From: Maridesulfovibrio hydrothermalis AM13 = DSM 14728
Lineage (GTDB): Bacteria; Desulfobacterota; Desulfovibrionia; Desulfovibrionales; Desulfovibrionaceae
DNA length: 64,000 nt
NCBI RefSeq assembly: GCF_000331025.1
Contig: NC_020055.1
Coordinates: 124,001 to 188,000 of the forward strand
Reading direction: 5' to 3'
Part shown: piece after piece, positions 1 to 64,000 of the stretch
How the letters are laid out: each line of letters starts with the position of its first letter
Numbering within the stretch: position 1 is the stretch's first letter
Position numbers and translations under genes: made by a program
The notes under the pieces: model-generated
What the model saw: only the letters and a program-made list of their open reading frames with translations
The model's database searches: none
What the model was told of the DNA's origin: nothing

Positions 1-78
1 ACCATGAAGATGTGGCAGTGTGAACGCTGTCATGCGGAAGTTGGTACCAGCAACGCATGTTACGTCTGCCATAAGTAA
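1..78 (+). CDS. qrcA: QrcA C-terminus (multihaem cytochrome c), partial
   Basis: Only the last 25 codons are present; the gene begins upstream of the window. They hold two c-type haem attachment motifs, CERCH and CYVCH, followed by a lysine and a TAA stop. It lies 13 bp upstream of qrcB in the same direction, so by gene order this is the C-terminus of QrcA, the periplasmic multihaem cytochrome that accepts electrons from type I cytochrome c3 and passes them through the Qrc complex to menaquinone. The haem motifs are seen directly. The name is inferred from the qrcBCD genes that follow. Confidence 0.85.
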   Translation, partial: TMKMWQCERCHAEVGTSNACYVCHK

Positions 79-91
79 GTGAGGGACTGCA

Positions 92-2164
92 ATGGGTATT
101 GATCGCAGAACTTTTATTCAATTGGTCACAGGTGGTGTAGTTGGTTCACTCTTTACACCTGTCATTTGGAAATCTTTAGATGATGCAGCTATTTGGTCTC
201 AGAACTGGTCCTGGATTCCCAGACTGAAATACGGTGCAATCACAGAACAGGCTTCATTGTCCAAATTTGGTGCTTCCCCATGTGCGGAGATTGTTAAATC
301 CGTTGGTGGAAGTCCTTATCTGACACGAGGCAATGAAGGAAATGATATGAGCAAAGGCGGCGTTGATGCTATCAGCGCAGGAGGCCCTCAGCTCATGTAC
401 AGTCCTTCCCGCATTAACGGCCCTATGAAGAAGGTCGGGGAAGGCAAATACGAATCCATTTCTTGGGAAGATGCTGAAAAAATGCTTTCCGAGAAACTCT
501 CTGCCGTTAAAGGGCAGGCAGGTAAACTCGCTATCGTATCCGGTGACGCAACCGGTACTGCAAGCGAAGTTCTCTCCGGCTTTGCAGCTGAAATGGGAAG
601 CAGTGACTGTTACCTTATGCCCGGCGAAGAGCAGGGCGCGGCTGTAGCACTCAGCAGCATGGGCGGCAAAGGTCAGATCGGCTACGATCTGGATAATGCT
701 GACTTTGTTCTGTTTGTCGGTGCTGATGCTCTGGATTCCTGGGGTCCGGTTGTAAGAAACCAGCGTGTACTCGCTGACAACCGTCCTACCGGTGGTGATG
801 TTACTGCACAGTACTTCTACGCCGGCCCTTTCCAGAACAACACAGCTGCTGCCAGTGACAAGTGGATTCCGATCGCACCGGGGTCCGGAGCGATTTTCTG
901 TCTCGGTCTTGCATTCCATATGCTTAAAGCCGGTGCTTCCGCTTCTGTTACTGACTTTGCTGATTTTAAGACTCTGGTAATGTCCAGATTCACACCTGAT
1001 AAAGTAGAAAAAGCAATTGGTGTTGCTGGTGCTGATATGGCTGCCATTGCAAAACACCTGATGTCTGCTTCTGCTCCTGTTGTCATTGCCGGTTCCGAAT
1101 TCGGTCAGGGCGCAGGTGCTGCTGATGTTATTGCCGCTTCTGCTCTCAACATGCTGCTCGGACGCGTGAACAAGAAAGGCGGAATGAAAATTCTTCCCGA
1201 ACTGCCCACAGCGATCGAAGCGGCAGCTGGCCGTTCTGAACTGGCAGCTAAAGACTTCGCAGGTTATCTTGCAGGAGTTGCAGCCGGTAAAGTCGGTACT
1301 CCCGATGTCATGATGGTTTACGAAGCAAATCCGGTATACGCAATGCCACAGACAGGAACCTTGTCTCAGGCTATTGCGAAAGTACCTTTTCTCGTAAGCT
1401 TCAGCACATACATGGATGAGACAGCTTCTGTAGCTGATCTGATTCTGCCTAACCCCACCAGCTATGAGCGTTTTGACGATGCACAGACTCCTTATGGTCT
1501 TGGTGCTGCAATGCTCAGTGCTTGTGCTCCTGTTGCAGAGCCTATCTACAACAGCAAGGCAACTGTTGACGTCATCCTCGGCGTAGCTTCCGGACTGGGC
1601 ATTGATCTTGGATATGAATCCGCTGAAGCCGTTTTTCAGGCGAAAGCCGAGAAAGCCGGTGCAGACTGGGATTCCTTGATAGAAGGCGCAGCTTATGTTT
1701 CCGATTCTACTGAATCCGGTTCTATCAAGTTTGCTGCCTCTGTTCTGTCCAAGGCTGTATCAATGCCTAAAGGCGGCGAGATTGCTCTCGCTCCTTACTC
1801 CAAGCTTATTAATGGGTCTTCCACAATGGCGATTCCGCCTTTGAATGTTGCGCTCGTAAGCAAATTTGAACTGCAAGGTAGTAACCTTTTAGTTCAGGTG
1901 AACGCAAAGACTGCCAAGAAACTTGGCAAATCTGAAGGATCTATAGTCAAGCTGTCCGGAGCAGGCGGAGAGTGCGCCGTAAGAATCCACATCAATGAAG
2001 GCGTGATGAATGATGTCATCGCCGCTCCTCTTGGATTCGGTCACACCGCATGGGACGTTTATTCAAGCGGTAAAGGCGAAAACATCTCCAAAATTCTCAC
2101 CGTTGGCACTGAATCCGGAACCGGCTTGTCCGTCTGGAGCAGTTCTTTCGTGAGCATCGCCTAA
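92..2164 (+). CDS. qrcB: QrcB, molybdopterin-oxidoreductase-like subunit of Qrc
   Basis: 690 residues. The N-terminus has a twin-arginine signal (DRRTFIQLV followed by a hydrophobic stretch), so the protein is probably exported folded by Tat. The body resembles the molybdopterin oxidoreductase family, with a C-terminal dinucleotide-binding-like domain. I see no N-terminal CxxCxxxC iron-sulfur motif. This agrees with the known QrcB family, which keeps the fold of formate dehydrogenase/PsrA-type catalytic subunits but is described as lacking the molybdenum cofactor. It forms the large periplasmic subunit of the cytochrome c3:menaquinone reductase. A GAGGG ribosome site precedes the ATG; the gene sits between qrcA and qrcC as one operon. 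QrcC has no signal of its own and probably leaves the cell bound to QrcB. Confidence 0.9.
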   Translation: MGIDRRTFIQLVTGGVVGSLFTPVIWKSLDDAAIWSQNWSWIPRLKYGAITEQASLSKFGASPCAEIVKSVGGSPYLTRGNEGNDMSKGGVDAISAGGPQLMYSPSRINGPMKKVGEGKYESISWEDAEKMLSEKLSAVKGQAGKLAIVSGDATGTASEVLSGFAAEMGSSDCYLMPGEEQGAAVALSSMGGKGQIGYDLDNADFVLFVGADALDSWGPVVRNQRVLADNRPTGGDVTAQYFYAGPFQNNTAAASDKWIPIAPGSGAIFCLGLAFHMLKAGASASVTDFADFKTLVMSRFTPDKVEKAIGVAGADMAAIAKHLMSASAPVVIAGSEFGQGAGAADVIAASALNMLLGRVNKKGGMKILPELPTAIEAAAGRSELAAKDFAGYLAGVAAGKVGTPDVMMVYEANPVYAMPQTGTLSQAIAKVPFLVSFSTYMDETASVADLILPNPTSYERFDDAQTPYGLGAAMLSACAPVAEPIYNSKATVDVILGVASGLGIDLGYESAEAVFQAKAEKAGADWDSLIEGAAYVSDSTESGSIKFAASVLSKAVSMPKGGEIALAPYSKLINGSSTMAIPPLNVALVSKFELQGSNLLVQVNAKTAKKLGKSEGSIVKLSGAGGECAVRIHINEGVMNDVIAAPLGFGHTAWDVYSSGKGENISKILTVGTESGTGLSVWSSSFVSIA

Positions 2165-2187
2165 ATTAAAGTCAGGGGATTCACGTT

Positions 2188-2946
2188 ATGCAACAATTAG
2201 AATTCGATACTAAATGGACCATGGTGATCGATGTCGACAAGTGTACCGGTTGCGGTGCTTGTATGGTATCCTGCCAGGCAGAAAATAACATAGCTCCTAT
2301 GGAGGACGGGTCTAATAAACTTAAGACTCTCACCTGGATGCTTGTGTATGAACTCAACAATGGTAAGGAATTTCCTAACAAGGAAGTAGCTTATCTGCCC
2401 AGACCCTGTATGCAGTGTGGACATCCAGCTTGCGTTCCCGTCTGTCCTGTAGTTGCGACTACCAAGGACGAAGAGGGCGGAATTGTCAGCCAGATTTACC
2501 CCCGTTGCATCGGGTGCAGATACTGTATGGCTGCATGTCCTTACCATGCTCGTTATTTTGGATGGTTTGACCCCGTATGGCCTGGTAAAATGGACAAAGC
2601 TCTGTCACCCTCAACTTCTACACGTCCTCGCGGCGTAGTTGAGAAATGCAACTTCTGTCATACCAGACTTTTGGATGCGCGTGAGCGTGCCCGTAACGAA
2701 GGTATAGATCCCAATAAGCTGCCTGAAGGCTGGTACAAGCCTGCCTGTCTTGAAGGCTGTCCCACTGGCGCAATCTCTTTCGGTGATGCAAAGAACCCTG
2801 AGCATAAAGTTTCTGAACTGATCAAAGATAAGAATGCTTACCGTATTCTTGAAAGCATCGGTATGGATCCTCAGGTTTATTACATCAGCCGTCGTGACTG
2901 GGTTCGTGAGCAGGCTGATAACCACGTAGCTGAAGACAAGCACTAG
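2188..2946 (+). CDS. qrcC: QrcC, four-cluster iron-sulfur subunit of Qrc
   Basis: 252 residues with four ferredoxin-type cysteine groups: CTGCGACMVSC near residue 22, CMQCGHPACVPVC near 75, CIGCRYCMAAC near 110, and CNFCH with the later partner CLEGC. This is the PsrB/NrfC/HybA type of electron-wire subunit, which carries electrons between the QrcA haems, QrcB and the membrane subunit. There is no signal peptide, consistent with co-export with the Tat substrate QrcB. It is 23 bp downstream of qrcB and 14 bp upstream of qrcD. The cysteine motifs are seen directly; the role follows from the established Qrc family. Confidence 0.92.
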   Translation: MQQLEFDTKWTMVIDVDKCTGCGACMVSCQAENNIAPMEDGSNKLKTLTWMLVYELNNGKEFPNKEVAYLPRPCMQCGHPACVPVCPVVATTKDEEGGIVSQIYPRCIGCRYCMAACPYHARYFGWFDPVWPGKMDKALSPSTSTRPRGVVEKCNFCHTRLLDARERARNEGIDPNKLPEGWYKPACLEGCPTGAISFGDAKNPEHKVSELIKDKNAYRILESIGMDPQVYYISRRDWVREQADNHVAEDKH

Positions 2947-2960
2947 GAGGGGGATTAACA

Positions 2961-4196
2961 ATGGATAGCAATCTCTTCCCCGAAGGCGTGAGCCGTTGCG
3001 GACTGCCCAAATTCATGATCTGGATGACTCTGGTCACTCTGGTTCTGCTTTGGGGTGTTTATGCTGCTGTACAGATCTTTATGTATGGTATCGGCGTTAC
3101 CGGCCTTGATAACTACTTCGGGTTCGGCCTCTGGATTACTTTTGACCTTGCGGTTATTGCTCTTGGTGCTGGTGCTTTTTTCACCGGCTTCCTGAAATAT
3201 ATCCTTAAGATCGATCAACTTAAAAATATAATTAACCTGGCAGTTATCCTCGGATTCCTGTGCTACTCAGGTGCCATGCTCATTTTGACCATGGACATCG
3301 GGCAGCCCATCCGCGCATGGTTCGGCTACTGGCACCCTAACGTGCACTCCATGCTGACAGAAGTTATCTTCTGTATTACCTGCTACTGCGCTGTTCTCCT
3401 TATCGAGTTCATTCCGCTCATTCTTGAGCAGAAACAGCTTAATAAGATTCCTTTCGTGCACTACTTTGCCCATCACCTTCACGTGAATATGGCTCTGTTT
3501 GCCGGTATCGGAACCTTTCTTTCTACCTTTCATCAGGGTTCTCTGGGTGGTATGTACGGCGTTATGTTCGGTCGTCCTTACGCATTCCGTGAAGGTTTTT
3601 TCATCTGGCCCTGGACATTCTTCCTTTTCATTCTCTCCGCGATAGGCTCCGGTCCTGTTTTCACAGTTCTGGTTTGTACTCTCATTGAGAAAATGACTGG
3701 TAAAAAACTGGTAGAATACAAAGTTAAAGCTTTGATGGGTAAAATTGCCGGTACTATGCTCTGCGTGTACATGTTCTTCAAGATCATTGACACATGGGCA
3801 TGGGCTGTCGGCTACCTGCCTTCCGTTGGCCTTACTTTCGAACAGATGTTCTACGGTAATGTTTACGGTCAGTGGCTGCTCTGGACTGAACTCGTGCTTT
3901 GCGGAATCGTTCCCGCAGTCATGCTGATCACTCCTTCCATCAGAAATAACCCCACTTTGCTGTACACCGCAGCAATTCTGGACTGCATCGGCATATCCAT
4001 CAACCGTTATGTCTTCACTGTTCAGACCATTGCTATTCCGGTTATGCCTTTTGATAACTGGGAAGTGTACGCACCAAACTGGGCAGAATGGGCAACATCA
4101 ATTATGATTTGTGCATACGCTGCCCTCGTAATCAGTCTTTGTTACAGATATCTTCCTGTTTTCCCTCAGGAAATTAAGCTGAATAAGAAGTCGTAG
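2961..4196 (+). CDS. qrcD: QrcD, NrfD/PsrC-like quinone-interacting membrane subunit
   Basis: 411 residues, strongly hydrophobic, with about ten predicted membrane segments beginning near residue 20 (MIWMTLVTLVLLWGVYA). This matches the NrfD/PsrC family, which anchors the periplasmic subunits and contains the menaquinone site. A strong AGGAGGGGG ribosome site precedes the ATG. It is the last gene of the qrc operon, and a GC-rich terminator follows 21 bp after its stop. Menaquinol made here is expected to feed sulfate respiration through the Qmo and Dsr complexes, which are encoded elsewhere. Confidence 0.92.
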   Translation: MDSNLFPEGVSRCGLPKFMIWMTLVTLVLLWGVYAAVQIFMYGIGVTGLDNYFGFGLWITFDLAVIALGAGAFFTGFLKYILKIDQLKNIINLAVILGFLCYSGAMLILTMDIGQPIRAWFGYWHPNVHSMLTEVIFCITCYCAVLLIEFIPLILEQKQLNKIPFVHYFAHHLHVNMALFAGIGTFLSTFHQGSLGGMYGVMFGRPYAFREGFFIWPWTFFLFILSAIGSGPVFTVLVCTLIEKMTGKKLVEYKVKALMGKIAGTMLCVYMFFKIIDTWAWAVGYLPSVGLTFEQMFYGNVYGQWLLWTELVLCGIVPAVMLITPSIRNNPTLLYTAAILDCIGISINRYVFTVQTIAIPVMPFDNWEVYAPNWAEWATSIMICAYAALVISLCYRYLPVFPQEIKLNKKS

Positions 4197-4217
4197 CAGT
4201 TGATTACAACGAATGTT

Positions 4218-4250
4218 AAAAGGCCCCGTTCGCAAGAGCGGGGCCTTTTC
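4218..4250 (+). terminator. Rho-independent terminator of the qrc operon
   Basis: An 11-bp stem (AAAAGGCCCCG with CGGGGCCTTTT) closes a 10-nt loop and runs into a short T-rich stretch, just after the qrcD stop. The A-rich left arm could allow function in the other direction too. Confidence 0.9.
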
Positions 4251-4645
4251 TTTGAGTATACTTATATTTTCCCGCATCAGTTTCAGGTCGGTTCGGCAAG
4301 CTGGTTCTGAGTTTATGGATGTTTCTTTTTCTTGCGCTTTATGGCTGAAACAGATGGTATTGGTGGGTAAAATTTTTGTATAAGCGGCAAATTTTAAAAA
4401 TACCAGTAAAGGTCATGTTCAGACACTTGAAAGTTGTTACCGTTTATATTCAATAACTTATTGCTGCACCTGATGAGAGAAACAGTAGAATGCCATTCCA
4501 AATGATCGGCGGGGATTTTTTCAGCGCAGCCTACGCGGTATTTGCGGGATGTATTTGCTGTGTTGCTTGCGTCCATTAATTAATAAAGCTTGCAGGAGCA
4601 GCATCTTGAATGGCGAAATCGATGAAGCTAATTGGATAGTAGCGG
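4251..4645. other. Intergenic region, no gene seen
   Basis: About 400 bp between the qrc terminator and the next terminator. A 60-codon open frame on the minus strand (4394-4576) has no ribosome site and no recognisable composition, so I do not call it. I see no tRNA-like fold or clear promoter. Confidence 0.5.
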
Positions 4646-4690
4646 TATAAATAAAGCCCTCCCTGCATAGCGGGGAGGGCTTTATTTATA
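4646..4690 (-). terminator. Terminator of the minus-strand 4.7-8.4 kb genes
   Basis: A long near-perfect inverted repeat: GCCCTCCC and GGGAGGGC are flanked by A/T-rich complementary arms on both sides. It is symmetric enough to work bidirectionally and lies 20 bp past the stop of the minus-strand gene ending at 4710. Confidence 0.85.
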
Positions 4691-4709
4691 CGATCAACTA
4701 AGTTCTACT

Positions 4710-5315
4710 TTAGTATGGCAGAAACCAGTTAAGACCTTTCATTTTGGCCGGTATCGGTTTTTGTTTTGGCTCGGGGTGAATTTTATTCCAGCAATTTTTT
4801 TCGTCTTCGATCCATGAGGGACGAGAAAGGCGGATGGAGTTCCCACTGGTTATGGAGTCATCATCTCCGCTGAAATGTTGTAGTATTAGGCTGATATTAC
4901 CTTTGCTGTCATCAAGTGACCACTTCCAGACCTTTAGGGTTCCGAAAGGGTTTCCGCGCCAGTCATCGGGCTTGCCGAACCTTTTTTCGAATTTTCCGTA
5001 AAGCTTATTAAAAAAGGTAAGGCTGTTATCGGCATATTTAAGTTTCATCCTGAGGATGATATTCGGGCGGTTGCAGTTCCCGATGACGACATAGCCGCCA
5101 CGATAGCCTTCCATATCTCTTATTTGTATTTTTTTTGCGTATTCTTCCAGCCACGGTGAGCGGGCAGTATCCATATCGAGCAGAGATCTGACAGTGGATA
5201 CATCACTGCCGATAGAAATGCCCGCAATTGATTCCGGGGCATTATTTGCTGCAAAACATGTAGCCGCAAAGATTAGTCCACTGAGAAGTACGGTAATCAA
5301 AACTGTTTTTTTCAT
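4710..5315 (-). CDS. Secreted protein of unknown function
   Basis: 201 residues starting with a clear Sec signal peptide (MKKTVLITVLLSGLIFAATCFA, probable cleavage after the FA at residues 21-22), so a periplasmic location is likely. The mature part begins with the segment IAGISIGSDVSTVRSLL, a pattern seen in small secreted proteins of proteobacteria, but I cannot name a family. The rest has several tryptophans and a basic, proline-rich C-terminus (PEPKQKPIPAKMKG). AGGGAG precedes the ATG. It lies 37 bp downstream of the cNMP-binding gene on the same strand and may share its transcript; a strong terminator follows. Confidence 0.65.
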   Translation of the reverse strand: MKKTVLITVLLSGLIFAATCFAANNAPESIAGISIGSDVSTVRSLLDMDTARSPWLEEYAKKIQIRDMEGYRGGYVVIGNCNRPNIILRMKLKYADNSLTFFNKLYGKFEKRFGKPDDWRGNPFGTLKVWKWSLDDSKGNISLILQHFSGDDDSITSGNSIRLSRPSWIEDEKNCWNKIHPEPKQKPIPAKMKGLNWFLPY

Positions 5316-5352
5316 ATGTCTTACTCCCTTTACTGCTTTCTAGTTGGTTTTA

Positions 5353-5850
5353 CTATATGAGCGTCAAACCGATACCAGCTTTGCAGCCGGTACATCCGTT
5401 ATTGTAGTTCGCAATAAATCTTTCTTCCCAATGACTGATCATATCAACTGTTGCTTTTAAAAACTTGCTGCTTATTTCGGGATATTGCTCCTGTGCTTTT
5501 TTGAATTTGTCACTGGTTAACCTGATACAGGTGCATTCAGAAACTGTTTTCAAGGTGAAAAGCCTTTTTGAATCGCCGATAAGCGATAGTGCTCCGACAA
5601 AGTCCCCGCCTTTAAATGATTGGATTTTAGAACCGTCAAGATCAAGAAAGGCTTCCATCTCGCCGCTTATAATATAGTATGCGGACTGATCTATATCGCC
5701 GGTTGCAAAGACTTCATCGCCGGGACCGAATTTTTCACGTACGCAGAGGTAGGCAATTAATTTCTGAGCTTCAAGGTCAAGAGTTGAGAAGTAAGGGATT
5801 TCCCTCATTATTTCTAAATGCTGTTGATATTCACTTGTTTCTGCACACAT
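5353..5850 (-). CDS. Cyclic-nucleotide-binding-domain protein
   Basis: 165 residues consisting of one CRP-type cNMP-binding beta-roll (residues about 15-135, with the typical GDEVFATGDIDQSAYYIISG segment and a GGDFVGALSLIGD phosphate-cassette region) followed by a short helix. There is no helix-turn-helix, so it is not a transcription factor. The C-terminus ends in an unusual cysteine pair (CTGC). It starts only 2 bp after the stop of the upstream ABC exporter gene, so the two are almost certainly co-transcribed and may act together, as a regulatory subunit or sensor. Whether it binds cAMP, c-di-GMP or nothing cannot be told from sequence alone. Confidence 0.8.
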   Translation of the reverse strand: MCAETSEYQQHLEIMREIPYFSTLDLEAQKLIAYLCVREKFGPGDEVFATGDIDQSAYYIISGEMEAFLDLDGSKIQSFKGGDFVGALSLIGDSKRLFTLKTVSECTCIRLTSDKFKKAQEQYPEISSKFLKATVDMISHWEERFIANYNNGCTGCKAGIGLTLI

Positions 5851-5852
5851 GG

Positions 5853-8348
5853 TTAATGAGCTCCGTGTATAAGTTCATAGAGGAGGCCCTTTTTGGCAAT
5901 AAGTTCATCATAGGGGCCGATTTCCATCAGTTTACCGGCTTTCATAACAGCAACCTTGTCGTAGTTCTTGATAGTATCAAGTCTATGGATAACTGAAATG
6001 AGCGTTGCTTTCCCTTTCCATTTTGTCTCAAGAAGTCCCTGAATCCTGTTCTGCGATCTGTTGTCCAGAGCAGATGTGGCTTCATCCATAATCATAATGG
6101 GCGGATTTTTAAGAAATGTTCTGGCAATGGCCAGTTTCTGTTTCTGACCGCCGGAAAGCTTATCGCCCTTAGTACCTACTTCGAAATCCATTCCCAGTTC
6201 GACAACGGTTTCAAGCAGATCCTCCTCGATAAGCAGTTGAATCATACTCTTATTGATGGTGTCCTGCACCTTTGGATGGTCTGTTTTAGGCTTACCAAAG
6301 AGGATGTTATCAAGAATGGTTTGTGACGGGATAAATTCAGTCATTTTGAAGAAACTGAAAGTCTCCGGGTTGTCCTGCGATACCTTGGCGTTGAACATCT
6401 TACGTCCATCAAGAATAAGTCCTTTCAAAACCGCAGGCAGCGCCACAATTTTATGTCTGCCGGGAACAAATCCGAAGGCCAGATGCAGCAGCATCTCCCG
6501 GTCCTTCTCGTCTATTTCCTGCAAGGTCAGGTCATCAATTCTTGATACGATTTGTTTGTAATCTTCAAATTCTTCAGATGGTATCGGGCTTTGTTCAAAA
6601 AAGACTTCATCCGGGGGTAAATTACCCAGAATATCGACAGTCTGTTTTGCCAGTTCACGTCCCAGACTCAGCAGCGGCATTTCGAGATGCGCCTCCTGCA
6701 GAAAGCTCAGGAAGTATTTATTGCTGACCAGCTCGCGGCCAGCAAATGAGCTGTCATTGGCATGTCCGAAGGTAATGTTACCGGCAACAGTTGAGTAGTT
6801 GAGGTATTCACCTTCGCGGTAGAATTCTACATGTTCGGCGAGTACGTCACCAAAGTCAGCGTGGAAGTTCTTGCGCACCCGGACCAGTCTTTCTGACAAT
6901 TCATTTTCTTTGTCTGTATCAAGCAGGGTGTTCAGGCCGAACCTAAGCACATCGACAAAAATACCGGCCTGCTGGATCGATTCAATCATCTGGTCGCGGG
7001 TAGGCATTTTCTTCTGGGCATCCGGGTCACCTTCAAGGACAGCTGCACAGGAGTAGAGCAGGTTATCTTTGATGGAACCGGAAAAGATAAACGGTGACTG
7101 GGCGACGATTCCCATATTGTGAACCATGTCGGCCTTGGTCAGTTTATCCACTTCGTAGCCGTCGATTTTTACCGACCCTCCGGTATATTTATATAATTGT
7201 GAGACACACTGAGCCAGTGTACTCTTACCACTGCCCGAGAAGCCCACAAGGGCCATTTGTTCTCCCGGTTTCAGTTGCATATTGATTTGTTTAAGCAGCC
7301 GGACTCCGCCGGAAACAGTGAAGCCCAGATTCTGCACTTCAATATGACCTTTAAGTTTAATAGGTTCTCTGCCTTCAGGTTCAAGCTCAAATTCCGGTTT
7401 AGTATCAAAATATTCCATGACTCTGCCATAGCGAACAGTGGCATCGTTATGAACCTGATAGAAATCCATAAGCTCTTTCCAAGGGTCGTAAATTTTTTCG
7501 TAAGCGGAAAGGAAAGCGACCAGAGCACCAAGATCGAAACGCCCCTGAATTGCAAGGTAACCACCTACAATAAAAAGGAGAAACGGCCCAAGATTCTGGA
7601 AGAAATTATTCAGAACTTTGATACCCTGTTTATAAAGAATCCATGTGATTCTGATTTTAAAGAGGCGGTCTACGAAAGAACCGTATTTGCGGTTTTCAAT
7701 GCGGTATGAACCGTTACCGTGAATTTCGTGGATACCGGAAATGGTTTCGTTGATATGACTGCTCAGATTTCTGGTGGTATCAACCCTTTGTTTGTTAGCT
7801 TTGTTCGATTTTTTTTGAAGTTTGGGAACCAGATAGATAACAAAGGGATACAGTGCTATTGAAATCGCAGCCATCGTTGCGTTCAGATAGAACATGTATG
7901 TGGCGAATGCGATCAAAGTCAGAACATTAGTCACAGGAACTGCGATTGATTGCCCCACGTATTCTCCGGCAGGAGCCATTTCTGTAATCAGAGATGAGAC
8001 TACCATGCCTGGATTTGCTTTTCTGAAGTAACCAAGCGGAAGCGTCAGAATATGCGCGTAGAGTTCTTTACGCATCTGGGCTAGAGATTCCTGCCCTATA
8101 TAAGTTTGCAGGACGGTAATTAAATATTTAAGCAAACTGGCAGAAACAACCGAGGCTATGTAAAATCCGCAATACATGAAAAGTAAATCAACCTTGCGCA
8201 TACTGATGGCCTGATTGATAATCAGTTTTTGCATTTCAAGCGGGACTAGCCTGACTCCAACGGTAAAAACAATAACAACCAGCAACATGAGTTGCAGCTT
8301 TTTATTGCTGTTTTTCACCCAGTACATCAGTGGACGTTTGGTGATCAT
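5853..8348 (-). CDS. ABC exporter with an enlarged, split nucleotide-binding domain
   Basis: 831 residues. An N-terminal exporter-type membrane domain (about 1-310, six predicted helices) is followed by an ATPase domain with Walker A GFSGSGKS near residue 370, a Q-loop (VAQSPFIFSGSI) near 418, signature LSGGQ near 731, Walker B IMIMDEATSALD near 752 and the H-loop histidine near 788. Normally the Q-loop and signature are about 60 residues apart; here the gap is about 310. The extra part contains two more segments like the region after the Q-loop (TVAGNITFG and SQTILDNILFG). The start is the ATG after an AGGAG site; one extra upstream TTG codon is ignored. It is followed after 2 bp by the cNMP-binding protein. 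The substrate is unknown. Confidence 0.85.
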   Translation of the reverse strand: MITKRPLMYWVKNSNKKLQLMLLVVIVFTVGVRLVPLEMQKLIINQAISMRKVDLLFMYCGFYIASVVSASLLKYLITVLQTYIGQESLAQMRKELYAHILTLPLGYFRKANPGMVVSSLITEMAPAGEYVGQSIAVPVTNVLTLIAFATYMFYLNATMAAISIALYPFVIYLVPKLQKKSNKANKQRVDTTRNLSSHINETISGIHEIHGNGSYRIENRKYGSFVDRLFKIRITWILYKQGIKVLNNFFQNLGPFLLFIVGGYLAIQGRFDLGALVAFLSAYEKIYDPWKELMDFYQVHNDATVRYGRVMEYFDTKPEFELEPEGREPIKLKGHIEVQNLGFTVSGGVRLLKQINMQLKPGEQMALVGFSGSGKSTLAQCVSQLYKYTGGSVKIDGYEVDKLTKADMVHNMGIVAQSPFIFSGSIKDNLLYSCAAVLEGDPDAQKKMPTRDQMIESIQQAGIFVDVLRFGLNTLLDTDKENELSERLVRVRKNFHADFGDVLAEHVEFYREGEYLNYSTVAGNITFGHANDSSFAGRELVSNKYFLSFLQEAHLEMPLLSLGRELAKQTVDILGNLPPDEVFFEQSPIPSEEFEDYKQIVSRIDDLTLQEIDEKDREMLLHLAFGFVPGRHKIVALPAVLKGLILDGRKMFNAKVSQDNPETFSFFKMTEFIPSQTILDNILFGKPKTDHPKVQDTINKSMIQLLIEEDLLETVVELGMDFEVGTKGDKLSGGQKQKLAIARTFLKNPPIMIMDEATSALDNRSQNRIQGLLETKWKGKATLISVIHRLDTIKNYDKVAVMKAGKLMEIGPYDELIAKKGLLYELIHGAH

Positions 8349-8661
8349 CAAAAGACTCCTGTTGGTTCAATCTCTTTGCATGCTTTGCAGCTTTGTTCTG
8401 TTATCCGGAAAGCATGAAGGGGGGCAACACTACAATGTATAAATAGTTTTATGGTGTTATTTACAAATTCCGCTGGCGGGAATTACAGTTAACAGATATT
8501 TATACTTTGAAAGTTGTAAATCATTTAGTTAAACGATATAATAATTCAACTAAGCTTCAAAAATTTATTACCTTTTTGTTGACGCAGGGACAAGGGTTTT
8601 CTAACTTGAGCGTGGTTAAATCGGATTTTTTTTCCACAATGAGAAAGCAGGGGATAAGGTT
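8349..8661. other. Divergent intergenic region
   Basis: About 310 bp between the divergent ABC exporter and RsbW-type genes. It is AT-rich. Apart from the promoter candidate at 8579-8607 for the rightward genes, I see nothing I can assign. Confidence 0.5.
8579..8607 (+). promoter_or_regulatory. Candidate sigma-70 promoter for the RsbW/STAS genes
   Basis: TTGACG, 17-nt spacer, TAACTT; the predicted start of transcription is about 45 bp before the TTG start codon of the kinase gene. Confidence 0.45.
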
Positions 8662-9105
8662 TTGGTTAATAAACTGGAGCTGCAAAGTGAAGGCGGCATA
8701 ATTTCTTCATTTTCACTTAAGTCAGACCTGGCCGAACTTAAGATACTTGCTGAAAGAATTGAAACTTTCGGCAGGGAGAACAGCATTTCCGAGAAGACAG
8801 TTTTTGAGCTGAATCTTGTGCTGGATGAGCTGTTTACAAATCTGGTAAGTTACGGGTGTTATTCGAAGTCCCATAAGTTTGACATAGCCATGCTCCTTAA
8901 AGAAGGAGTTCTGTTTGTTGAAATTGAGGATGACGGTAAGCCTTTTAATCCCCTTGAAGCACCGGAACCTGAAATTCAGTGCGACTGCACGGAACGTAAA
9001 ATCGGTGGGCTGGGAATTCATTTCATGCGTAAAATGATGGATGACATTGAATATTTTTGGGAGGACGGAAAGAACATATTAAAGTTGACCAAAAATATTC
9101 AATAG
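8662..9105 (+). CDS. RsbW/SpoIIAB-type anti-sigma factor serine kinase
   Basis: 147 residues of the compact HATPase_c_2 type: an N-box (LNLVLDELFTNLVSYG, with the conserved E/N pair), a G1 box (VEIEDDGKPFNP) and a G2-like box (GGLGIHFMRKMMD). Such proteins phosphorylate STAS antagonists and bind a sigma factor or another partner. The start is TTG, chosen because a GGGGATAAGG ribosome site is well placed. The STAS protein encoded 116 bp downstream is the natural partner. No sigma factor is nearby, so the controlled target is not known. Confidence 0.82.
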   Translation: MVNKLELQSEGGIISSFSLKSDLAELKILAERIETFGRENSISEKTVFELNLVLDELFTNLVSYGCYSKSHKFDIAMLLKEGVLFVEIEDDGKPFNPLEAPEPEIQCDCTERKIGGLGIHFMRKMMDDIEYFWEDGKNILKLTKNIQ

Positions 9106-9221
9106 TTTTATGGTGATTGTAAGAATACAGTCCGCAAGCCGGATCACTATAATTTAAAATAAGTCCACGGACACGGTGCAAGCATGTGCGTGGGTGCAAT
9201 TGGTTGCAAACGGAGGATAAG

Positions 9222-9560
9222 ATGGGTCTGGAAGTAGGCGAAAACAAAAATGACGGGATTATTACTTTTGAGCTAAAGGGGCGACTTGATTCAAACACAT
9301 CTAATGATTTTGAAGAAAGACTGATAAGCTCCATTCAAAATGGTGAGAGCAAAATCATCCTTGATTTTGAAAATCTTGAGTATATTTCCAGTGCCGGACT
9401 GCGTGTTCTGCTTAAAGCTGCCAGAGAACTTAAAGGCGGCGACGGCAAGCTTATTCTCTGTGCACTGAAAGATTACATCCGGGAAGTTTTTGACCTTTCA
9501 GGTTTTGTCTCCTTTCTGCCTATTTATGCGACCAAGGATGAGTGCATCGCATCTTTTTAG
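9222..9560 (+). CDS. STAS-domain anti-sigma factor antagonist
   Basis: 112 residues from the ATG behind GGAGGATAAG; a GTG 36 bp upstream is less likely because it has no ribosome site. The whole protein is one STAS domain with the phosphoacceptor motif YISSAGLRVLL, where the second serine is the expected target of the RsbW-type kinase upstream. Together they form a partner-switching pair. A terminator follows 48 bp after the stop. Confidence 0.87.
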   Translation: MGLEVGENKNDGIITFELKGRLDSNTSNDFEERLISSIQNGESKIILDFENLEYISSAGLRVLLKAARELKGGDGKLILCALKDYIREVFDLSGFVSFLPIYATKDECIASF

Positions 9561-9608
9561 TTTGAGTTGACTCAGTCAGGTCTACTTTTGTATTTTGGTA
9601 AAGCAGTT

Positions 9609-9647
9609 ACTTCCTGTCCGTATTTTTGCGGGCAGGAAGTTCGTTTT
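9609..9647 (+). terminator. Terminator after the STAS gene
   Basis: ACTTCCTGTCCG pairs with CGGGCAGGAAGT across an 8-nt loop, followed by TCGTTTTTT. Confidence 0.85.
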
Positions 9648-9712
9648 TTGGTTATGATGAATATCTATTTGTGCAATTAAATGTTCACTGGCATGTTCGG
9701 TGGAGGGTAAAT

Positions 9713-11050
9713 ATGAGCGGTTTATTTACATCACTAGCAGTGATGCTTTCTCCGAGAGGGCTGACGGCTGTTGGAAATGGAGCCGGTTTCGGCGGCGTGG
9801 CATTTATGGCGGCTTTAATCTTGGCAGCGGCGGCCTCGCTTTATACTGCGCGCAGTATGGAGGCACTTGGAACCGGTGCCAAGCGGGCCACGCCTTTTGA
9901 CGGGTTCGCTTTTGGACTTCTTGATGCGGCGCGCCTTTTTACATTGACAGTGCTGGCTGTTTCATGGCTGGGGATTGCCGGGTATGCAGTGAATGAGATT
10001 TTTGCCCTTTGGTTTCCAAATCTTGCAGCTTCTTTTCTTATTCTCGGCCTCGCAGCCGGAGCCTGCTTTTTGACCGATAAAAGCGGAACTGATTTATACG
10101 GCGGTTGTTTGACGCTTGCTTTTTGCGCTTTTGTTTACGTTGCAATAATGGCTACCCAGCCTGTTGGTGCCGGGATCGGATATCCGTCTGTCGTACCGCA
10201 GTTTTTCTCGCCGTTTATGCCGCAGGCGTTGGAGATGTCGGGCTATCTGGGGTGGCTGGACATTCTCTTTTTAGCCGTACTTGTGTTTGCCGGCTTTGAC
10301 CTGCCACTTGTTTTCGAAAATAAATCATCCAGAGTTGTACCGGCTGTCATTTTGATACTCGGTGCATTTCTTCTTTTTATATGGGGAGCACTGCTTGTCG
10401 CTGTTCCTGAAAAGCTTGCTGATACCTACGTGCCACACTTGATGGTAGCGAGAAATGTTTTTGGTGAAGGCGGAAGACTGCTTATGGGCAGCACTATTGT
10501 GCTTGGAACTTTTGCGGCTCTTTTCAGTTTTTTCCAGATTTTAGGGCATCGCTTAAAAGGCATTATCACAGAGGAATATGCGCACCATGCCCCCAGAGTG
10601 GCGGCGGTGGTTCTGGCAATTGTTCTCGGCGCACTTCTGGCTACGGGCTGGGCTGGAGAAGATGCTCTTGAGTCGCTTATTTCAGCCGGGCTGTGTTTTT
10701 GGTTCGCAGCATATACTCTCATTGATCTGTTGAATATTATTGCTATCCGTAAAGCAGGAGGCAGACCTCTGATTGCGCTGCCGGTGATGTTTATCCATCT
10801 TATCGCTGCTATTGCAAGCGGAATGTATATTGAGTTCCCGCTTTTCTTTTATTATGCACTGGGTGCAATGACCGTTGCCGGACTTGTTTTCGGGGTGAGT
10901 TATTATCGATCCGGCATTGAGTTGAGCAAAGAGCAGGCTCTTGTTAAAACAGAGTCCGTGGACGAGAATTCTGACGATAGCGGGCAGAAAAATGAGCAAA
11001 GTGATGATGAACCTGTTGCTGAAGGATTAAATATAGTCGAGTATAAATAA
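9713..11050 (+). CDS. Multipass membrane protein, permease-like
   Basis: 445 residues with about eleven predicted membrane helices and a charged cytoplasmic tail after residue 410 rich in Glu, Asp and Gln. The early segment GNGAGFGGVAF and general layout recall APC-superfamily amino-acid or solute permeases, but I cannot name a substrate, and the family call is tentative. The start is the ATG behind GGAGGG; an in-frame ATG 87 bp upstream would overlap the preceding terminator and is rejected. No close operon partner: the next gene begins 165 bp later behind its own candidate promoter. Confidence 0.6.
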   Translation: MSGLFTSLAVMLSPRGLTAVGNGAGFGGVAFMAALILAAAASLYTARSMEALGTGAKRATPFDGFAFGLLDAARLFTLTVLAVSWLGIAGYAVNEIFALWFPNLAASFLILGLAAGACFLTDKSGTDLYGGCLTLAFCAFVYVAIMATQPVGAGIGYPSVVPQFFSPFMPQALEMSGYLGWLDILFLAVLVFAGFDLPLVFENKSSRVVPAVILILGAFLLFIWGALLVAVPEKLADTYVPHLMVARNVFGEGGRLLMGSTIVLGTFAALFSFFQILGHRLKGIITEEYAHHAPRVAAVVLAIVLGALLATGWAGEDALESLISAGLCFWFAAYTLIDLLNIIAIRKAGGRPLIALPVMFIHLIAAIASGMYIEFPLFFYYALGAMTVAGLVFGVSYYRSGIELSKEQALVKTESVDENSDDSGQKNEQSDDEPVAEGLNIVEYK

Positions 11051-11122
11051 TTGTTATAGTTGAACTGTGTTTGTATTTTTGTTGTGACTGGCTTTAGTTT
11101 GAATCATAATCTATTTTTTACC

Positions 11123-11150
11123 TTGTTCTACCGGCTTTATTTGATACTAT
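11123..11150 (+). promoter_or_regulatory. Candidate promoter of the rhodanese gene
   Basis: TTGTTC, 16-nt spacer, TACTAT, about 60 bp before the start codon. Matches are partial. Confidence 0.3.
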
Positions 11151-11215
11151 GGAAGGGAATCAATTAAGTTTCTTTTTTCTACTGTCTAGGTATGAATAAA
11201 GGCATGGAGGGTAAA

Positions 11216-11632
11216 ATGAATAGACGTATTCTCTTGATTCTGGTTGCTGCAATTTTTGCCACTGTGGCAAGTTTTGCTGTTTTTCAGGAGGCTGGTTCGG
11301 CGGAGGATGTACCGCGCATATCAATAGAGCAATTAAAGCGGAAGCTTGGTTCGGATAATCTGGTCATTATCGATGCCCGAAGCGGTTCAGACTGGCGGGG
11401 AAGTGAGTTCATGATTGAAGGGGCCGTTCGCGGTAAGGCTGGACAGGAAAAGCAATGGGCTAAGAATCTGCACAAGGATGCCGAGATCGTTGTTTACTGT
11501 GCTTGACCCAGTGAGTACACAAGCTCCCGTGTGGGGCGTATACTCAAGAAGATGGGCTTTAAGGATGTAAGCGTCCTTTTAGGCGGATGGCATAAGTGGA
11601 ACAGAGCAGGATATCCTGTTGAAGCAAAGTAA
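11216..11632 (+). CDS. Periplasmic rhodanese with predicted selenocysteine (in-frame TGA)
   Basis: Read through one TGA, this is a 138-residue single rhodanese domain behind a signal peptide or anchor (residues 1-29, RRILLILVAAIFATVASF). The start is the ATG behind GGAGGG. The TGA at 11504-11506 is codon 97, right after VVYCA and before PSEYTSSRV, exactly at the rhodanese active-site loop. The frame after it stays open and continues a typical domain: RILKKMGF, then LLGGWHKWNRAGYPVE, then TAA. Related rhodaneses often have CACP here, so selenocysteine would replace the second cysteine. A SECIS-like hairpin starts 6 nt after the TGA. Conventional annotation would stop at 11506 and give a truncated protein. 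A point mutation or sequencing error is the alternative. Confidence 0.72.
11513..11545 (+). promoter_or_regulatory. Putative bacterial SECIS element
   Basis: Downstream of the TGA, GAGTA pairs with TACTC at the base and GCTCC with GGGGC (one G-U pair) at the top, closing the loop CGTGT. The loop begins 21 nt after the TGA and carries a GU in its first three positions, within the loose rules known for bacterial SECIS elements bound by SelB. Confidence 0.55.
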
Positions 11633-11652
11633 TTATTGTAATCAAATCAATT

Positions 11653-11690
11653 AAAAACGGGGATACTCAAGCGGGTATCCCCGTTTTTTT
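11653..11690. terminator. Terminator between rhodanese and MscS genes
   Basis: AACGGGGATAC and GTATCCCCGTT pair across an 8-nt loop with A-run before and T-run after, so it can serve the rightward rhodanese gene and the convergent mscS gene. Confidence 0.9.
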
Positions 11691-11807
11691 ACTTTTCAAC
11701 TGATGCAAGGGGGGCATCAGCCGCGGCTGTTCGCGGCGGAGAAGTTACCCGTTTGGGATCATTTTGCTAAATTAAGCGTTATCACAACCTTATGAGTCCA
11801 TTTAATT

Positions 11808-14321
11808 TTAATCCGGCATATCCATTTCGATTTTGCTAAAAGTCCTGTGTTTGCGGATGGCTGCTGAGCGAAAGCATTTGCCGACTCTTTTGCGTTTTTC
11901 TTTGAGTGCTTCACGTTGCGCCGCAATCTGCGCTGCTTCGTCTCCTTTGGGTTTGTATTTGGTCTTAACTCCTCTGAAGGCCACTTTGATTTTTTTGGCC
12001 TGAAATTTTTGATCAAGTTCATCTACGATGTCAGATTCTGTGGGAAATTTATCTTCAAAGTGGTTAACCCAGAAATAAATTTCAAAATCCAGCCCCAGCA
12101 TACCAAATCTTTTAAATAAGATAGTCGGTGCGGGATCTTTTAGTATTTTTGGATGTTTCTTGACTACTTTCATCATAATTTTCTTTGCTTTTTTAAGCTT
12201 GGTTCCGGGTACAAGAGTTACGGGAATGGCAACTCTGATTCGGGTGTCCTGATAGTTTAAATTGACTATTTCACCCTTGAGAAAGCTGGAATTGGGGATG
12301 ATGATCATGCTGTTATCGAGGGCTTTTATGGTCGTATTGCGGATTGAAACATCGACAACTTTCCCGATGATGTTTTTGTGCTGGAGGGTGTCCCCTTTTT
12401 TGATGGAGCCGCCGAAAAGAATGATCAGCCCGCTTACAAAGTTGCTGACAATGTCCTTGAGACCGAAACCGATACCGATGGACAGCCCGCTGGCAATCCA
12501 GGTCAGGGCAGACATGGGAATGCCAAGCAGAAAAAAAGATGAGAATAAAAATACGACCCAGACAATGTATGATCCAATGGTCGAGAAAGTATGGGCCACT
12601 GAGGATTCAATTTTTCGCCCGCCGATTTCTGTGTTGCTCACAAAGCTTTTAAGCCAGAATAGAATCAGGCGTGAAGTGAAGAATAGTATCAAAATGTAGA
12701 AAAAACTTTTAATGGATATATCTGCACCGCCGATAGTTACATCCATGTGCCGGAAGACAAAACGGGCAAACGGGATGCCACCCATATAGGCTGTGGCCCA
12801 GCCGATAAACAGAAAAATTATGACTGACACTGAAAGCGGGTAGAACATCTGCACCATTTGGTTATGCTGTCTGGCAGCCCGCACTGCTTCCTCTTTTTTC
12901 TGTTTTTGTGCATTATTTTCTTCCTCGGTGGCAGATTCCTGCGGAGTAAAGTCTTTAACAGGAGCCACCTCAGTTATCATGATGGTTTTCAGAGCAGTGC
13001 AAACCTGCAGGGTGACGAGGAACAGAAACCATACTTGAGTCAAAATCATGGCTTGCGTGCCGAAACCGAAAATTGTTACCAAAGCACCTGTAGCCAGAAT
13101 AATTTTATTAGCCTTGAAGGTCACTCTGGTAATATTTAAAGTGTACCTGTTGCGGCTGTAATGCATGGCTGCAAGCCCTGCGATGCTAAGAAACAGCCAG
13201 ATAATACCCAGACAATCTACCGGAATGGTAAGCATGTGCAAGAAGTCTCCGGCGGTCATCAAACACCAGAGTGTGAACATGGGTGTGTAGATAAGGGTAG
13301 CAGGTTTGGCATCTTCTCTGGCCCATAAAAAATTTCGGGCGCAGATGATAATTCCGAGAGTTATTGATTCGGCCCAGATCAGACTGGTAATCTGGTTGGA
13401 GGTGAATAGCGTTATGTGGCGGGAAATGAGTATCGCAGCTCCAAAGGAGATGAGCAGTACCCCCCGGCTGTATAATGCCAGATTATGTTTTTTAAAAAGT
13501 GGTCTTTTAAGCAGGGATTTGACGCCATGACGGAGCAACAGCCACAGAATGATGGTTATTATGGCCATGTAGGTTAAAAAATCATTCCAGTTAACCCATA
13601 CAAACAGCGGGTGATAAAATTTTGAATATCCATGTTCCCACTCCTTGAAGGAATATGAAATATCAATCCAGCTATGCGAAGAGAGCAGGGAAGGCCCGCG
13701 TTCAAAATAAAAGTTTTTGATGGATTCAGCGTAATATTTTGATGTTAATTCTCTGTTTTCCTGAACGCTTGCGGCAAGGACGTCAGATTTGGCAAGGGCC
13801 TTATCAAGTTCTTGTTTGAATTTAGCTGTTTCAGCCCGCAGGGTTGCAAATTTGCTTTTGGTTCGCTTTAACAGGGCTTTATTAAAACTGCTTTTTACGT
13901 TTTCTTGAATTTTAATTTCTCGAAGAACCGAAAAAGTCCTTTTAATTTTTTTCAGCCTGTTTTTTTCTATCAATAAATCAGCTTTTGCCAGTTTAATATA
14001 TGAATCAACATCATTAAGCTGTAAAAGTACGGTGCGGTATGACCAGGGCGTGCGTTTTGCCAGTCCGCGCAAAAGTTTAAGTTGATCGAGCCTGTCTTGA
14101 GCTTTAGTCATACGCCGGTCATACGTTTTAAGCATGGACGGCATTTTTTCCATCAGGAGGTTGATTACTTTACTTTGTTCCATGATGTCAGACTCGATGC
14201 CTTCAATCATGTTAGTCCAAGTCTGCGATGTGGATTCAGCCTTTGCGTGCAGAGAGAAACTCATGATAAAAATCATGGCAACCAAGGTGAGTATTGTAAT
14301 TTTCCGCATAAAAATGGTCAT
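11808..14321 (-). CDS. Large MscS-family mechanosensitive channel
   Basis: 837 residues. A signal peptide (residues 5-28) leads into a periplasmic, lysine-rich coiled-coil domain of about 200 residues; then come about ten membrane helices and a canonical MscS core near residues 600-770 (ALTWIASGLSIGIGFGLKDIVSNFVSGLIILF is the pore-helix region, followed by the beta domain with GKVVDVSIRNTTI). This layout matches the large MscK/YbiO/YjeP-type channels that open under membrane tension during hypo-osmotic shock. The C-terminus is very basic. GGAGA lies upstream of the ATG. It is transcribed alone and convergent with the rhodanese gene. Confidence 0.88.
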   Translation of the reverse strand: MTIFMRKITILTLVAMIFIMSFSLHAKAESTSQTWTNMIEGIESDIMEQSKVINLLMEKMPSMLKTYDRRMTKAQDRLDQLKLLRGLAKRTPWSYRTVLLQLNDVDSYIKLAKADLLIEKNRLKKIKRTFSVLREIKIQENVKSSFNKALLKRTKSKFATLRAETAKFKQELDKALAKSDVLAASVQENRELTSKYYAESIKNFYFERGPSLLSSHSWIDISYSFKEWEHGYSKFYHPLFVWVNWNDFLTYMAIITIILWLLLRHGVKSLLKRPLFKKHNLALYSRGVLLISFGAAILISRHITLFTSNQITSLIWAESITLGIIICARNFLWAREDAKPATLIYTPMFTLWCLMTAGDFLHMLTIPVDCLGIIWLFLSIAGLAAMHYSRNRYTLNITRVTFKANKIILATGALVTIFGFGTQAMILTQVWFLFLVTLQVCTALKTIMITEVAPVKDFTPQESATEEENNAQKQKKEEAVRAARQHNQMVQMFYPLSVSVIIFLFIGWATAYMGGIPFARFVFRHMDVTIGGADISIKSFFYILILFFTSRLILFWLKSFVSNTEIGGRKIESSVAHTFSTIGSYIVWVVFLFSSFFLLGIPMSALTWIASGLSIGIGFGLKDIVSNFVSGLIILFGGSIKKGDTLQHKNIIGKVVDVSIRNTTIKALDNSMIIIPNSSFLKGEIVNLNYQDTRIRVAIPVTLVPGTKLKKAKKIMMKVVKKHPKILKDPAPTILFKRFGMLGLDFEIYFWVNHFEDKFPTESDIVDELDQKFQAKKIKVAFRGVKTKYKPKGDEAAQIAAQREALKEKRKRVGKCFRSAAIRKHRTFSKIEMDMPD

Positions 14322-14633
14322 GTTTTTCTCCGGTGCTTGACAAGTCCGGTATACTTCCGGTTATTAAAATATATCTGCTGACTGCTTTCAGGACAATTTA
14401 TTATATTGATCTACCTGTTTCTTCACAGTCTTGTCTGTGATTCTTTATTTCAAACAAAATTTTCCGGTATATGTCAGGTTTTTTGGATGCATCAACATTC
14501 CTGTATTCAGGTTTATGTATATCCATTTCGCCGGCATTATTCTTTAAATATTCATATATATGCAACCTTGTACTAAATGTAGCTGAAAAATAAAACATTT
14601 AATGCGAAGATATATCTATCAGGGAGAAGTGTT

Positions 14634-15161
14634 GTGTCCAGAGTTTATCTGATCGGCCCCAGAGCCTGTGGTAAAACAACTGTAGGCCGGATTCTGGCTG
14701 AAAAACTTAAATTTAAGTTTTATGACAGTGATTCTCTCATTGTGGAAAGGGCCGGATGTGAAATAGCCGCATATGTTGAATCTCATGGCTGGTCTGGTTT
14801 TCGTGATCTTGAATCTGCGGTGCTGAACGGGCTTTCCGGTAAAAGTGAAGCAGTTATATCCTGCGGTGGAGGCATTGTTGTCCGTGAAGAGAATTTATTT
14901 ATTCTGCGCAGGAACTATACTGTCTACTTAAAAACTGACGTGCAGGTTCTGGCTGACCGACTAAGCGTCGAACCGGAGCACGGGCAGCGTCCGTCGCTTA
15001 CCGGTAAACCTCTGGTAGAAGAAATTCAGCAGGTTTTAGATGAGCGTGAAGACCTTTATTCCGGATGCGCAACATATATAGTTGATGGCGCAGCAGCTGT
15101 AGATGAAATCTGCAACCAGATCTTAAACAGCTATAAATCCTTTGAACAGGGAGATATATAA
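14634..15161 (+). CDS. aroL: Shikimate kinase
   Basis: 175 residues. The P-loop GPRACGKTTVG (residues 8-18), the shikimate-binding FYDSDSLI with its DSD, the GFRDLE segment, and the SCGGGIV motif are all present, with the lid region GQRPSL near 122. It phosphorylates shikimate in the pathway to chorismate. It starts with GTG behind AGGGAG. Its stop is 1 bp before the chorismate synthase start, so the two later steps of aromatic biosynthesis are co-transcribed. I use aroL because of the family resemblance; aroK would be an equally valid name. Confidence 0.93.
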   Translation: MSRVYLIGPRACGKTTVGRILAEKLKFKFYDSDSLIVERAGCEIAAYVESHGWSGFRDLESAVLNGLSGKSEAVISCGGGIVVREENLFILRRNYTVYLKTDVQVLADRLSVEPEHGQRPSLTGKPLVEEIQQVLDEREDLYSGCATYIVDGAAAVDEICNQILNSYKSFEQGDI

Positions 15162-15162
15162 A

Positions 15163-16215
15163 ATGAGCGGCAATACATTCGGGCAGATTTTCAAGGTTAC
15201 AACCTACGGTGAATCACATGGCCCCGGTCTGGGGGGAGTTATTGACGGTTGTCCGGCCGGAATTGAATTAAATGAAGAGATTATTCAGCTCGAACTGGAT
15301 AAACGCAAACCCGGTGAGGGCATAGCCGGTACTGCCCGCAAAGAAGCTGACCTTGTTAAAATTCTTTCGGGAGTGTTTGAGGGAAAGACTACCGGCACGT
15401 CAATCGGTTTTTATATTGAAAATACTGACCAGCGTTCGCGGGATTATTCTAAAATAATGAATGTATACCGGCCCGGCCATGCAGATTTTACTTTTGATGC
15501 CAAGTATGGATTCCGTGACTATCGAGGCGGAGGGCGTTCTTCCGGCCGTGAAACAGTTTCACGCGTTGCTGCCGGAGCAGTAGCTCAGGAACTTTTGCGT
15601 CAGCAGTCCGTAAGTTGTGAAGCTTATACTGTCCGTATCGGCGGTATAAGTGCAGCCGTTAAATATCCTGAAAAGGCGCATGAACAGCCGTTCTTTTCCC
15701 CTGATCCGGATGCAGTCTCCAAGTGGGAGGAACGGATTAAAGCCGTTCGTTCTCAAGGAGATACTCTGGGCGGGGTGGTTGAAGTGTGTATTAAAAATGT
15801 ACCTGCCGGTTTAGGGGAGCCTGTTTTTGATAAACTTGATGCGCGTCTTGCCTGCGCTTTGATGTCGGTCGGCGCAGTTAAAGGAATTGAAATCGGTTCC
15901 GGTTTTGCGGCAGCAGATTCACTGGGCAGCCTGAATAATGATTTTATCGATGAATCAGGATTTCAGTCCAACAATGCCGGCGGTATTCTAGGCGGTATTT
16001 CCAGTGGACAGGATATAATTGTACGGGCTTATGTAAAACCTATCCCGTCTATCAGCAAAGCGCAGCAGACGATTGGCCGCGACAGTAAAGCCGCTGAAAT
16101 TAAAATCGGTGGCCGGCACGATATCTGTGCTATTCCGCGCATTGTGCCGGTGCTTAAGTCTATGGCAATGCTGACCGTTGCCGATTTTATTTTATTGCAA
16201 CGCAGGATGGGATAA
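15163..16215 (+). CDS. aroC: Chorismate synthase
   Basis: 350 residues from the ATG behind the GGGAG site that lies inside the end of the upstream gene. Family signatures are clear: TYGESHGPGLGGVIDGCPAG at the N-terminus, the RPGHAD motif and the YRGGGRSSGRETVSRVAAGA segment near 130-150, and GSGF, SNNAGGILGG and the RHDIC region toward the end. It converts EPSP to chorismate using reduced FMN. It forms an operon with the shikimate kinase, and a terminator follows 17 bp after the stop. Confidence 0.96.
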   Translation: MSGNTFGQIFKVTTYGESHGPGLGGVIDGCPAGIELNEEIIQLELDKRKPGEGIAGTARKEADLVKILSGVFEGKTTGTSIGFYIENTDQRSRDYSKIMNVYRPGHADFTFDAKYGFRDYRGGGRSSGRETVSRVAAGAVAQELLRQQSVSCEAYTVRIGGISAAVKYPEKAHEQPFFSPDPDAVSKWEERIKAVRSQGDTLGGVVEVCIKNVPAGLGEPVFDKLDARLACALMSVGAVKGIEIGSGFAAADSLGSLNNDFIDESGFQSNNAGGILGGISSGQDIIVRAYVKPIPSISKAQQTIGRDSKAAEIKIGGRHDICAIPRIVPVLKSMAMLTVADFILLQRRMG

Positions 16216-16232
16216 AGTTCCTGCCCTGCCAA

Positions 16233-16264
16233 GAAACCTGCCTAGGCAGGTTTCAGTTTTTTTA
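16233..16264 (+). terminator. Terminator of the aro operon
   Basis: GAAACCTGCCTAGGCAGGTTTC is a perfect 11-bp palindrome followed by AG and a T-run. Its left half overlaps the 3' end of the convergent YbjQ-like gene. Confidence 0.85.
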
Positions 16265-16589
16265 GGCGAACGGCTGTGCCGTAGCAGGAATAGAATTTGT
16301 CACCTTCAGGGTGGAAAGAGACGGATTCCCGATATCCGAGGATGGCGTCAGCGTTGGCATCCATTGCCTGAGCTATCAGCCCGTAGAAAGCGTTGTCGAA
16401 GTTATAGCTTCGGCAGACAATCAGTCCGAAGGTTCCGACTACTTCGCGGTTGGGCACTTCCTCAGTTGTGACAATTTTAATTTTACCTGCAAGATAAAGA
16501 TTGCGGGACATTTCAAGCCGTTGATCTTTTTTTGCATCTTCTACTGACCTGCGTCCTTTGCGGCTGGGACTGCCGAACATAAGAGCCAT
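16242..16589 (-). CDS. YbjQ-like (UPF0145 / heavy-metal-binding-like) protein
   Basis: 115 residues. The segment from TTEEVPNREVVGTFGLIVC through AQAMDANADAILGYR to YGTAVRLKKL follows the pattern of YbjQ/UPF0145 proteins, small cytosolic proteins that form oligomeric rings and have no settled function. The N-terminal 40 residues, basic and including SRKGRRSVEDAKKDQR, are extra compared with the usual family length. The last codons overlap the aro terminator on the other strand. AAGGA is upstream of the ATG. The family assignment rests on pattern only. Confidence 0.6.
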   Translation of the reverse strand: MALMFGSPSRKGRRSVEDAKKDQRLEMSRNLYLAGKIKIVTTEEVPNREVVGTFGLIVCRSYNFDNAFYGLIAQAMDANADAILGYRESVSFHPEGDKFYSCYGTAVRLKKLKPA

Positions 16590-16711
16590 ATTTTTAAAAT
16601 CCTTTTTTACAGTCTTGGTTGTTTAAAGATTCCTGCCTCAAATATGAAATAATTTCAACTTCATAAGTTTGCAGATTAGCGGAATCTGTAAAAAAAGCGC
16701 AAGCAGTCTTT

Positions 16712-19522
16712 TTATTTATCTGCATATTCTTTGGATAGAAGTGTAATGTCCCGGGAGAGTTGTTCGAGTTTGTAGGCAGTTTTGTTCAGTGCGGATTCAG
16801 CTTCCTTTTTGTTGTGTGATTTACATGCTTTTTCAAGTGAAAGCGCAGCAAAAGCAAGTTCTGAGGCAGAAATATTTGCAGCCGATCCTTTAAGAGTATG
16901 GGCTTTATCTCCTGCTTCTTTGAGTTTATCTTCTTTGAGCATGGATTCTACTTCAGCAATAAAATCTGTGTTGTAGCCGGTAAAATTTTGTAAAATACTG
17001 ATCAGAATATCAAGATCACCCCCGATGCGTTCAAGAGCTTCGTAGATGTTTATTTCGCTGAATTTAATAAAATTGCCTGATGCTGGTACGGAGTCTTTAT
17101 CCCGCGATTTCGGTTCGGATCCGGTGGCGGATTCCTCTTTTAGCAGAAAGGATCGAATGGTGCTGATCATCTGGTCTTTATCGATAGGTTTGGGAATGTA
17201 ATCATCCATTCCTGCAAGAAGGCATTTCTCTTTATCACCGCGCATGGCATGAGCGGTCATGGCAATGACCGGCAGTTCTTTTAATCCCAGCTGATTGCGG
17301 ATAATGCCGGTTGCTTCATAGCCGTCCATTTCCGGCATCTGAATATCCATAAGCACTAAATCATAGCTGGAGTTCTGGATTTTTTCCACGGCTTCTTTAC
17401 CGTTAAGGGCGGTATCTATTGTCAGTCCTGTTGCAGTAAGGATTTGCACAGCAACCTGTTGGTTAATGGGATTATCTTCCACTAAGAGTATATTAAAGCC
17501 GTTAAATTCTTCTTCGATTTTTTTGAAAGGCTCATATGCATAATCTTTATGAACTTCATGTCCGAAAGTGTTCAGGATGGTTTCATAAAGAGATGTCTGC
17601 TTGATGGGTTTGCTGATAAGTTTGGTGATTCCGGATTCGTTTGCTTTACTTAAGGCTTCATCAATTTCTGTAGAAGTGATCATTAAAATGGGAAGTTCTT
17701 CAGGAGAGTATGTTTTTCTGATTATTTTACTCGCCTCATCACCATTCATGTCCGGAAGTTTCAGGTCGATCAATATAAATTTGAAAAGATCATCTTTCCG
17801 TTTTTCAATAAGTTCAAGCCCTTCCTCCGCCGAGGAGACCGTTGTCGGGACAAAACCGAATTGTGTAAGATATCTTGAAAGCACGCTGCGTACTGCTAAG
17901 TTGTCATCAATAACAAGCACAGGAGCTTCATTCAGTTCTGCCGGCAGTGTATATTCTGTTGCAGAAGTGTCCGGCGCAATTTCCGGAGTGATGGTAAAAA
18001 AGAAAGTGCTTCCATAATCCGGTTTACTTCTCACCCAGATGGAACCACCCATAAGGTCCACTATACGCTTGGAAATGGTCAATCCAAGTCCTGTACCACC
18101 ATATTTGCGGGTTGTGGAGCCGTCTGCCTGTTTAAAGGCTTCAAAAAGGTGCGGCTGGATTTCTTCAGAGATACCGATTCCGGTATCCTTGATGGCAAAT
18201 ACTATTTCAGTTTTATTATGGGTGATCATATCTGCTGAAACAGTAATGGTAACCTCGCCTTCATTGGTGAATTTGAAAGCATTTGCGGTCAGGTTTACCA
18301 GAACCTGTTTGAGCCTTAACGGGTCGCCGATAACTCTTTGCGGGACATCGGGGCGGATATCAATAACCAGTTCCGTCTGTGACGCTACCATCTGTTCAAC
18401 GAAAAGGTCCGAGATTTCATGGATAAGCTGATGCAGATTGTAGTTGACTTCTTCAAGGGTCAGTTTTCCCGCTTCAACTTTTGAAAAGTCCAGAATATCG
18501 TTGATAAGGCGGAGCAGAACTCGTCCGGAACTGAGGATGATTTTTAAAAATTCCCTTTGTTTTGCCCCTAAATCTGTTGAAAGAGTCAGATCGGCCATGC
18601 CGATAATGGCGTTCATGGGGGTACGGATTTCGTGGCTTACATTGGCCATGAACTGACTTTTTGATTTGGACGCTGTTTCGGCAGCATCTTTGGCGTATTC
18701 CAGCTCTTTGTTAATCTGTTTCAGCTCCTTGTAGCTGTCCTCAAGATTTTTGTTACTCTGGTGAATCTTTTTCTGAAGCTGGCCACTATACTCTTTAAGC
18801 TTCTGGTCCTGCTCATCGATTTGTTGCAGCATGTTATTAAAATTGTCTACAAGGGTTTTCATTTCACCCTTGACCTTTAAATCAACTCGCGCACTATAAT
18901 TCTTGTCTACGGATATTTGTTTTGCCGTCTGGGTCAATTTGATGATCGGGGCAATGAGAATGCGGCGCATAGTTACGAAGAGGGTCACCATGAGCAGAAT
19001 AACCAGCAGCATCGTTCTGAGTAGTGAACTCATCAGTGAGTGATATAATTCATCTTTGATAAATTTAGGGGTCAGGAAAATTTCAACGGCTCCGATGGGT
19101 TGGTTCATGATAGTGATTTCGGCTTTGCGCTTAACCAGTTCTCCGGTGGGCCAGACTGAGAAATCAACTATGTCCCATGATTCATCCCTGATTTTACCTG
19201 CAAAAACATTTTGACCGTCATCCTCAGTCACGAGAATGGCTTTGACTCTTTTATCATTCATTTCAGAGAGGATAATTCGATTGATTGCTGCCTGATCCAC
19301 GTTCCATAGCGGGGTGATCAGCGACTCTGAAAGCCGTTCAACAAGTCCGTCAGCCTTTTCGTTCAACTCCTGAAGCATGCTGGTACGCATTGCGGTGTAG
19401 TCATAGGCTCCGGATACAACAAAAGATGCCAGAGATATGAATATGATCAGCAAGCAGATCCGGGTTTGAACTTTGTCTATTTTGAACAATTTAAGTCCGT
19501 GGTTTGGTTTTATGTTGTGCAA
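16712..19522 (-). CDS. Hybrid sensor histidine kinase (HAMP, two receivers, Hpt)
   Basis: 936 residues: membrane helix 1 (about 22-40), a periplasmic domain to about 165, helix 2 (about 167-185), HAMP, a coiled coil, HisKA with SHEIRTP (His297), HATPase with N, G1 and G2 boxes ([22 protein letters not shown]), receiver 1 (probable Asp586 in [11 protein letters not shown]), receiver 2 (Asp726 in [11 protein letters not shown]), and a C-terminal Hpt domain with AHTLKGS (His875). This is a BarA/TorS-like phosphorelay; the output regulator is not adjacent. The start is uncertain: a TTG is used here, and the hydrophobic helix begins only about 20 residues later. It is transcribed alone, with 164 bp before the divergent nadE. 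Confidence 0.9.
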
Positions 19523-19686
19523 ATTGCAGGTAATGCAATGAATATAGACAACTGTTTAACATTGCAGCATATTCGTTGCAACACTACATTTTAAGTAATT
19601 GATGCCGATAAGAATCAATTCGTGGACAACTTGCCTTGTAAACGGTAATTGGTTTGCATTCTAAATATAAGGACGGTTAGAAATTA

Positions 19687-21336
19687 ATGAAAATAGCCCT
19701 GTTGCAGCTGAACCTTACGGTAGGTGATCTTGATGGAAACCTTAAGCTCATTATTGATGCTGTGAACAAAGCCGCCGAACGTGGTGTAAGGCTTTGCATA
19801 ACGTCTGAGCTGGCTATCACCGGATATCCGCCGCGAGACCTGTTGCTTAATGCCGACTTTGTGGCCCGCTGCCGTGACGCTGTGGAAGAATTGTCGCATC
19901 GTATTCCTGATGGTGTGGCTCTTTTAGCCGGAGGGGTGGATCTGAACCACGGAAACATCGGCAACCCTTTGCGTAACGCTGCATGGCTTATTGAACGCGG
20001 CGAAGCTCCTAAAGTATTTTATAAATGGCTGCTGCCCACTTATGATGTTTTTGATGAGCAGCGGTATTTTGAGCCGGCCCGTCAGGTTAATATTTTTGAA
20101 GTTAGCGGTGTTAAAGTAGGGGTAACCATATGTGAAGATGTCTGGAATGATCGGGACGGCAATTCGCATAAGCGTTATGGCAGCAATCCCATCCCTGACA
20201 TTATGGCCGAACACCCTGATGTGCTGGTCAACCTTTCTGCATCGCCTTTTAATATCGGCAAGCAGGTGACCCGCGAAAAAATGCTCAGTGATATTTCCTC
20301 CAAGTATGAGGTTCCGGTTTTGTATGCCAATCAGGTCGGTGGCAACGATGATCTTGTCTTTGACGGTAGAAGCTGCGCTTTTAATGCACAGGGACAGCTT
20401 GTGGCCAGAGGCGGAGGGTTTAAGGAAGATATCGTAGTCGTTGATTCCGATTGTAGAAATGGCACAATTGAAGAAGATGATTTTTGTGAAGAGTCGGAAG
20501 CATGGAATGCTATGGTGCTCGGCCTTCGTGACTACCTTGCCAAGACCGGATTTAAACAAGTTGTTCTTGGCCTGTCAGGAGGAATTGATTCCGCACTTAC
20601 TGCAGCCGTTGCTGCTGAGGCACTAGGTCCTGAGAATGTAACAGGTGTCCTTATGCCTTCCCCTTATTCAAGCAAAGGCAGTGTGGATGATTCGCTTGAT
20701 CTTGTGGCAAACATAGGAATAAATTCCACCACAATCCCTATTCATAATTTAATGGATCAGTTTGAAGAGGCTCTTGCCCCTACTTTCAAAGGACTGCCCG
20801 CCAACGTAACCGAAGAAAATATTCAGTCCAGAATACGCGGTAACCTTGTGATGGCCATATCCAACAAGATGGGGGCGTTGCTGGTTACAACCGGAAACAA
20901 AAGTGAGCTGGCAGTCGGCTACTGCACCATTTATGGCGATATGGCCGGAGGGCTGGCTGTAATTTCTGATCTTTATAAAACTTTGGTTTTCCGGGTCTGC
21001 TGCTGGCTTAACGAGCGGGGGCGCGGTGAAATAATTCCTGTTCCAATTATCGAGAAACCACCGTCCGCTGAATTGCGTCCGGATCAAAAAGATGAAGATT
21101 CTTTGCCGCCTTATGATATACTTGATCATATTATCGAGTTGCGGGTAGAGCGGCACATGGCGGAAAGCGAAATTATTGCAGAAACCGGTTACGATCCCGA
21201 AGTGGTCAGACAGGTTTTGCGCTTGATAAAAATATCCGAGTTTAAAAGAAAGCAAGCTGCTCCGGGGCTGAAAATAACTTCACGCGCTTTCGGTACAGGC
21301 TGGAGAATGCCCATTGCCTGCCGATTCACGGGGTGA
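19687..21336 (+). CDS. nadE: Glutamine-dependent NAD+ synthetase
   Basis: 549 residues in two domains. The nitrilase-type glutaminase (1-255) has its Glu41, Lys113 and Cys149 triad in SELAITGYPP, YKWLLPTYD and VTICEDVWND. The synthetase domain has the P-loop LSGGIDS (296-302) and the later TTGNKSELAVGYCT and YGD segments. It converts deamido-NAD to NAD+ using glutamine nitrogen. AAGGACGG precedes the ATG. It is transcribed alone and ends 54 bp from the convergent HDOD gene, with no strong terminator between them. Confidence 0.96.
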   Translation: MKIALLQLNLTVGDLDGNLKLIIDAVNKAAERGVRLCITSELAITGYPPRDLLLNADFVARCRDAVEELSHRIPDGVALLAGGVDLNHGNIGNPLRNAAWLIERGEAPKVFYKWLLPTYDVFDEQRYFEPARQVNIFEVSGVKVGVTICEDVWNDRDGNSHKRYGSNPIPDIMAEHPDVLVNLSASPFNIGKQVTREKMLSDISSKYEVPVLYANQVGGNDDLVFDGRSCAFNAQGQLVARGGGFKEDIVVVDSDCRNGTIEEDDFCEESEAWNAMVLGLRDYLAKTGFKQVVLGLSGGIDSALTAAVAAEALGPENVTGVLMPSPYSSKGSVDDSLDLVANIGINSTTIPIHNLMDQFEEALAPTFKGLPANVTEENIQSRIRGNLVMAISNKMGALLVTTGNKSELAVGYCTIYGDMAGGLAVISDLYKTLVFRVCCWLNERGRGEIIPVPIIEKPPSAELRPDQKDEDSLPPYDILDHIIELRVERHMAESEIIAETGYDPEVVRQVLRLIKISEFKRKQAAPGLKITSRAFGTGWRMPIACRFTG

Positions 21337-21390
21337 TCTTATTTTGGTTTGAGCAACGCGGGGCAGGGGGATAGTTGATTTGCTTACCCC

Positions 21391-22611
21391 TTAAGAAATG
21401 CCCACATCATTTTCCATTTGTCCGGCGCATATTTTCAGCCAGTCTACCAGTTTGGGGGAAAAGCCGTTCTGCTCCAGCCAGATTGCATCCAGCAGATGCG
21501 GGGCCTGCTCAGTAGGGCGGTCCCGCAGCTCGTGGTCAAAGGAGTTGGCAACGTGGATTGCTACTGCGGGGCTGATGTCTGTGCTGCCTAAATTTGATAG
21601 ATCGTGATGGCAGTATACTGCTTCAACCACGTCTTCGTTGAATCCCCAGATTGCCAGCAGGTAGGCTCCCACTTCCGCATGAGTAAAACCCAGAATATCT
21701 TTTTCGGCTTCCTGAATGGAAATGCCGGCTTCGCGAACTATGCTTAATATTGTTTTGTACTCTTCAGCATAGGACGTTGAGAGCACCAGTTTGCCTATAT
21801 CATGCATGAAACCGGCGAGAAATGTGTTTTCAGCTAAATCTCTATCGCCTCCTTCTGACTTGATGATGGAACGGGCCATCAAGCCTGTATACTGGCAGTG
21901 CTCACCTAGGTCTTCAAGTGAGAAGTCGATATTTTCAGCTCCGCTGGAGTTGAAAAGGTGCATTCCGAGCACCAATCCTTTCAAGGTGTCCAGTCCCAGC
22001 AGGGTTACGGCTTTTTCGGGAGTTGTCACTTTGGAAAAAAGTCCGAAGAATGGAGAGTTGACCAGCTTTAAAATTCCAGCGGTCATGCTGATATCCTCCC
22101 CTATAAGTCTGCCTATGTCACTGATCATGATGTCTTCTTTTCGCAGTTCCCGGTCAAGTTTATGGTAGAGGTCCGGCATGGTCGGGAGTTCTTCAATTGA
22201 TGCGATGGCTTTGGCTGCCCTTTCATTGAGAAAAACATTTTTGAGTCTGAGACTTTTTTTAATCTTCTCGATCAGCTCTGCAGATGAACAGGGTTTAGTT
22301 ATAAACTGGTGGGCATAGTTTACGAATTGCAGGCAGTTGTGGGAGCTTATAGATTCAGAGATGATAAAACGGATTGCACCGGGCTGACGTGTTTTGATTT
22401 CATTTAAAAGAGCATCGTCTTCAAAGCCGCTCATTTTAAAGTCTGTTGCCACTATATCAAAAGGCCGGGTCTGGAGTTGAGCCGTCACCTCTTCAGCGGT
22501 ACTGGCAAAATTAATAGTCCAGCGATTTTTCATGGGAGAGATCATTTTTTCAAGAGCTTTGAGCTGTGTCTTATCTTCATCTACAAAGAGAATATTTTTT
22601 GACTTACCCAT
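21391..22611 (-). CDS. Response regulator with HDOD output domain
   Basis: 406 residues. An N-terminal receiver (about 1-125, with FVDEDKT acidic pocket, a phospho-Asp in ATDFKMSGF and the Lys of FITKPCS) is joined to an HDOD domain (about 140-340), which keeps the degenerate HD-like helices (FLAGFMHDIGKLVLS, ILGFTHAEVGAYLL). HDOD proteins act in bacterial signalling and do not hydrolyse c-di-GMP like HD-GYP proteins. The start is the ATG behind TGGAGAATAAA; an upstream TTG adds four residues and would overlap the ribosome site. No partner kinase is adjacent, though the orphan hybrid kinase upstream in the window is a possible one (inference). Confidence 0.85.
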   Translation of the reverse strand: MGKSKNILFVDEDKTQLKALEKMISPMKNRWTINFASTAEEVTAQLQTRPFDIVATDFKMSGFEDDALLNEIKTRQPGAIRFIISESISSHNCLQFVNYAHQFITKPCSSAELIEKIKKSLRLKNVFLNERAAKAIASIEELPTMPDLYHKLDRELRKEDIMISDIGRLIGEDISMTAGILKLVNSPFFGLFSKVTTPEKAVTLLGLDTLKGLVLGMHLFNSSGAENIDFSLEDLGEHCQYTGLMARSIIKSEGGDRDLAENTFLAGFMHDIGKLVLSTSYAEEYKTILSIVREAGISIQEAEKDILGFTHAEVGAYLLAIWGFNEDVVEAVYCHHDLSNLGSTDISPAVAIHVANSFDHELRDRPTEQAPHLLDAIWLEQNGFSPKLVDWLKICAGQMENDVGIS

Positions 22612-22732
22612 TTTATTCTCCAAAACTGTTTTTAGTATTAGGCAGGAGGGTCAAAACGTTTATGCATGTGCTTAAAAGTAACACGGTGTGCATCTTTTGA
22701 AAATGAAAATTAGGCAAGAAAAACAGTTGATA

Positions 22733-22772
22733 ACAAAAAAAAACCGCCCCAGAGTTCTGAAGCGGTTAGTTT
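22733..22772 (-). terminator. Terminator after the GT39 gene
   Basis: On the minus strand, AACCGC pairs with GCGGTT around a 14-nt loop and is followed by a run of nine T. The stem is short, but the T-run is strong. Confidence 0.7.
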
Positions 22773-22792
22773 TTATAAGATGAATAAATGTT

Positions 22793-24430
22793 CTATTTCT
22801 TTATAAGTAGATACGGTCTGTCTGAAATGAACTGTTCGTTTATGACCGTAATATTTTCGGGGCGGTTATCCCAGCGGTCATAATATTTTTTCTGCATAAC
22901 CAGAATTACGTCGTCTTTTTCAGCAAGTATGCTTTCAATTTCAGCTAAATCACTTGTTTCATGAATATTGGTTCCGGCGTAATATGAGAAAATTCCGGAA
23001 TAAATTTTATGAGCAAGAGGGTAGCTCCCCTGTTCCACGTATCCTTTCATCATCTCACCTGTTTGGCGCGGACTCATAAGCGGATCAAGGGAAGGCAGGG
23101 TTTGTAGAGCTAAAGGCTGAATCCAGAGCACCATTGTGGCAACCATGACCAGCAGTCCCATTTTGCCGCCGGAGGTTTTTACAGCCAGCAGAGCCAGTCC
23201 GCCGAGTCCGAGGATCAGGACGGTGAAAGAAAGCCCCTTGAGCGCGAAATCAAACGGGAAAAATACTTCAGCAAATGGCGCAGCAACCGCAAAGGTCAGA
23301 TATACCGATGCAATGCCGATCCAGAGTCTTTTGGAATTGATGACCGGAGCTTTGCCGTTTTCACCTAAAAGCCCTTTTGCGGTGAGCATGGCAAGAGGTG
23401 CGAAAAGAGGCAGAATGTAGATAAGTACTTTGATGCTCAGACATGTGAGCAGGACAAAGCCGCTGATGAACATGATCCATGCCCAGTCCCGACCATCGGT
23501 CAGAGTGCTTTTGCGCATACCGGCAACGTCCACCCAGTGATCAATGGTGAACAGTTTTTTTACCGGCAGGGCAAAGATCGCCATGGTCCACGGCAGCCAT
23601 GCCAGCGGGAAGGCGATGAGGTAATACTGGAAAGGCTCTTCATGATGAAAAGAGCTGACCGCTCTCTGATAGATCTGTTTATAGAAAATATTATGAATAA
23701 AGGCGGTTCCATCCACAATGACGGCTCCTACAACCCATGCAATGAGAATCGCAACGAGAATGGCAAGCCCTTTCAGCAGTGCCTTATCGCGCAGCAGGCT
23801 GAGCCTTTGTTTCCAGATGAGGTAGCAGACAGAAGTCAGCAGGGGGAAGATAAGTCCCAGCGGCCCTTTAGTCAGGGTTGCAATGCCCATCAGGGCAAAT
23901 GCAGACATGAACCATTTGCCTGAACATCTGGAATGAAATCCTTTGAACAGACATATGTTAGCCCAGATAATGAAGCTGGCAAAGAGCAGGTCCATTCTGG
24001 AGTAGTGGGCAATACCGAGAAAAAATATATTAGTCAGCAGCACTAATCCGGTGGCGAGAGTGGTCTTGCGGCCGCAACCGAGTGTACGGGCAAGAGCAAC
24101 AGTTGAAAGCAAAAATATTGCTGCGGAAACAGCAGAACCCAGAAAGAAGACACTCACGCCGTCGGCCGGAGTTACGGTGTCTATAAGAGAAAGGAACCAG
24201 AAATATACCGGCGGTTTGTCCGGGTAGGCTACTCCGTTCAGGTACATAACCAGCCAGTGACCGGCATCTTTCATCTGATGATAAACTTCGGCGTAGCGTA
24301 CTTCGTCGGAAAACCATAGCGAACGGTAATCCATAGTGAAGGCTGATTGCAGAGCGATTATGAACAGAGCGCTCAGCCACGGGTGATCTTCCATTATATC
24401 CCAGACAAGGGACTGTTTTTCATTACGCAT
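22793..24430 (-). CDS. ArnT-like GT-C glycosyltransferase (family 39)
   Basis: About 545 residues with around eleven membrane helices. The first periplasmic loop carries SDEVRYAE, the acidic catalytic motif of ArnT/PMT-type enzymes that use lipid-phosphate-linked sugars, and the following PDKPPVYFW motif. The start is the ATG with AGAGG nine bases upstream; a TTG three codons earlier is too near that site. It overlaps the end of the PAP2 phosphatase gene region, so both lie in one operon, suggesting modification of lipid A or another surface glycolipid with undecaprenyl-phosphate recycling (inference). The C-terminal part faces the periplasm. The sugar transferred cannot be predicted. Confidence 0.85.
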   Translation of the reverse strand: MRNEKQSLVWDIMEDHPWLSALFIIALQSAFTMDYRSLWFSDEVRYAEVYHQMKDAGHWLVMYLNGVAYPDKPPVYFWFLSLIDTVTPADGVSVFFLGSAVSAAIFLLSTVALARTLGCGRKTTLATGLVLLTNIFFLGIAHYSRMDLLFASFIIWANICLFKGFHSRCSGKWFMSAFALMGIATLTKGPLGLIFPLLTSVCYLIWKQRLSLLRDKALLKGLAILVAILIAWVVGAVIVDGTAFIHNIFYKQIYQRAVSSFHHEEPFQYYLIAFPLAWLPWTMAIFALPVKKLFTIDHWVDVAGMRKSTLTDGRDWAWIMFISGFVLLTCLSIKVLIYILPLFAPLAMLTAKGLLGENGKAPVINSKRLWIGIASVYLTFAVAAPFAEVFFPFDFALKGLSFTVLILGLGGLALLAVKTSGGKMGLLVMVATMVLWIQPLALQTLPSLDPLMSPRQTGEMMKGYVEQGSYPLAHKIYSGIFSYYAGTNIHETSDLAEIESILAEKDDVILVMQKKYYDRWDNRPENITVINEQFISDRPYLLIKK

Positions 24431-24435
24431 GTGAA

Positions 24436-25062
24436 TCAATCCTCTTTAGAGAAAAGGTGAATAGCAAATCCGGCAACAGAACCCAGCATCCAGCCGCAGA
24501 GCACATCACTTGGATGATGCCAGCTCAGATAAATCCGGCTGAATGCAACCGCTGCTGCAAAAAGTCCAAGAGTCAGAGTAAGCAGAAAATGTTTATATCT
24601 TAAAATCAAAGGCAGTGCTGCCCCGTATACTTCACAGGTATGTCCGGAAGGCATGGAGTGGTGTACTCCTTTTGTGGAAAATGGTTCAAAAAAAGTACCT
24701 TCTCCGGGACGCGGCTTGCCTATGGCAATTTTTAAAAAGCGCACGGTAATCAGGCTGACAATTAATTGTACAGCCAGAAAGACAAGGGCAAAGCGCAGTC
24801 TGGATTTTGATTTTTTCCTTTGCCTGATGCCGCTGATCAGAAACCAGAGGTAAATAGGGTAAAAAGCTGCATTTCCCCAGTCTGTTATGATTTTGGCAAT
24901 TGATTTCAGATCCGGGTTGGCTGCGGCGTGGGCGGTGAACCATGCAAGAACTTCGGCTTCATTACCGAAATTTATATACAGCACACTCAGAATGATCAGC
25001 AAAGGCATAGATCCGAGCAGAAAGTGGCAAATTGATGAATATCGCTGAAGGAGGGAGGTCAA
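24436..25062 (-). CDS. PAP2-family membrane phosphatase
   Basis: 208 residues, about five membrane helices. The three phosphatase motifs are visible: KIAIGKPRP (motif 1), PSGH (motif 2) and SRIYLSWHHPSDV (motif 3). Enzymes of this family dephosphorylate undecaprenyl pyrophosphate, lipid A or phosphatidic acid. It sits directly upstream of the ArnT-like gene (adjacent and overlapping the alternative start) and 6 bp downstream of a small charged protein, so the three form an operon. The lipid substrate is not decidable from sequence alone. Confidence 0.88.
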   Translation of the reverse strand: MTSLLQRYSSICHFLLGSMPLLIILSVLYINFGNEAEVLAWFTAHAAANPDLKSIAKIITDWGNAAFYPIYLWFLISGIRQRKKSKSRLRFALVFLAVQLIVSLITVRFLKIAIGKPRPGEGTFFEPFSTKGVHHSMPSGHTCEVYGAALPLILRYKHFLLTLTLGLFAAAVAFSRIYLSWHHPSDVLCGWMLGSVAGFAIHLFSKED

Positions 25063-25068
25063 TTTTTA

Positions 25069-25293
25069 TTATTCTCCCTCGCTGGTTTCTTTTTTGGGTG
25101 GTGCATCGTCAGGATATGTGTCAGTGGTGAATTTTTTCCATGTTTCTTTGTCCGCACCAAGGTCTTTAAGGATTTCAGAAAGTTTTTTGCCTTCTTTCTT
25201 CCAGTATTTATAGCTATGGTCCGGGCAGGCGAACGGAATCACCAGAGTGCCGTCTTCTTTAAAATATGGTTTGTCTTTATTATCGTCGCTCAT
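25069..25293 (-). CDS. Small charged protein of unknown function
   Basis: 74 residues from the ATG (a GTG two codons upstream is an alternative). It is rich in Lys, Glu and Asp, with one CPDH segment and several aromatic residues (YKYWKKEGKKL). There is no signal peptide or membrane helix, so it is probably cytosolic. It is the first gene of the operon with the PAP2 phosphatase and ArnT-like enzyme, 6 bp ahead of the former. I do not recognise the family, but the good spacing and codon use make it a real gene. Confidence 0.6.
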   Translation of the reverse strand: MSDDNKDKPYFKEDGTLVIPFACPDHSYKYWKKEGKKLSEILKDLGADKETWKKFTTDTYPDDAPPKKETSEGE

Positions 25294-25358
25294 GGGCACG
25301 GTTTACACGGGCCGAGGATTGTATTCAAGGGAATACTGCCTGTATATTGATATGAAAT

Positions 25359-25400
25359 AGAAAAATCCCCGAATCAGGCATGATTTCGGGGTTTTTCATA
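25359..25400. terminator. Bidirectional terminator-like hairpin
   Basis: AAAAATCCCCGAA(A)TCA pairs with TGATTTCGGGGTTTTT around a short loop. It lies 48 bp before the stop of the maf gene and upstream of the PAP2 operon; on the minus strand it terminates maf transcription. Confidence 0.85.
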
Positions 25401-25447
25401 TAGATTGATTAAAATTATTGGCTGACTGAGTTGTCAGAATCTTCCTT

Positions 25448-27211
25448 TCAGGCGGCTTTGCGCTTATCTGCAACGCTTAAGCAGCGGTCCATGTATCTTA
25501 TTTTTGTAAGAGTCTTTTTAATGATCTTTTTGTAGTGCGGAAGATCCTTGGGGACATAACTGGATTTTGCCCGTGCCAGACCTGCCATATCCAGAATTTC
25601 GTTATAGAGATATGGCAGATAGAGCGGATCTTGCCTTAAAAAGAAGTAAACATCGTGAAATGCTTTATTAATTTCTTTTTGATACTTGCCATGTTTGCGA
25701 AAAAGTTTTTCCAGTTTTTTGGTTGCGTGCCTTAGAGATATGTTCCACTTCTGGCTTCTAGGTTCAAACAGAGGGAAATCTCTGGGAGTGCGGGCCATAT
25801 TCATGGCGGTCATAAAGTAATCAATGCTGCCCGGAGCAGAGGATAACAGGCCTTCCATATGTACCTTATGCATATCCACATTACGCGTCCCGTCAATGAG
25901 TGCGCATCCGCCGTAGAGGTTGAATACAGGAGCTTTCAGCGTCTTGATATCTTCTTCCATTTCACGCTTGGAGGTCATGTACTGAATAGTGGAGGTAAGG
26001 TCTTCCCCGTCTTCATTTTTGAGATTAACGAGAACGCTTTCGTTATACGTCATTCCGGCATTCTGATGCCCGTTGGCATGTGATACTTTTCCTTTCCATG
26101 CGAAATCCTGACCGACCAGAAGGATATGGTTGAATCCGCACCAGTCCAAAAACCTTGCTAAAGTAACGCTTACATTACTACCTGCATCAAAGACTTCTTC
26201 GTGATTGTGCAGAGCGAACGTCCCCAGTCCGCCCATTGTCCACATAGGAATTGTGGGGCCGGGGTATTCGGTTAAAACCTTATTGCTGAGCTTGGTTGAA
26301 TAAATGAGCGGAATATCCTTGGCCCATTCCTTGTCAAGCTGTTGGTATACTCTGTCCATAGATTCATTGTAGTCAATGCCGATACAAAAATGCGGCTTAA
26401 TGCCGGTCTTATGAACAGCAGGCAGTCCCTGAAGGGAGGTTGTGTAGATAGCACAGCCCGGACTTTTTGCCAGCTCGGGGCCGAATTCGGCCAGAGAAGG
26501 CCCTGCGCCGAGAATTACTGCGCCGAGACCTTTAGCTGCACCTTTAAGCGGGGTTATGGTCCCGTCCGTGATAGTGCGTGAAAAATTCTCCAGCTCGTTA
26601 CCGACCATTACATCCTGTTTAAGGCGCAGGGTGGTCATTTCCACGGTGAAGGATTCCATTTTATTACGGATATTCGCAGACCAGCGAGCATACTCGGGGC
26701 CGATCTGCTGGCTGGCCATATCGAGGCGCAGATAAATTTTGCCGTATACGAATTGAAGGTCGAGGTCTTTAATGATACTCATCAGTGAGTTTTCATCGAC
26801 AGAGCAGAAGTGGAGCTTACCGCTGGATATAAATGCACGGTAATCAGTCTGTCCCAGACATGCGAGAATCATTTCAGGATTAGGATCTGATACGATAACC
26901 TTGTGGCTGTCGGGAGTGTTCATCAGCACATGGTTTAGCCCGTAGCCTAAGTTGCAGCCTACTATAAAGGTTGCGCTGGTTTCAGCCTTTTCAGTAACTG
27001 TCCAGTTTTTGTAGATAATATTGGGCATAAGGGAGTCAAATAACCCCTTGCCGTTCTCCATTTTCCAGTCGAGGATGTCCCATTTGTTTTTGAAGAGAGA
27101 TGAGGTTAATTTTTCTTCGTCAATATTCTGACTGCTCAACCAAGCATAAAAGGGCGGGTTGTATGTTTCAAGAGCTTCGATGTTGTCTTTAAGAAAAGGA
27201 TAAGCTGACAT
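25448..27211 (-). CDS. Maf/DUF115 family protein (motility-associated or glycosylation factor)
   Basis: 587 residues. The central part holds the DUF115/MAF pattern: an N-terminal segment with IVGCNLGYGLNHVL, then ILGAGPSLAEFGPELAK near residue 230 and GIDYNESMD, LLVGQDFAWKGKVSHANGH near 365. Proteins of this family are encoded beside flagellin genes in Campylobacter, Aeromonas and Desulfovibrio, and are linked to flagellin glycosylation with nonulosonic acids. No flagellin gene is present in this window, but motility genes lie at 47.8 kb. GGACGG precedes the ATG. The exact reaction is not known from sequence. Confidence 0.82.
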   Translation of the reverse strand: MSAYPFLKDNIEALETYNPPFYAWLSSQNIDEEKLTSSLFKNKWDILDWKMENGKGLFDSLMPNIIYKNWTVTEKAETSATFIVGCNLGYGLNHVLMNTPDSHKVIVSDPNPEMILACLGQTDYRAFISSGKLHFCSVDENSLMSIIKDLDLQFVYGKIYLRLDMASQQIGPEYARWSANIRNKMESFTVEMTTLRLKQDVMVGNELENFSRTITDGTITPLKGAAKGLGAVILGAGPSLAEFGPELAKSPGCAIYTTSLQGLPAVHKTGIKPHFCIGIDYNESMDRVYQQLDKEWAKDIPLIYSTKLSNKVLTEYPGPTIPMWTMGGLGTFALHNHEEVFDAGSNVSVTLARFLDWCGFNHILLVGQDFAWKGKVSHANGHQNAGMTYNESVLVNLKNEDGEDLTSTIQYMTSKREMEEDIKTLKAPVFNLYGGCALIDGTRNVDMHKVHMEGLLSSAPGSIDYFMTAMNMARTPRDFPLFEPRSQKWNISLRHATKKLEKLFRKHGKYQKEINKAFHDVYFFLRQDPLYLPYLYNEILDMAGLARAKSSYVPKDLPHYKKIIKKTLTKIRYMDRCLSVADKRKAA

Positions 27212-27410
27212 TGGTTCCGTCCTTGGCAGACTGTTTGTTTTATTAGACTGTACTATGTATCGGGTTAATTCCTTATCCCGATTTATTCATACTCAGACTG
27301 ATGATCTCTGCCTTTTAATTGCAAAAAAGTTGCCAGAAAGATAAAGGGCGGCACGTTTTTATAAATATTTTCTTTTTCTTAATGCTATATATCTGAAAGG
27401 ATTAAATAAA

Positions 27411-29705
27411 ATGTTTGCGAATGATATTCTTGAACTAGTAGGCGGAACTCCTCTTGTAGAGATGCGGCTCCTGAATCCAAATAAAAAAGTCAAGATTCTG
27501 GCCAAGCTTGAAGCTATGAATCCCGGTGGATCTATTAAAGACCGTGCTGCCGGGGCTATGATTCGCAAAGCCGAAGCTGCCGGAGAACTTACTTCCGGCA
27601 AAATTATTATTGAAGCGACCTCTGGGAATACCGGAATCGGGCTGGCTATGGCTTGTGCGGTTAAGGGGTACAAGCTTATGCTGATTATGCCGGAAACAGC
27701 ATCCGAAGAACGTAAGATGATTATGAAGGCTTACGGAGCCGATATTATGCTTACGCCCGGGCATCTGGCAACTGACGGAGCCATTGAACAGGCTTATCGG
27801 TTTTACCGCGAAGAGCCTGAAAAATATCTGCTCATGGATCAATACAATAATGAAGCCTCAGTTGAGGCGCATTATACTGGAACCGGACAGGAAATCTGGG
27901 ATCAGACCGAAGGTAAAGTCACCCATGTTGTCGCCTGCCTCGGTACGACCGGAACAGTCATGGGCATTACCCGACGGCTTAAAGAATTGAATAAGGACAT
28001 TCAGGTTATCGCGGTTGAGCCGGAGCCGGGGCATAAGATTCAGGGTCTCAAAAATATGCAGGAATCTTATCCGCCGGGAATTTATGATAAACAGAAGCTG
28101 GACCGTGTTATCAGGGTCAAGGATAACGATGCCTTTGATGCCTGCCGCAGACTTGCCCGGGAGGAGGGAATATTTGTGGGCATGAGTTCAGGTGCTGCCA
28201 TGGTCGGTGCTGCTGACATTGCCGCAGAATTGGATGAAGGACTGCTCGTTACGATATTTCCTGATGGCGGGGAGCGTTATCTTTCCACTCCGTTATTTCG
28301 TCCGCAGGTTCTCAAGGGGCCGAAAGTTTTTGATCACTGTACTGGCGAGGATAAGATATTATCCCTTTCCGAGGCTGAAACCGGACTTTTCACCTTGGGG
28401 CCGTCTTTTGACAATCCTTATGATCCTGAGCCTTTTCGGCGTATTGTGATGCTGGATGTTTTGGGCCGTCATCTTGAGCGTGAGGGGTGCAAGGTTTCAA
28501 CCCTTGTCGGGCTGGCCGACCTTGAGGATCAGACTCTTGCGGTTTCTCGTGAAAGAGGCGTTGAGCGCAATGTTTTTGCCCGTGAAACTACTTCCGCAAT
28601 ACGTAAGGCTGCCTCTTTATTAGGCGTGCGTAAGACCATGCGCTTTTCCAGAGCTTCAGAGAGTATTGACCGTACGGTTGAGCTTTGCCGTACTTTGCTG
28701 GCTCACGGGCTTGCGTATGAAAAACTTCGTTCTGTTTATTTCGATATTTCCCGTGACAAGGGATATGGGCAGATGTGCAATATGGATATTGACAAGGTCA
28801 GCCTCGGCAAGACCGTTGATATGGATGAGTATGTCAAAGAGAATCCTCGTGATTTCACACTGCTTAAACGCGCAACATTGCAGGATCTCAAACTCGGCGA
28901 TATTATTGAAACAGAGTGGGGTAATGTACGCCCCAGCTGGTTTATGCAGCAGGCGGTAACTGCCCTTGAAGGTTTGCCCGGAGTAAGTTTACTGCTTGCC
29001 GGTGAGATTCACCGTTTTCCACATCTTGAAAATCTACGCGCTATCTGGGCCGGAGCCGGAGTTTCTCCGCAGGCATGGATGGTGGCTCAGCCTGTGCTTC
29101 CGGGGGGGGCGGTGTTACCGTGTGTGGATGAACTTATCGAAAAAGCCGGTCAGCCTATGGCGGTTCGCATGTGGATGCTGTCATCATCCTACAAAAAACC
29201 TTTGGTATGCAGTGATCAGGCTATAGCTATGTGGGTGAAAAATCAGCAGAGATTGCAAGATCTGGCTGCCGGTCTTAGTGTCCTTGCCGGAAGTTCCGGG
29301 CAGATTTCAGAGGATATTGATCAGGAAGTGTTCACCCTGAAAAGCGGCCTGTCTCAGGCTCTTAACGATAATCTTAAGCTGCATAGATTCTGGCCTATTT
29401 TGTTTAGTTTTTCCAAGGCGATAAATTCCCTGCTCGGGAGCGGAAAAATTAGTGGTAAAGAAGCAGAGTTCTGCCTCGCTCAGCTGCTGGAAGTAGACGA
29501 TATACTGGGTATTCTTGATCATGATGCTATGCCTTTGCCTTTTGCTTCGCTTCCCGAAGAAGCCAAAGTTCTTCTTGAACAGAGGGAGCTGGCAAGGGCC
29601 AAAAAAGATTTTTCCACCGCGGACGCAATGCGCGATCATCTTTTAGAGCTGGGCTTCAACGTAGAAGACAGTTGCGAAGGGGCGCGGGTTTTTAAGGCCA
29701 AGTAA
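27411..29705 (+). CDS. Cysteine synthase fused to a degenerate cysteinyl-tRNA synthetase-like domain
   Basis: 764 residues. The first 305 are a complete PLP-dependent O-acetylserine sulfhydrylase: MNPGGSIKDRAAG with the PLP lysine (Lys43), SGNTG substrate loop, GTTGTVMGI phosphate loop and SSGAAMVGA. The rest aligns in order with cysteinyl-tRNA synthetase: VMLDVLGRHL, LADLED, YVKENPRDFTLLKRA, HRFPHLEN and the C-terminal ARAKKDFSTADAMRDHLLELG. The key motifs are gone: HIGH reads DPEP, the WHIEC zinc cysteine reads WFMQQ, and KMSKS is replaced by YKKPLVC. So the second half probably cannot charge tRNA. AAAGGA precedes the ATG. It may supply or sense cysteine; the role of the tail is unknown. 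Confidence 0.85.
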   Translation: MFANDILELVGGTPLVEMRLLNPNKKVKILAKLEAMNPGGSIKDRAAGAMIRKAEAAGELTSGKIIIEATSGNTGIGLAMACAVKGYKLMLIMPETASEERKMIMKAYGADIMLTPGHLATDGAIEQAYRFYREEPEKYLLMDQYNNEASVEAHYTGTGQEIWDQTEGKVTHVVACLGTTGTVMGITRRLKELNKDIQVIAVEPEPGHKIQGLKNMQESYPPGIYDKQKLDRVIRVKDNDAFDACRRLAREEGIFVGMSSGAAMVGAADIAAELDEGLLVTIFPDGGERYLSTPLFRPQVLKGPKVFDHCTGEDKILSLSEAETGLFTLGPSFDNPYDPEPFRRIVMLDVLGRHLEREGCKVSTLVGLADLEDQTLAVSRERGVERNVFARETTSAIRKAASLLGVRKTMRFSRASESIDRTVELCRTLLAHGLAYEKLRSVYFDISRDKGYGQMCNMDIDKVSLGKTVDMDEYVKENPRDFTLLKRATLQDLKLGDIIETEWGNVRPSWFMQQAVTALEGLPGVSLLLAGEIHRFPHLENLRAIWAGAGVSPQAWMVAQPVLPGGAVLPCVDELIEKAGQPMAVRMWMLSSSYKKPLVCSDQAIAMWVKNQQRLQDLAAGLSVLAGSSGQISEDIDQEVFTLKSGLSQALNDNLKLHRFWPILFSFSKAINSLLGSGKISGKEAEFCLAQLLEVDDILGILDHDAMPLPFASLPEEAKVLLEQRELARAKKDFSTADAMRDHLLELGFNVEDSCEGARVFKAK

Positions 29706-29804
29706 GGGGATTTATGAGATGTAAGCGGTATGTCTCAGGCTGGTCGGTGGAGTGGGAAGCCGCTCTGCACTTACTGTATGCTGATAGTGTTGTTAAGATA
29801 AAAA

Positions 29805-29842
29805 TAGCTCCCCCTGCCGTTTCATGCGGCGGGGGGAGCCTG
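29805..29842 (-). terminator. Terminator between CysK fusion and adenylate cyclase genes
   Basis: GCTCCCCCTGCCG pairs with CGGCGGGGGGAGC over a short loop. The minus-strand side runs into TATTTTTAT, so it mainly ends the cyclase transcript. Confidence 0.85.
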
Positions 29843-29864
29843 CCTTTTGGATGATGTACAGCAT

Positions 29865-32243
29865 CTATTTTTTGGTCATCCGGTAAACTCCGTCCCATTC
29901 TTCTCCTGCGGGTACAGGGGGGCTGAGTTTGTGCTTTTCGGCTCTTGCTTTGAACACTTCTGACGGTGTGTGCTTTGTGTCATCGAACCGTTCATATTTA
30001 TTTGCTTCTTCATATAGTTCTATGGCCTTGTCCCAGTTTGTGGCGACGTATTCTTTTCTTGCTTCATTGAACAGTTCGAAGAGTTTTTTCTCTTTTTCGG
30101 TAAGGTCGCCTTTCATGGCTACCAGTTCGTAGATTCTGACCGGTTCACTTTTGCCTACTACCTGAATATTATCGATCAGGCGGGCTTCAACCAGATCCAT
30201 TACCTGACAGGTTCTGCCGTCCACCTCAACTTCGGTTTCCAGCGTAAAATGGCTGACCGCATTGAAGATACCGAACTGTTTTGCGCCTTCTTCCAGACGG
30301 GCGGCAAGGTTAACCGAGTCACCCATCATGGTGTAGTTCATGCGCATGGCACTGCCCATGTTGCCTACCACAATCTCTCCGGTATTAACCCCGATTCTGG
30401 TGCGCATTTTATGCACAACCTTGGGCCATTTTTCACCCTTTGCCCATTGTTCTTCAGGGAAACCTTTGGTGTTGCGTTCCGGTTCTTCGGGAGAGACTGT
30501 TTCTTTACTCCATTTTTCGCGCAGTTCGTTGTTGGCATTTTGCATGGCAATCGCAACCCGACAGCCGCGCAGAGCGTTATCAGGCACGTCCATAGGCGCG
30601 CCGAAAAAAGCAATGATGGCATCACCTTCGTATTTATCAAGCGTTCCTTTCTCATCGATTAGAATATCTGTCATCACGGACAGGTATTCATTAAGAAGTT
30701 CAACAAGTTGTGTTGCAGTCAGCTTTTCTGAAAAGGTGGAGAAACTTTGAATGTCGGTAAAATATGCGGTGATTTGTCTGGCCTCACCGCCGAGTTCGGG
30801 CATTTCTCTGTTGGAAAACATTTCATCGATAAGTTCCGGGGCCAGATAGGATGAAAATGTAGCTTGCAGGAATTTTTTCTGTCCTTCCTCACGCCAGAAT
30901 TTAATCAAGGTGAGCATTGTTAAGTTGAGGGCCAGAATTATCAATGAATACATCGGGGTGAGATATGCATGATATTCTCTGAAAATGTATAGAGATCCGT
31001 ATACGATGGCTGCGCCCATGACAGCGATGGGCAGCATCATCCATAATGACCTTGACCATGTTAAAAGTACCGTAGCTGCAATACCTGCGGCCAGCACCAG
31101 CAGAAGTTCAAGGCCGGGAACCCAGTCCGGTTTGATGATAAAATCTTTGGTAAGAATATTATCTACAATGGTGGCATGGACTTCAACTCCTGGGTAGTCG
31201 GATGCAAAAGGGGTCACTCGTAAATCACGCAGTCCGGCAGCTGAAGTTCCTATGAAAATAATTTTGCCTTTAAGTTCTTCTTCTCCCACCTTTCCACTGA
31301 GCACATCTCTGGCACTGTAATATTTAAATTCTTCACCTCCGCCGCGGTACAGGACCATCATCTGCCCTTTGGCATCTACCGGAATAGTTGTTTTGCCTAC
31401 TCTGATTGATTCGAAGCCGTTGATGCTGGTTTTAGCAATGATATTTCGTCTGCCCGAAGCTTTCATGAGTGTGGCAAGGGCGAGGCTTGGGTACTGTTTT
31501 CCATTCCACGAAATAATCAGTGGAATACGCCTGACCACACCGTCAAAGTCAGTGATGGAGTTGTAAAATCCACAGAAAGGGGAAGCTTTGGTCAGGATAG
31601 GGAGAGGGCAGATGGCATTAAAAGCATCAAGACTGAGAGCACTTAAAGGCGGAGAGTCTTTTGTTTTGATCTGGGCCACGGGCAGAGGTTTTACAAAGCA
31701 TGGCTGAGAGTTTACGTTTGGTATCTGCTCTTCTTCCATAAAGTCAAAGTAGAATCCGAGAACAAAGCGGCCTTGCCTGAGAACATCAGCAAGGACTTTA
31801 TCATTATCCATAAGGGCCTTGGGCAGCCCTTTAAAATTAACATCCACCCCAAGTTCTTTTTTGAGGCTTTTCTGGATAGTGCCGGGCGATGTGCGGTCCG
31901 GTTCGCCTATAAGAATATCAAGTCCGGTAGCGAGTGCTCCGGCCTGTTGGATTTTTGCCAGCAGCAGGGCCATCCTGTAGCGCGGCCAGGGCCACTGGCC
32001 CAGTTCCGCAAGGCTTTCATCGTCAATATCAACAATTACCGGGATATCTGTTTTCTTGCCGATGGGGCTGGTACGTATGAATTGGTCATAAATTTTATAA
32101 TCAACAAATTGCAGAATAGACGGTTGAAAAATGTATAAAACGGCCACAAGAAGAGAAGTTACAAATCCGGTAAAAAGGAGTAGAGTTGTATCAGAGCTGA
32201 ATATCTTTTTAAGTCTATTTAACATTATTTGTCTTACTCGCAT
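29865..32243 (-). CDS. CHASE2-domain class III adenylate cyclase
   Basis: 792 residues: one N-terminal membrane helix (about 15-40), a periplasmic CHASE2 sensor domain (about 45-370), three membrane helices (about 380-440), then a class III cyclase domain (about 480-700). Active-site residues are present: metal-binding Asp in YFTDIQSFS and YEGDAIIAFFG, adenine-selecting Lys in LDKYEGD, and MMGDSVNLAARLE with the Asp, Asn and Arg. A charged insert of about 40 residues (EKWSKETVSPEEPERNTKG) sits in the middle of the cyclase domain. The start is uncertain; no good ribosome site precedes either ATG. It makes cAMP in response to a periplasmic or membrane signal. cNMP-binding proteins at 5.35 kb and 39.7 kb are possible receivers (inference). 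Confidence 0.9.
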   Translation of the reverse strand: MRVRQIMLNRLKKIFSSDTTLLLFTGFVTSLLVAVLYIFQPSILQFVDYKIYDQFIRTSPIGKKTDIPVIVDIDDESLAELGQWPWPRYRMALLLAKIQQAGALATGLDILIGEPDRTSPGTIQKSLKKELGVDVNFKGLPKALMDNDKVLADVLRQGRFVLGFYFDFMEEEQIPNVNSQPCFVKPLPVAQIKTKDSPPLSALSLDAFNAICPLPILTKASPFCGFYNSITDFDGVVRRIPLIISWNGKQYPSLALATLMKASGRRNIIAKTSINGFESIRVGKTTIPVDAKGQMMVLYRGGGEEFKYYSARDVLSGKVGEEELKGKIIFIGTSAAGLRDLRVTPFASDYPGVEVHATIVDNILTKDFIIKPDWVPGLELLLVLAAGIAATVLLTWSRSLWMMLPIAVMGAAIVYGSLYIFREYHAYLTPMYSLIILALNLTMLTLIKFWREEGQKKFLQATFSSYLAPELIDEMFSNREMPELGGEARQITAYFTDIQSFSTFSEKLTATQLVELLNEYLSVMTDILIDEKGTLDKYEGDAIIAFFGAPMDVPDNALRGCRVAIAMQNANNELREKWSKETVSPEEPERNTKGFPEEQWAKGEKWPKVVHKMRTRIGVNTGEIVVGNMGSAMRMNYTMMGDSVNLAARLEEGAKQFGIFNAVSHFTLETEVEVDGRTCQVMDLVEARLIDNIQVVGKSEPVRIYELVAMKGDLTEKEKKLFELFNEARKEYVATNWDKAIELYEEANKYERFDDTKHTPSEVFKARAEKHKLSPPVPAGEEWDGVYRMTKK

Positions 32244-32399
32244 ATTTTGCGTTAAAAGATGGTCATAATATCAATCATGTACGAATAATCTGGATTTTTC
32301 AATTAATTTTATATATATACTAAACAAATAATACGTCATAAAGTTAATTATAGATAAATATGTTGTTAATATATTTGTAATTGTGGGGAGGATTTTGGT

Positions 32400-33752
32400 G
32401 TGAAGTTTGTCCGATTGCCTATAATAATTTTTGCTGCATTCCTTATGCTCGGCTCGATCAGTAATGCTTCGGCCCAGCCTGCTATGTCTGAAGGCATGAC
32501 AGCAATGAACCCTGATCAGGTTGACGGGAAACCATATCTGTTGAGTATTCTCAAAGATCTGCTTGATACCCATGACCGCATCAAGGCCGCTGAGGCCCGT
32601 GTGGAATCGGCTGAACATCTTGTTTCCCAAAGCTGGTCAGGATGGACCCCCTCATTTGATATGTCCATTGAGGGCGGGCGTGAAGAAATTGATAAACCCG
32701 GCGGCGGAACTAATAAATTCAGGAATGAAGAAAAGCTGACAGCCACCCAGCTCCTTTATGATTTCGGCGGTACTCCCGGTACAATTAATAGTGCCAAGGC
32801 TACTTTAAATGAATATAAGGCCGTGCTTGAAAGAGTTCGTCAGGATTTGATCATTCAGGGCGTTGAGTCTTATCTGGGGCTGATCAGGGCTAGAGAGACT
32901 TTGAAATATGCTGTTCAGTCTGAAGAAAGCATGAAACGCCTTTCGGGTATGGAAGAGACATTAGTTAAGCGTGGCGCAGGACTTTCTTATAAAGAACTCC
33001 AGATTAAAGCTCAGCTTGCAGGGGCTATGTCTTACAGGGTTACTATTGAAAGGGCTTTGCAGATAGCGCGCAATAAATTTAAAGCTGTTTACGGTTATCC
33101 TGTGACTATGGACGAAATCAATAAAATGGTTCCTGTATCCATGCCCGCGCAGTATATGCCCGGAACTCTTGAAGATGCTCTTGCACAGGCATATGAACGG
33201 AACCCGCTTCTTATCCAGATTCAGTCCATCAAGGACAGGCTGGAAAGTGAAGTAGATGTTCAGGAGGCAACGCTTTTTCCCAAATTTGAATTTGTCCTTG
33301 AGGGTAAGAGAAGGGAGCAGGATCAGGGTGCAAGCGGCGTTAGAACTGAGAATAAAGCCACCTTTCAGGTCAGTTATTCCGGTTTTTCCGGACTGGGTGA
33401 ATACGAAGGCGCGCAGGCAGCCAAGGCCAATCTGCGTGAAATCCGCAAACAGGACCTTGATATAAGGCGGACTGTAGATGAGAACGTCCGTAATGCATGG
33501 ATTGAGCTTATGACTCTGCGAAAAAATGCGGAACTATACAGGACGCAGGCTAACATCACCGCCGAATTCCTTGATCTGATCAAAAAGAAAAGAGCTACCG
33601 GTGAACAGGTGGAGCTGCTCGACATCCTTGTTGGTGAACGTGACTATTCAACTGCAACCAGTGCGAGCGTTACAGCTGACATTGATAACATCATTTTTGC
33701 TTATAAACTTCTTTACCAGATGGGTATGATGAACCTTGAAGCGTTTAAGTAG
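32400..33752 (+). CDS. TolC-family outer membrane protein
   Basis: 450 residues with a signal peptide (about 1-22, LPIIIFAAFLMLGSISNASA) and the two-fold repeated coiled-coil pattern of TolC-type efflux proteins (residues 60-250 and 260-445). It is the outer-membrane channel for the type I secretion exporter encoded next to it. It starts with GTG behind GGGGAGG. A terminator follows, so it is probably transcribed separately from the ABC gene 112 bp downstream. Confidence 0.9.
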   Translation: MKFVRLPIIIFAAFLMLGSISNASAQPAMSEGMTAMNPDQVDGKPYLLSILKDLLDTHDRIKAAEARVESAEHLVSQSWSGWTPSFDMSIEGGREEIDKPGGGTNKFRNEEKLTATQLLYDFGGTPGTINSAKATLNEYKAVLERVRQDLIIQGVESYLGLIRARETLKYAVQSEESMKRLSGMEETLVKRGAGLSYKELQIKAQLAGAMSYRVTIERALQIARNKFKAVYGYPVTMDEINKMVPVSMPAQYMPGTLEDALAQAYERNPLLIQIQSIKDRLESEVDVQEATLFPKFEFVLEGKRREQDQGASGVRTENKATFQVSYSGFSGLGEYEGAQAAKANLREIRKQDLDIRRTVDENVRNAWIELMTLRKNAELYRTQANITAEFLDLIKKKRATGEQVELLDILVGERDYSTATSASVTADIDNIIFAYKLLYQMGMMNLEAFK

Positions 33753-33780
33753 CATTAAAGGTGTAAATTTGTATTTTATA

Positions 33781-33820
33781 GAAAATTCCATGTGTGTATG
33801 CCCATGGAATTTTCTTTTTC
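33781..33820 (+). terminator. Terminator after the tolC-type gene
   Basis: GAAAATTCCATG pairs with CATGGAATTTTC around a 10-nt loop, followed by T-rich sequence. Confidence 0.85.
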
Positions 33821-33864
33821 AGGCATAATTTTATTGCAACAGAACTCCGAAAAGGAATTTATAG

Positions 33865-35586
33865 ATGAGAGAATTGCTGCGGAGATTATCACTTCACCCG
33901 TTCCTTGCTTTTGAGATTGTTCTGGCTTCTTTCTTTATTAATATCCTTTCGCTTGCCTCGCCTATCTTTGTTATTCAGGTTCTTAACCGTTACGTAGGTT
34001 ACGGTTTTGACGGGACATTGATCACCTTGACCACCGGTATGCTTATTGCCGGATTTCTTAATCACGGTTTTACTGTGGTGCGGGTGCGCATTGCATCGGC
34101 AGTGAATGTCGGACCTGACAGGGTTTTGTCAGAAATGGTCCTCAACTGCCTTGCACGAGCAAAAATGACCACTATGGGGCGTATCCCATCAGCCCGTATT
34201 CATGAACTTATGGGGGGGCTTCAAACCGTGCAGTCCGGCTATGATGCATCGGTTATCTGCTCTGTGCTTGATATGCCGTTCTTTATTCTTTTTGTGGGGG
34301 CGGTCTTTTTTCTCAGTCCGGTTCTGGCTCTGATAACCATAGCTGCCATAGCATGCACACTTCTTGCCGGATGGCTGAATATGCGTCGCGGTAAACGCAT
34401 GATGGATGCAATGCGCAATGAATCCATTGTTCACAGGGGCAATCTTTCCAATGCCATCACCGGCGCCGATACTGTTCGCGCTTTTGGCGGCAGAGGATAT
34501 CTTTCAGGAGTATTTCATTCGCAGGTCGGTAAAATTCAACAGATCAAACGCGATATGGTGCAGGGTGGAACCAGAGGGCAGGCTTCATTACAGACTCTGG
34601 CCATGTTGCTGCGGGTTCTGGTTTATGCTGTCGGCGCACGCGAGGTTGTTGCCGGTTCGCTTAGTATGGGGGGGCTTATCGGGGCTTCCATACTTTCAGG
34701 TAAAGCTCTTTCTGTATCAGCTTCATTTATGAAATCACGCAGCATGATCAGTCAGGCTACTGCTATGATGCAATCTTTACAGGAATTTTTGCGCCAGCCT
34801 CTGGAGTCCGAAACCGGAACAGTTCTTAATGATTATAAAGGGGCCGTGGAAATTAAAGATTTGGGCTTTGCATATCCCGGTTCCACCGGACCTCTTTTTG
34901 AGGGGATGGATGTAGATATTAAGGCGGGAAGCGTTGTGGTTGTTACCGGGCATAACGGGTCCGGCAAGACAACGTTTGTCCGGCTGCTTCTCGGTTTGAT
35001 TGATCCGGGCAGGGGACAGATTCTGGCGGGAGGTGTTGATATCCGCCAGCTTGCCGCTCCGTGGTGGCGTACTCAGATTATGTACCTGCCGCAGGAACCT
35101 ACTTTTCTGAATGCGACAATTAAGGAGAATATCTGCCTTAATTGTCCTGATATTGATGATGAAAGGGTCGAGCGCATTGTCGAGGCGGCGGGGCTTAAAA
35201 AATATCTCGATACCAGCGTAAAGGGCCTTGAAGCGCAGGTTGTCAACGGTGGAGCTGAACTTGCTGTCGGCATCAGGCGCAGGCTTGCTCTTGCCCGTGC
35301 GCTTTCTGTAAAAGGGGCGGTTGCAATTTTAGATGAACCGGCTGAGGGATTTGATATCGAAGGCTTGCGGATAATGGACATGGTTATCAACAGTATGATC
35401 AAAGCCGGAAAGACTTTAATTGTTGTAACGCATGACATGCGTATCATGCAGCGTGCTGATATTGTTATCGACCTGAGCCGGAAACCGAAACCGCAGGTCT
35501 CTTATACCGCAGAAGCCGCAGAGGAATGCGGGAAAGACAAGGCAGAATGTAAGGATGATAAGGCGGAAAGTGAGGCTGTACAATGA
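33865..35586 (+). CDS. Type I secretion ABC transporter (LapB/HlyB-like, no C39 domain)
   Basis: 573 residues: an exporter membrane domain (about 1-310) and an ATPase with Walker A GHNGSGKT near residue 358, Q-loop LPQEPTFLNA, Walker B VAILDEP and the H-loop VVTHD. The position of the LSGGQ signature reads LAVGIRRRLALARAL, so the conserved Ser-Gly-Gly are not kept; this is unusual. The usual N-terminal C39-like domain is missing. The stop overlaps the HlyD start by 4 bp, so both are translationally coupled. The tail is charged (KDKAECKDDKAESE). The exported substrate is not in the window. Confidence 0.87.
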   Translation: MRELLRRLSLHPFLAFEIVLASFFINILSLASPIFVIQVLNRYVGYGFDGTLITLTTGMLIAGFLNHGFTVVRVRIASAVNVGPDRVLSEMVLNCLARAKMTTMGRIPSARIHELMGGLQTVQSGYDASVICSVLDMPFFILFVGAVFFLSPVLALITIAAIACTLLAGWLNMRRGKRMMDAMRNESIVHRGNLSNAITGADTVRAFGGRGYLSGVFHSQVGKIQQIKRDMVQGGTRGQASLQTLAMLLRVLVYAVGAREVVAGSLSMGGLIGASILSGKALSVSASFMKSRSMISQATAMMQSLQEFLRQPLESETGTVLNDYKGAVEIKDLGFAYPGSTGPLFEGMDVDIKAGSVVVVTGHNGSGKTTFVRLLLGLIDPGRGQILAGGVDIRQLAAPWWRTQIMYLPQEPTFLNATIKENICLNCPDIDDERVERIVEAAGLKKYLDTSVKGLEAQVVNGGAELAVGIRRRLALARALSVKGAVAILDEPAEGFDIEGLRIMDMVINSMIKAGKTLIVVTHDMRIMQRADIVIDLSRKPKPQVSYTAEAAEECGKDKAECKDDKAESEAVQ

Positions 35587-36875
35587 GCGGTGTAAATTCT
35601 GAATATTCCGGTGAAGTCAAGGCCGCTAATCATCTTTTCCTTTTTTTGTGCGTGGCGATGTGTCTGGGCTTTTTCGGCTGGGCCTGCTTTTTTGAGCTGG
35701 ATATTGTCAGTCAGGCGGAAGGTGAAGTTATCCCCAGTTCACGGGTAAAGCCTGTCCAGCATCTTGAGGGCGGTATCATTTTAAAAATCAATGTCCGCGA
35801 AGGTGAAAAAGTCACCAAGGGGCAGGAGCTTATTGAACTTGAAGCTACAGCCAGTGATTCCAGCGTTGAAGAGCTGGATGTGCGTGTTAAGTCATTGCGC
35901 GTGAATATCGCGCGGCTTGAAGCAGAAGATAAGGGACTGGAGAATCCTGATTATCCACAGGATATTATAGAAAATTTTCCTATGCTTATTGAACGCTCGC
36001 AAAAACTTTTCCAGACCAGAAAAGATCGTTTTGAAAACGATTTGCAGTCGGAAAAAGAAAAAATAAAACAGCGCGAGCAGGACATCAGGCAGATCACTTC
36101 CCGTCAGCGTAATTCCCGAAACAGTCTCAGGCTGTTGCGCGAGCAGATTAAGATTAGTGCCGGACTGTTGGATGAAGGACTTACCTCCCGATATAAACAT
36201 CTTGGTTTTTTGAAAGAAGAATCCAAGTTGATCGGTTCTATTGAAGAAGGCAAGGCTAAATTATCCAAGGCTGAATCAGCTCTTGCTCAGGCCGAGGCTG
36301 ATATTAAAGAGATTAGAAATTCTTATTATGCCTCAGTCAGAGAAGAATTGCAGGAGGATCGGCGTGAGCTTGAAGAGTTTTCCCAGCGTGTCAGAAAATT
36401 TAAGGATAATCTTAAGCGTACCGTTATTCGCTCTCCTGTGGATGGAGTTATTAAAACCCTGTACGTAGTAAGTTTAGGCGGGGTTGTAAGGCCGGGGATG
36501 ACCGTGATGGACATTGTTCCGGGAGGCGATAAACTGGTCATTGAAGCACGGCTTCCTATCAGCGATATCGGGTATGTTAAAGACGGTCAGAAGGCAGTTG
36601 TTAAACTGGCTTCACGCGACGCAGCAAGATTCGGCAATCTTGATGGGAAGGTGATCAATATCAGCCCTGACGCTGATTCTACAGACAGGGGGCTGACTTA
36701 TTATCGGGTACGCATAGTTACAGATAAAGATTATTTTGAGCATGATGGAAATTATTACAGATTATTTCCGGGTATCAGGGTCATTGCGGGCATTCATATC
36801 GGAACCCGTACTGTACTGGAATACATTTTGGAACCGTTTATGGGGTCCATGAGTTATGCCATGAGGGAGCGATGA
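35583..36875 (+). CDS. HlyD-family membrane fusion protein (type I secretion)
   Basis: 430 residues: one N-terminal membrane helix (about 15-40), then a split lipoyl domain (QHLEGGIILKINVREGEKVTKGQ near 60), a long coiled-coil hairpin (about 95-285), the second lipoyl half (VIRSPVDGVIKTLYV near 280) and a beta-barrel C-terminus (PISDIGYVKDGQ). Such proteins join the inner-membrane ABC exporter to TolC. It overlaps the ABC gene by 4 bp and the TPR gene by 4 bp, so all three are one operon. Confidence 0.92.
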   Translation: MSGVNSEYSGEVKAANHLFLFLCVAMCLGFFGWACFFELDIVSQAEGEVIPSSRVKPVQHLEGGIILKINVREGEKVTKGQELIELEATASDSSVEELDVRVKSLRVNIARLEAEDKGLENPDYPQDIIENFPMLIERSQKLFQTRKDRFENDLQSEKEKIKQREQDIRQITSRQRNSRNSLRLLREQIKISAGLLDEGLTSRYKHLGFLKEESKLIGSIEEGKAKLSKAESALAQAEADIKEIRNSYYASVREELQEDRRELEEFSQRVRKFKDNLKRTVIRSPVDGVIKTLYVVSLGGVVRPGMTVMDIVPGGDKLVIEARLPISDIGYVKDGQKAVVKLASRDAARFGNLDGKVINISPDADSTDRGLTYYRVRIVTDKDYFEHDGNYYRLFPGIRVIAGIHIGTRTVLEYILEPFMGSMSYAMRER

Positions 36876-38281
36876 GCAGTTCAAAGGTAAACGGTGTTGG
36901 AAAAGGCGCAAAAAAGGTGAAATGGATTGACTCTCTTCCTTCCAGCGCACGCCGGGCTTTTGAGGAAGCGGTGCGGAGCCATTCTGCCAAGAAATTTGCT
37001 GATGCCGTCAGCCATTATGCTCTGGCTCTTTCACTTGTGCCTGATGATCCGGTCATACTCACTAATCTCGGAGTTGCGTTGCGGGAGCAGGATAAATTTG
37101 TTGCCGCTGAAACCTGTTACCGCAGGGCCATTGCTGTAAAACCGGACGCACCCGGCAGTTGGAGTAACCTTGGTAACACGCTGCGGCGGATGGGGCGGCT
37201 TAAAGAATCTGTATACTGTCATCGCAAAGCTATTGCGTGTGATAAAAAATTTATTGACGGCTATTACAATCTGGCTCTTGTTCTGCAGGATCTCGGTAAA
37301 ATTGATGAGGCTGTAAGAATCTTTGATTACTGCCTTAAACATAAGCCGGGAAATGTAAATATAAATTGGGACAGATCTCTTGCCTTGCTTGCCAAGGGGG
37401 ATCTTTTGAATGGCTTTAAATCGTATGAATATCGTTGGCAGCGGGAGGAACTGACTGAGCGTCATTTCAGGCAGCCTCTTTGGGACGGTGCTCCGCTGGA
37501 TGGTAAACGTATATATTTGTACAGTGAACAGGGATTCGGGGATACTTTAAATTTTTGCCGTTATGTACCGCTGGTTGCTGAAGCCGGGGGAACTGTCATT
37601 TTTGAATGTCAGAAGGAGCTGCTTTCCCTGCTGAAAGGACTGGACGGCCTTGAAGAAATTGTGCCGGCAGGAGCAAAGCTGCCGCAGTTCGATGTACAGG
37701 CTCCGCTTCTCAGTCTGCCGCGGATTATGAGACATGATCTGGATTCAATTCCAAATAAGTGTCCGTATATCAATCCGCCGGCGCAGGCTGGTTTTCCTGT
37801 GCATGTGCCTGCGGGGACCAAAAAAAAGATCGGTATCGTCTGGGCTGGAAAGTCCAGTCATAAAAATGATCATAACCGGTCAGTTTCCATTGAAAATTTT
37901 ATTCCCTTTGCCCGGATTCCCGGAGTAACGCTTTATTCACTGCAAAAGGGGCCGGCTGCACAGCAGCGCGAGGAATCGGCCTGTGGAGTGCTGGTTCGTG
38001 AGCTGGGAGGAGGGTGTACTGATTTTTCCGACACAGCCAAAGTGATGCGTCAGCTTGATCTGATTATCACTGTTGATACTTCTGTTGCTCATCTTGCAGG
38101 TGGTCTGGGGCTGCCTGTATGGGTGGCTATCCCCTATAATCCGGATTGGCGCTGGATGCACAAGCGCAAAGATTCTCCCTGGTATCCTAGTATGACTTTG
38201 TTCAGGCAGAAAACGCCGGGGAGCTGGACTCCTGTTTTTGATGCTATGTTTAAAACTCTTAAAAGTGAGCTGAGTGCGTAA
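36872..38281 (+). CDS. TPR protein with a glycosyltransferase-like C-terminus
   Basis: 469 residues. Four TPR repeats (about 30-175: GVALREQDKFVAAETCYRRA, LGNTLRRMGRLKESVYCHRK, YYNLALVLQDLGKIDEAVRI) are followed by a domain like GT9/heptosyltransferases or GT41, with IVWAGKSSHKNDHNRS near 310 and the sugar-nucleotide segment TVDTSVAHLAGGLGLPVWV near 405. Such proteins often glycosylate exported proteins. It is coupled to the secretion genes by a 4-bp overlap, suggesting that it modifies the secreted substrate (inference). I do not know its substrate or donor. Confidence 0.78.
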   Translation: MSSSKVNGVGKGAKKVKWIDSLPSSARRAFEEAVRSHSAKKFADAVSHYALALSLVPDDPVILTNLGVALREQDKFVAAETCYRRAIAVKPDAPGSWSNLGNTLRRMGRLKESVYCHRKAIACDKKFIDGYYNLALVLQDLGKIDEAVRIFDYCLKHKPGNVNINWDRSLALLAKGDLLNGFKSYEYRWQREELTERHFRQPLWDGAPLDGKRIYLYSEQGFGDTLNFCRYVPLVAEAGGTVIFECQKELLSLLKGLDGLEEIVPAGAKLPQFDVQAPLLSLPRIMRHDLDSIPNKCPYINPPAQAGFPVHVPAGTKKKIGIVWAGKSSHKNDHNRSVSIENFIPFARIPGVTLYSLQKGPAAQQREESACGVLVRELGGGCTDFSDTAKVMRQLDLIITVDTSVAHLAGGLGLPVWVAIPYNPDWRWMHKRKDSPWYPSMTLFRQKTPGSWTPVFDAMFKTLKSELSA

Positions 38282-38405
38282 CATTGTATCTATTATTTAT
38301 TTAACTGAATACTGGACGGAAAAGAGCTGCTGAGATAATTGTAGACTTGATCGCATTTTAAAGTTGCACCATTGCAGCATGATTTTAATGAGGGGATTTT
38401 AAGTA

Positions 38406-39398
38406 ATGACGGGGAGCAAAATTTTGCTGAAAGCAGGCACCAATGAGGTGGAACTGCTTGAATTGTACCTTGATGAAGGTGCTGAAGACGCGCGCAAGCG
38501 TTGGTCTTTCGGGTTAAATGTTGCAAAAGTAAAAAAGATTATCAAAGAATCAGATCTCAAAAAGTTTTCCGGTAGAAAGCAGGAAGGTCTTCTGGCCGGG
38601 CATTCAGGTGGAGTTGATGTAAAAAATCCGCTTGTGCTTGGTATGTTTGAGTTTATGGGGGCAGTTATACCTCTTATTGATCTTAGCGGCTGGCTAAGGA
38701 TGGAGAAGGTGCGCGGCGAAAACAGGATGGTTTTAGTTACTGAGTTCAATGATGTTGTCAGTGCCTTTCTGGTTTCGGGGGTGAATAGAATTCACCGTAT
38801 CAGCTGGGGAGAGCTGGAATCCCTGCAAGGCAAGATGGCCATGTATGGCGAAGGAACTATTATCGGCACTGTTAAATTGACTGACCCTGATCGTATATTG
38901 CAGGTTCTGGATCTTGAGCAGGCTATGGCGGACTTAAGCCCTGCCAGAGAAAATGAATCTTTTCTGGAGATTGAGGAGGTGGATGTTCCTAAATATTCTG
39001 CCATCTGTGCCGACGATTCCCGTTCTATGCGTAATCTGGTTCAAAAATCACTTGAACGGGGAGGATTTACGGTCAAAGCTTATCCCAACGGTCAGGAGCT
39101 GTGGAATGCCCTTGAGGTTATTTCAAATAAAGTGAAAGACTCCGGCGGCCATGTGACAGATTATGTGCAGCTTGTTGTTTCCGATATTGAAATGCCCGGC
39201 ATGGATGGTCACGCGGTAACCCGTAAAATCAAAGCCGACCCATATTTAAAGGATGTTACAGTGTACCTATTTTCTTCCCTTATCACGGAGGAATTGTTGC
39301 ATAAGGGTGAATCTGTCGGAGCTGACAGGCAGTATTCCAAGCCTCAGATTGCTGAGCTGGTCAGGCAGGGACAGGAGGATGTAGATCGTCTGGCGTAG
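38406..39398 (+). CDS. cheV: CheV-type chemotaxis coupling protein
   Basis: 330 residues: an N-terminal CheW-like domain (about 15-165, VIPLIDLSGWL and related segments) and a C-terminal receiver (about 195-320) with the acidic pair ADDSRS, phospho-Asp in VVSDIEMPGMDG and the Lys of SKPQ. CheV proteins link receptors to CheA and adapt through receiver phosphorylation. GAGGGG precedes the ATG. It stands alone, with no receptor or cheA nearby. Confidence 0.92.
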   Translation: MTGSKILLKAGTNEVELLELYLDEGAEDARKRWSFGLNVAKVKKIIKESDLKKFSGRKQEGLLAGHSGGVDVKNPLVLGMFEFMGAVIPLIDLSGWLRMEKVRGENRMVLVTEFNDVVSAFLVSGVNRIHRISWGELESLQGKMAMYGEGTIIGTVKLTDPDRILQVLDLEQAMADLSPARENESFLEIEEVDVPKYSAICADDSRSMRNLVQKSLERGGFTVKAYPNGQELWNALEVISNKVKDSGGHVTDYVQLVVSDIEMPGMDGHAVTRKIKADPYLKDVTVYLFSSLITEELLHKGESVGADRQYSKPQIAELVRQGQEDVDRLA

Positions 39399-39704
39399 GA
39401 TCAGGAAATTATCTTCGGCTGGTTTGAGGGATGGGAAAATGCCGCAGCGCACCAGATATCTGGTTAATGTTTCTCCGTGCGGGCCAGAAGAAGGTTCTAT
39501 TTCATTTCGTCCGGCATGATAATACGGATCATTTTTCAGTAAACATTTCTTTTTTAACTTAGCCTTTGTTTATAGGCATTCAGATTTATTTTGAAAAGAT
39601 TGAGGTGGTCCGTGTTTTTTCCCATATGAGTCTGGTCGAAAAGAAAATCGACCAGACCCGAACTCCTGTCTTCAAAAGCAGTACTTGAGTTTTTTCTGCG
39701 TAAA
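39399..39704. other. Intergenic region with one inverted repeat
   Basis: 306 bp between convergent cheV and the CRP/FNR regulator. At 39630-39658, GTCTGGTCGA and TCGACCAGAC form a 10-bp perfect stem around 9 nt. It has no clear T-run on either strand, so a terminator role is uncertain. Otherwise I see nothing. Confidence 0.45.
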
Positions 39705-40385
39705 TTATAGCTGCTCTTCGCCGCTGGCAATAAGTTCTAAGCTGTCCGCATCAATGATTTCGATGGTTTTACGCTCAACCCGGATTAAACCCTGCTGGTT
39801 CATTTTCTTGAAGACGCGGGATAGAGTTTCCTGAATTGTTCCGAGGTATGCTGCAATTTGCCCTTTGGGCAGGTCCAGTTCCAGTATGCTGGAATTCTGA
39901 GTGGATTTTAAAAGAAGCAGGTAACTTGCCAGTCTGCTCGGTACTTCAGCCAGGCTTAGTGCTGCAACGTGATTGACCATCTGGCGGAGTCTGCCGGACA
40001 GTAAAGCCAGCATGGACATGGCCAGTCCCGGGTCTTCGCGGATGATTTTTTCAAACCGTTCCCGTGAAAAATAGAGCAGGGTGGATTTGGTCAGGGTAAC
40101 GGCGCTTGCCGGATAGCTGCTGCCTTGAAACACTGGCACTTCCCCGAAAATTTCACCGGGACCGAAAATGTGTATAATCTGTTCCTTGCCGGATAATGAT
40201 TCCCGGTAGATTTTTACTTTGCCGGCCTCAATACTATAGAATCCTTTAGCTTCATCGCCGGCGGCAAAAACTTGCTCCCCTTTTACCAGTTCTCTTGCAA
40301 TGGCAATGGATTCAAGTTTAATCAGCTGTTCTTCAGACAGACCTTCAAATAGATTGATTTTGTTTAAATTCTGTGTCTTTTTCAT
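39705..40385 (-). CDS. hcpR: HcpR-like CRP/FNR family transcription regulator
   Basis: 226 residues: an N-terminal effector beta-roll (about 10-130) and a C-terminal CRP-type helix-turn-helix (LPKGQIAAYLGTIQETLSRVF). The recognition helix has the E..SR pattern of FNR, expected to read TTGA half-sites. Its gene is divergent from a siroheme-type iron-sulfur gene and next to hcp, the arrangement known for HcpR, the regulator of nitrosative-stress genes in sulfate reducers. There is no N-terminal FNR cysteine cluster. A TGAC-N4-GTCA palindrome lies 38 bp upstream of its start. The name rests on context and helix pattern. Confidence 0.72.
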   Translation of the reverse strand: MKKTQNLNKINLFEGLSEEQLIKLESIAIARELVKGEQVFAAGDEAKGFYSIEAGKVKIYRESLSGKEQIIHIFGPGEIFGEVPVFQGSSYPASAVTLTKSTLLYFSRERFEKIIREDPGLAMSMLALLSGRLRQMVNHVAALSLAEVPSRLASYLLLLKSTQNSSILELDLPKGQIAAYLGTIQETLSRVFKKMNQQGLIRVERKTIEIIDADSLELIASGEEQL

Positions 40386-40422
40386 TACAAGTTGCCCTTT
40401 ATAGTAAATAAATACTGACTGA

Positions 40423-40434
40423 TGACTTAAGTCA
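40423..40434. promoter_or_regulatory. HcpR-like binding site between divergent genes
   Basis: TGACTTAAGTCA, a perfect TGAC-N4-GTCA palindrome. Counting 41.5 bp rightward from its centre gives a start near 40470, and a -10-like TATCTT lies at 40458-40463, exactly where a class II FNR promoter would have it. It also lies about 40 bp upstream of the regulator's own ATG. Confidence 0.5.
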
Positions 40435-40503
40435 GATTATATAGATTTTTTACGGGTTATCTTCTTTCAACAGCCTGATAACATGAGCAGGAGACGTTTG
40501 ACT

Positions 40504-41127
40504 ATGGGCAAAACAGCCTCAATAAATATTTGTCGTGGAATTTGCGGCGAGGAATGCCGCTTTGCTCTTTTTGTGGAGAAAGGGTTTGATGAGCGGATTG
40601 AAAAGGTCATTACTGAAAGCGGCTGGCCTGAATTCCTGAACGAAAGATATGGCGGAAAAGTTAATCCGCACAAAATGTTTACTGTAAACGGAGCAGCCTG
40701 TCCTAATGGTTGTTCGCGTCCTCATATTGCTGATATCGGGCTGATCCGGTCCTGTGTGCCGGTGATTGATCATGAGCAGTGCATTGCCTGTGAGGAGTGC
40801 GTACGCAGTTGTCCTGATGAAGCTATGGAAATGGTTGATGGACGTGTTGTTATTACCCGGGAAAAATGTCTGGTTTGCGGTATCTGTGTAAGATTCTGCC
40901 CCACGGAGGTTATTTCCTGCTCCCGCAATGGCTGGCGTGTTCTTGCCGGTGGACGTCTCGGCAGGCATCCGCGGCTCGGAACCGAACTCCCCGGAGTCTT
41001 TTCTAGTGATGAAGCCCTTACTCTTGTATCTAAAGCCTTGAGAATTTGGATGGATAACTATGAAGAGGATAAACGTTTCGGATGGGTCATGGACCGCATA
41101 GGTTATGAAAAACTTCTCGAAGATTAA
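40504..41127 (+). CDS. Sulfite/nitrite reductase-like iron-sulfur protein with ferredoxin domain
   Basis: 207 residues from the ATG behind AGGAG; an ATG 21 bp earlier has no ribosome site. The first half has CPNGCSRPHIADIG, the type of cysteine motif that holds the [4Fe-4S]-siroheme centre in nitrite and sulfite reductases (here without the partner half of the active site). Two [4Fe-4S] ferredoxin motifs follow: CIACEECVRSC and CLVCGICVRFC. The protein is much shorter than a full reductase and lacks the normal N-terminal half. It is the first gene behind the HcpR-like site, so it likely takes part in the NO-related response; whether it binds siroheme cannot be told. Confidence 0.7.
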   Translation: MGKTASINICRGICGEECRFALFVEKGFDERIEKVITESGWPEFLNERYGGKVNPHKMFTVNGAACPNGCSRPHIADIGLIRSCVPVIDHEQCIACEECVRSCPDEAMEMVDGRVVITREKCLVCGICVRFCPTEVISCSRNGWRVLAGGRLGRHPRLGTELPGVFSSDEALTLVSKALRIWMDNYEEDKRFGWVMDRIGYEKLLED

Positions 41128-41163
41128 GCCTGATTCATAAAGTTTAAACAGGAAGGAGTCCTT

Positions 41164-42468
41164 TTGGGCATTTTTTTGATCACCATTTCATATTTGCTTC
41201 TGGCTGCTCATGCTGTGCGTGGCGGGGACTGGGGGCTTGCTGTTTTTATGATCGGTTCGGCTGGACTTATTTTTACCCGCCAACGCTGGGCCGGGCTTGT
41301 CTCTACGGTTTTGCTGGGTTGTGGTTCCTTTTTATGGATCAGTAAGGGAGCAGGGCTGATCAGCCTGCGTATTAATACAGGAGGGGATTGGGTCCGGCTG
41401 GCTGTGATCATGGGGCTACTGTTTGCTCTGACTCTGTTTTCCGCTACATATGGAATTTCTCCTGCGGGGCGGGATAAATTTTTCCGTGATAAAGAAAAAG
41501 GGGTATTCAGGGCTTCAATTTTTCTGCTCACCGCTCTGCTTTTAGAAATAACCCGAAGTAAGGTCTCATTTCCAATACTTATGGTTGATCGCTTTTTCCC
41601 GGGCTGGGGCAGGGCGGAAATATTTTTGCTGGCTTTTTATGCATCGTGGATAGGCGGGAAAATGTTTACTCCGGACGGGGCCGTCAAAATACGTCCGCGT
41701 ATCTGGGCATTATTTTCTGTGGTTTTTTTTGGTCAGCTTGCGCTGGGGCTGGCAGGGGCGGAGCAATTTCTTATGACCGGCAAGCTGCATCTTCCTGTGC
41801 CGGCTCTTATTGCCGCTGGACCTGTTTATCGGGGAGGCGGTTTTTTTATGCCCATACTTTTTACTGTATCGGTCCTGCTGGTCGGTCCTGCATGGTGCAG
41901 TCATCTCTGCTACATAGGAGCATGGGATGATCTATGCAGTCGCATGTCTAAAAAGCGTCCCGCAAAGAAGTTCCCGCATGCTTTGATCTGGATGCGGCTT
42001 ATTCTTTTATTTATCGTTTTGGCAGCAGCATACATAATGAATGTATCCGGTTTGTCTGGCTATGCTGCTGTCTGCTGGGCTGCTGCGTTCGGGGTGCTGG
42101 GCGTGCTGATTATGATTTATTTTTCCCGCAAGATGGGGATGATGGTTCATTGCACAGCTTTTTGTCCTATGGGAATTGTTTCTAATCTACTGGGCAGGTT
42201 GTCACCTTGGCGTATGAAAATTTCACCAGACTGCTGTTCATGCTTTAAGTGCAGTCAGCTCTGCCGTTATGATGCCCTTAGGAAGGTGGATATAGAAGCA
42301 GGTCGTCCGGGATTATCCTGTACTTTATGCGGAGATTGTATTTCATCCTGCGCTGGTAGCTGTATTGGGTACAAACTTCCTTACTTGTCATTTTCCATTT
42401 CCCGTAAAATATTTTTGGTCTTGGTTATCTCGTTGCATGCTTTGTTCATAGGTGTTGCCCGCGTATAA
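41164..42468 (+). CDS. Membrane iron-sulfur protein (NapH/NosR-like)
   Basis: 434 residues with about eight membrane helices and cysteine clusters on the cytoplasmic side: CTAFCPMGIV, CCSCFKCSQLC and CTLCGDCISSC. This resembles NapH/NosR/CcoG-type membrane electron carriers, which move electrons between quinol and soluble iron-sulfur proteins. It starts with TTG behind AAGGAG, 36 bp after the siroheme-type gene, so it is in the same operon. It probably supplies electrons for the Hcp island (inference). Confidence 0.8.
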   Translation: MGIFLITISYLLLAAHAVRGGDWGLAVFMIGSAGLIFTRQRWAGLVSTVLLGCGSFLWISKGAGLISLRINTGGDWVRLAVIMGLLFALTLFSATYGISPAGRDKFFRDKEKGVFRASIFLLTALLLEITRSKVSFPILMVDRFFPGWGRAEIFLLAFYASWIGGKMFTPDGAVKIRPRIWALFSVVFFGQLALGLAGAEQFLMTGKLHLPVPALIAAGPVYRGGGFFMPILFTVSVLLVGPAWCSHLCYIGAWDDLCSRMSKKRPAKKFPHALIWMRLILLFIVLAAAYIMNVSGLSGYAAVCWAAAFGVLGVLIMIYFSRKMGMMVHCTAFCPMGIVSNLLGRLSPWRMKISPDCCSCFKCSQLCRYDALRKVDIEAGRPGLSCTLCGDCISSCAGSCIGYKLPYLSFSISRKIFLVLVISLHALFIGVARV

Positions 42469-42639
42469 TCTATAATATCTTGTTTTTATCATACATTATG
42501 GCCTTTACTTCATTTGAGTAATAGTTATTATTATCTTTCAAGTGCTTTTAAAAATAAAAATAGTTTTACAAGATTTGCATGTGTGTTAAATTCAAACTTG
42601 CTTTGTCGGATTTATTCTATTTTCAGGAGGAGGATAAAT

Positions 42640-42849
42640 ATGAGCCGTACTGTTACTCTTGCAGCAGCTCTTACTATTGATATTGATGCCTGTATCGGGT
42701 GCGAGGCTTGTGTAGAAGAGTGTCCAGAGGTTTTTACTATGGGGCCGGGCGGCCTTGCTCAAGTCTATAACCCTGAGGGAGCGGACGAAGCAAAGATCGA
42801 AGAGGCCATAGATATCTGTCCGGTTAATTGTATTATTTGGGAACATTAA
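42640..42849 (+). CDS. Ferredoxin, one [4Fe-4S] cluster
   Basis: 69 residues from the ATG behind a strong AGGAGGAGG site; a reading frame open 126 bp upstream lacks any ribosome site. One cluster is bound by CIGCEACVEEC plus the distal Cys in ICPVNC, in the size and pattern of small Desulfovibrio ferredoxins. It stands 115 bp upstream of the hcp leader and is the likely electron donor for Hcp. Confidence 0.88.
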   Translation: MSRTVTLAAALTIDIDACIGCEACVEECPEVFTMGPGGLAQVYNPEGADEAKIEEAIDICPVNCIIWEH

Positions 42850-42876
42850 AAAAAGTTTTGAATAAAAATTCATTAC

Positions 42877-42918
42877 TTGACCTGAATCAAGTACTTGTAT
42901 CGGAGCCTTCCCTATTCT
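42877..42918 (+). promoter_or_regulatory. hcp promoter P1 with HcpR/FNR-type site
   Basis: TTGACCTGAATCAA (42877-42890) sits inside a longer palindrome, TACTTGA-N6-TCAAGTA. Its centre is 41.5 bp before a start near 42925, and TATTCT at 42913-42918 fits the -10. This is the spacing of a class II FNR-activated promoter. Confidence 0.62.
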
Positions 42919-42971
42919 GCATTCAACGAACGGGAAACCAATTACCTGAATAAGGAGAAAAGATATGGGAT

Positions 42972-43013
42972 TTGATCTGAATCAAGTATTTAAAAAAGTT
43001 GTTTCAATATTTG
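42972..43013 (+). promoter_or_regulatory. hcp promoter P2 with perfect FNR-type site
   Basis: TTGATCTGAATCAA (42972-42985) is an exact TTGAT-N4-ATCAA palindrome. A -10-like TATTTG is at 43008-43013 with the same spacing as P1, but it is a poorer match, so this copy may be an operator more than a promoter. Confidence 0.5.
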
Positions 43014-43057
43014 GTAATGAAGAAACTGGAAATCAATTACCTGAAAAGGAGAACAGA

Positions 43058-44659
43058 ATGTTTTGCAATCAGTGTGAACAGACAGCAAAAGGCCAGGGAT
43101 GTACCGTTAAAGGTGTATGCGGTAAAACTGACGAAGTATCCGCTATTCAGGATCTTCTGGTTCAGGTTTGCGTAGAGCTTGGAACAGTCGCGACCGCAGC
43201 TCGCAAAGAAGGTCTGACAGTTTCAAATGAAGCTAACCGCCTTACCTCGGAAGCCATTTTCTCAACTCTTACTAACGTAAACTTTGACGAAGAAAGATTC
43301 GTACCTCTCATTAAAAACATTGCAGCAGCTCGTGATGAGCTTGCAGGCAAAGTAAAAGCAGACTGTGGCGTGATCACTAAGATTGCCGCTACCGCTGATG
43401 AACTCAGCAAGCAGGGCGAAGCTTTTCCCGTAACTTCTTTTGATACCAATGAAGATCTGCGCTCACTAAAGCAGATCATTGTATATGGACTTAAAGGCGT
43501 AGCCGCATATGTGGATCACGCAGCGATTCTCGGTCAGGAAGACGAAGGACTCTACGCTTCAATTCATGAAGCACTTGCAGCTGTTCCTCAGGAACTTAGC
43601 ATGGAAGAGCTTGTCGGGCTGACCATGAAGTGTGGTGAGATGAACCTTAAAGCAATGGAACTGCTTGATGCAGGTAATACCGGTACTTACGGACATCCTG
43701 TACCGACTGAAGTTCCTCTGGGGGCTAAAGCCGGTAAGGCAATCCTTGTTTCCGGTCATGATCTGAAAGATCTGCGTCAACTTCTTGAACAGACTGAAGG
43801 TTCCGGCATCAACATTTACACCCACGGTGAAATGCTGCCTTGCCACGCTTACCCTGAGCTGAAAAAGTATGATCATTTCTACGGACATTACGGAACAGCA
43901 TGGCAGAATCAGGCAAAAGAATTTGCTGCATTCCCCGGTGCTATCCTGATGACCACCAACTGCATCCAGAAACCTGTTGAAAGTTATAAAGGTGATATTT
44001 TCACCACCGGCCTTGTTGGCTGGCCCGGCGTTACTCACGTAACCAACGGTGATTTTGCAGCAGTTATTGAAAAAGCAAAAGAACTCCCCGGCTTTGAAGC
44101 TGATACCGATCAGGGTTCCGTACTCTGCGGGTTTGCAAGAAATGCAGTGCTCGGCGTAGCAGACAAAGTTATCGAAGGTGTAAAATCAGGCGCAATCAAG
44201 CACTTCTTCCTCGTTGGCGGATGTGATGGAGCCAAACCCGGACGTAACTACTATACCGAATTCGTTGAACAGGCTCCGCAGGATACTGTTATCCTTACTC
44301 TCGCTTGCGGTAAGTTCCGTTTCTTTGACAAAAAGCTCGGCGATATCGATGGTATCCCCCGTCTGCTTGACATTGGTCAGTGTAATGATGCTTACTCCGC
44401 AATTCAGATTGCAGTTGCTCTTGCTGATGCATTCGAATGTGACGTAAACGAGCTGCCCTTGTCCATGATCCTGTCCTGGTACGAGCAGAAAGCAGTATCC
44501 ATCCTGCTGACACTGCTGCATCTCGGCATCAAGGATATTCGCCTCGGGCCTAGTCTCCCGGCGTTTATCACACCGAACGTGCTGAACTTCCTTGTTGAAA
44601 ATTTCAACATCATGCCTATCAGCACACCTGAAGAAGATTTAAAGGCTATTCTCGGCTAG
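43058..44659 (+). CDS. hcp: Hybrid cluster protein (Hcp)
   Basis: 533 residues from the ATG that begins MFCNQC, the usual Hcp N-terminus, behind AAAAGGAG; an ATG 93 bp earlier, in the duplicated leader, would add 31 unrelated residues. The N-terminal cluster ligands are C-x2-C-x8-C-x5-C. Hybrid-cluster residues appear in HGEMLPCHAYPEL, TTNCIQKP, LACGKFRF and GQCNDAYS. Hcp is now thought to be a nitric oxide reductase or S-nitrosylation factor; it was earlier called hydroxylamine reductase. The HcpR-like regulator at 39.7 kb probably controls it through the two sites upstream. Confidence 0.95.
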   Translation: MFCNQCEQTAKGQGCTVKGVCGKTDEVSAIQDLLVQVCVELGTVATAARKEGLTVSNEANRLTSEAIFSTLTNVNFDEERFVPLIKNIAAARDELAGKVKADCGVITKIAATADELSKQGEAFPVTSFDTNEDLRSLKQIIVYGLKGVAAYVDHAAILGQEDEGLYASIHEALAAVPQELSMEELVGLTMKCGEMNLKAMELLDAGNTGTYGHPVPTEVPLGAKAGKAILVSGHDLKDLRQLLEQTEGSGINIYTHGEMLPCHAYPELKKYDHFYGHYGTAWQNQAKEFAAFPGAILMTTNCIQKPVESYKGDIFTTGLVGWPGVTHVTNGDFAAVIEKAKELPGFEADTDQGSVLCGFARNAVLGVADKVIEGVKSGAIKHFFLVGGCDGAKPGRNYYTEFVEQAPQDTVILTLACGKFRFFDKKLGDIDGIPRLLDIGQCNDAYSAIQIAVALADAFECDVNELPLSMILSWYEQKAVSILLTLLHLGIKDIRLGPSLPAFITPNVLNFLVENFNIMPISTPEEDLKAILG

Positions 44660-45034
44660 AGAACGCTTCCGGCGGCCGGGGAGGGGATAGTTTAAAAGCT
44701 CCTCCTCTCCGGTCCCTAATCTGACAAATTCTTTAACAGGCTTTAGCTCTGGGCCACGGTCAAATTTTCAGATCGCGTCAATTCTTAACTCTTCGGCAGA
44801 GCTGATGTAGATATTTCAAACAAATTTCCGTTTCCAGCTTTTAAAGGACATGGTTGGAAGTCTTCTGCAACCTCAAAAGCATTAAATGTTTTTGGGACTT
44901 CAAATCCTTTTTTTGAAAAAGGTTTAAGTTGTGAAAGTAAAAATCATTCAACAAAAAGCGCAATGCGCATCAAATCCCAAGCCCCGCAAGGATGCCGACG
45001 GCTTACCGTAACAGGGCTGGTGGAGGATAAGACA
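44660..45034. other. Region between hcp and the next iron-sulfur gene
   Basis: 375 bp. An imperfect GC-rich hairpin (CCGGGGAGGGGA with TCCTCCTCTCCGG, 44676-44715) follows hcp and may be a weak terminator or a processing signal, but no T-run follows. I find no second HcpR site that passes inspection, and no gene. Confidence 0.4.
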
Positions 45035-45847
45035 ATGAAAGTAAGAAGAAAATTAATTCAGATAGATGAAGAGTTGTGTAACGGCTGCGGTGAATGTGTA
45101 CCGGGCTGTGAAGAAGGTGCTTTGCAGATTGTTGACGGCAAGGCAAAGCTTGTTGCTGAAAAATTTTGTGACGGTCTGGGGGCCTGTCTGGGGGAATGCC
45201 CCACCGGCGCGCTTAAAGTTATTGAAGTAGAAGCTGACGATTTCGATCCTGATGCTGTGACAGAACTTTTGACTGAGCAGGGACGGGCGGTTCCAGATCA
45301 TATGCCATCTCCTGAAAGCCTGCGTCTTGATGCCGAACCTAAAGCTCACAGCGGTTGCGGCTGCGGCGGTTCAAAGCTTGAAGAATTCAAGCCTTCCCCC
45401 TGCCAGAAATCCAATGTGCCTGCAGACATTGATTCAAAGGTCGGACCTTCACAGCTGACTCACTGGCCTATTCAGATCAGACTGGTTCCTGCTGAAGCTC
45501 CTTTTCTCAAAGATGCCGACTTGCTGCTGACAGCTGACTGTGTCGCGGTCTCTCTGCCCGGATATCACGAAAGATTTTTGCCGGGCCGTAAAGTGCTCAT
45601 GGGCTGTCCCAAGTTCGATGATGTGGAATTATATCATCAGAGACTTACTGAGATTTTTGCAAAAAGCGGTGTTAAATCAGTGACTGTGCTCGAAATGGAA
45701 GTGCCTTGCTGTGCTAACTTCAGCCGTATAGTTTTGGCCGCCCTCAAAGCGGCTGACTCTGATATTCCAACAGAGAAAGTTGTCGTAGCCCGTACCGGCG
45801 AAATTAAATTCAGAGGAAGTCTGGATAAGCTTGTACCGCTTAAATAA
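45035..45847 (+). CDS. Iron-sulfur protein with two [4Fe-4S] sites and a C-terminal cysteine-rich domain
   Basis: 270 residues from the ATG behind GGAGG; an earlier in-frame ATG has no ribosome site. Two ferredoxin motifs lie at the N-terminus (CNGCGECVPGC and a second with CDGLGACLGEC). A linker has SGCGCGGS, and the C-terminal domain carries further cysteines (LTADCVAVSL, MGCPKFDD, PCCANFSR), giving a two-part protein with about 130 residues of unnamed fold. The downstream position after hcp is conserved in my memory of Desulfovibrio genomes. Possible Hcp electron partner or NO sensor. Confidence 0.75.
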   Translation: MKVRRKLIQIDEELCNGCGECVPGCEEGALQIVDGKAKLVAEKFCDGLGACLGECPTGALKVIEVEADDFDPDAVTELLTEQGRAVPDHMPSPESLRLDAEPKAHSGCGCGGSKLEEFKPSPCQKSNVPADIDSKVGPSQLTHWPIQIRLVPAEAPFLKDADLLLTADCVAVSLPGYHERFLPGRKVLMGCPKFDDVELYHQRLTEIFAKSGVKSVTVLEMEVPCCANFSRIVLAALKAADSDIPTEKVVVARTGEIKFRGSLDKLVPLK

Positions 45848-45890
45848 GAGATAACGCGAAGCTTTTTTCAATTGTGATTATTTGAAAATT

Positions 45891-45931
45891 AAAAAGGGAG
45901 ACGTTGACATAAACTTGTCAGTGTCTCCCTT
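45891..45931. terminator. Long hairpin between convergent genes
   Basis: AAGGGAGAC and GTCTCCCTT form the outer stem; inside it TGACA and TGTCA form an inner stem. Symmetric and able to terminate both directions. Confidence 0.75.
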
Positions 45932-46009
45932 ATTTGCTATATAGTGCTCGGTCCGGCGGGACAGACAGTCCTTGCTTCACATTGGGTGATGAAGATCCGT
46001 AAGGTTCGA

Positions 46010-46687
46010 TTATTCAAGAATATCCTGCTCAAATACCGGTGCACTGTTTTGCCGACCGGAGATGTTTGACGGCTGAAAGCTGCCGGATGACGATTCGGTT
46101 TTTTCTATAGGGCCGGAGGTGTTGACCAGTGGTTCTATGAATGGTGACTCCTTGATTGGCAACAGGGCGCGTGTTTTGGAGTTAAGAGGGACATTCCAGT
46201 CATAAGAGCCAAGGATTTCACCATCGGTCACGGTTGAAACCGCAGCGGTTATGGAGATAATTTCAGGTCCGACCGAATAGGCTCCGGCCAGTACACATTT
46301 TTCGGGCGGTGCGAGATCTTCATCAAGCGCGGCCATAGGAAAACGGGAACTGTCAGCGACTATGGCGAATCCTTCCTGTGCTATCTTGGAAGCGACCTGC
46401 TCGGTCAGTACCTTGGCGAAATCTGTTTGCATGGTGCTGCCGCGCATGCGGAACATTGTCACTGTGATAGGAGACCCCGGAGGCAGGCGCGCCTCTAACT
46501 GGTTGGAAATTTCGTTTGCCGCCTTGTAGTTGAGGTCAACCATAGGAGTGGTGTCCTCCTTGAAAAATGCTCCTGTAGTAGGGCGTTTTCCCAGATAGTC
46601 TAGAGTGCGTTCTTTGTATCCGGAGCAGGCGGATACGGCCATGATGGCAATCGTTGCCGTAATTATAATAGATGTTCTGGCTTTCAT
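46010..46687 (-). CDS. FlgO-family outer membrane lipoprotein
   Basis: 225 residues. A lipoprotein signal (MKARTSIIITATIAIMAVSAC) puts the lipidated Cys at residue 21. The domain beginning LNYKAANEISNQL with RLPPGSPITVTMFRMRGS is of FlgO type; FlgO proteins are exported surface proteins required for flagellar function in Vibrio. The start is the ATG giving the canonical signal; an earlier ATG would bury it. The C-terminus is Ser/Asn-rich and disordered-looking. It may belong with the motility genes 1 kb away. Confidence 0.75.
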   Translation of the reverse strand: MKARTSIIITATIAIMAVSACSGYKERTLDYLGKRPTTGAFFKEDTTPMVDLNYKAANEISNQLEARLPPGSPITVTMFRMRGSTMQTDFAKVLTEQVASKIAQEGFAIVADSSRFPMAALDEDLAPPEKCVLAGAYSVGPEIISITAAVSTVTDGEILGSYDWNVPLNSKTRALLPIKESPFIEPLVNTSGPIEKTESSSGSFQPSNISGRQNSAPVFEQDILE

Positions 46688-46860
46688 GAAAAGTTTCCCG
46701 TTTAAATATAGCTGCAACATTGCAGGGATTTGCTGACGCTAAATTGATTGCAATGAAAATGCCACGAAAAAAAAAGAGTGCTTATACAAGCTCTTAATCT
46801 CGTGGAATGATATATTTGCCGTATAAAAAGAGCAAATAATGTCATCAAACCGGCTGTTAT

Positions 46861-47745
46861 TTAATTCAGGCGGGTAATAATGTCTTTGATGAGGACGGAC
46901 ATAGCTGCCGAGGATTTAGCTGCCTGTTCTATGACTGCCTCGTGGGTTGTTTCCGCCATGCAGTCTGGCAGATTTTTGTTGGTTAAGCAGGCGATCCCCA
47001 TTACTTTTATACCCATATGAACTGCGGCAACGGCTTCAATGGCGGTGGACATGCCTACAGCGTCTGCGCCGATCATTTTGAGCATACGCGTTTCAGCGGG
47101 AGTTTCAAGGTTGGGGCCTGAGACCTGTACATATACCCCGCGCTCTAAGCGTACAGCTGTTGCTCTGGCTGACTCCAGAGCCACGGCTTGCAGTTTTTCG
47201 CAATAAACCTTGCTCATGTCGGGGAAGCGTAGCCCCCACTGATCATGATTCGGACCGGTGAGCGGGGAATGGCCTGTGAAATTAATGTGATCGGTAATGA
47301 GCATCAGGTCACCAGCATCATATCGCGGGTTGAGTGCTCCGGCTGCATTGGTTATGAAAATTGTTTTGATGCCAAGTTCGCCCATGACCCGCACTGTGGT
47401 GCAGGCTTCAGCTGCGGTGTAGCCTTCATAGATATGGAAGCGTCCGCTGAATACAAGTATCGGTTTTTCTTGCATAAAACCGTATATCAGGCTGCCTGAG
47501 TGTCCTTTTACCGTTGATTGCGGGAACCCCGGAATTTCTGAGTAGGGTATTTCTATGGCTTTATCCAGTTTTGTGATGGCTTCGCCGAGGCCGGAACCAA
47601 GAATGATTCCGATGGTTCCTACTTGAAAATTATCTATCTTTTCTAATATATGCCTGCTAATAACAATAATAGATTCTGGGGAGGTCATAGGTATTTTACT
47701 CGTAGTTTTAAGGTTGTTTAGCTGGGAGGACGGGGCAGGGGTCAT
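46861..47745 (-). CDS. punA: Purine nucleoside phosphorylase
   Basis: 294 residues of the trimeric PNP/MTAP family. Present are the phosphate-binding GIILGSGLG, the KGHSGSLIYG segment, FSGRFHIYEGY, ITNAAGALN, the SGPNLETPAETRML and MSTAIEAVAA regions and the VMGIACLTNKN tail. It splits inosine or guanosine with phosphate for salvage. The N-terminal 19 residues before MTSPES are not conserved, so the true start may be the later ATG; neither has a clear ribosome site. Confidence 0.9.
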   Translation of the reverse strand: MTPAPSSQLNNLKTTSKIPMTSPESIIVISRHILEKIDNFQVGTIGIILGSGLGEAITKLDKAIEIPYSEIPGFPQSTVKGHSGSLIYGFMQEKPILVFSGRFHIYEGYTAAEACTTVRVMGELGIKTIFITNAAGALNPRYDAGDLMLITDHINFTGHSPLTGPNHDQWGLRFPDMSKVYCEKLQAVALESARATAVRLERGVYVQVSGPNLETPAETRMLKMIGADAVGMSTAIEAVAAVHMGIKVMGIACLTNKNLPDCMAETTHEAVIEQAAKSSAAMSVLIKDIITRLN

Positions 47746-47798
47746 AATGTTTTTCTGTCCGCCCGATTCACTATTAACTGAAAAGAGAACGGGATTCT

Positions 47799-48551
47799 AT
47801 GGATTTTTCCACTTTAATCGGGATGCTTGTCGGGCTTTCTCTTGTGGTTGGAGCAATTTTCATTGGCGGGGCTGTTGATGTCTTTATCAATGTTCCCGGT
47901 ATGATGATTGTTATTGGCGGCACTTTGGCCTCCATTTGTGTTGCTTTCCCTTTTGAAGAAGTCATTCAGGCTATGGTTGCCGGGTTCAAAGCGTTTTCCT
48001 CCAGAAAAGTGAAGGTTAACGAAGTTGTAAACATCATGGTCAAGGTTGCTGAGATCAGTCGCCGTGAAGGTCTGATTGCCCTTGAGAATGTTCAGACGGA
48101 GAACGTAGTTTTAAGAAAGTCGTGTCAGCTCATTGCTGATAACGCCGATCCAGAGCTTATCCGTGCTACTTTGCGGATTGAAATCTCCGCTATGAAAAGG
48201 CGGCATAAGATTGCGCAGGATGTTTATAAACGTCTTGCCGGACTTGCGCCTGCTTTCGGGATGCTCGGAACTCTTATCGGGCTGGTGCAGATGCTGTCCA
48301 ATCTTCAGGAACCTGCCTCTATCGGTCCTGCAATGGCTGTTGCTATTTTGACTACATTTTACGGGTCGTTGCTGGCAACAGTACTTTTCATCCCTATCGG
48401 GGCCAAGCTCCGGGCGAGAACGCTTCAAGAACAACTGCATCTTGAGATTATTTTCGAGGGTGCTAAATCTATTCTTGAAAATAATAATCCGCGTCTGGTA
48501 TATGAAAAGCTGTCTTCATTTCAGGCCCCTAAAGATAGAGCCGGAGAATAG
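47799..48551 (+). CDS. motA: Flagellar motor protein MotA/PomA
   Basis: 250 residues with four membrane helices: about 1-25, 30-50, 145-175 and 180-205. The TM3-4 block (GLAPAFGMLGTLIGLVQML and AVAILTTFYGSLLATVLF) is typical, and the cytoplasmic loop has conserved charges (RREGLIALE). It forms the stator with MotB. It is 3 bp ahead of motB. Which ion (H+ or Na+) drives it cannot be told. Confidence 0.95.
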   Translation: MDFSTLIGMLVGLSLVVGAIFIGGAVDVFINVPGMMIVIGGTLASICVAFPFEEVIQAMVAGFKAFSSRKVKVNEVVNIMVKVAEISRREGLIALENVQTENVVLRKSCQLIADNADPELIRATLRIEISAMKRRHKIAQDVYKRLAGLAPAFGMLGTLIGLVQMLSNLQEPASIGPAMAVAILTTFYGSLLATVLFIPIGAKLRARTLQEQLHLEIIFEGAKSILENNNPRLVYEKLSSFQAPKDRAGE

Positions 48552-48554
48552 CGT

Positions 48555-49304
48555 ATGAGTGATGATCTGTTAAAAGGTTCACTTTTCGTTGACGAGCCTG
48601 AAGATGAGAGCGAGCCAAACGAATGGATAACCACCTTTGCTGATTTAACCATGCTTCTGCTTGTTTTCTTTATTTTGCTTTACTCCATGTCTGAAATTGA
48701 TACCAAAAAATTTGATATGACGTTTCAGTCAGTGACTCAGGCCATTACCGGAAAGATCGATAAGGTTGCTACAAGCAGAGTGGCGCGCGAAGAGGCCGGC
48801 GCTATTCTTAATCAGGTAGTGACTCGCAGGCAGATTATTAAAGCTCAGCGCAAAGTCTTTGAAGATGTCAAATATCTCCAGACCACCAAAGGGGTGGAGG
48901 GGATAATGAGTGCCAATTTTGAAGACGGAAAAATTACCATTAAACTTCCCGGTGATGTATTATTCAAACCGGGGCAGGTTGAACTGAGCAAAAAGGGGCG
49001 CGAGGCTATTAAGGCCATGAAGGATTTTTTTCTCCAGCACCCTGATCAGTATATCAACATTAAAGGATATACTGATAACATCCGTCCCGGAAAAGGAAGC
49101 AGGCTTAAAGATAATTGGGAATTTTCATCTTTGCGCGCAGTAAACGTGCTTAGATATCTGATGAAGCTGGGTCTTAAACCCAACAGGCTTACCGCGACCG
49201 GGTTAGGAGAGATGAATCCGGTTGTGCCCAACAGTTCGCCGCGCAATCGCCAGCGTAACCGGCGGGTTGAATTTGTATTAGATAAGATAATTACAGGACC
49301 GTAG
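48555..49304 (+). CDS. motB: Flagellar motor protein MotB with OmpA-like domain
   Basis: 249 residues. The N-terminal helix (about 28-48) has the ion-binding Asp in FADLTMLLLVFFILL. The C-terminal OmpA/MotB peptidoglycan-binding domain has INIKGYTDNI and the closing NRQRNRRVEFVL. It is coupled to motA and followed after 55 bp by a PilZ protein, which could act as a c-di-GMP brake on this stator (inference). Confidence 0.95.
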   Translation: MSDDLLKGSLFVDEPEDESEPNEWITTFADLTMLLLVFFILLYSMSEIDTKKFDMTFQSVTQAITGKIDKVATSRVAREEAGAILNQVVTRRQIIKAQRKVFEDVKYLQTTKGVEGIMSANFEDGKITIKLPGDVLFKPGQVELSKKGREAIKAMKDFFLQHPDQYINIKGYTDNIRPGKGSRLKDNWEFSSLRAVNVLRYLMKLGLKPNRLTATGLGEMNPVVPNSSPRNRQRNRRVEFVLDKIITGP

Positions 49305-49359
49305 TTTACGGTTGTTCGGCGGGGCGGTTTAAAACTGTTGAACATTATTGGAGAGCAGG

Positions 49360-49731
49360 ATGGATATTTCTTTTGATAGCAAAAATGCGGCCAGAGGTGC
49401 TTTCAGGACGAGTCTTCCGGGGCTTGTAATCAAGATCTCAGGTTATCCCGAGCCGCATAATGTTAAGGATTTCAGTGTAAACGGCTTGGCTTTTGCTTCT
49501 GGCAAAGATAAGTTTGAAGTTGACAGTCAGTTTGAGATTGACTTTATTTTAGGTAAAAAAGTTATTCTATCCGGCCTTGTGGTAAAGGTTGTCAGGGATA
49601 TTGGTAAAGGTCTCATAGGCTGTGTTTTTGTTGACCTTAATAAATATCAGGAAGAACGGCTTGATAAACTTGTGCTTGAAGTCCAGAAGCGTATGATATT
49701 ACTGCGCAAGCAAAAGGGTGTTTCTGCATAA
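49360..49731 (+). CDS. PilZ-domain protein
   Basis: 123 residues from the ATG behind GGAGAGCAGG; a TTG 12 bp upstream is rejected. One PilZ domain with RGAFR (RxxxR) and DFSVNGLAF (DxSxxG), so it keeps the two c-di-GMP-binding motifs. It lies right after motAB in the same direction. By analogy with YcgR-type brakes it may slow the motor when c-di-GMP rises, though it lacks an YcgR N-terminal domain. Confidence 0.85.
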   Translation: MDISFDSKNAARGAFRTSLPGLVIKISGYPEPHNVKDFSVNGLAFASGKDKFEVDSQFEIDFILGKKVILSGLVVKVVRDIGKGLIGCVFVDLNKYQEERLDKLVLEVQKRMILLRKQKGVSA

Positions 49732-49758
49732 CCTATAGTCCGGCGGTATTTTTTAAGG

Positions 49759-51177
49759 GTGTACACAGGTGAACACAAGGTTCTGATTGCCAACCGTGGT
49801 GAGATTGCAATTCGCATTGCCAAAGCCTGCATGGAACTGAACCAGAATTTTGTCTGCGTCTACACTGATGCGGACCGGGAAAGCGGGCATGTGCGTTTTG
49901 CCCGTGAAAAAGGTGGAGAGGACAGTCTTTTCCGCATCAGCTCATACCATGATGCCAATGAAATATTTAGCGTAGCTGATAAGTGCAGTGCTACAGCCGT
50001 GCATCCCGGTTATGGTTTTTTTGCTGAAGATTTCCGTTTTGCCCGCAGAGTGGCGAAGAGGAATAATCCACTTATATTCATTGGTCCCTCATGGTGGATT
50101 ATTAAGGATCTTGGCGATAAAATTAATACCAAGCGTCTTGCCCGCAGTCTCGGGGTTCCCACCGTTCCGGGGTCCGACAGTCCTATCTATGATGAGCTTG
50201 AAGCTGTAGAACTTGCCAATAGTCTTTTTTCTTTCCAGCGTGAACAGGGGTTGCAGGCCCCGGCTATTATGGTCAAAGCTTCCGCCGGCGGAGGTGGCAT
50301 GGGCATTGAGGAAGTCACCGATCCCGATGAATTCCGCTCTGTGTACAGACGCATCCGCAATTATGCAAAACGCCAGTTCAACGACGAAGGTGTGTTGATC
50401 GAACAGCGTATTTACGGTTTTAACCATCTGGAGGTTCAGGTTGTTTCCGAGAGAAGCGGAAAGAATCATGTTCACTTCGGAACCCGTAACTGCTCGGTTC
50501 AAAGCAGCGGTAACCAGAAGCGCATTGAAGTTGCCCCCGGTTTTGCTTCTGATGAAATCCATTATATTTTTGACGCTGCCGGAGTGCTGGAGAGCATTAC
50601 TGAGCATTCTTTGTCCATGGCCCGTAAGGTCGGCTATGATAATGTCGGCACATGGGAATGGATTGTCACTCCCCGCGGGGAGCCTTTTTTGATGGAAGTC
50701 AATACCCGCATTCAGGTGGAGAATGGTGTATCAGCTGCTATTGCCGCCATTAACGGTTATTATAATGTTGATATTGTGCGGGAACAGATAAGGCTCGGGC
50801 TGGGTGAAAATATAGGTTACTCTCAAGAAGATATTTCTCTCGGCGGTGTTGCCATTGAGTACCGCATTATTGCAGAAAATTCCGATAATAATTTTGCTCC
50901 GTGGGTGGGGACCATCAAAGAATTTAATTGGGACGATCAGGAGTGGCTTGAGGTTTATACGCAGGTTCCTACTGATTGTGCCTATGAAATACCTACTGAA
51001 TTTGACCCCAACCTTGCTCTGGCCATTGTACGCGGAGACTCGCTTGAGCAGGCCAGGCAGCGCGGTGTCAGGTTCCTGAAAGGGCTGACTCTGGACGGGG
51101 CTGATCGTCATGGGCGGATGCTTGAATCAAATCTTTCTTATTTAATAGATAAGACTTCAGAGTTGCTGGAATTTTAA
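49759..51177 (+). CDS. Biotin carboxylase, divergent
   Basis: 472 residues of the ATP-grasp biotin carboxylase type: VLIANRGEIAIRIAKA at the N-terminus, KASAGGGGMGI glycine loop, RNCSVQ and the MEVNTRIQVEN active-site strand (the E, N, R, V and E are kept). It departs from common enzymes: the RRHQK segment reads SSGNQK with one extra residue, and EHPVTE reads ENGVSA. The start is GTG with a weak ribosome site. There is no biotinyl domain in this protein; the carrier is probably the double-biotinyl protein at 53.8 kb. The gene lies 27 bp after the PilZ gene. Confidence 0.82.
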   Translation: MYTGEHKVLIANRGEIAIRIAKACMELNQNFVCVYTDADRESGHVRFAREKGGEDSLFRISSYHDANEIFSVADKCSATAVHPGYGFFAEDFRFARRVAKRNNPLIFIGPSWWIIKDLGDKINTKRLARSLGVPTVPGSDSPIYDELEAVELANSLFSFQREQGLQAPAIMVKASAGGGGMGIEEVTDPDEFRSVYRRIRNYAKRQFNDEGVLIEQRIYGFNHLEVQVVSERSGKNHVHFGTRNCSVQSSGNQKRIEVAPGFASDEIHYIFDAAGVLESITEHSLSMARKVGYDNVGTWEWIVTPRGEPFLMEVNTRIQVENGVSAAIAAINGYYNVDIVREQIRLGLGENIGYSQEDISLGGVAIEYRIIAENSDNNFAPWVGTIKEFNWDDQEWLEVYTQVPTDCAYEIPTEFDPNLALAIVRGDSLEQARQRGVRFLKGLTLDGADRHGRMLESNLSYLIDKTSELLEF

Positions 51178-51242
51178 TGGCTTATTTTAAACTTAACGGA
51201 TTGGATTAATATTTTTAAAAAGTAGCGGTTTTCAGGTTGATT

Positions 51243-53495
51243 ATGAAAATTGATAAGCGGATTGACGCTCTGGCAGAGCGACTCACATACATCAAAGATA
51301 TTTTCGGGAATCTCGAAAATGCAAATATAACTATGCTAAGTTCTGAACTTGGCGAGTTCCGTGAGCTGGGCAGCACATTATCCTCTGACGATGCAGCGCG
51401 CCGTCTTATCCGACTTGAAGACCTGTTCTCCTTTCTGGAATCCAAGCTTGAAAAAGAGCTTACCCCTATGGACCGGGTGCGTATTGTGCGTCACCCCCAG
51501 CGTATTTGTCTAACCGATATTTTAGAGAATGTTTACGACAATTATACTGAGCTTGGCGGGCTTGGGGAGTTCAGTATTGACCCGGCAATGCTTATTGCTC
51601 AGGCCTATATCACCAGAAGGGTCGGGCAGAAGGTTATTCATCAACCGGTTATGGTTATCGGGCAGGAAAAAGGGCACGGACAGGAATTCCGCAACGGGGG
51701 ATCTGTCAAACCGTGGGGGAATGCCAAAGCTCTGCATTATATGAAAGTTGCGCAGGCTGAAGGGATTCCGATTCATACTTATATTTTTACCCCCGGTTCA
51801 TATCCGGTGGAAGATTATCCCGGTGCGGCGCAGCAGATTGCTAAAAATATTTATGAAATGGGGCAGATTGATGTACCCGTTATTGCTGTTATTTCCGAGG
51901 GTGGTTCCGGTGGGGCCGAGGCTATCGGGCTTGCCGACCGCAGGCTGATGCTTTCTCATGGTTACTACTCCGTTATTTCTCCCGAAGGGGCGGCAGCAAT
52001 TGAAGCTAACTTTAAATCCGGCAGACGGGTCAGCGATGAACTTATTGCCGGCTGTGCTAAAAGGCTGAAGATCACCGCTGAAGATAATCTGAGAATGGGG
52101 TACATTGACAGGATTATTCAAGAACCTGACCTCGGCGCAAAGCCTAATAGTTATGACTTCTTCAGAAATCTGCGCTCTGAAATAATCCGGGCAACCAACG
52201 AAGCTTGTATTTCTGTCAAAGGGCTGAAACTTTTTCGGGCTATGGCTCTTAACCAGAAAGGCGTGGAAGACGGTGAAGACGTTTTTATGCGCTGGGCTTT
52301 AAGTTCCCGCGCCCGTAAACGGCTGGTGGAAAAGCGGTATGAAAAGTTTCGCTCCCTTTCTTCCGATGCCTACATGGACAACAGGTCGATTTTTCTTAAA
52401 CTGGGTTCTGCTGCTCAGGGTGCGGCCTGGTCCACTAAGTCGTGGGTTTTATATAATCTGGTGGGATGTGCGGTACGTGCTGCTAAAATGGGAATGGAAG
52501 AAATTCAGGCGGAAGCCCATCTGGTCAAAGAGCGTACTGCGCGGATGCTCAAAAAAGGAAAACCCGCTAAACCCGTTAACAGCAAAATTTCAAATGAAAC
52601 ACGGAATAAACTTTTTTGCCTGTCCAAATCTGATTCCGGGCCGTGTTTTGAAGAGGGACGCTGGAAATACAGCAGCCCCATGATCAGTGAAGACCGGACA
52701 TACACCTGCCCCAATTCGGCAACCGAAGGATGCCTTGATCTCTGGGGACCTGATTTATTTGGAGATTTCGGAGGAGTATGCAGTAACTGCGGTCATCATT
52801 TCCGTATGGAATATCAATGGTATCTGTACAATGTCTTCAATTACGCAGAAGGGTTTGAATTCAATTCCGGCATTGAAGCTGCCAATCCTCTGGATTACGA
52901 AGGATTTGACCTTAAACTCGAAGAGGCGCGTAAAAAAACAGGATTGCGCTCTTCCTGCATTACCTTTGAAACCCGTCTCAATGATATCAATGTAGTCGTT
53001 GTTTGTCTGGCTGCTTCTTTCCGCGGCGGTTCAGTCGGTGCAGCTGAAGGTGAGAAAATTATTCGCGCAGCCGAAAGAGCGCAGCGTAAGCAGTTACCGC
53101 TTATCGCCTATGTTCACGGTACTGCCGGTATACGCATTCAGGAAGGTACAAATGGTGTATTGCAAATGCCCCGCTGTACTATGGCTCTGCGTCGTTATGT
53201 TGATAGCGGCGGATTATATCTGGTTATTTATGATACTAATTCCTACGGCGGCTCCGTAGCCAGTTTTCTCGGCTGCTCGCCTTATCAGTTCGGTATCCGT
53301 TCATCCAATATCGGTTTTGCCGGGCCGCGGGTTATTACCGAGACCACTGGAACAGCCATACCGCCCAACTATCACAGTGCATGGAACGCCCTGTCTCGCG
53401 GGCATATTCAAGGTATCTGGGATCGCAGGGAAATGGCCAAGAATATTCAACAGTCACTGATGACCATGGGCGGCAGGAATTTATATTATAGATGA
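51243..53495 (+). CDS. Fused carboxyltransferase, AccA-type then AccD-type
   Basis: About 750 residues. The N-terminal part matches the alpha subunit (AccA): FTPGSYPVEDYP, ISEGGSGGAEAIGLADR, YSVISPEGAAAIEA. The C-terminal part matches the beta subunit (AccD): a zinc ribbon (TYTCPNSATEGC and CSNCGHHFRM), then LPLIAYVHGTAGIRIQEGTN and FLGCSPYQFGIRSSNIGFAGPRV. The alpha-beta order is the reverse of the known beta-alpha fusions. It follows the divergent biotin carboxylase by 65 bp. The pair likely carboxylates an acyl-CoA, probably acetyl-CoA, but the substrate is inferred only from family. Confidence 0.83.
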   Translation: MKIDKRIDALAERLTYIKDIFGNLENANITMLSSELGEFRELGSTLSSDDAARRLIRLEDLFSFLESKLEKELTPMDRVRIVRHPQRICLTDILENVYDNYTELGGLGEFSIDPAMLIAQAYITRRVGQKVIHQPVMVIGQEKGHGQEFRNGGSVKPWGNAKALHYMKVAQAEGIPIHTYIFTPGSYPVEDYPGAAQQIAKNIYEMGQIDVPVIAVISEGGSGGAEAIGLADRRLMLSHGYYSVISPEGAAAIEANFKSGRRVSDELIAGCAKRLKITAEDNLRMGYIDRIIQEPDLGAKPNSYDFFRNLRSEIIRATNEACISVKGLKLFRAMALNQKGVEDGEDVFMRWALSSRARKRLVEKRYEKFRSLSSDAYMDNRSIFLKLGSAAQGAAWSTKSWVLYNLVGCAVRAAKMGMEEIQAEAHLVKERTARMLKKGKPAKPVNSKISNETRNKLFCLSKSDSGPCFEEGRWKYSSPMISEDRTYTCPNSATEGCLDLWGPDLFGDFGGVCSNCGHHFRMEYQWYLYNVFNYAEGFEFNSGIEAANPLDYEGFDLKLEEARKKTGLRSSCITFETRLNDINVVVVCLAASFRGGSVGAAEGEKIIRAAERAQRKQLPLIAYVHGTAGIRIQEGTNGVLQMPRCTMALRRYVDSGGLYLVIYDTNSYGGSVASFLGCSPYQFGIRSSNIGFAGPRVITETTGTAIPPNYHSAWNALSRGHIQGIWDRREMAKNIQQSLMTMGGRNLYYR

Positions 53496-53819
53496 TGCCT
53501 CAGCCTGTTTAAAAGCAAAGTGATGGTCAAGAGTATTTAAGAAATATTCTTTGGTCTTTATAAGGTTTCTGGGAGCCTCTGGAGAGACTCTTACCTTCGT
53601 TTGTGTATGTTGTTATCTTAATTTATTTTCTATGTTAGGGACTGCATGAACTGGTTGACTTTGCGATTATTGTTTGCAAGTTTCCTAAAGCCGTGCGCTG
53701 CCGGGGTATTCGTACCCTTTTTTAGTATGCTGATTCAGCCCGGCGCTTTATAAAAATGTGTATAATCGACTGCCGCTGATGTGCGTGCCTCAGTCAATAA
53801 TAATTTAGAGGTTAATATA
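53496..53819. other. Intergenic region between carboxyltransferase and carrier-like gene
   Basis: 324 bp, with no gene I can support. A TATAAT hexamer is at 53761-53766 but has no good -35. A separate promoter for the carrier-like gene is possible. Confidence 0.4.
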
Positions 53820-54470
53820 ATGTTAAATATTAAAGAATTGCTTGAAGAGATAAAGGCTTCCCCCTACGAAGAAATTGAAATCTCCGTACCGCATACCGGT
53901 CTGGTTGAATTTACCGGACTGAAAGTAGGGGATAAAGTTAACGGTCCTACCGGTGAATGGAAAGAAAAACCCGGGACCGTGCTTGCAAAGCTTACTCGCG
54001 AAAGAAACACGAAGACCATTACTGCATCTGAAAAGGGCGAAATTGTTTCCATCAGACAGGATCTTGAGGGGCAGTTTGTTGAAGCCGGAGAAGTTTTGAT
54101 CAAGATTCGTCATTTCCTCTCCAAAGAAGAAGTGATACAACTTATTTTGAAAAAGGCTCTTTTTCTTTTCAATGCACCGGAAAAAGCCAAATATTACTTC
54201 ACCCCTGAAGTTGATACAAAGATTAAAGGTTCCGGGGAGCGTTCTGTAAAAGTCAGAGAAGGCTTGGATCTTTTCATTGTTTCACGTATGAAAAGAGAAA
54301 CAGCACTTAATTATAGCGGGCCGGAAGGACTTATTTACTCCGTTTATTTTCATAACGGAGACAATGTTGATGCCGGACAGCCTCTCATCGGTGTGTGCCC
54401 GGCTGATCAACTCAAGCAAATTCAGGAAGTTGTGAATCGCGTACAGAGTGAATGGGAAGAGCGCGATTAA
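53820..54470 (+). CDS. Double biotinyl/lipoyl-domain carrier-like protein
   Basis: 216 residues from the ATG behind AGAGG. Two biotinyl-like folds are visible. In the first (about 25-95) the biotin-lysine position is Arg62 in TRERNTK, so it cannot be biotinylated at the standard place. The second (about 125-193) aligns well: LFIVSRMKRETAL carries Lys158 where carriers have AMKM, and DNVDAGQPLIGV closes the fold. Its surroundings are charged (RMKR), which is unusual for biotin ligase. It sits after the carboxylase genes and is the best candidate carrier for them. Confidence 0.7.
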   Translation: MLNIKELLEEIKASPYEEIEISVPHTGLVEFTGLKVGDKVNGPTGEWKEKPGTVLAKLTRERNTKTITASEKGEIVSIRQDLEGQFVEAGEVLIKIRHFLSKEEVIQLILKKALFLFNAPEKAKYYFTPEVDTKIKGSGERSVKVREGLDLFIVSRMKRETALNYSGPEGLIYSVYFHNGDNVDAGQPLIGVCPADQLKQIQEVVNRVQSEWEERD

Positions 54471-54556
54471 CAGGCTTACTTCCGGATAACTTTTTTTGTG
54501 ATTTAACGTTGTCATTGACGGACTCTTTTTATCCGTATTAGGAAAGGATTTTTCGT

Positions 54557-54910
54557 ATGGGAAATGTGCTTCAGATCAGAGTCATGGCTCAGACTTACGA
54601 TGAGTCTGAGGTTGAAAAAAAATGGCCGTTTCTAGTAAAAACTGCCTGGGAAGAGCCGCAGACGAAAGGGCGTGCGCATGGAGTTCTTGAACTCGCTGCC
54701 GACCTTAAAGATAGGCTTGAACTGGGCATGATACCGGACGAGAAAGCGGAGGCCATGAGTGAATCTATTCGCAAGGTTTATGAATTAAAATTGCGTCTGG
54801 AGACAGCTCTGGGTGACTGGAAGGCTTCTGAAGCCAATACGATCAGTTATGATCTTGAAGAAGAATTAAGTGTTGCCGAGAAGATAGCAGCGCAAAGAAA
54901 ATACAGATAA
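54557..54910 (+). CDS. Small cytoplasmic protein of unknown function
   Basis: 117 residues, acidic and helical (LELAADLKDRLELGMIPDEKAEAMSESIRKVYELKLRLETALG), with no signal peptide. I do not recognise the family. GGAAAGG precedes the ATG; ssb starts 13 bp after its stop, so they form an operon and the protein may relate to DNA maintenance (weak inference from location). Confidence 0.6.
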   Translation: MGNVLQIRVMAQTYDESEVEKKWPFLVKTAWEEPQTKGRAHGVLELAADLKDRLELGMIPDEKAEAMSESIRKVYELKLRLETALGDWKASEANTISYDLEEELSVAEKIAAQRKYR

Positions 54911-54923
54911 ATGGGGGCCGCAA

Positions 54924-55499
54924 ATGGCAGGAAGTATGAATAAAGTAATTTTGATAGGACGTATCGGGCAGGATCCGAAATTGTCGTACACAACATCCGG
55001 TCAGGCTGTTGCCAACCTGTCGATCGCAACCGATGAAGGTTACAAAGACCGTAACTCCGGGCAGAAGGTTGAAAAAACAGAATGGCATCGCGTTGTAGCG
55101 TGGCGTCAGACTGCCGAGTTCATTGGCAAGTACCTTTCCAAAGGCCGCCTTGTAATGGTTGAAGGCAAGCTTCAGACTCGTAAATGGCAGGACCAGAACG
55201 GGCAGGATCGCTATACTACTGAAATCGTGGCTAATAACGTTCAGGGGCTGGATAGCAGACAGAACGATGGTGGCGGGTATCAGGGCCAGCAGCAGGGGCA
55301 GTACAATAACCAGCAGGGCCAGCAGCAGGGACAGTACAACCAGCAGCAGGGACAGTATAATAACCAGCAACCAGCTCAGCAGCCCGGTCAACAACCCCAG
55401 CAGCAACAGGCTCAGCAGGGCGGCGGCTTTGGCGATGACGAAGATCTCGGTCCCGCATTTCCATCCGAAGCCAGCGGGATGGACGAAGTTCCATTTTAA
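54924..55499 (+). CDS. ssb: Single-stranded DNA-binding protein
   Basis: 191 residues: an OB fold (about 5-112, NKVILIGRIGQDPKL, WHRVVAWRQTAEFIGKYL, GKLQTRKWQDQNG) and a low-complexity linker made of Gln/Gly/Tyr/Asn repeats (GQQQGQYNNQQ) from 117 to 168. The tail ends GMDEVPF, the acidic SSB tip that recruits other DNA-repair proteins. It follows the 117-residue gene by 13 bp. Confidence 0.96.
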   Translation: MAGSMNKVILIGRIGQDPKLSYTTSGQAVANLSIATDEGYKDRNSGQKVEKTEWHRVVAWRQTAEFIGKYLSKGRLVMVEGKLQTRKWQDQNGQDRYTTEIVANNVQGLDSRQNDGGGYQGQQQGQYNNQQGQQQGQYNQQQGQYNNQQPAQQPGQQPQQQQAQQGGGFGDDEDLGPAFPSEASGMDEVPF

Positions 55500-55560
55500 T
55501 TTCGGGATGCATAAACGGATAGGGCAAAGTGCTTTGTCTCTGAAAGTAGATTCATATGAA

Positions 55561-55590
55561 AGAGGGTGCTTAAGTACCCTCTTTTTTTTA
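55561..55590 (+). terminator. Terminator of the ssb operon
   Basis: AGAGGGT pairs with ACCCTCT around a short loop, followed by eight T. Confidence 0.88.
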
Positions 55591-55680
55591 TGAAAGTCCG
55601 TATGGGGATGTTTCGGAATTATGACTTGTTCAGGTCAGATTGGTTCTGAATTGTAAGTATATATTCATGTCGCTATTTTA

Positions 55681-55725
55681 TAATAAAGAAGGACAGCTCT
55701 GTACTAGAGCTGTCCTTCTTTATTA
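55681..55725 (-). terminator. Terminator of the amtB-glnB operon
   Basis: A perfect 20-bp inverted repeat with a 5-nt loop (TAATAAAGAAGGACAGCTCT and its complement), about 110 bp beyond the PII stop. Its A/T-rich outer arms give U-runs on both strands, so it can act bidirectionally between the convergent ssb and PII genes. Confidence 0.85.
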
Positions 55726-55834
55726 TTTGAATTTATTTTTAGAGAAAAGGTTAAAGTGCGCTACTTTTTATGTCGTAACCTCAGTGATATCGGACTTATG
55801 GGGTATAAGGTTAGATGATTTTTCTGTGAGTTTT

Positions 55835-56191
<357 letters not shown>

Positions 56192-56205
56192 TTAATAACC
56201 GGGAA

Positions 56206-57426
56206 TTAATGCTGGTACGCGCCTTCGCTATGTTCGCTGGTATCCATGCCTTCTTCTTCTGATTTTTGATCCATCCGCAGAGGCGATACTGCGTTGATAG
56301 CTTTTAGCAGAAGATAGCTGATAAGCAGAGTGTAACCACCTACGATAAATATGCCTTTAAACTGGGCAATCATCAAGTCTGTATTTCCGAATATCAGTCC
56401 GTCCGCGCCGCCGGGATTGATGGCGGTGGAGGAGAAAATTCCAAGGCAAATTGTGCCTAAAAGTCCACCAACTCCGTGGATACCGACAACGTCAAGGCTG
56501 TCATCGTACCCCATTCTGGATTTAGCCATAACAGCTCCGTAGCAAATCAGTCCGCCTGAAAGACCGATGATTACCGCTGAGTTGGGACTGACAAAACCTG
56601 CCGCAGGGGTGATGGTGGCAAGCCCTGCAATAGCACCCGAAGCTGCGCCCAGAGATGTAGGTTTGCCATTATGATACCATTCAATGCCGCACCATGCAGC
56701 CATGCCAGCCATAGCGGCAATGTGAGTTGCAACGAATGCTCCGGCTGCAATACCGTCCGCAGCCAGTGCGCTGCCGCTGTTGAATCCGAACCACCCGAAC
56801 CAGAGCAGGCCGGTTCCGAGCAGGGTCATGGTCAGGTTATGAGGGATGAACATGCGTTTGCCGTAACCTGTGCGAGGTCCGATGAAGATGCAGGCCACAA
56901 GAGCTGCAACACCGCAGGTCAGGTGAACAACCAGACCTCCGGCAAAATCCAGCACACCCATTTCTGCAAGAAATCCTCCGCCCCATATCCAATGACAGAC
57001 AGGGTTGTAGACCAGAATAGACCAAAGAAGGCTGAAAGCGATAAAGGGTGCAAAGCGTACTCTTTCAGCAAAGGCTCCGGTTATTAGTGCGGGAGTGATG
57101 ACTGCGAACATGCATTGGTAGATCATGAAAACAGTTTGCGGAATAGTGGTAGCGTATGTTTCGCTAGGTGCTCCTGTCACTCCGTTCAGGGCGAAAAAAC
57201 TTAAGTCACCGATAAAACCGCCTATATCCGGCCCGAAAGACATGGTGTAGCCGATGTAAATCCATTCGATGCTAATGACTGAAATCATAATGAAGCTTTG
57301 CATGATGGTACCGAGCACGTTTTTGCTGCGTACCATACCTGCGTAAAACAGGGCAAGCCCCGGTATCATCAGCAGAACCAGTGCCGCTGAAATAAGAATA
57401 AACGCAGTGTCTCCGGTGTTTATCAT
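56206..57426 (-). CDS. amtB: Ammonium transporter AmtB
   Basis: 406 residues, about eleven membrane helices. Signature segments are clear: DFAGGLVVHLTCGVAALVA, FGWFGFNSGSALAADGIAAGAFVATHIAA and DVVGIHGVGGLLGTI with the twin-histidine pore site. It starts with ATG behind CAGGAG. No typical sigma-54 or NtrC site is evident upstream. Confidence 0.95.
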   Translation of the reverse strand: MINTGDTAFILISAALVLLMIPGLALFYAGMVRSKNVLGTIMQSFIMISVISIEWIYIGYTMSFGPDIGGFIGDLSFFALNGVTGAPSETYATTIPQTVFMIYQCMFAVITPALITGAFAERVRFAPFIAFSLLWSILVYNPVCHWIWGGGFLAEMGVLDFAGGLVVHLTCGVAALVACIFIGPRTGYGKRMFIPHNLTMTLLGTGLLWFGWFGFNSGSALAADGIAAGAFVATHIAAMAGMAAWCGIEWYHNGKPTSLGAASGAIAGLATITPAAGFVSPNSAVIIGLSGGLICYGAVMAKSRMGYDDSLDVVGIHGVGGLLGTICLGIFSSTAINPGGADGLIFGNTDLMIAQFKGIFIVGGYTLLISYLLLKAINAVSPLRMDQKSEEEGMDTSEHSEGAYQH

Positions 57427-57963
57427 TTTTTACTCCTGATCGGGCCGGTTGAAAAAGCAGGCCGATGTGATGAAAAGTAACCTTCCAAATGGTAATCGTG
57501 ACAGGCGATTGTGGATATGTGCAAATTTGGAAGTAGGATTAAATGAATTAACAATAATGTGTTGTTTGCTAATTTTGAATTTGTACTCAACTACAAAATG
57601 ATAACAAAACTGTCAACTATTAGGTTTAATGCAAGCAGCAAGTGGTTGATTATGTTTTTTTTGTATTTTAAGTTAAAACAGTGGGTGTGTATTTAGCGTT
57701 TTTTAAAAAAAGGAGGTGAAATTATATTTTTTATGAACTGTCATACAAATATGTAATATTTGTTGTTGAAAATTGAGGCTGGAAAAGGTGGATTTTTATT
57801 GACAGGTATCTTTTTTTATAAAATTTGATAAATTTGCAAATCCATATAGAATTGCGCAGATATGCTGGCGATGAAGCGAGATTGGCGGTCAGAAGATAGA
57901 TTTATACGGGCCTGAATAATAGATGCATTATGGATGTGCGAGGGGGGAACTAAACGGCTCCGG
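57427..57963. other. AT-rich intergenic region upstream of amtB
   Basis: 537 bp between divergent-facing minus-strand genes. At 57711-57719 there is a perfect Shine-Dalgarno-like AGGAGGTGA on the plus strand; the next ATG is about 17 nt on and opens a frame of only seven codons, so it may be an untranslated or leader element. I see no CDS that I can support. Confidence 0.4.
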
Positions 57964-58443
57964 CTAATGGATCAATTCAGGGAACATCTTTTTAACGATA
58001 GACGAAGCTTGCTGAGTGGCCATTATTGCCCCGAACTCACTGATGAAAGGTTTAAGCTCATCTATCAGGAAGGGGATTTTTTCAATGCAGGCGGTTGCGG
58101 TATCAAATTCATCAGCAGTGCTGTTTGTTGCCGGTGTTATCTGGTAAATATGGCATGAAAGTTTCCATGCCACCTGTAAATCACGGTATGCGTATCGATA
58201 CTCTTTTAAGTTGATGTATGATTGCCCTCTGACCATAAATGCTTGAGCTTTCAGCTTGTTAGAAGTGTCAGAGTCAATTATGTCGGTAAGCTTTGTTACG
58301 GCTGCCTCATAGTTTTTTTCTTTGTTATATTGGTGTGCCTGATTCAGTGAACTTGTAATGAACGAGCAGCCTGCTGTTGTCAGCATGGTCAGGGTCAGCA
58401 TCGTACTGAGCAGTGCGTGAGTCCATTTATACACCTTATTCAT
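57964..58443 (-). CDS. TPR-containing lipoprotein
   Basis: 159 residues. A lipoprotein signal ends in TTAGC with the lipidated Cys at residue 26. Two or three TPR-like helices follow (NQAHQYNKEKNYEAAVTKLTDII and AQAFMVRGQSYINLKEYRYAYRDLQVA). Outer-membrane anchored and helical, perhaps an assembly helper. It is not close to a partner gene. Function unknown. Confidence 0.65.
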   Translation of the reverse strand: MNKVYKWTHALLSTMLTLTMLTTAGCSFITSSLNQAHQYNKEKNYEAAVTKLTDIIDSDTSNKLKAQAFMVRGQSYINLKEYRYAYRDLQVAWKLSCHIYQITPATNSTADEFDTATACIEKIPFLIDELKPFISEFGAIMATQQASSIVKKMFPELIH

Positions 58444-58487
58444 ATTATGCAGTATTGCACAACGGCGTGTGTGGTGTCTATAATCTG

Positions 58488-59162
58488 TTATTTTATTAAC
58501 GGTTGTCGAACGGGATCAGCACTCTCGCTAGGGGGGATATTGTCACTAAGTTCGCGTGATTGGTCTTCTTTGATATCCAGAAATTTGACCTTGTATCCGC
58601 AGGAACAATCAAGATCGGTTTGTTCGCGGCAAACTCCGGCATAGATGGGAAGCTTATTTGTCAGTGATGATATTTTTAAATGCAGGAAAGTATGGCCTGA
58701 TAGATCGGCATCAGTGTGGAAAGTGCATCCATGTTCAAATAAATCATGAATTGTCCCAGTTACAGTTGTCCTCATGGCAGGGTCATTCTCAAGGCTGATT
58801 TCTACCGGTATACTAACTGAGATCGCACATGACGATCCTGTTCTGATACAGCATTGCTTAAGGCATCTGCATATAAAGTCTTCATGGTCATCCAGACATA
58901 TTGGGCGGTCTGCCTCTTCCAGTGTGCGCATTATGGGCGTTTTTGCTGAAAGAGAGAGAATTCTGTCCCGTTTACAGCATGGAGTCTGCATCATTTTACG
59001 CATATCCAGAATCATGCCGGAGTAGTTTTTTTCCAGCATGGCGCAGCAGATGCTATCCGGGCAGGAGCAGAACTCTACATCAATATGTTCCGTTAATTCA
59101 GTCTGGTCGTAGGCAGCAGGATTGTCAGTGAAGACGATAATCTGATTGTTTTGTTGTAGCAT
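58488..59162 (-). CDS. PilZ-like protein with degenerate c-di-GMP motifs
   Basis: 224 residues. The first half (about 1-100) is a receiver-like domain (NYSGMILDMRKMMQTPCCKR). The second half resembles PilZ, but the RxxxR motif is missing and the DxSxxG motif reads DLFEHGC, so it probably does not bind c-di-GMP in the usual way. It is a paralogue of the protein at 59961-60605 (shared pattern NKLPIYAG/A, VKFLDIKEDQS and VKFISIQEDQS). It has many cysteines in the first half. Confidence 0.68.
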   Translation of the reverse strand: MLQQNNQIIVFTDNPAAYDQTELTEHIDVEFCSCPDSICCAMLEKNYSGMILDMRKMMQTPCCKRDRILSLSAKTPIMRTLEEADRPICLDDHEDFICRCLKQCCIRTGSSCAISVSIPVEISLENDPAMRTTVTGTIHDLFEHGCTFHTDADLSGHTFLHLKISSLTNKLPIYAGVCREQTDLDCSCGYKVKFLDIKEDQSRELSDNIPPSESADPVRQPLIK

Positions 59163-59312
59163 TTAAATAAACCTTTTGCGCTGATAGATTATTGAAAAAT
59201 GATTCGTCGGAATCGCGGAGCGAATCACAGCATTTATTGGCCGATAACAAATGCCGGAGACGTTACCCTTCTGCATACAGGAGGGGATTGGGAGATTCGC
59301 CCCGCGAAATTT

Positions 59313-59639
59313 CTACTTGTCGTTATCTTCGGTCTTTTCGCCGATGTATTTCCAATGGCATGGAGGGATGGTTATGTGCATGTCTGCCTCTAATTCGGGC
59401 ACATGAAACAGGAAGTAGAGATGCTTTGAGGGAGGGGCGTTAAACAGATTGCCTTTCATGTGCTGCTTGATAATTCCTTCGGGCAGGCCGTGTGTTATTG
59501 CCAGTTTCTTGATACCCAGCCCGATCCGGATCATGGCTTCCTGTGTGAAGTACACATCCATCAGGGATATTCTTGAGGTCATACGGTCATTTAATTTTAC
59601 ATCACCGCCGCAACCGCACATTTTTTCATCGATAAACAT
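59313..59639 (-). CDS. Small protein of unknown function, predicted Fur-regulated
   Basis: 108 residues from the ATG behind a strong AGGAGG site. The N-terminus has MCGCGG, and later PPCHWKY; the body is mostly helical. I recognise no family. Its promoter (TTGACA-N17-TTAATT) overlaps a Fur-like palindrome at 59671-59695, so expression may fall when iron is ample. It lies between the two PilZ paralogues on the same strand, but each has its own spacing. Confidence 0.62.
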   Translation of the reverse strand: MFIDEKMCGCGGDVKLNDRMTSRISLMDVYFTQEAMIRIGLGIKKLAITHGLPEGIIKQHMKGNLFNAPPSKHLYFLFHVPELEADMHITIPPCHWKYIGEKTEDNDK

Positions 59640-59670
59640 ATCAACCTCCTCGGTATGATTATTTGTCCTT

Positions 59671-59695
59671 ATTGAAAATGAATTTCGTTTTCAAT
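59671..59695 (-). promoter_or_regulatory. Fur-like operator palindrome
   Basis: ATTGAAAA and TTTTCAAT form 8-bp perfect arms about a 9-nt centre. It covers the end of the -10 box and the start site of the promoter on the minus strand, which is the place for a repressor. Similar TGAAAAT palindromes are typical of Fur boxes in Desulfovibrio. Confidence 0.48.
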
Positions 59696-59721
59696 TAAAG
59701 CGTATGAGGGAAAATTGTCAA
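59693..59721 (-). promoter_or_regulatory. Sigma-70 promoter of the 108-residue protein gene
   Basis: On the minus strand, TTGACA, 17-nt spacer, TTAATT: consensus -35 and good spacing. It lies 54 bp upstream of the ATG and is partly covered by the Fur-like palindrome. Confidence 0.62.
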
Positions 59722-59960
59722 TCAAAATTTGAAACTTTTTGCATTAATCAGAGGAAATAAAGGAATGGTTTTTAAACTTGATTTTGACTTGCGTAATTAA
59801 GGATGTGTTAAACGCGTAATCAGTAAGGAAAGGGTATCAGAAAACGGAAAAACGTTGCTCAGCGGCAAGCTTGTGCAGAGTTTGCTATAAACTGATGCCA
59901 ATAAAAAAATATCAGCACATCATTTCAAACAAAAAGAATCTACTTATAAGGAGTGTATTC
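59722..59960. other. Intergenic stretch upstream of the Fur-like promoter
   Basis: About 240 bp of AT-rich sequence between the promoter just described and the end of the next PilZ gene. I see no gene. Confidence 0.4.
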
Positions 59961-60605
59961 TTATGTTGATGGAGAGTACTTTTTGACCAGTTCAGCCGAC
60001 TGATCTTCCTGAATACTGATAAATTTGACCCCGTATCCATAAAGTTTGTCAGGGCCGTTTTTTGTCCAGCACAGCGCAGCGTAGATGGGGAGTTTGTTGG
60101 AGATATCGTTGATTTTTATGTGGATGAATTTATTTTCGGAAAAATCGGTTCTGGTCTCAATAAAACATCCTGTTTCAGAAATATTACGGATTGTCCCGCT
60201 GAAATCAGATGCCATTGCGTGATCATTATCACAGCTGATCTGAATTTGCAGGTCCACCTCTGTCCGTTCAAAGCGGCGTATCCGGCCTTTCTTTTTGGTT
60301 TTGCAATTGTTGATAAACTGGTCAGGGTCATCGACCAGATCGGCTGTTTTTGATTTAGCCCGAGTTCGCAGGACAGGCTTACTGGCCGCAAAAGCGAAAA
60401 TTTTATTTCGTTCTAAAGCAGGAGTGTCCATAACTTTGTGCATTTCAAGGATAAGTCCTGCATGTTCTGTCTTTAGCATTTCTTCAAAGAAGCTATCGAG
60501 ATCAGTGCAGAATTTGATGTCGAGTTTTGAATGAATATTCATACCCTGATAAGGCAAATGGCTGTCAACAAAAGCTATGACAAAAATTCTATCTGTGCCG
60601 GGCAT
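59961..60605 (-). CDS. PilZ-domain protein with receiver-like N-terminus
   Basis: 214 residues, from the ATG behind AGGAGGAG. A receiver-like first half (LILEMHKVMDTPALERNKIFAF) and a PilZ domain with the motifs RRFER and NISETGCFI, so it should bind c-di-GMP. It is paralogous to the protein at 58488-59162, whose motifs are degenerate. The function is probably signalling to surface or motility machinery (inference). Confidence 0.78.
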   Translation of the reverse strand: MPGTDRIFVIAFVDSHLPYQGMNIHSKLDIKFCTDLDSFFEEMLKTEHAGLILEMHKVMDTPALERNKIFAFAASKPVLRTRAKSKTADLVDDPDQFINNCKTKKKGRIRRFERTEVDLQIQISCDNDHAMASDFSGTIRNISETGCFIETRTDFSENKFIHIKINDISNKLPIYAALCWTKNGPDKLYGYGVKFISIQEDQSAELVKKYSPST

Positions 60606-60626
60606 GGCTCCTCCTGCTTATTAAAC

Positions 60627-60654
60627 CCCCGGAATCCTGACTGGGATTCCGGGG
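60627..60654 (-). terminator. Hairpin after the SNF2 gene
   Basis: CCCCGGAATCC and GGATTCCGGGG form an 11-bp stem with a 6-nt loop; on the minus strand it runs into GTTTAAT. The T-run is weak, but the stem is strong. Confidence 0.65.
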
Positions 60655-60694
60655 CAACTTGAGAGGTTCACGTCATCATCATGTTACGTTGCGG

Positions 60695-63600
60695 TTAAAT
60701 TTCGAATAACATTTCAAGGTCGTCACGGGTAAGTGATTTGAGTGCTGATTGGCCGGGAATAATGGCATCCGCAACACTTTTCTTCATTTCCTGCAGGCCG
60801 AGAATTTTTTCCTCAACAGTATTTTGACAGATCATCTTATAGGCAAATACCTGACGTTTCTGACCGATACGATGGGTACGGTCAGTAACCTGATTTTCAA
60901 CTGCCGGGTTCCACCACGGATCGTAATGGATTACGTAGTCAGCCGAGGTCAGGTTGAGTCCTGTTCCGCCTGCTTTCAGAGAAATCAGGAAGATAGGGAT
61001 ATCCGGACTGTCGTTAAACTTATCCACCTGTTCGAAACGGTCTTTGCTGGAGCCGTCAAGGTAGGTGAAAGGAATATCTTTAATGGTCAGCCATGAGCGG
61101 ATGATATGCAGCATCTGTACGAACTGCGAAAAGACCAGCACTTTATGCCCGCCTTCGACTACATCAAAAATGAGATCTTTGAATGCGTCAAATTTACCGG
61201 ACGGCAGGTTAGTGGAAAGGCCGGGCATGTCCAGTTTAAGCAGTCTGGGATGACAGCAGATCTGGCGTAGCTTGAGCAGGGCATCAAGGATAGACATCTG
61301 GCTCTTAGCCATGCCTTTTTCATCGACATCTCTGAGAACCTGATCCTTGAGTCGTTTAGCCAGAGCTGTATAAAGCTCCCGCTGTTCATCAATGAGTTCG
61401 CAATAATGTACGGTTTCAATTTTGGGCGGAAGATCCTTGGCAACTTCGGACTTGGTCCGGCGCAGGATAAACGGCTGAACCCTTGTGCGCAGGTAGTTGA
61501 GAGTCTCTTCGTCCCCGTCCTTGATGGGTTTTACAATTCCACGCTGGAAGGAGTGCTGCGAGCTTAAGAAGCCGGGCATGAGGAACTCGAACAGGGACCA
61601 CAGCTCAAAGAGATTATTCTCAATAGGCGTACCGGAGAGGCAGAGCCTCATGTCTGATTTCAGCTTGCGCACAGACTTGGCAGTGATGGTATTCGGGTTC
61701 TTGATATTCTGGGCTTCATCAAGGATTACAGATGTATAATCATGCTTGAGCAGTTCTTCCAGATCACGGCGCAGCAGCGCATAGGTTGTTACAACAATTG
61801 TTGAATCACTGATCTTTTTGAATAGCTCTTCGCGTCTGGAACCGTAAATTGTCAGCAATGAAAGTTGCGGGACAAATTTTTGTGCCTCACGTTCCCAGTT
61901 GGGAAGAACAGAGGTCGGCACAATAATCAGGTTCGGTCCGGTAATGCCTCTTTCATGCAGTGACAGGATGAAAGAGAGGGTCTGGATGGTTTTACCCAGT
62001 CCCATTTCATCAGCCAGAATACCGCCAAAGTGGTATTCACGCAGAAAGTTGAGGTAACTTAAGCCCTGCACCTGATAGGGACGCAGTGTTGCGTCAAGCC
62101 CTTTGGGCTGTTCGAGCATTTTAATTTCGTCAAAATTCTGAATCTTTTCCCGGAGCTTTACAAACTGCTCATCGGTTTTGGTATTCGGAAGGTCTTCGAT
62201 AATGCTGTCCAGCACAGGAGTCTCATACTGCTCAAAATGTTGTCTTGGCGGCTGTTCCGGATCGTAACCAAGAGCTTTGAGTTTGTGACTGAGCTTCTTG
62301 AGCCATGATTCCGGCAGGCTTGTATAGGAACCGTCTTTAAGTTGAACGTAGCGTTTGCCCTGACTCCATGCTTCCCAGATTTTATCGATGGGAACACGCT
62401 GGTCGTCGTACTCGACATTGATGTCGAGGTTGAACCATTTATTGTCTTCATCCGTTTCAACTTCAGCGACAATCTGAGGCGTGGTGAGCCTTACTTTGTA
62501 GCGGGTAAGGTTCTTTTCTCCATAAATTCTGTAAGCTTCGACAAGCTGCGGATAGTAATCCAGCAGGAACGTAATTGCCGCCTCCTGTTCCATGAACCAG
62601 ATGGAATTATTCCGCGGCTGAAAACCCATGTCCTGAAGCTCTGAGAACAGCTGAGCCTCTTCGTCCTGTGCACGGCGCACAAGGTAGGATTTATCTCCAT
62701 CCTTGTAACTTCCGGTCTGCAGGTCCGGGTTAGGTTCTCCCATGGGAACTTCGCCGTGTTCAGTATCGTAAGTGTTGTCGATTCTGATGGTCAGCAGCGA
62801 TCCTTCCTCATTGAGGAAAAGCTTGGGATTAAAAGTTGCCGGAACAAAGAACGGCTGCATTTTTTCAAGAAATTCTTCGTGATCATGCAGGTCGGAAGCA
62901 GGAATCTGAGTCCAGACACGGTCAAGAAACTCCGGAATATCTGCCGGAGGAATCTCTGGATTCTGGAGTCTCATCTCCTGTACCAGCTTGGGCGCAAGGG
63001 TAGTCTGGACAGGGTAGAAACCATGCTTCCAGTATACCCAGAGCGGTAGTCTGCCATAAAAGAATACTTCATCATCATCCATGATAGAGAAGGGTGGTTT
63101 ACCTTCATCTGACAGGAGGATGTCAAATTTTAAGCCCTCTTCCGAAAGTTCGGGAGAAAGTTTAAGCTGCATGGTTCTGCTTTCGATGCGGATGGGAATA
63201 TCCGTGTCCCTGAGGAACAGGTAATATTCATCCTTGATGGCCGTGAAAAACCATGCGTGCAGCCCAGCCGGGATGTCTACACGGTGTCCGCGGTAATCAA
63301 GGAAATGACCGATCTGTTCACCAACCAGCGGCAGGTTTGGAGATGTCTCACTCCATTCCGGCTTTTCGATGATAGTTTCAAGGTCGATTTCGTTCTGGAC
63401 CTGTGAAAGTCCGGATTTGTTTTGTCTGGCTCTGAAAAAAGCAACCTGCAACCTTTCCGGCTCAGGATACATGCGGTAGATAATGTAATGTTTGCCTGCT
63501 TCCGGTTCAAGTTCTGTAGCGAAAAATGATCGGAAATTCTGCCGCCAGTCAGCTTGTTTCTGGGACTCGGCTTTTTGTTCTTCGGAATCAAGTGAAAGCA

Positions 63601-63904
63601 GTAGTTTAAGTGCAGCAGCCCCCACGTGTCTGCATACACCGGAAAAGGACTCTGGGCAGTTGCAATAATGATTTATGCTTTCTTCCGCCAGATTAAGCCC
63701 TAATTCTGTAGAATAAATTTGAAAGTCGTCGCCCTGAATAGAGGCGTCAACATCCCAATATCTTTCGCGTTTTTTAAGATCAAGTTTCTGTACACCATCA
63801 GCGTTGACAATAGTGCGTGCGCCTTCCAGAATGTATTCTGGAACGGTTCCGGAAACAAATGATTTAAGAATCGACTTTACGACAGTTTCTTCGTTTTGAG
63901 ACAT
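60695..63904 (-). CDS. SNF2-family ATPase with N-terminal SWIM zinc finger
   Basis: 1069 residues. A SWIM-type zinc motif (C81-x-C83, C91-x-H93) lies near the N-terminus, followed by a long linker. The C-terminal helicase is a complete SNF2 core: motif I DEMGLGKT, motif II VILDEAQNIKN (DEAQ), motif III LSGTPIENN and motif VI THRIGQKRQ. Proteins of this build are common in bacteria, remodel nucleoprotein and are often linked to transcription recycling (RapA-like) or to anti-phage systems, but I see no such system here. The gene has its own promoter region; GGGGG lies ahead of the ATG. Confidence 0.9.
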   Translation of the reverse strand: MSQNEETVVKSILKSFVSGTVPEYILEGARTIVNADGVQKLDLKKRERYWDVDASIQGDDFQIYSTELGLNLAEESINHYCNCPESFSGVCRHVGAAALKLLLSLDSEEQKAESQKQADWRQNFRSFFATELEPEAGKHYIIYRMYPEPERLQVAFFRARQNKSGLSQVQNEIDLETIIEKPEWSETSPNLPLVGEQIGHFLDYRGHRVDIPAGLHAWFFTAIKDEYYLFLRDTDIPIRIESRTMQLKLSPELSEEGLKFDILLSDEGKPPFSIMDDDEVFFYGRLPLWVYWKHGFYPVQTTLAPKLVQEMRLQNPEIPPADIPEFLDRVWTQIPASDLHDHEEFLEKMQPFFVPATFNPKLFLNEEGSLLTIRIDNTYDTEHGEVPMGEPNPDLQTGSYKDGDKSYLVRRAQDEEAQLFSELQDMGFQPRNNSIWFMEQEAAITFLLDYYPQLVEAYRIYGEKNLTRYKVRLTTPQIVAEVETDEDNKWFNLDINVEYDDQRVPIDKIWEAWSQGKRYVQLKDGSYTSLPESWLKKLSHKLKALGYDPEQPPRQHFEQYETPVLDSIIEDLPNTKTDEQFVKLREKIQNFDEIKMLEQPKGLDATLRPYQVQGLSYLNFLREYHFGGILADEMGLGKTIQTLSFILSLHERGITGPNLIIVPTSVLPNWEREAQKFVPQLSLLTIYGSRREELFKKISDSTIVVTTYALLRRDLEELLKHDYTSVILDEAQNIKNPNTITAKSVRKLKSDMRLCLSGTPIENNLFELWSLFEFLMPGFLSSQHSFQRGIVKPIKDGDEETLNYLRTRVQPFILRRTKSEVAKDLPPKIETVHYCELIDEQRELYTALAKRLKDQVLRDVDEKGMAKSQMSILDALLKLRQICCHPRLLKLDMPGLSTNLPSGKFDAFKDLIFDVVEGGHKVLVFSQFVQMLHIIRSWLTIKDIPFTYLDGSSKDRFEQVDKFNDSPDIPIFLISLKAGGTGLNLTSADYVIHYDPWWNPAVENQVTDRTHRIGQKRQVFAYKMICQNTVEEKILGLQEMKKSVADAIIPGQSALKSLTRDDLEMLFEI

Positions 63905-64000
63905 ACTTTCGTGTTCCCCCGAACTGTAACTTCAGTATGTGGTTGTATATAAAAGACTTATGGTTATAACTAAAATTATTTATTCTTTAGTCTGGTACGG

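Follow-up and report, generated by a model that had tools for sequence, protein, structure and literature searches.

The gene at 11216–11632 on the forward strand of the window, the 64,000-nucleotide stretch of DNA analysed here, is very probably a genuine selenoprotein gene in which UGA 11504–11506 is read as selenocysteine (Sec). The predicted product is a rhodanese of 138 residues, a member of the family NF041203, with Sec at codon 97. SelB and tRNA-Sec would decode this UGA, directed by a SECIS element that starts 16 nt downstream. Sec at the TGA was the central claim of the original prediction, and it is supported by the family match, the recurrence of the TGA in relatives, the presence of the Sec machinery and a covarying stem. 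The rhodanese selenoprotein family is already catalogued, and the window gene adds one more member. The newer point, a double-Sec form together with cytochrome fusions, concerns relatives of the window protein and not the window protein itself.

The frame that runs from ATG 11216 to TAA 11630–11632 is interrupted once, by TGA 11504–11506, which lies between VVYCA and PSEYTSSRV as had been described. Reading through gives YCAUPSEYTS, in which the rhodanese catalytic cysteine, Cys95 (TGT, 11498–11500), is followed by Ala and Sec97; the codon of Cys95 is itself TGA in 12 relatives. Downstream of the TGA the frame reads PSEYTSSRV...LLGGWHKWNRAGYPVEAK and then ends in the TAA. That the frame stays open past the TGA was correct, and its length of 42 codons is revised to 41 sense codons. 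ATG 11216, with GGAGGG ahead of it at 11206–11211, looks a better start than ATG 11192. From ATG 11216, 96 residues lie ahead of the TGA, and a product stopping there would be without 42 of the 138 residues. Standard ORF calling does end at 11506, as was expected for a conventional annotation, and the truncated length of 104 residues is obtained only with ATG 11192. As judged by comparison with congeners, the codons downstream of the TGA show protein-level selection: third codon positions diverge more than first and second positions in all eight congener loci compared with the window, as in one example in which 14 of 36 third positions differ versus 5 of 36 and 6 of 36 at the other two. The first 30 codons (11216–11305) may encode a signal peptide or membrane anchor, as suggested by hydropathy and by a low-confidence model helix at residues 3–23. 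By hydropathy only, the best 19-residue mean is 2.81, and this signal-like N-terminus would place the protein in the periplasm. Beyond the stop codon, a terminator-like (intrinsic) hairpin with a T-run occupies 11653–11688 on the same strand; four such sites occur in 10900–11900 against a shuffle mean of 0.9.

With the TGA read as C, the product scored 152.1 bits against NCBIfam NF041203, ‘rhodanese-related (seleno)protein’ (rhodanese_LYCAU; curated cut-off 115), in a full-length alignment of residues 15–138 onto positions 3–126 of the 126-position model; the score in a six-frame search of the genome was 144.6 bits. Pfam PF00581 (rhodanese) was matched as one domain with 53.5 bits, against a gathering score of 22.2. 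The YCAU motif is of the CxU type, the Sec codon standing two residues past the rhodanese cysteine. In its list of selenoproteins, a 2026 review has an entry ‘rhodanese-like domain-containing protein form 3, CxU’ with one Sec (PMC13188914), and PMC9312934 has an entry COG0607 form 2, CxU; both give TKB26178.1 as the example protein. No difference was found between NF041203 or form 3 and the window protein, which have the CAU motif and the single Sec in common. TsoB (NF045694, rhodanese/DsbD fusion-like) is likewise a selenoprotein with a rhodanese part, but the window protein is unlike it, scoring 24.1 bits against a cut-off of 805; the entry for TsoB gives a UxxxxU motif with two Sec (PMC13188914).

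The TGA recurs at the same codon in most relatives above the family cut-off. Only the 10 or 12 best first-look candidates per genome were scored in these searches, and absences are therefore soft. Among 58 relatives searched, 13 exceeded the NF041203 cut-off, 12 with TGA and one (L033) with Cys. Within the genus the gene was found above cut-off in 9 of 17 genomes; the remaining 8 of 17 gave no match above it, so that the function would seem dispensable or replaceable. In the class (348 genomes) there were 36 above cut-off, of which 34 have TGA at the codon two past the cysteine and two, L033 and L070, have Cys, both reading YCTC and both from one genus. The 11 class rows below cut-off lie outside these counts, and five of them were inspected: L034 (YCKHP), L076 (YCARGG), and L035, L074 and L075, which carry TGA at the same codon and bring the total to 37 class loci. 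The phylum sample of 395 genomes, which like the class sample contains the genome of the window, had 61 above cut-off with 84 matches, the window's included: 73 with TGA, two with Cys, eight with Ser or another form lacking Sec, and one (L181) with the TGA one codon later. A further 44 phylum rows below cut-off are outside these counts. The motif script missed seven of the 83 phylum loci above cut-off, and these were inspected separately; L095, L102, L151 and L170 read CAU, L102 also with an in-frame TAA, and L179 (stop before CAS), L189 (CSS) and L195 (SGS) are without Sec.

In L169, L182, L187, L190, L194, L179, L189 and L195 the Sec site holds Ser or has been lost in another way, and several Sec-less members share a genome with a Sec-bearing member. 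The shifted TGA of L181 lies in the motif YCCSU, and four of its five stem pairs are kept. From the below-cut-off loci of the 58-relative search (L036–L050), L038 and L048 were inspected on the correct strand. L048, with a TGA at 1738, is a different double-rhodanese protein in which an in-frame TGA falls in CMGVRUPYS, possibly another Sec-rhodanese form. A set of 103 pattern matches among genome contigs contained no confirmed relative.

A search for relatives with Cys at codon 97 had been proposed as a check, and such forms exist, in L033 and L070 (YCTC) and in six of six plasmid relatives (YC[ASVT]CP). The latter are rhodaneses from Burkholderiales and Granulicella plasmids, six fetched of 24 records, that have the same long loop, YC[ASVT]CP[NS], with the second Cys at the Sec site. 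They differ from the window protein in having Cys for Sec, with 30%–37% identity across 72%–80% of the query. Two of the six fetched are annotated as DedA/VTT-rhodanese fusions (e.g., WP_258285231.1).

The putative SECIS is an apical stem-loop at 11523–11537 on the forward strand, with GCUCC (11523–11527) paired to GGGGC (11533–11537) across the loop CGUGU (11528–11532), as indicated by covariation, a synonymous-codon control and the published consensus. The hairpin had first been placed 6 nt after the TGA. This position was not borne out: the conserved stem of five pairs starts 16 nt downstream of the TGA, and the longer single-sequence hairpin did not stand out from shuffled sequences (z −0.77; 43 of 200 folded at least as well). 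The lower part of the 11504–11560 fold was dropped because the single-sequence fold is not significant and only the apical stem is common to the relatives. Of the 104 TGA loci of the class and phylum sets, 100 keep the complete set of five pairs. When synonymous codons were redrawn for the same proteins (200 draws), the five pairs survived in 12% of sequences on average and in no more than 21% in any draw. The stem count excludes L095, L102, L151, L170, L179, L189, L195 and L075. Across the 35 distinct sequences of the class set, 97.7% of cells at stem positions 20–24/30–34 from the TGA are paired. Changes on both sides are seen in three of the five pairs, which 2 of 500 shuffles reach, and the covariation score of 0.318 was reached by none of 500 shuffles. 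The number of further pair types in the same test was unremarkable (40 of 500 shuffles gave at least that many). Sliding the partner by one to three columns lowered the paired cells to 28%–62% and the score to 0.140 or less, and RNAalifold independently recovered the same stem. Loop position 2 is G in all 103 distinct sequences, with a TGA-to-loop distance of 21 nt. As worded in PMC13188914, the rule for bacterial SECIS elements calls for a G in the first or second loop position, 16–37 nt from the TGA. The window stem-loop, with its small apical loop, its G and its 21 nt, agrees with that rule.

Loss of pairing is seen in 3 of the 36 tabulated class TGA loci (L027, L072 and L065), which are short of one or two pairs. 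Four Cys forms retain 3, 3, 2 and 1 of the five pairs, and the six tabulated Ser-site forms keep 5 (L169), 4 (L181), 3, 3, 2 and 1. The case of L169, in which Ser replaces Sec and all five pairs are retained, and the incomplete stems of the three class loci speak against the proposed reading. Rfam SECIS_1 gave no match in the genome and none in 14 control genomes either, and is thus uninformative. From the aligned relatives, the stem fits a bacterial-type SECIS, and selection on it beyond the protein code is measurable.

The genes for Sec insertion, whose presence had also been proposed as a check, are all found in the same genome: selA (601.6 bits), selB (389.7 bits), selD (330.8 bits) and tRNA-Sec, the product of selC (83.3 bits), all above their family cut-offs. 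ARAGORN names the last a tRNA-SeC with anticodon tca. The selD gene of this genome (L010, C2:575466–576386) has an in-frame TGA of its own near the N-terminus, in AAGUAAK, and likely encodes a second selenoprotein; by this TGA the genome appears to encode at least one further selenoprotein.

A structural model of the window protein, calculated with the TGA as Cys, has a pLDDT of 87.0, with 92–96 per ten-residue block from residue 31 onward. The residues past the TGA form helix 101–112, strand 117–121, helix 124–130 and strand 135–137. The four best PDB matches to the model are named rhodanese-bearing proteins, and the 50 matches listed include a Wolinella polysulfide-sulfur transferase, a persulfide dioxygenase-rhodanese fusion and persulfide reductases. 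Wolinella Sud (1qxn), the forty-third of the 50 listed, shares the rhodanese fold with a TM score of 0.63; its identity to the window protein is 23%. Sud is a periplasmic polysulfide carrier and is not known to have Sec or a CxU pair.

In the mechanism that we propose, Cys95 would take up sulfane sulfur as a persulfide in the periplasm, the donor being polysulfide, thiosulfate or a persulfide on another protein. The selenol of Sec97, two residues on in the same loop, would then attack the Cys95 persulfide, with release of sulfide and formation of a Cys-Se bond whose re-reduction would fall to a redox partner. In some relatives, a fused eight-heme cytochrome may be that partner. We consider it about an even chance that the protein performs such periplasmic persulfide chemistry, with Sec resolving the neighbouring Cys persulfide; substrate, chemistry and export are inferred, the last two from sequence and fold. 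CxU is also a redox-type pair, 12 relatives have UxU and six carry the eight-heme cytochrome fusion, all of which would suit a selenoprotein that acts not in sulfur transfer but as a disulfide/selenenylsulfide redox protein, its CxU serving like a thioredoxin motif. Such a role is possible but rather doubtful, as the rhodanese fold retains the catalytic Cys position and the active-site loop is ordinarily used for persulfide chemistry.

The UxU relatives (YUxU), in which the catalytic Cys codon is also TGA, comprise 12 loci in 11 genomes and seven genera (L031, L101, L107, L111, L122, L154, L163, L164, L166, L168, L175 and L196). Each has an open frame downstream, all five SECIS pairs and one downstream SECIS. 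On a tree in which both positions were masked, nine changes are required to explain the UxU label, at least four of them forced by well-supported branches; support is good for 22 of the 110 inner branches of this tree, 55 being open, and L034, L075, L095, L102, L151, L170, L179, L189 and L195 are left out of it. In L031, L065, L158, L166, L168 and L196 the rhodanese is fused in frame with a c-type cytochrome portion bearing eight CxxCH motifs. L149, a candidate long fusion by its frame length, was rejected as it has no CxxCH. The genomes concerned are often fragmented, with up to hundreds of contigs, and single cases could be errors; the recurrence of these forms makes assembly error unlikely for the set as a whole. 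We regard as probable a repeatedly evolved double-Sec YUxU form, in which one SECIS would serve two UGAs 6 nt apart and which is sometimes fused to an eight-heme cytochrome, the window protein being of the CxU form. The rhodanese row of PMC13188914 (CxU, one Sec) makes no mention of UxU forms or cytochrome fusions, both of which occur among relatives that score above the NF041203 cut-off. The term ‘UxU’ does not occur in the text of PMC13188914 and PMC12013277, and no report of a UxU rhodanese form was found in the open-access literature.

Directly upstream of the rhodanese gene, a frame of 474 codons at 9626–11050 on the same strand, with a likely start at 9713, encodes an unannotated multi-pass membrane protein. 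It has no Pfam or NCBIfam match and is assigned an APC (LeuT-type) transporter fold by fold comparison; its position next to the rhodanese is conserved in three genera. The model of this protein (pLDDT 80.2) matches amino-acid transporters of the APC type, among them the antiporter 5j4i (TM 0.67) and ApcT 3gia (TM 0.63), at 13%–15% identity. Of 345 class genomes, 23 have the protein, all in the three genera, and no genome beyond these genera among the 345 matched it at 1e-10. All 19 rhodanese carriers found in the three genera have the membrane protein upstream (the rhodanese of G228 being below cut-off), which corresponds to 19 of the 23 genomes, on the same strand with 150–408 nt between the matched stretches. 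This constant adjacency might suggest that the rhodanese works with the APC-fold protein on one particular sulfur or selenium compound brought in from outside and not on general periplasmic polysulfide. We think this unlikely: in four genomes (G001, G004, G015 and G229) no rhodanese motif adjoins the membrane-protein gene, the rhodanese is also present in other genera where the membrane protein is unmatched at that threshold, and the adjacency partly reflects shared descent. Downstream of the rhodanese gene lies an MscS-type mechanosensitive channel gene (PF00924) at 11808–14321 on the reverse strand, and an MscS homologue adjoins the rhodanese in each of the three further neighbourhoods compared from the genus (L082, L083 and L084).

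Standard ORF calling terminates at 11506, but it is highly improbable that translation simply ends at this TGA, or that the codon arose by a disabling mutation, with a decaying remnant behind it, given the same-codon TGA in 37 class loci and in 73 of the 84 phylum matches above cut-off, the protein-level selection on the downstream codons and a stem conserved beyond coding needs. With Sec as the preferred reading of this codon, ordinary ORF calling cuts the protein within its active-site loop, and in such bacteria the content of sulfur and selenium genes is consequently under-read. In the relatives with two TGAs, the question of whether a single bacterial SECIS is enough for a pair of nearby UGAs can be put directly to the test, as can the role of selenocysteine in a rhodanese. 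If the double-Sec form is real, it would represent a redox enzyme that handles sulfane sulfur (or selenium), possibly through a diselenide at its active site, and is connected to an electron carrier.
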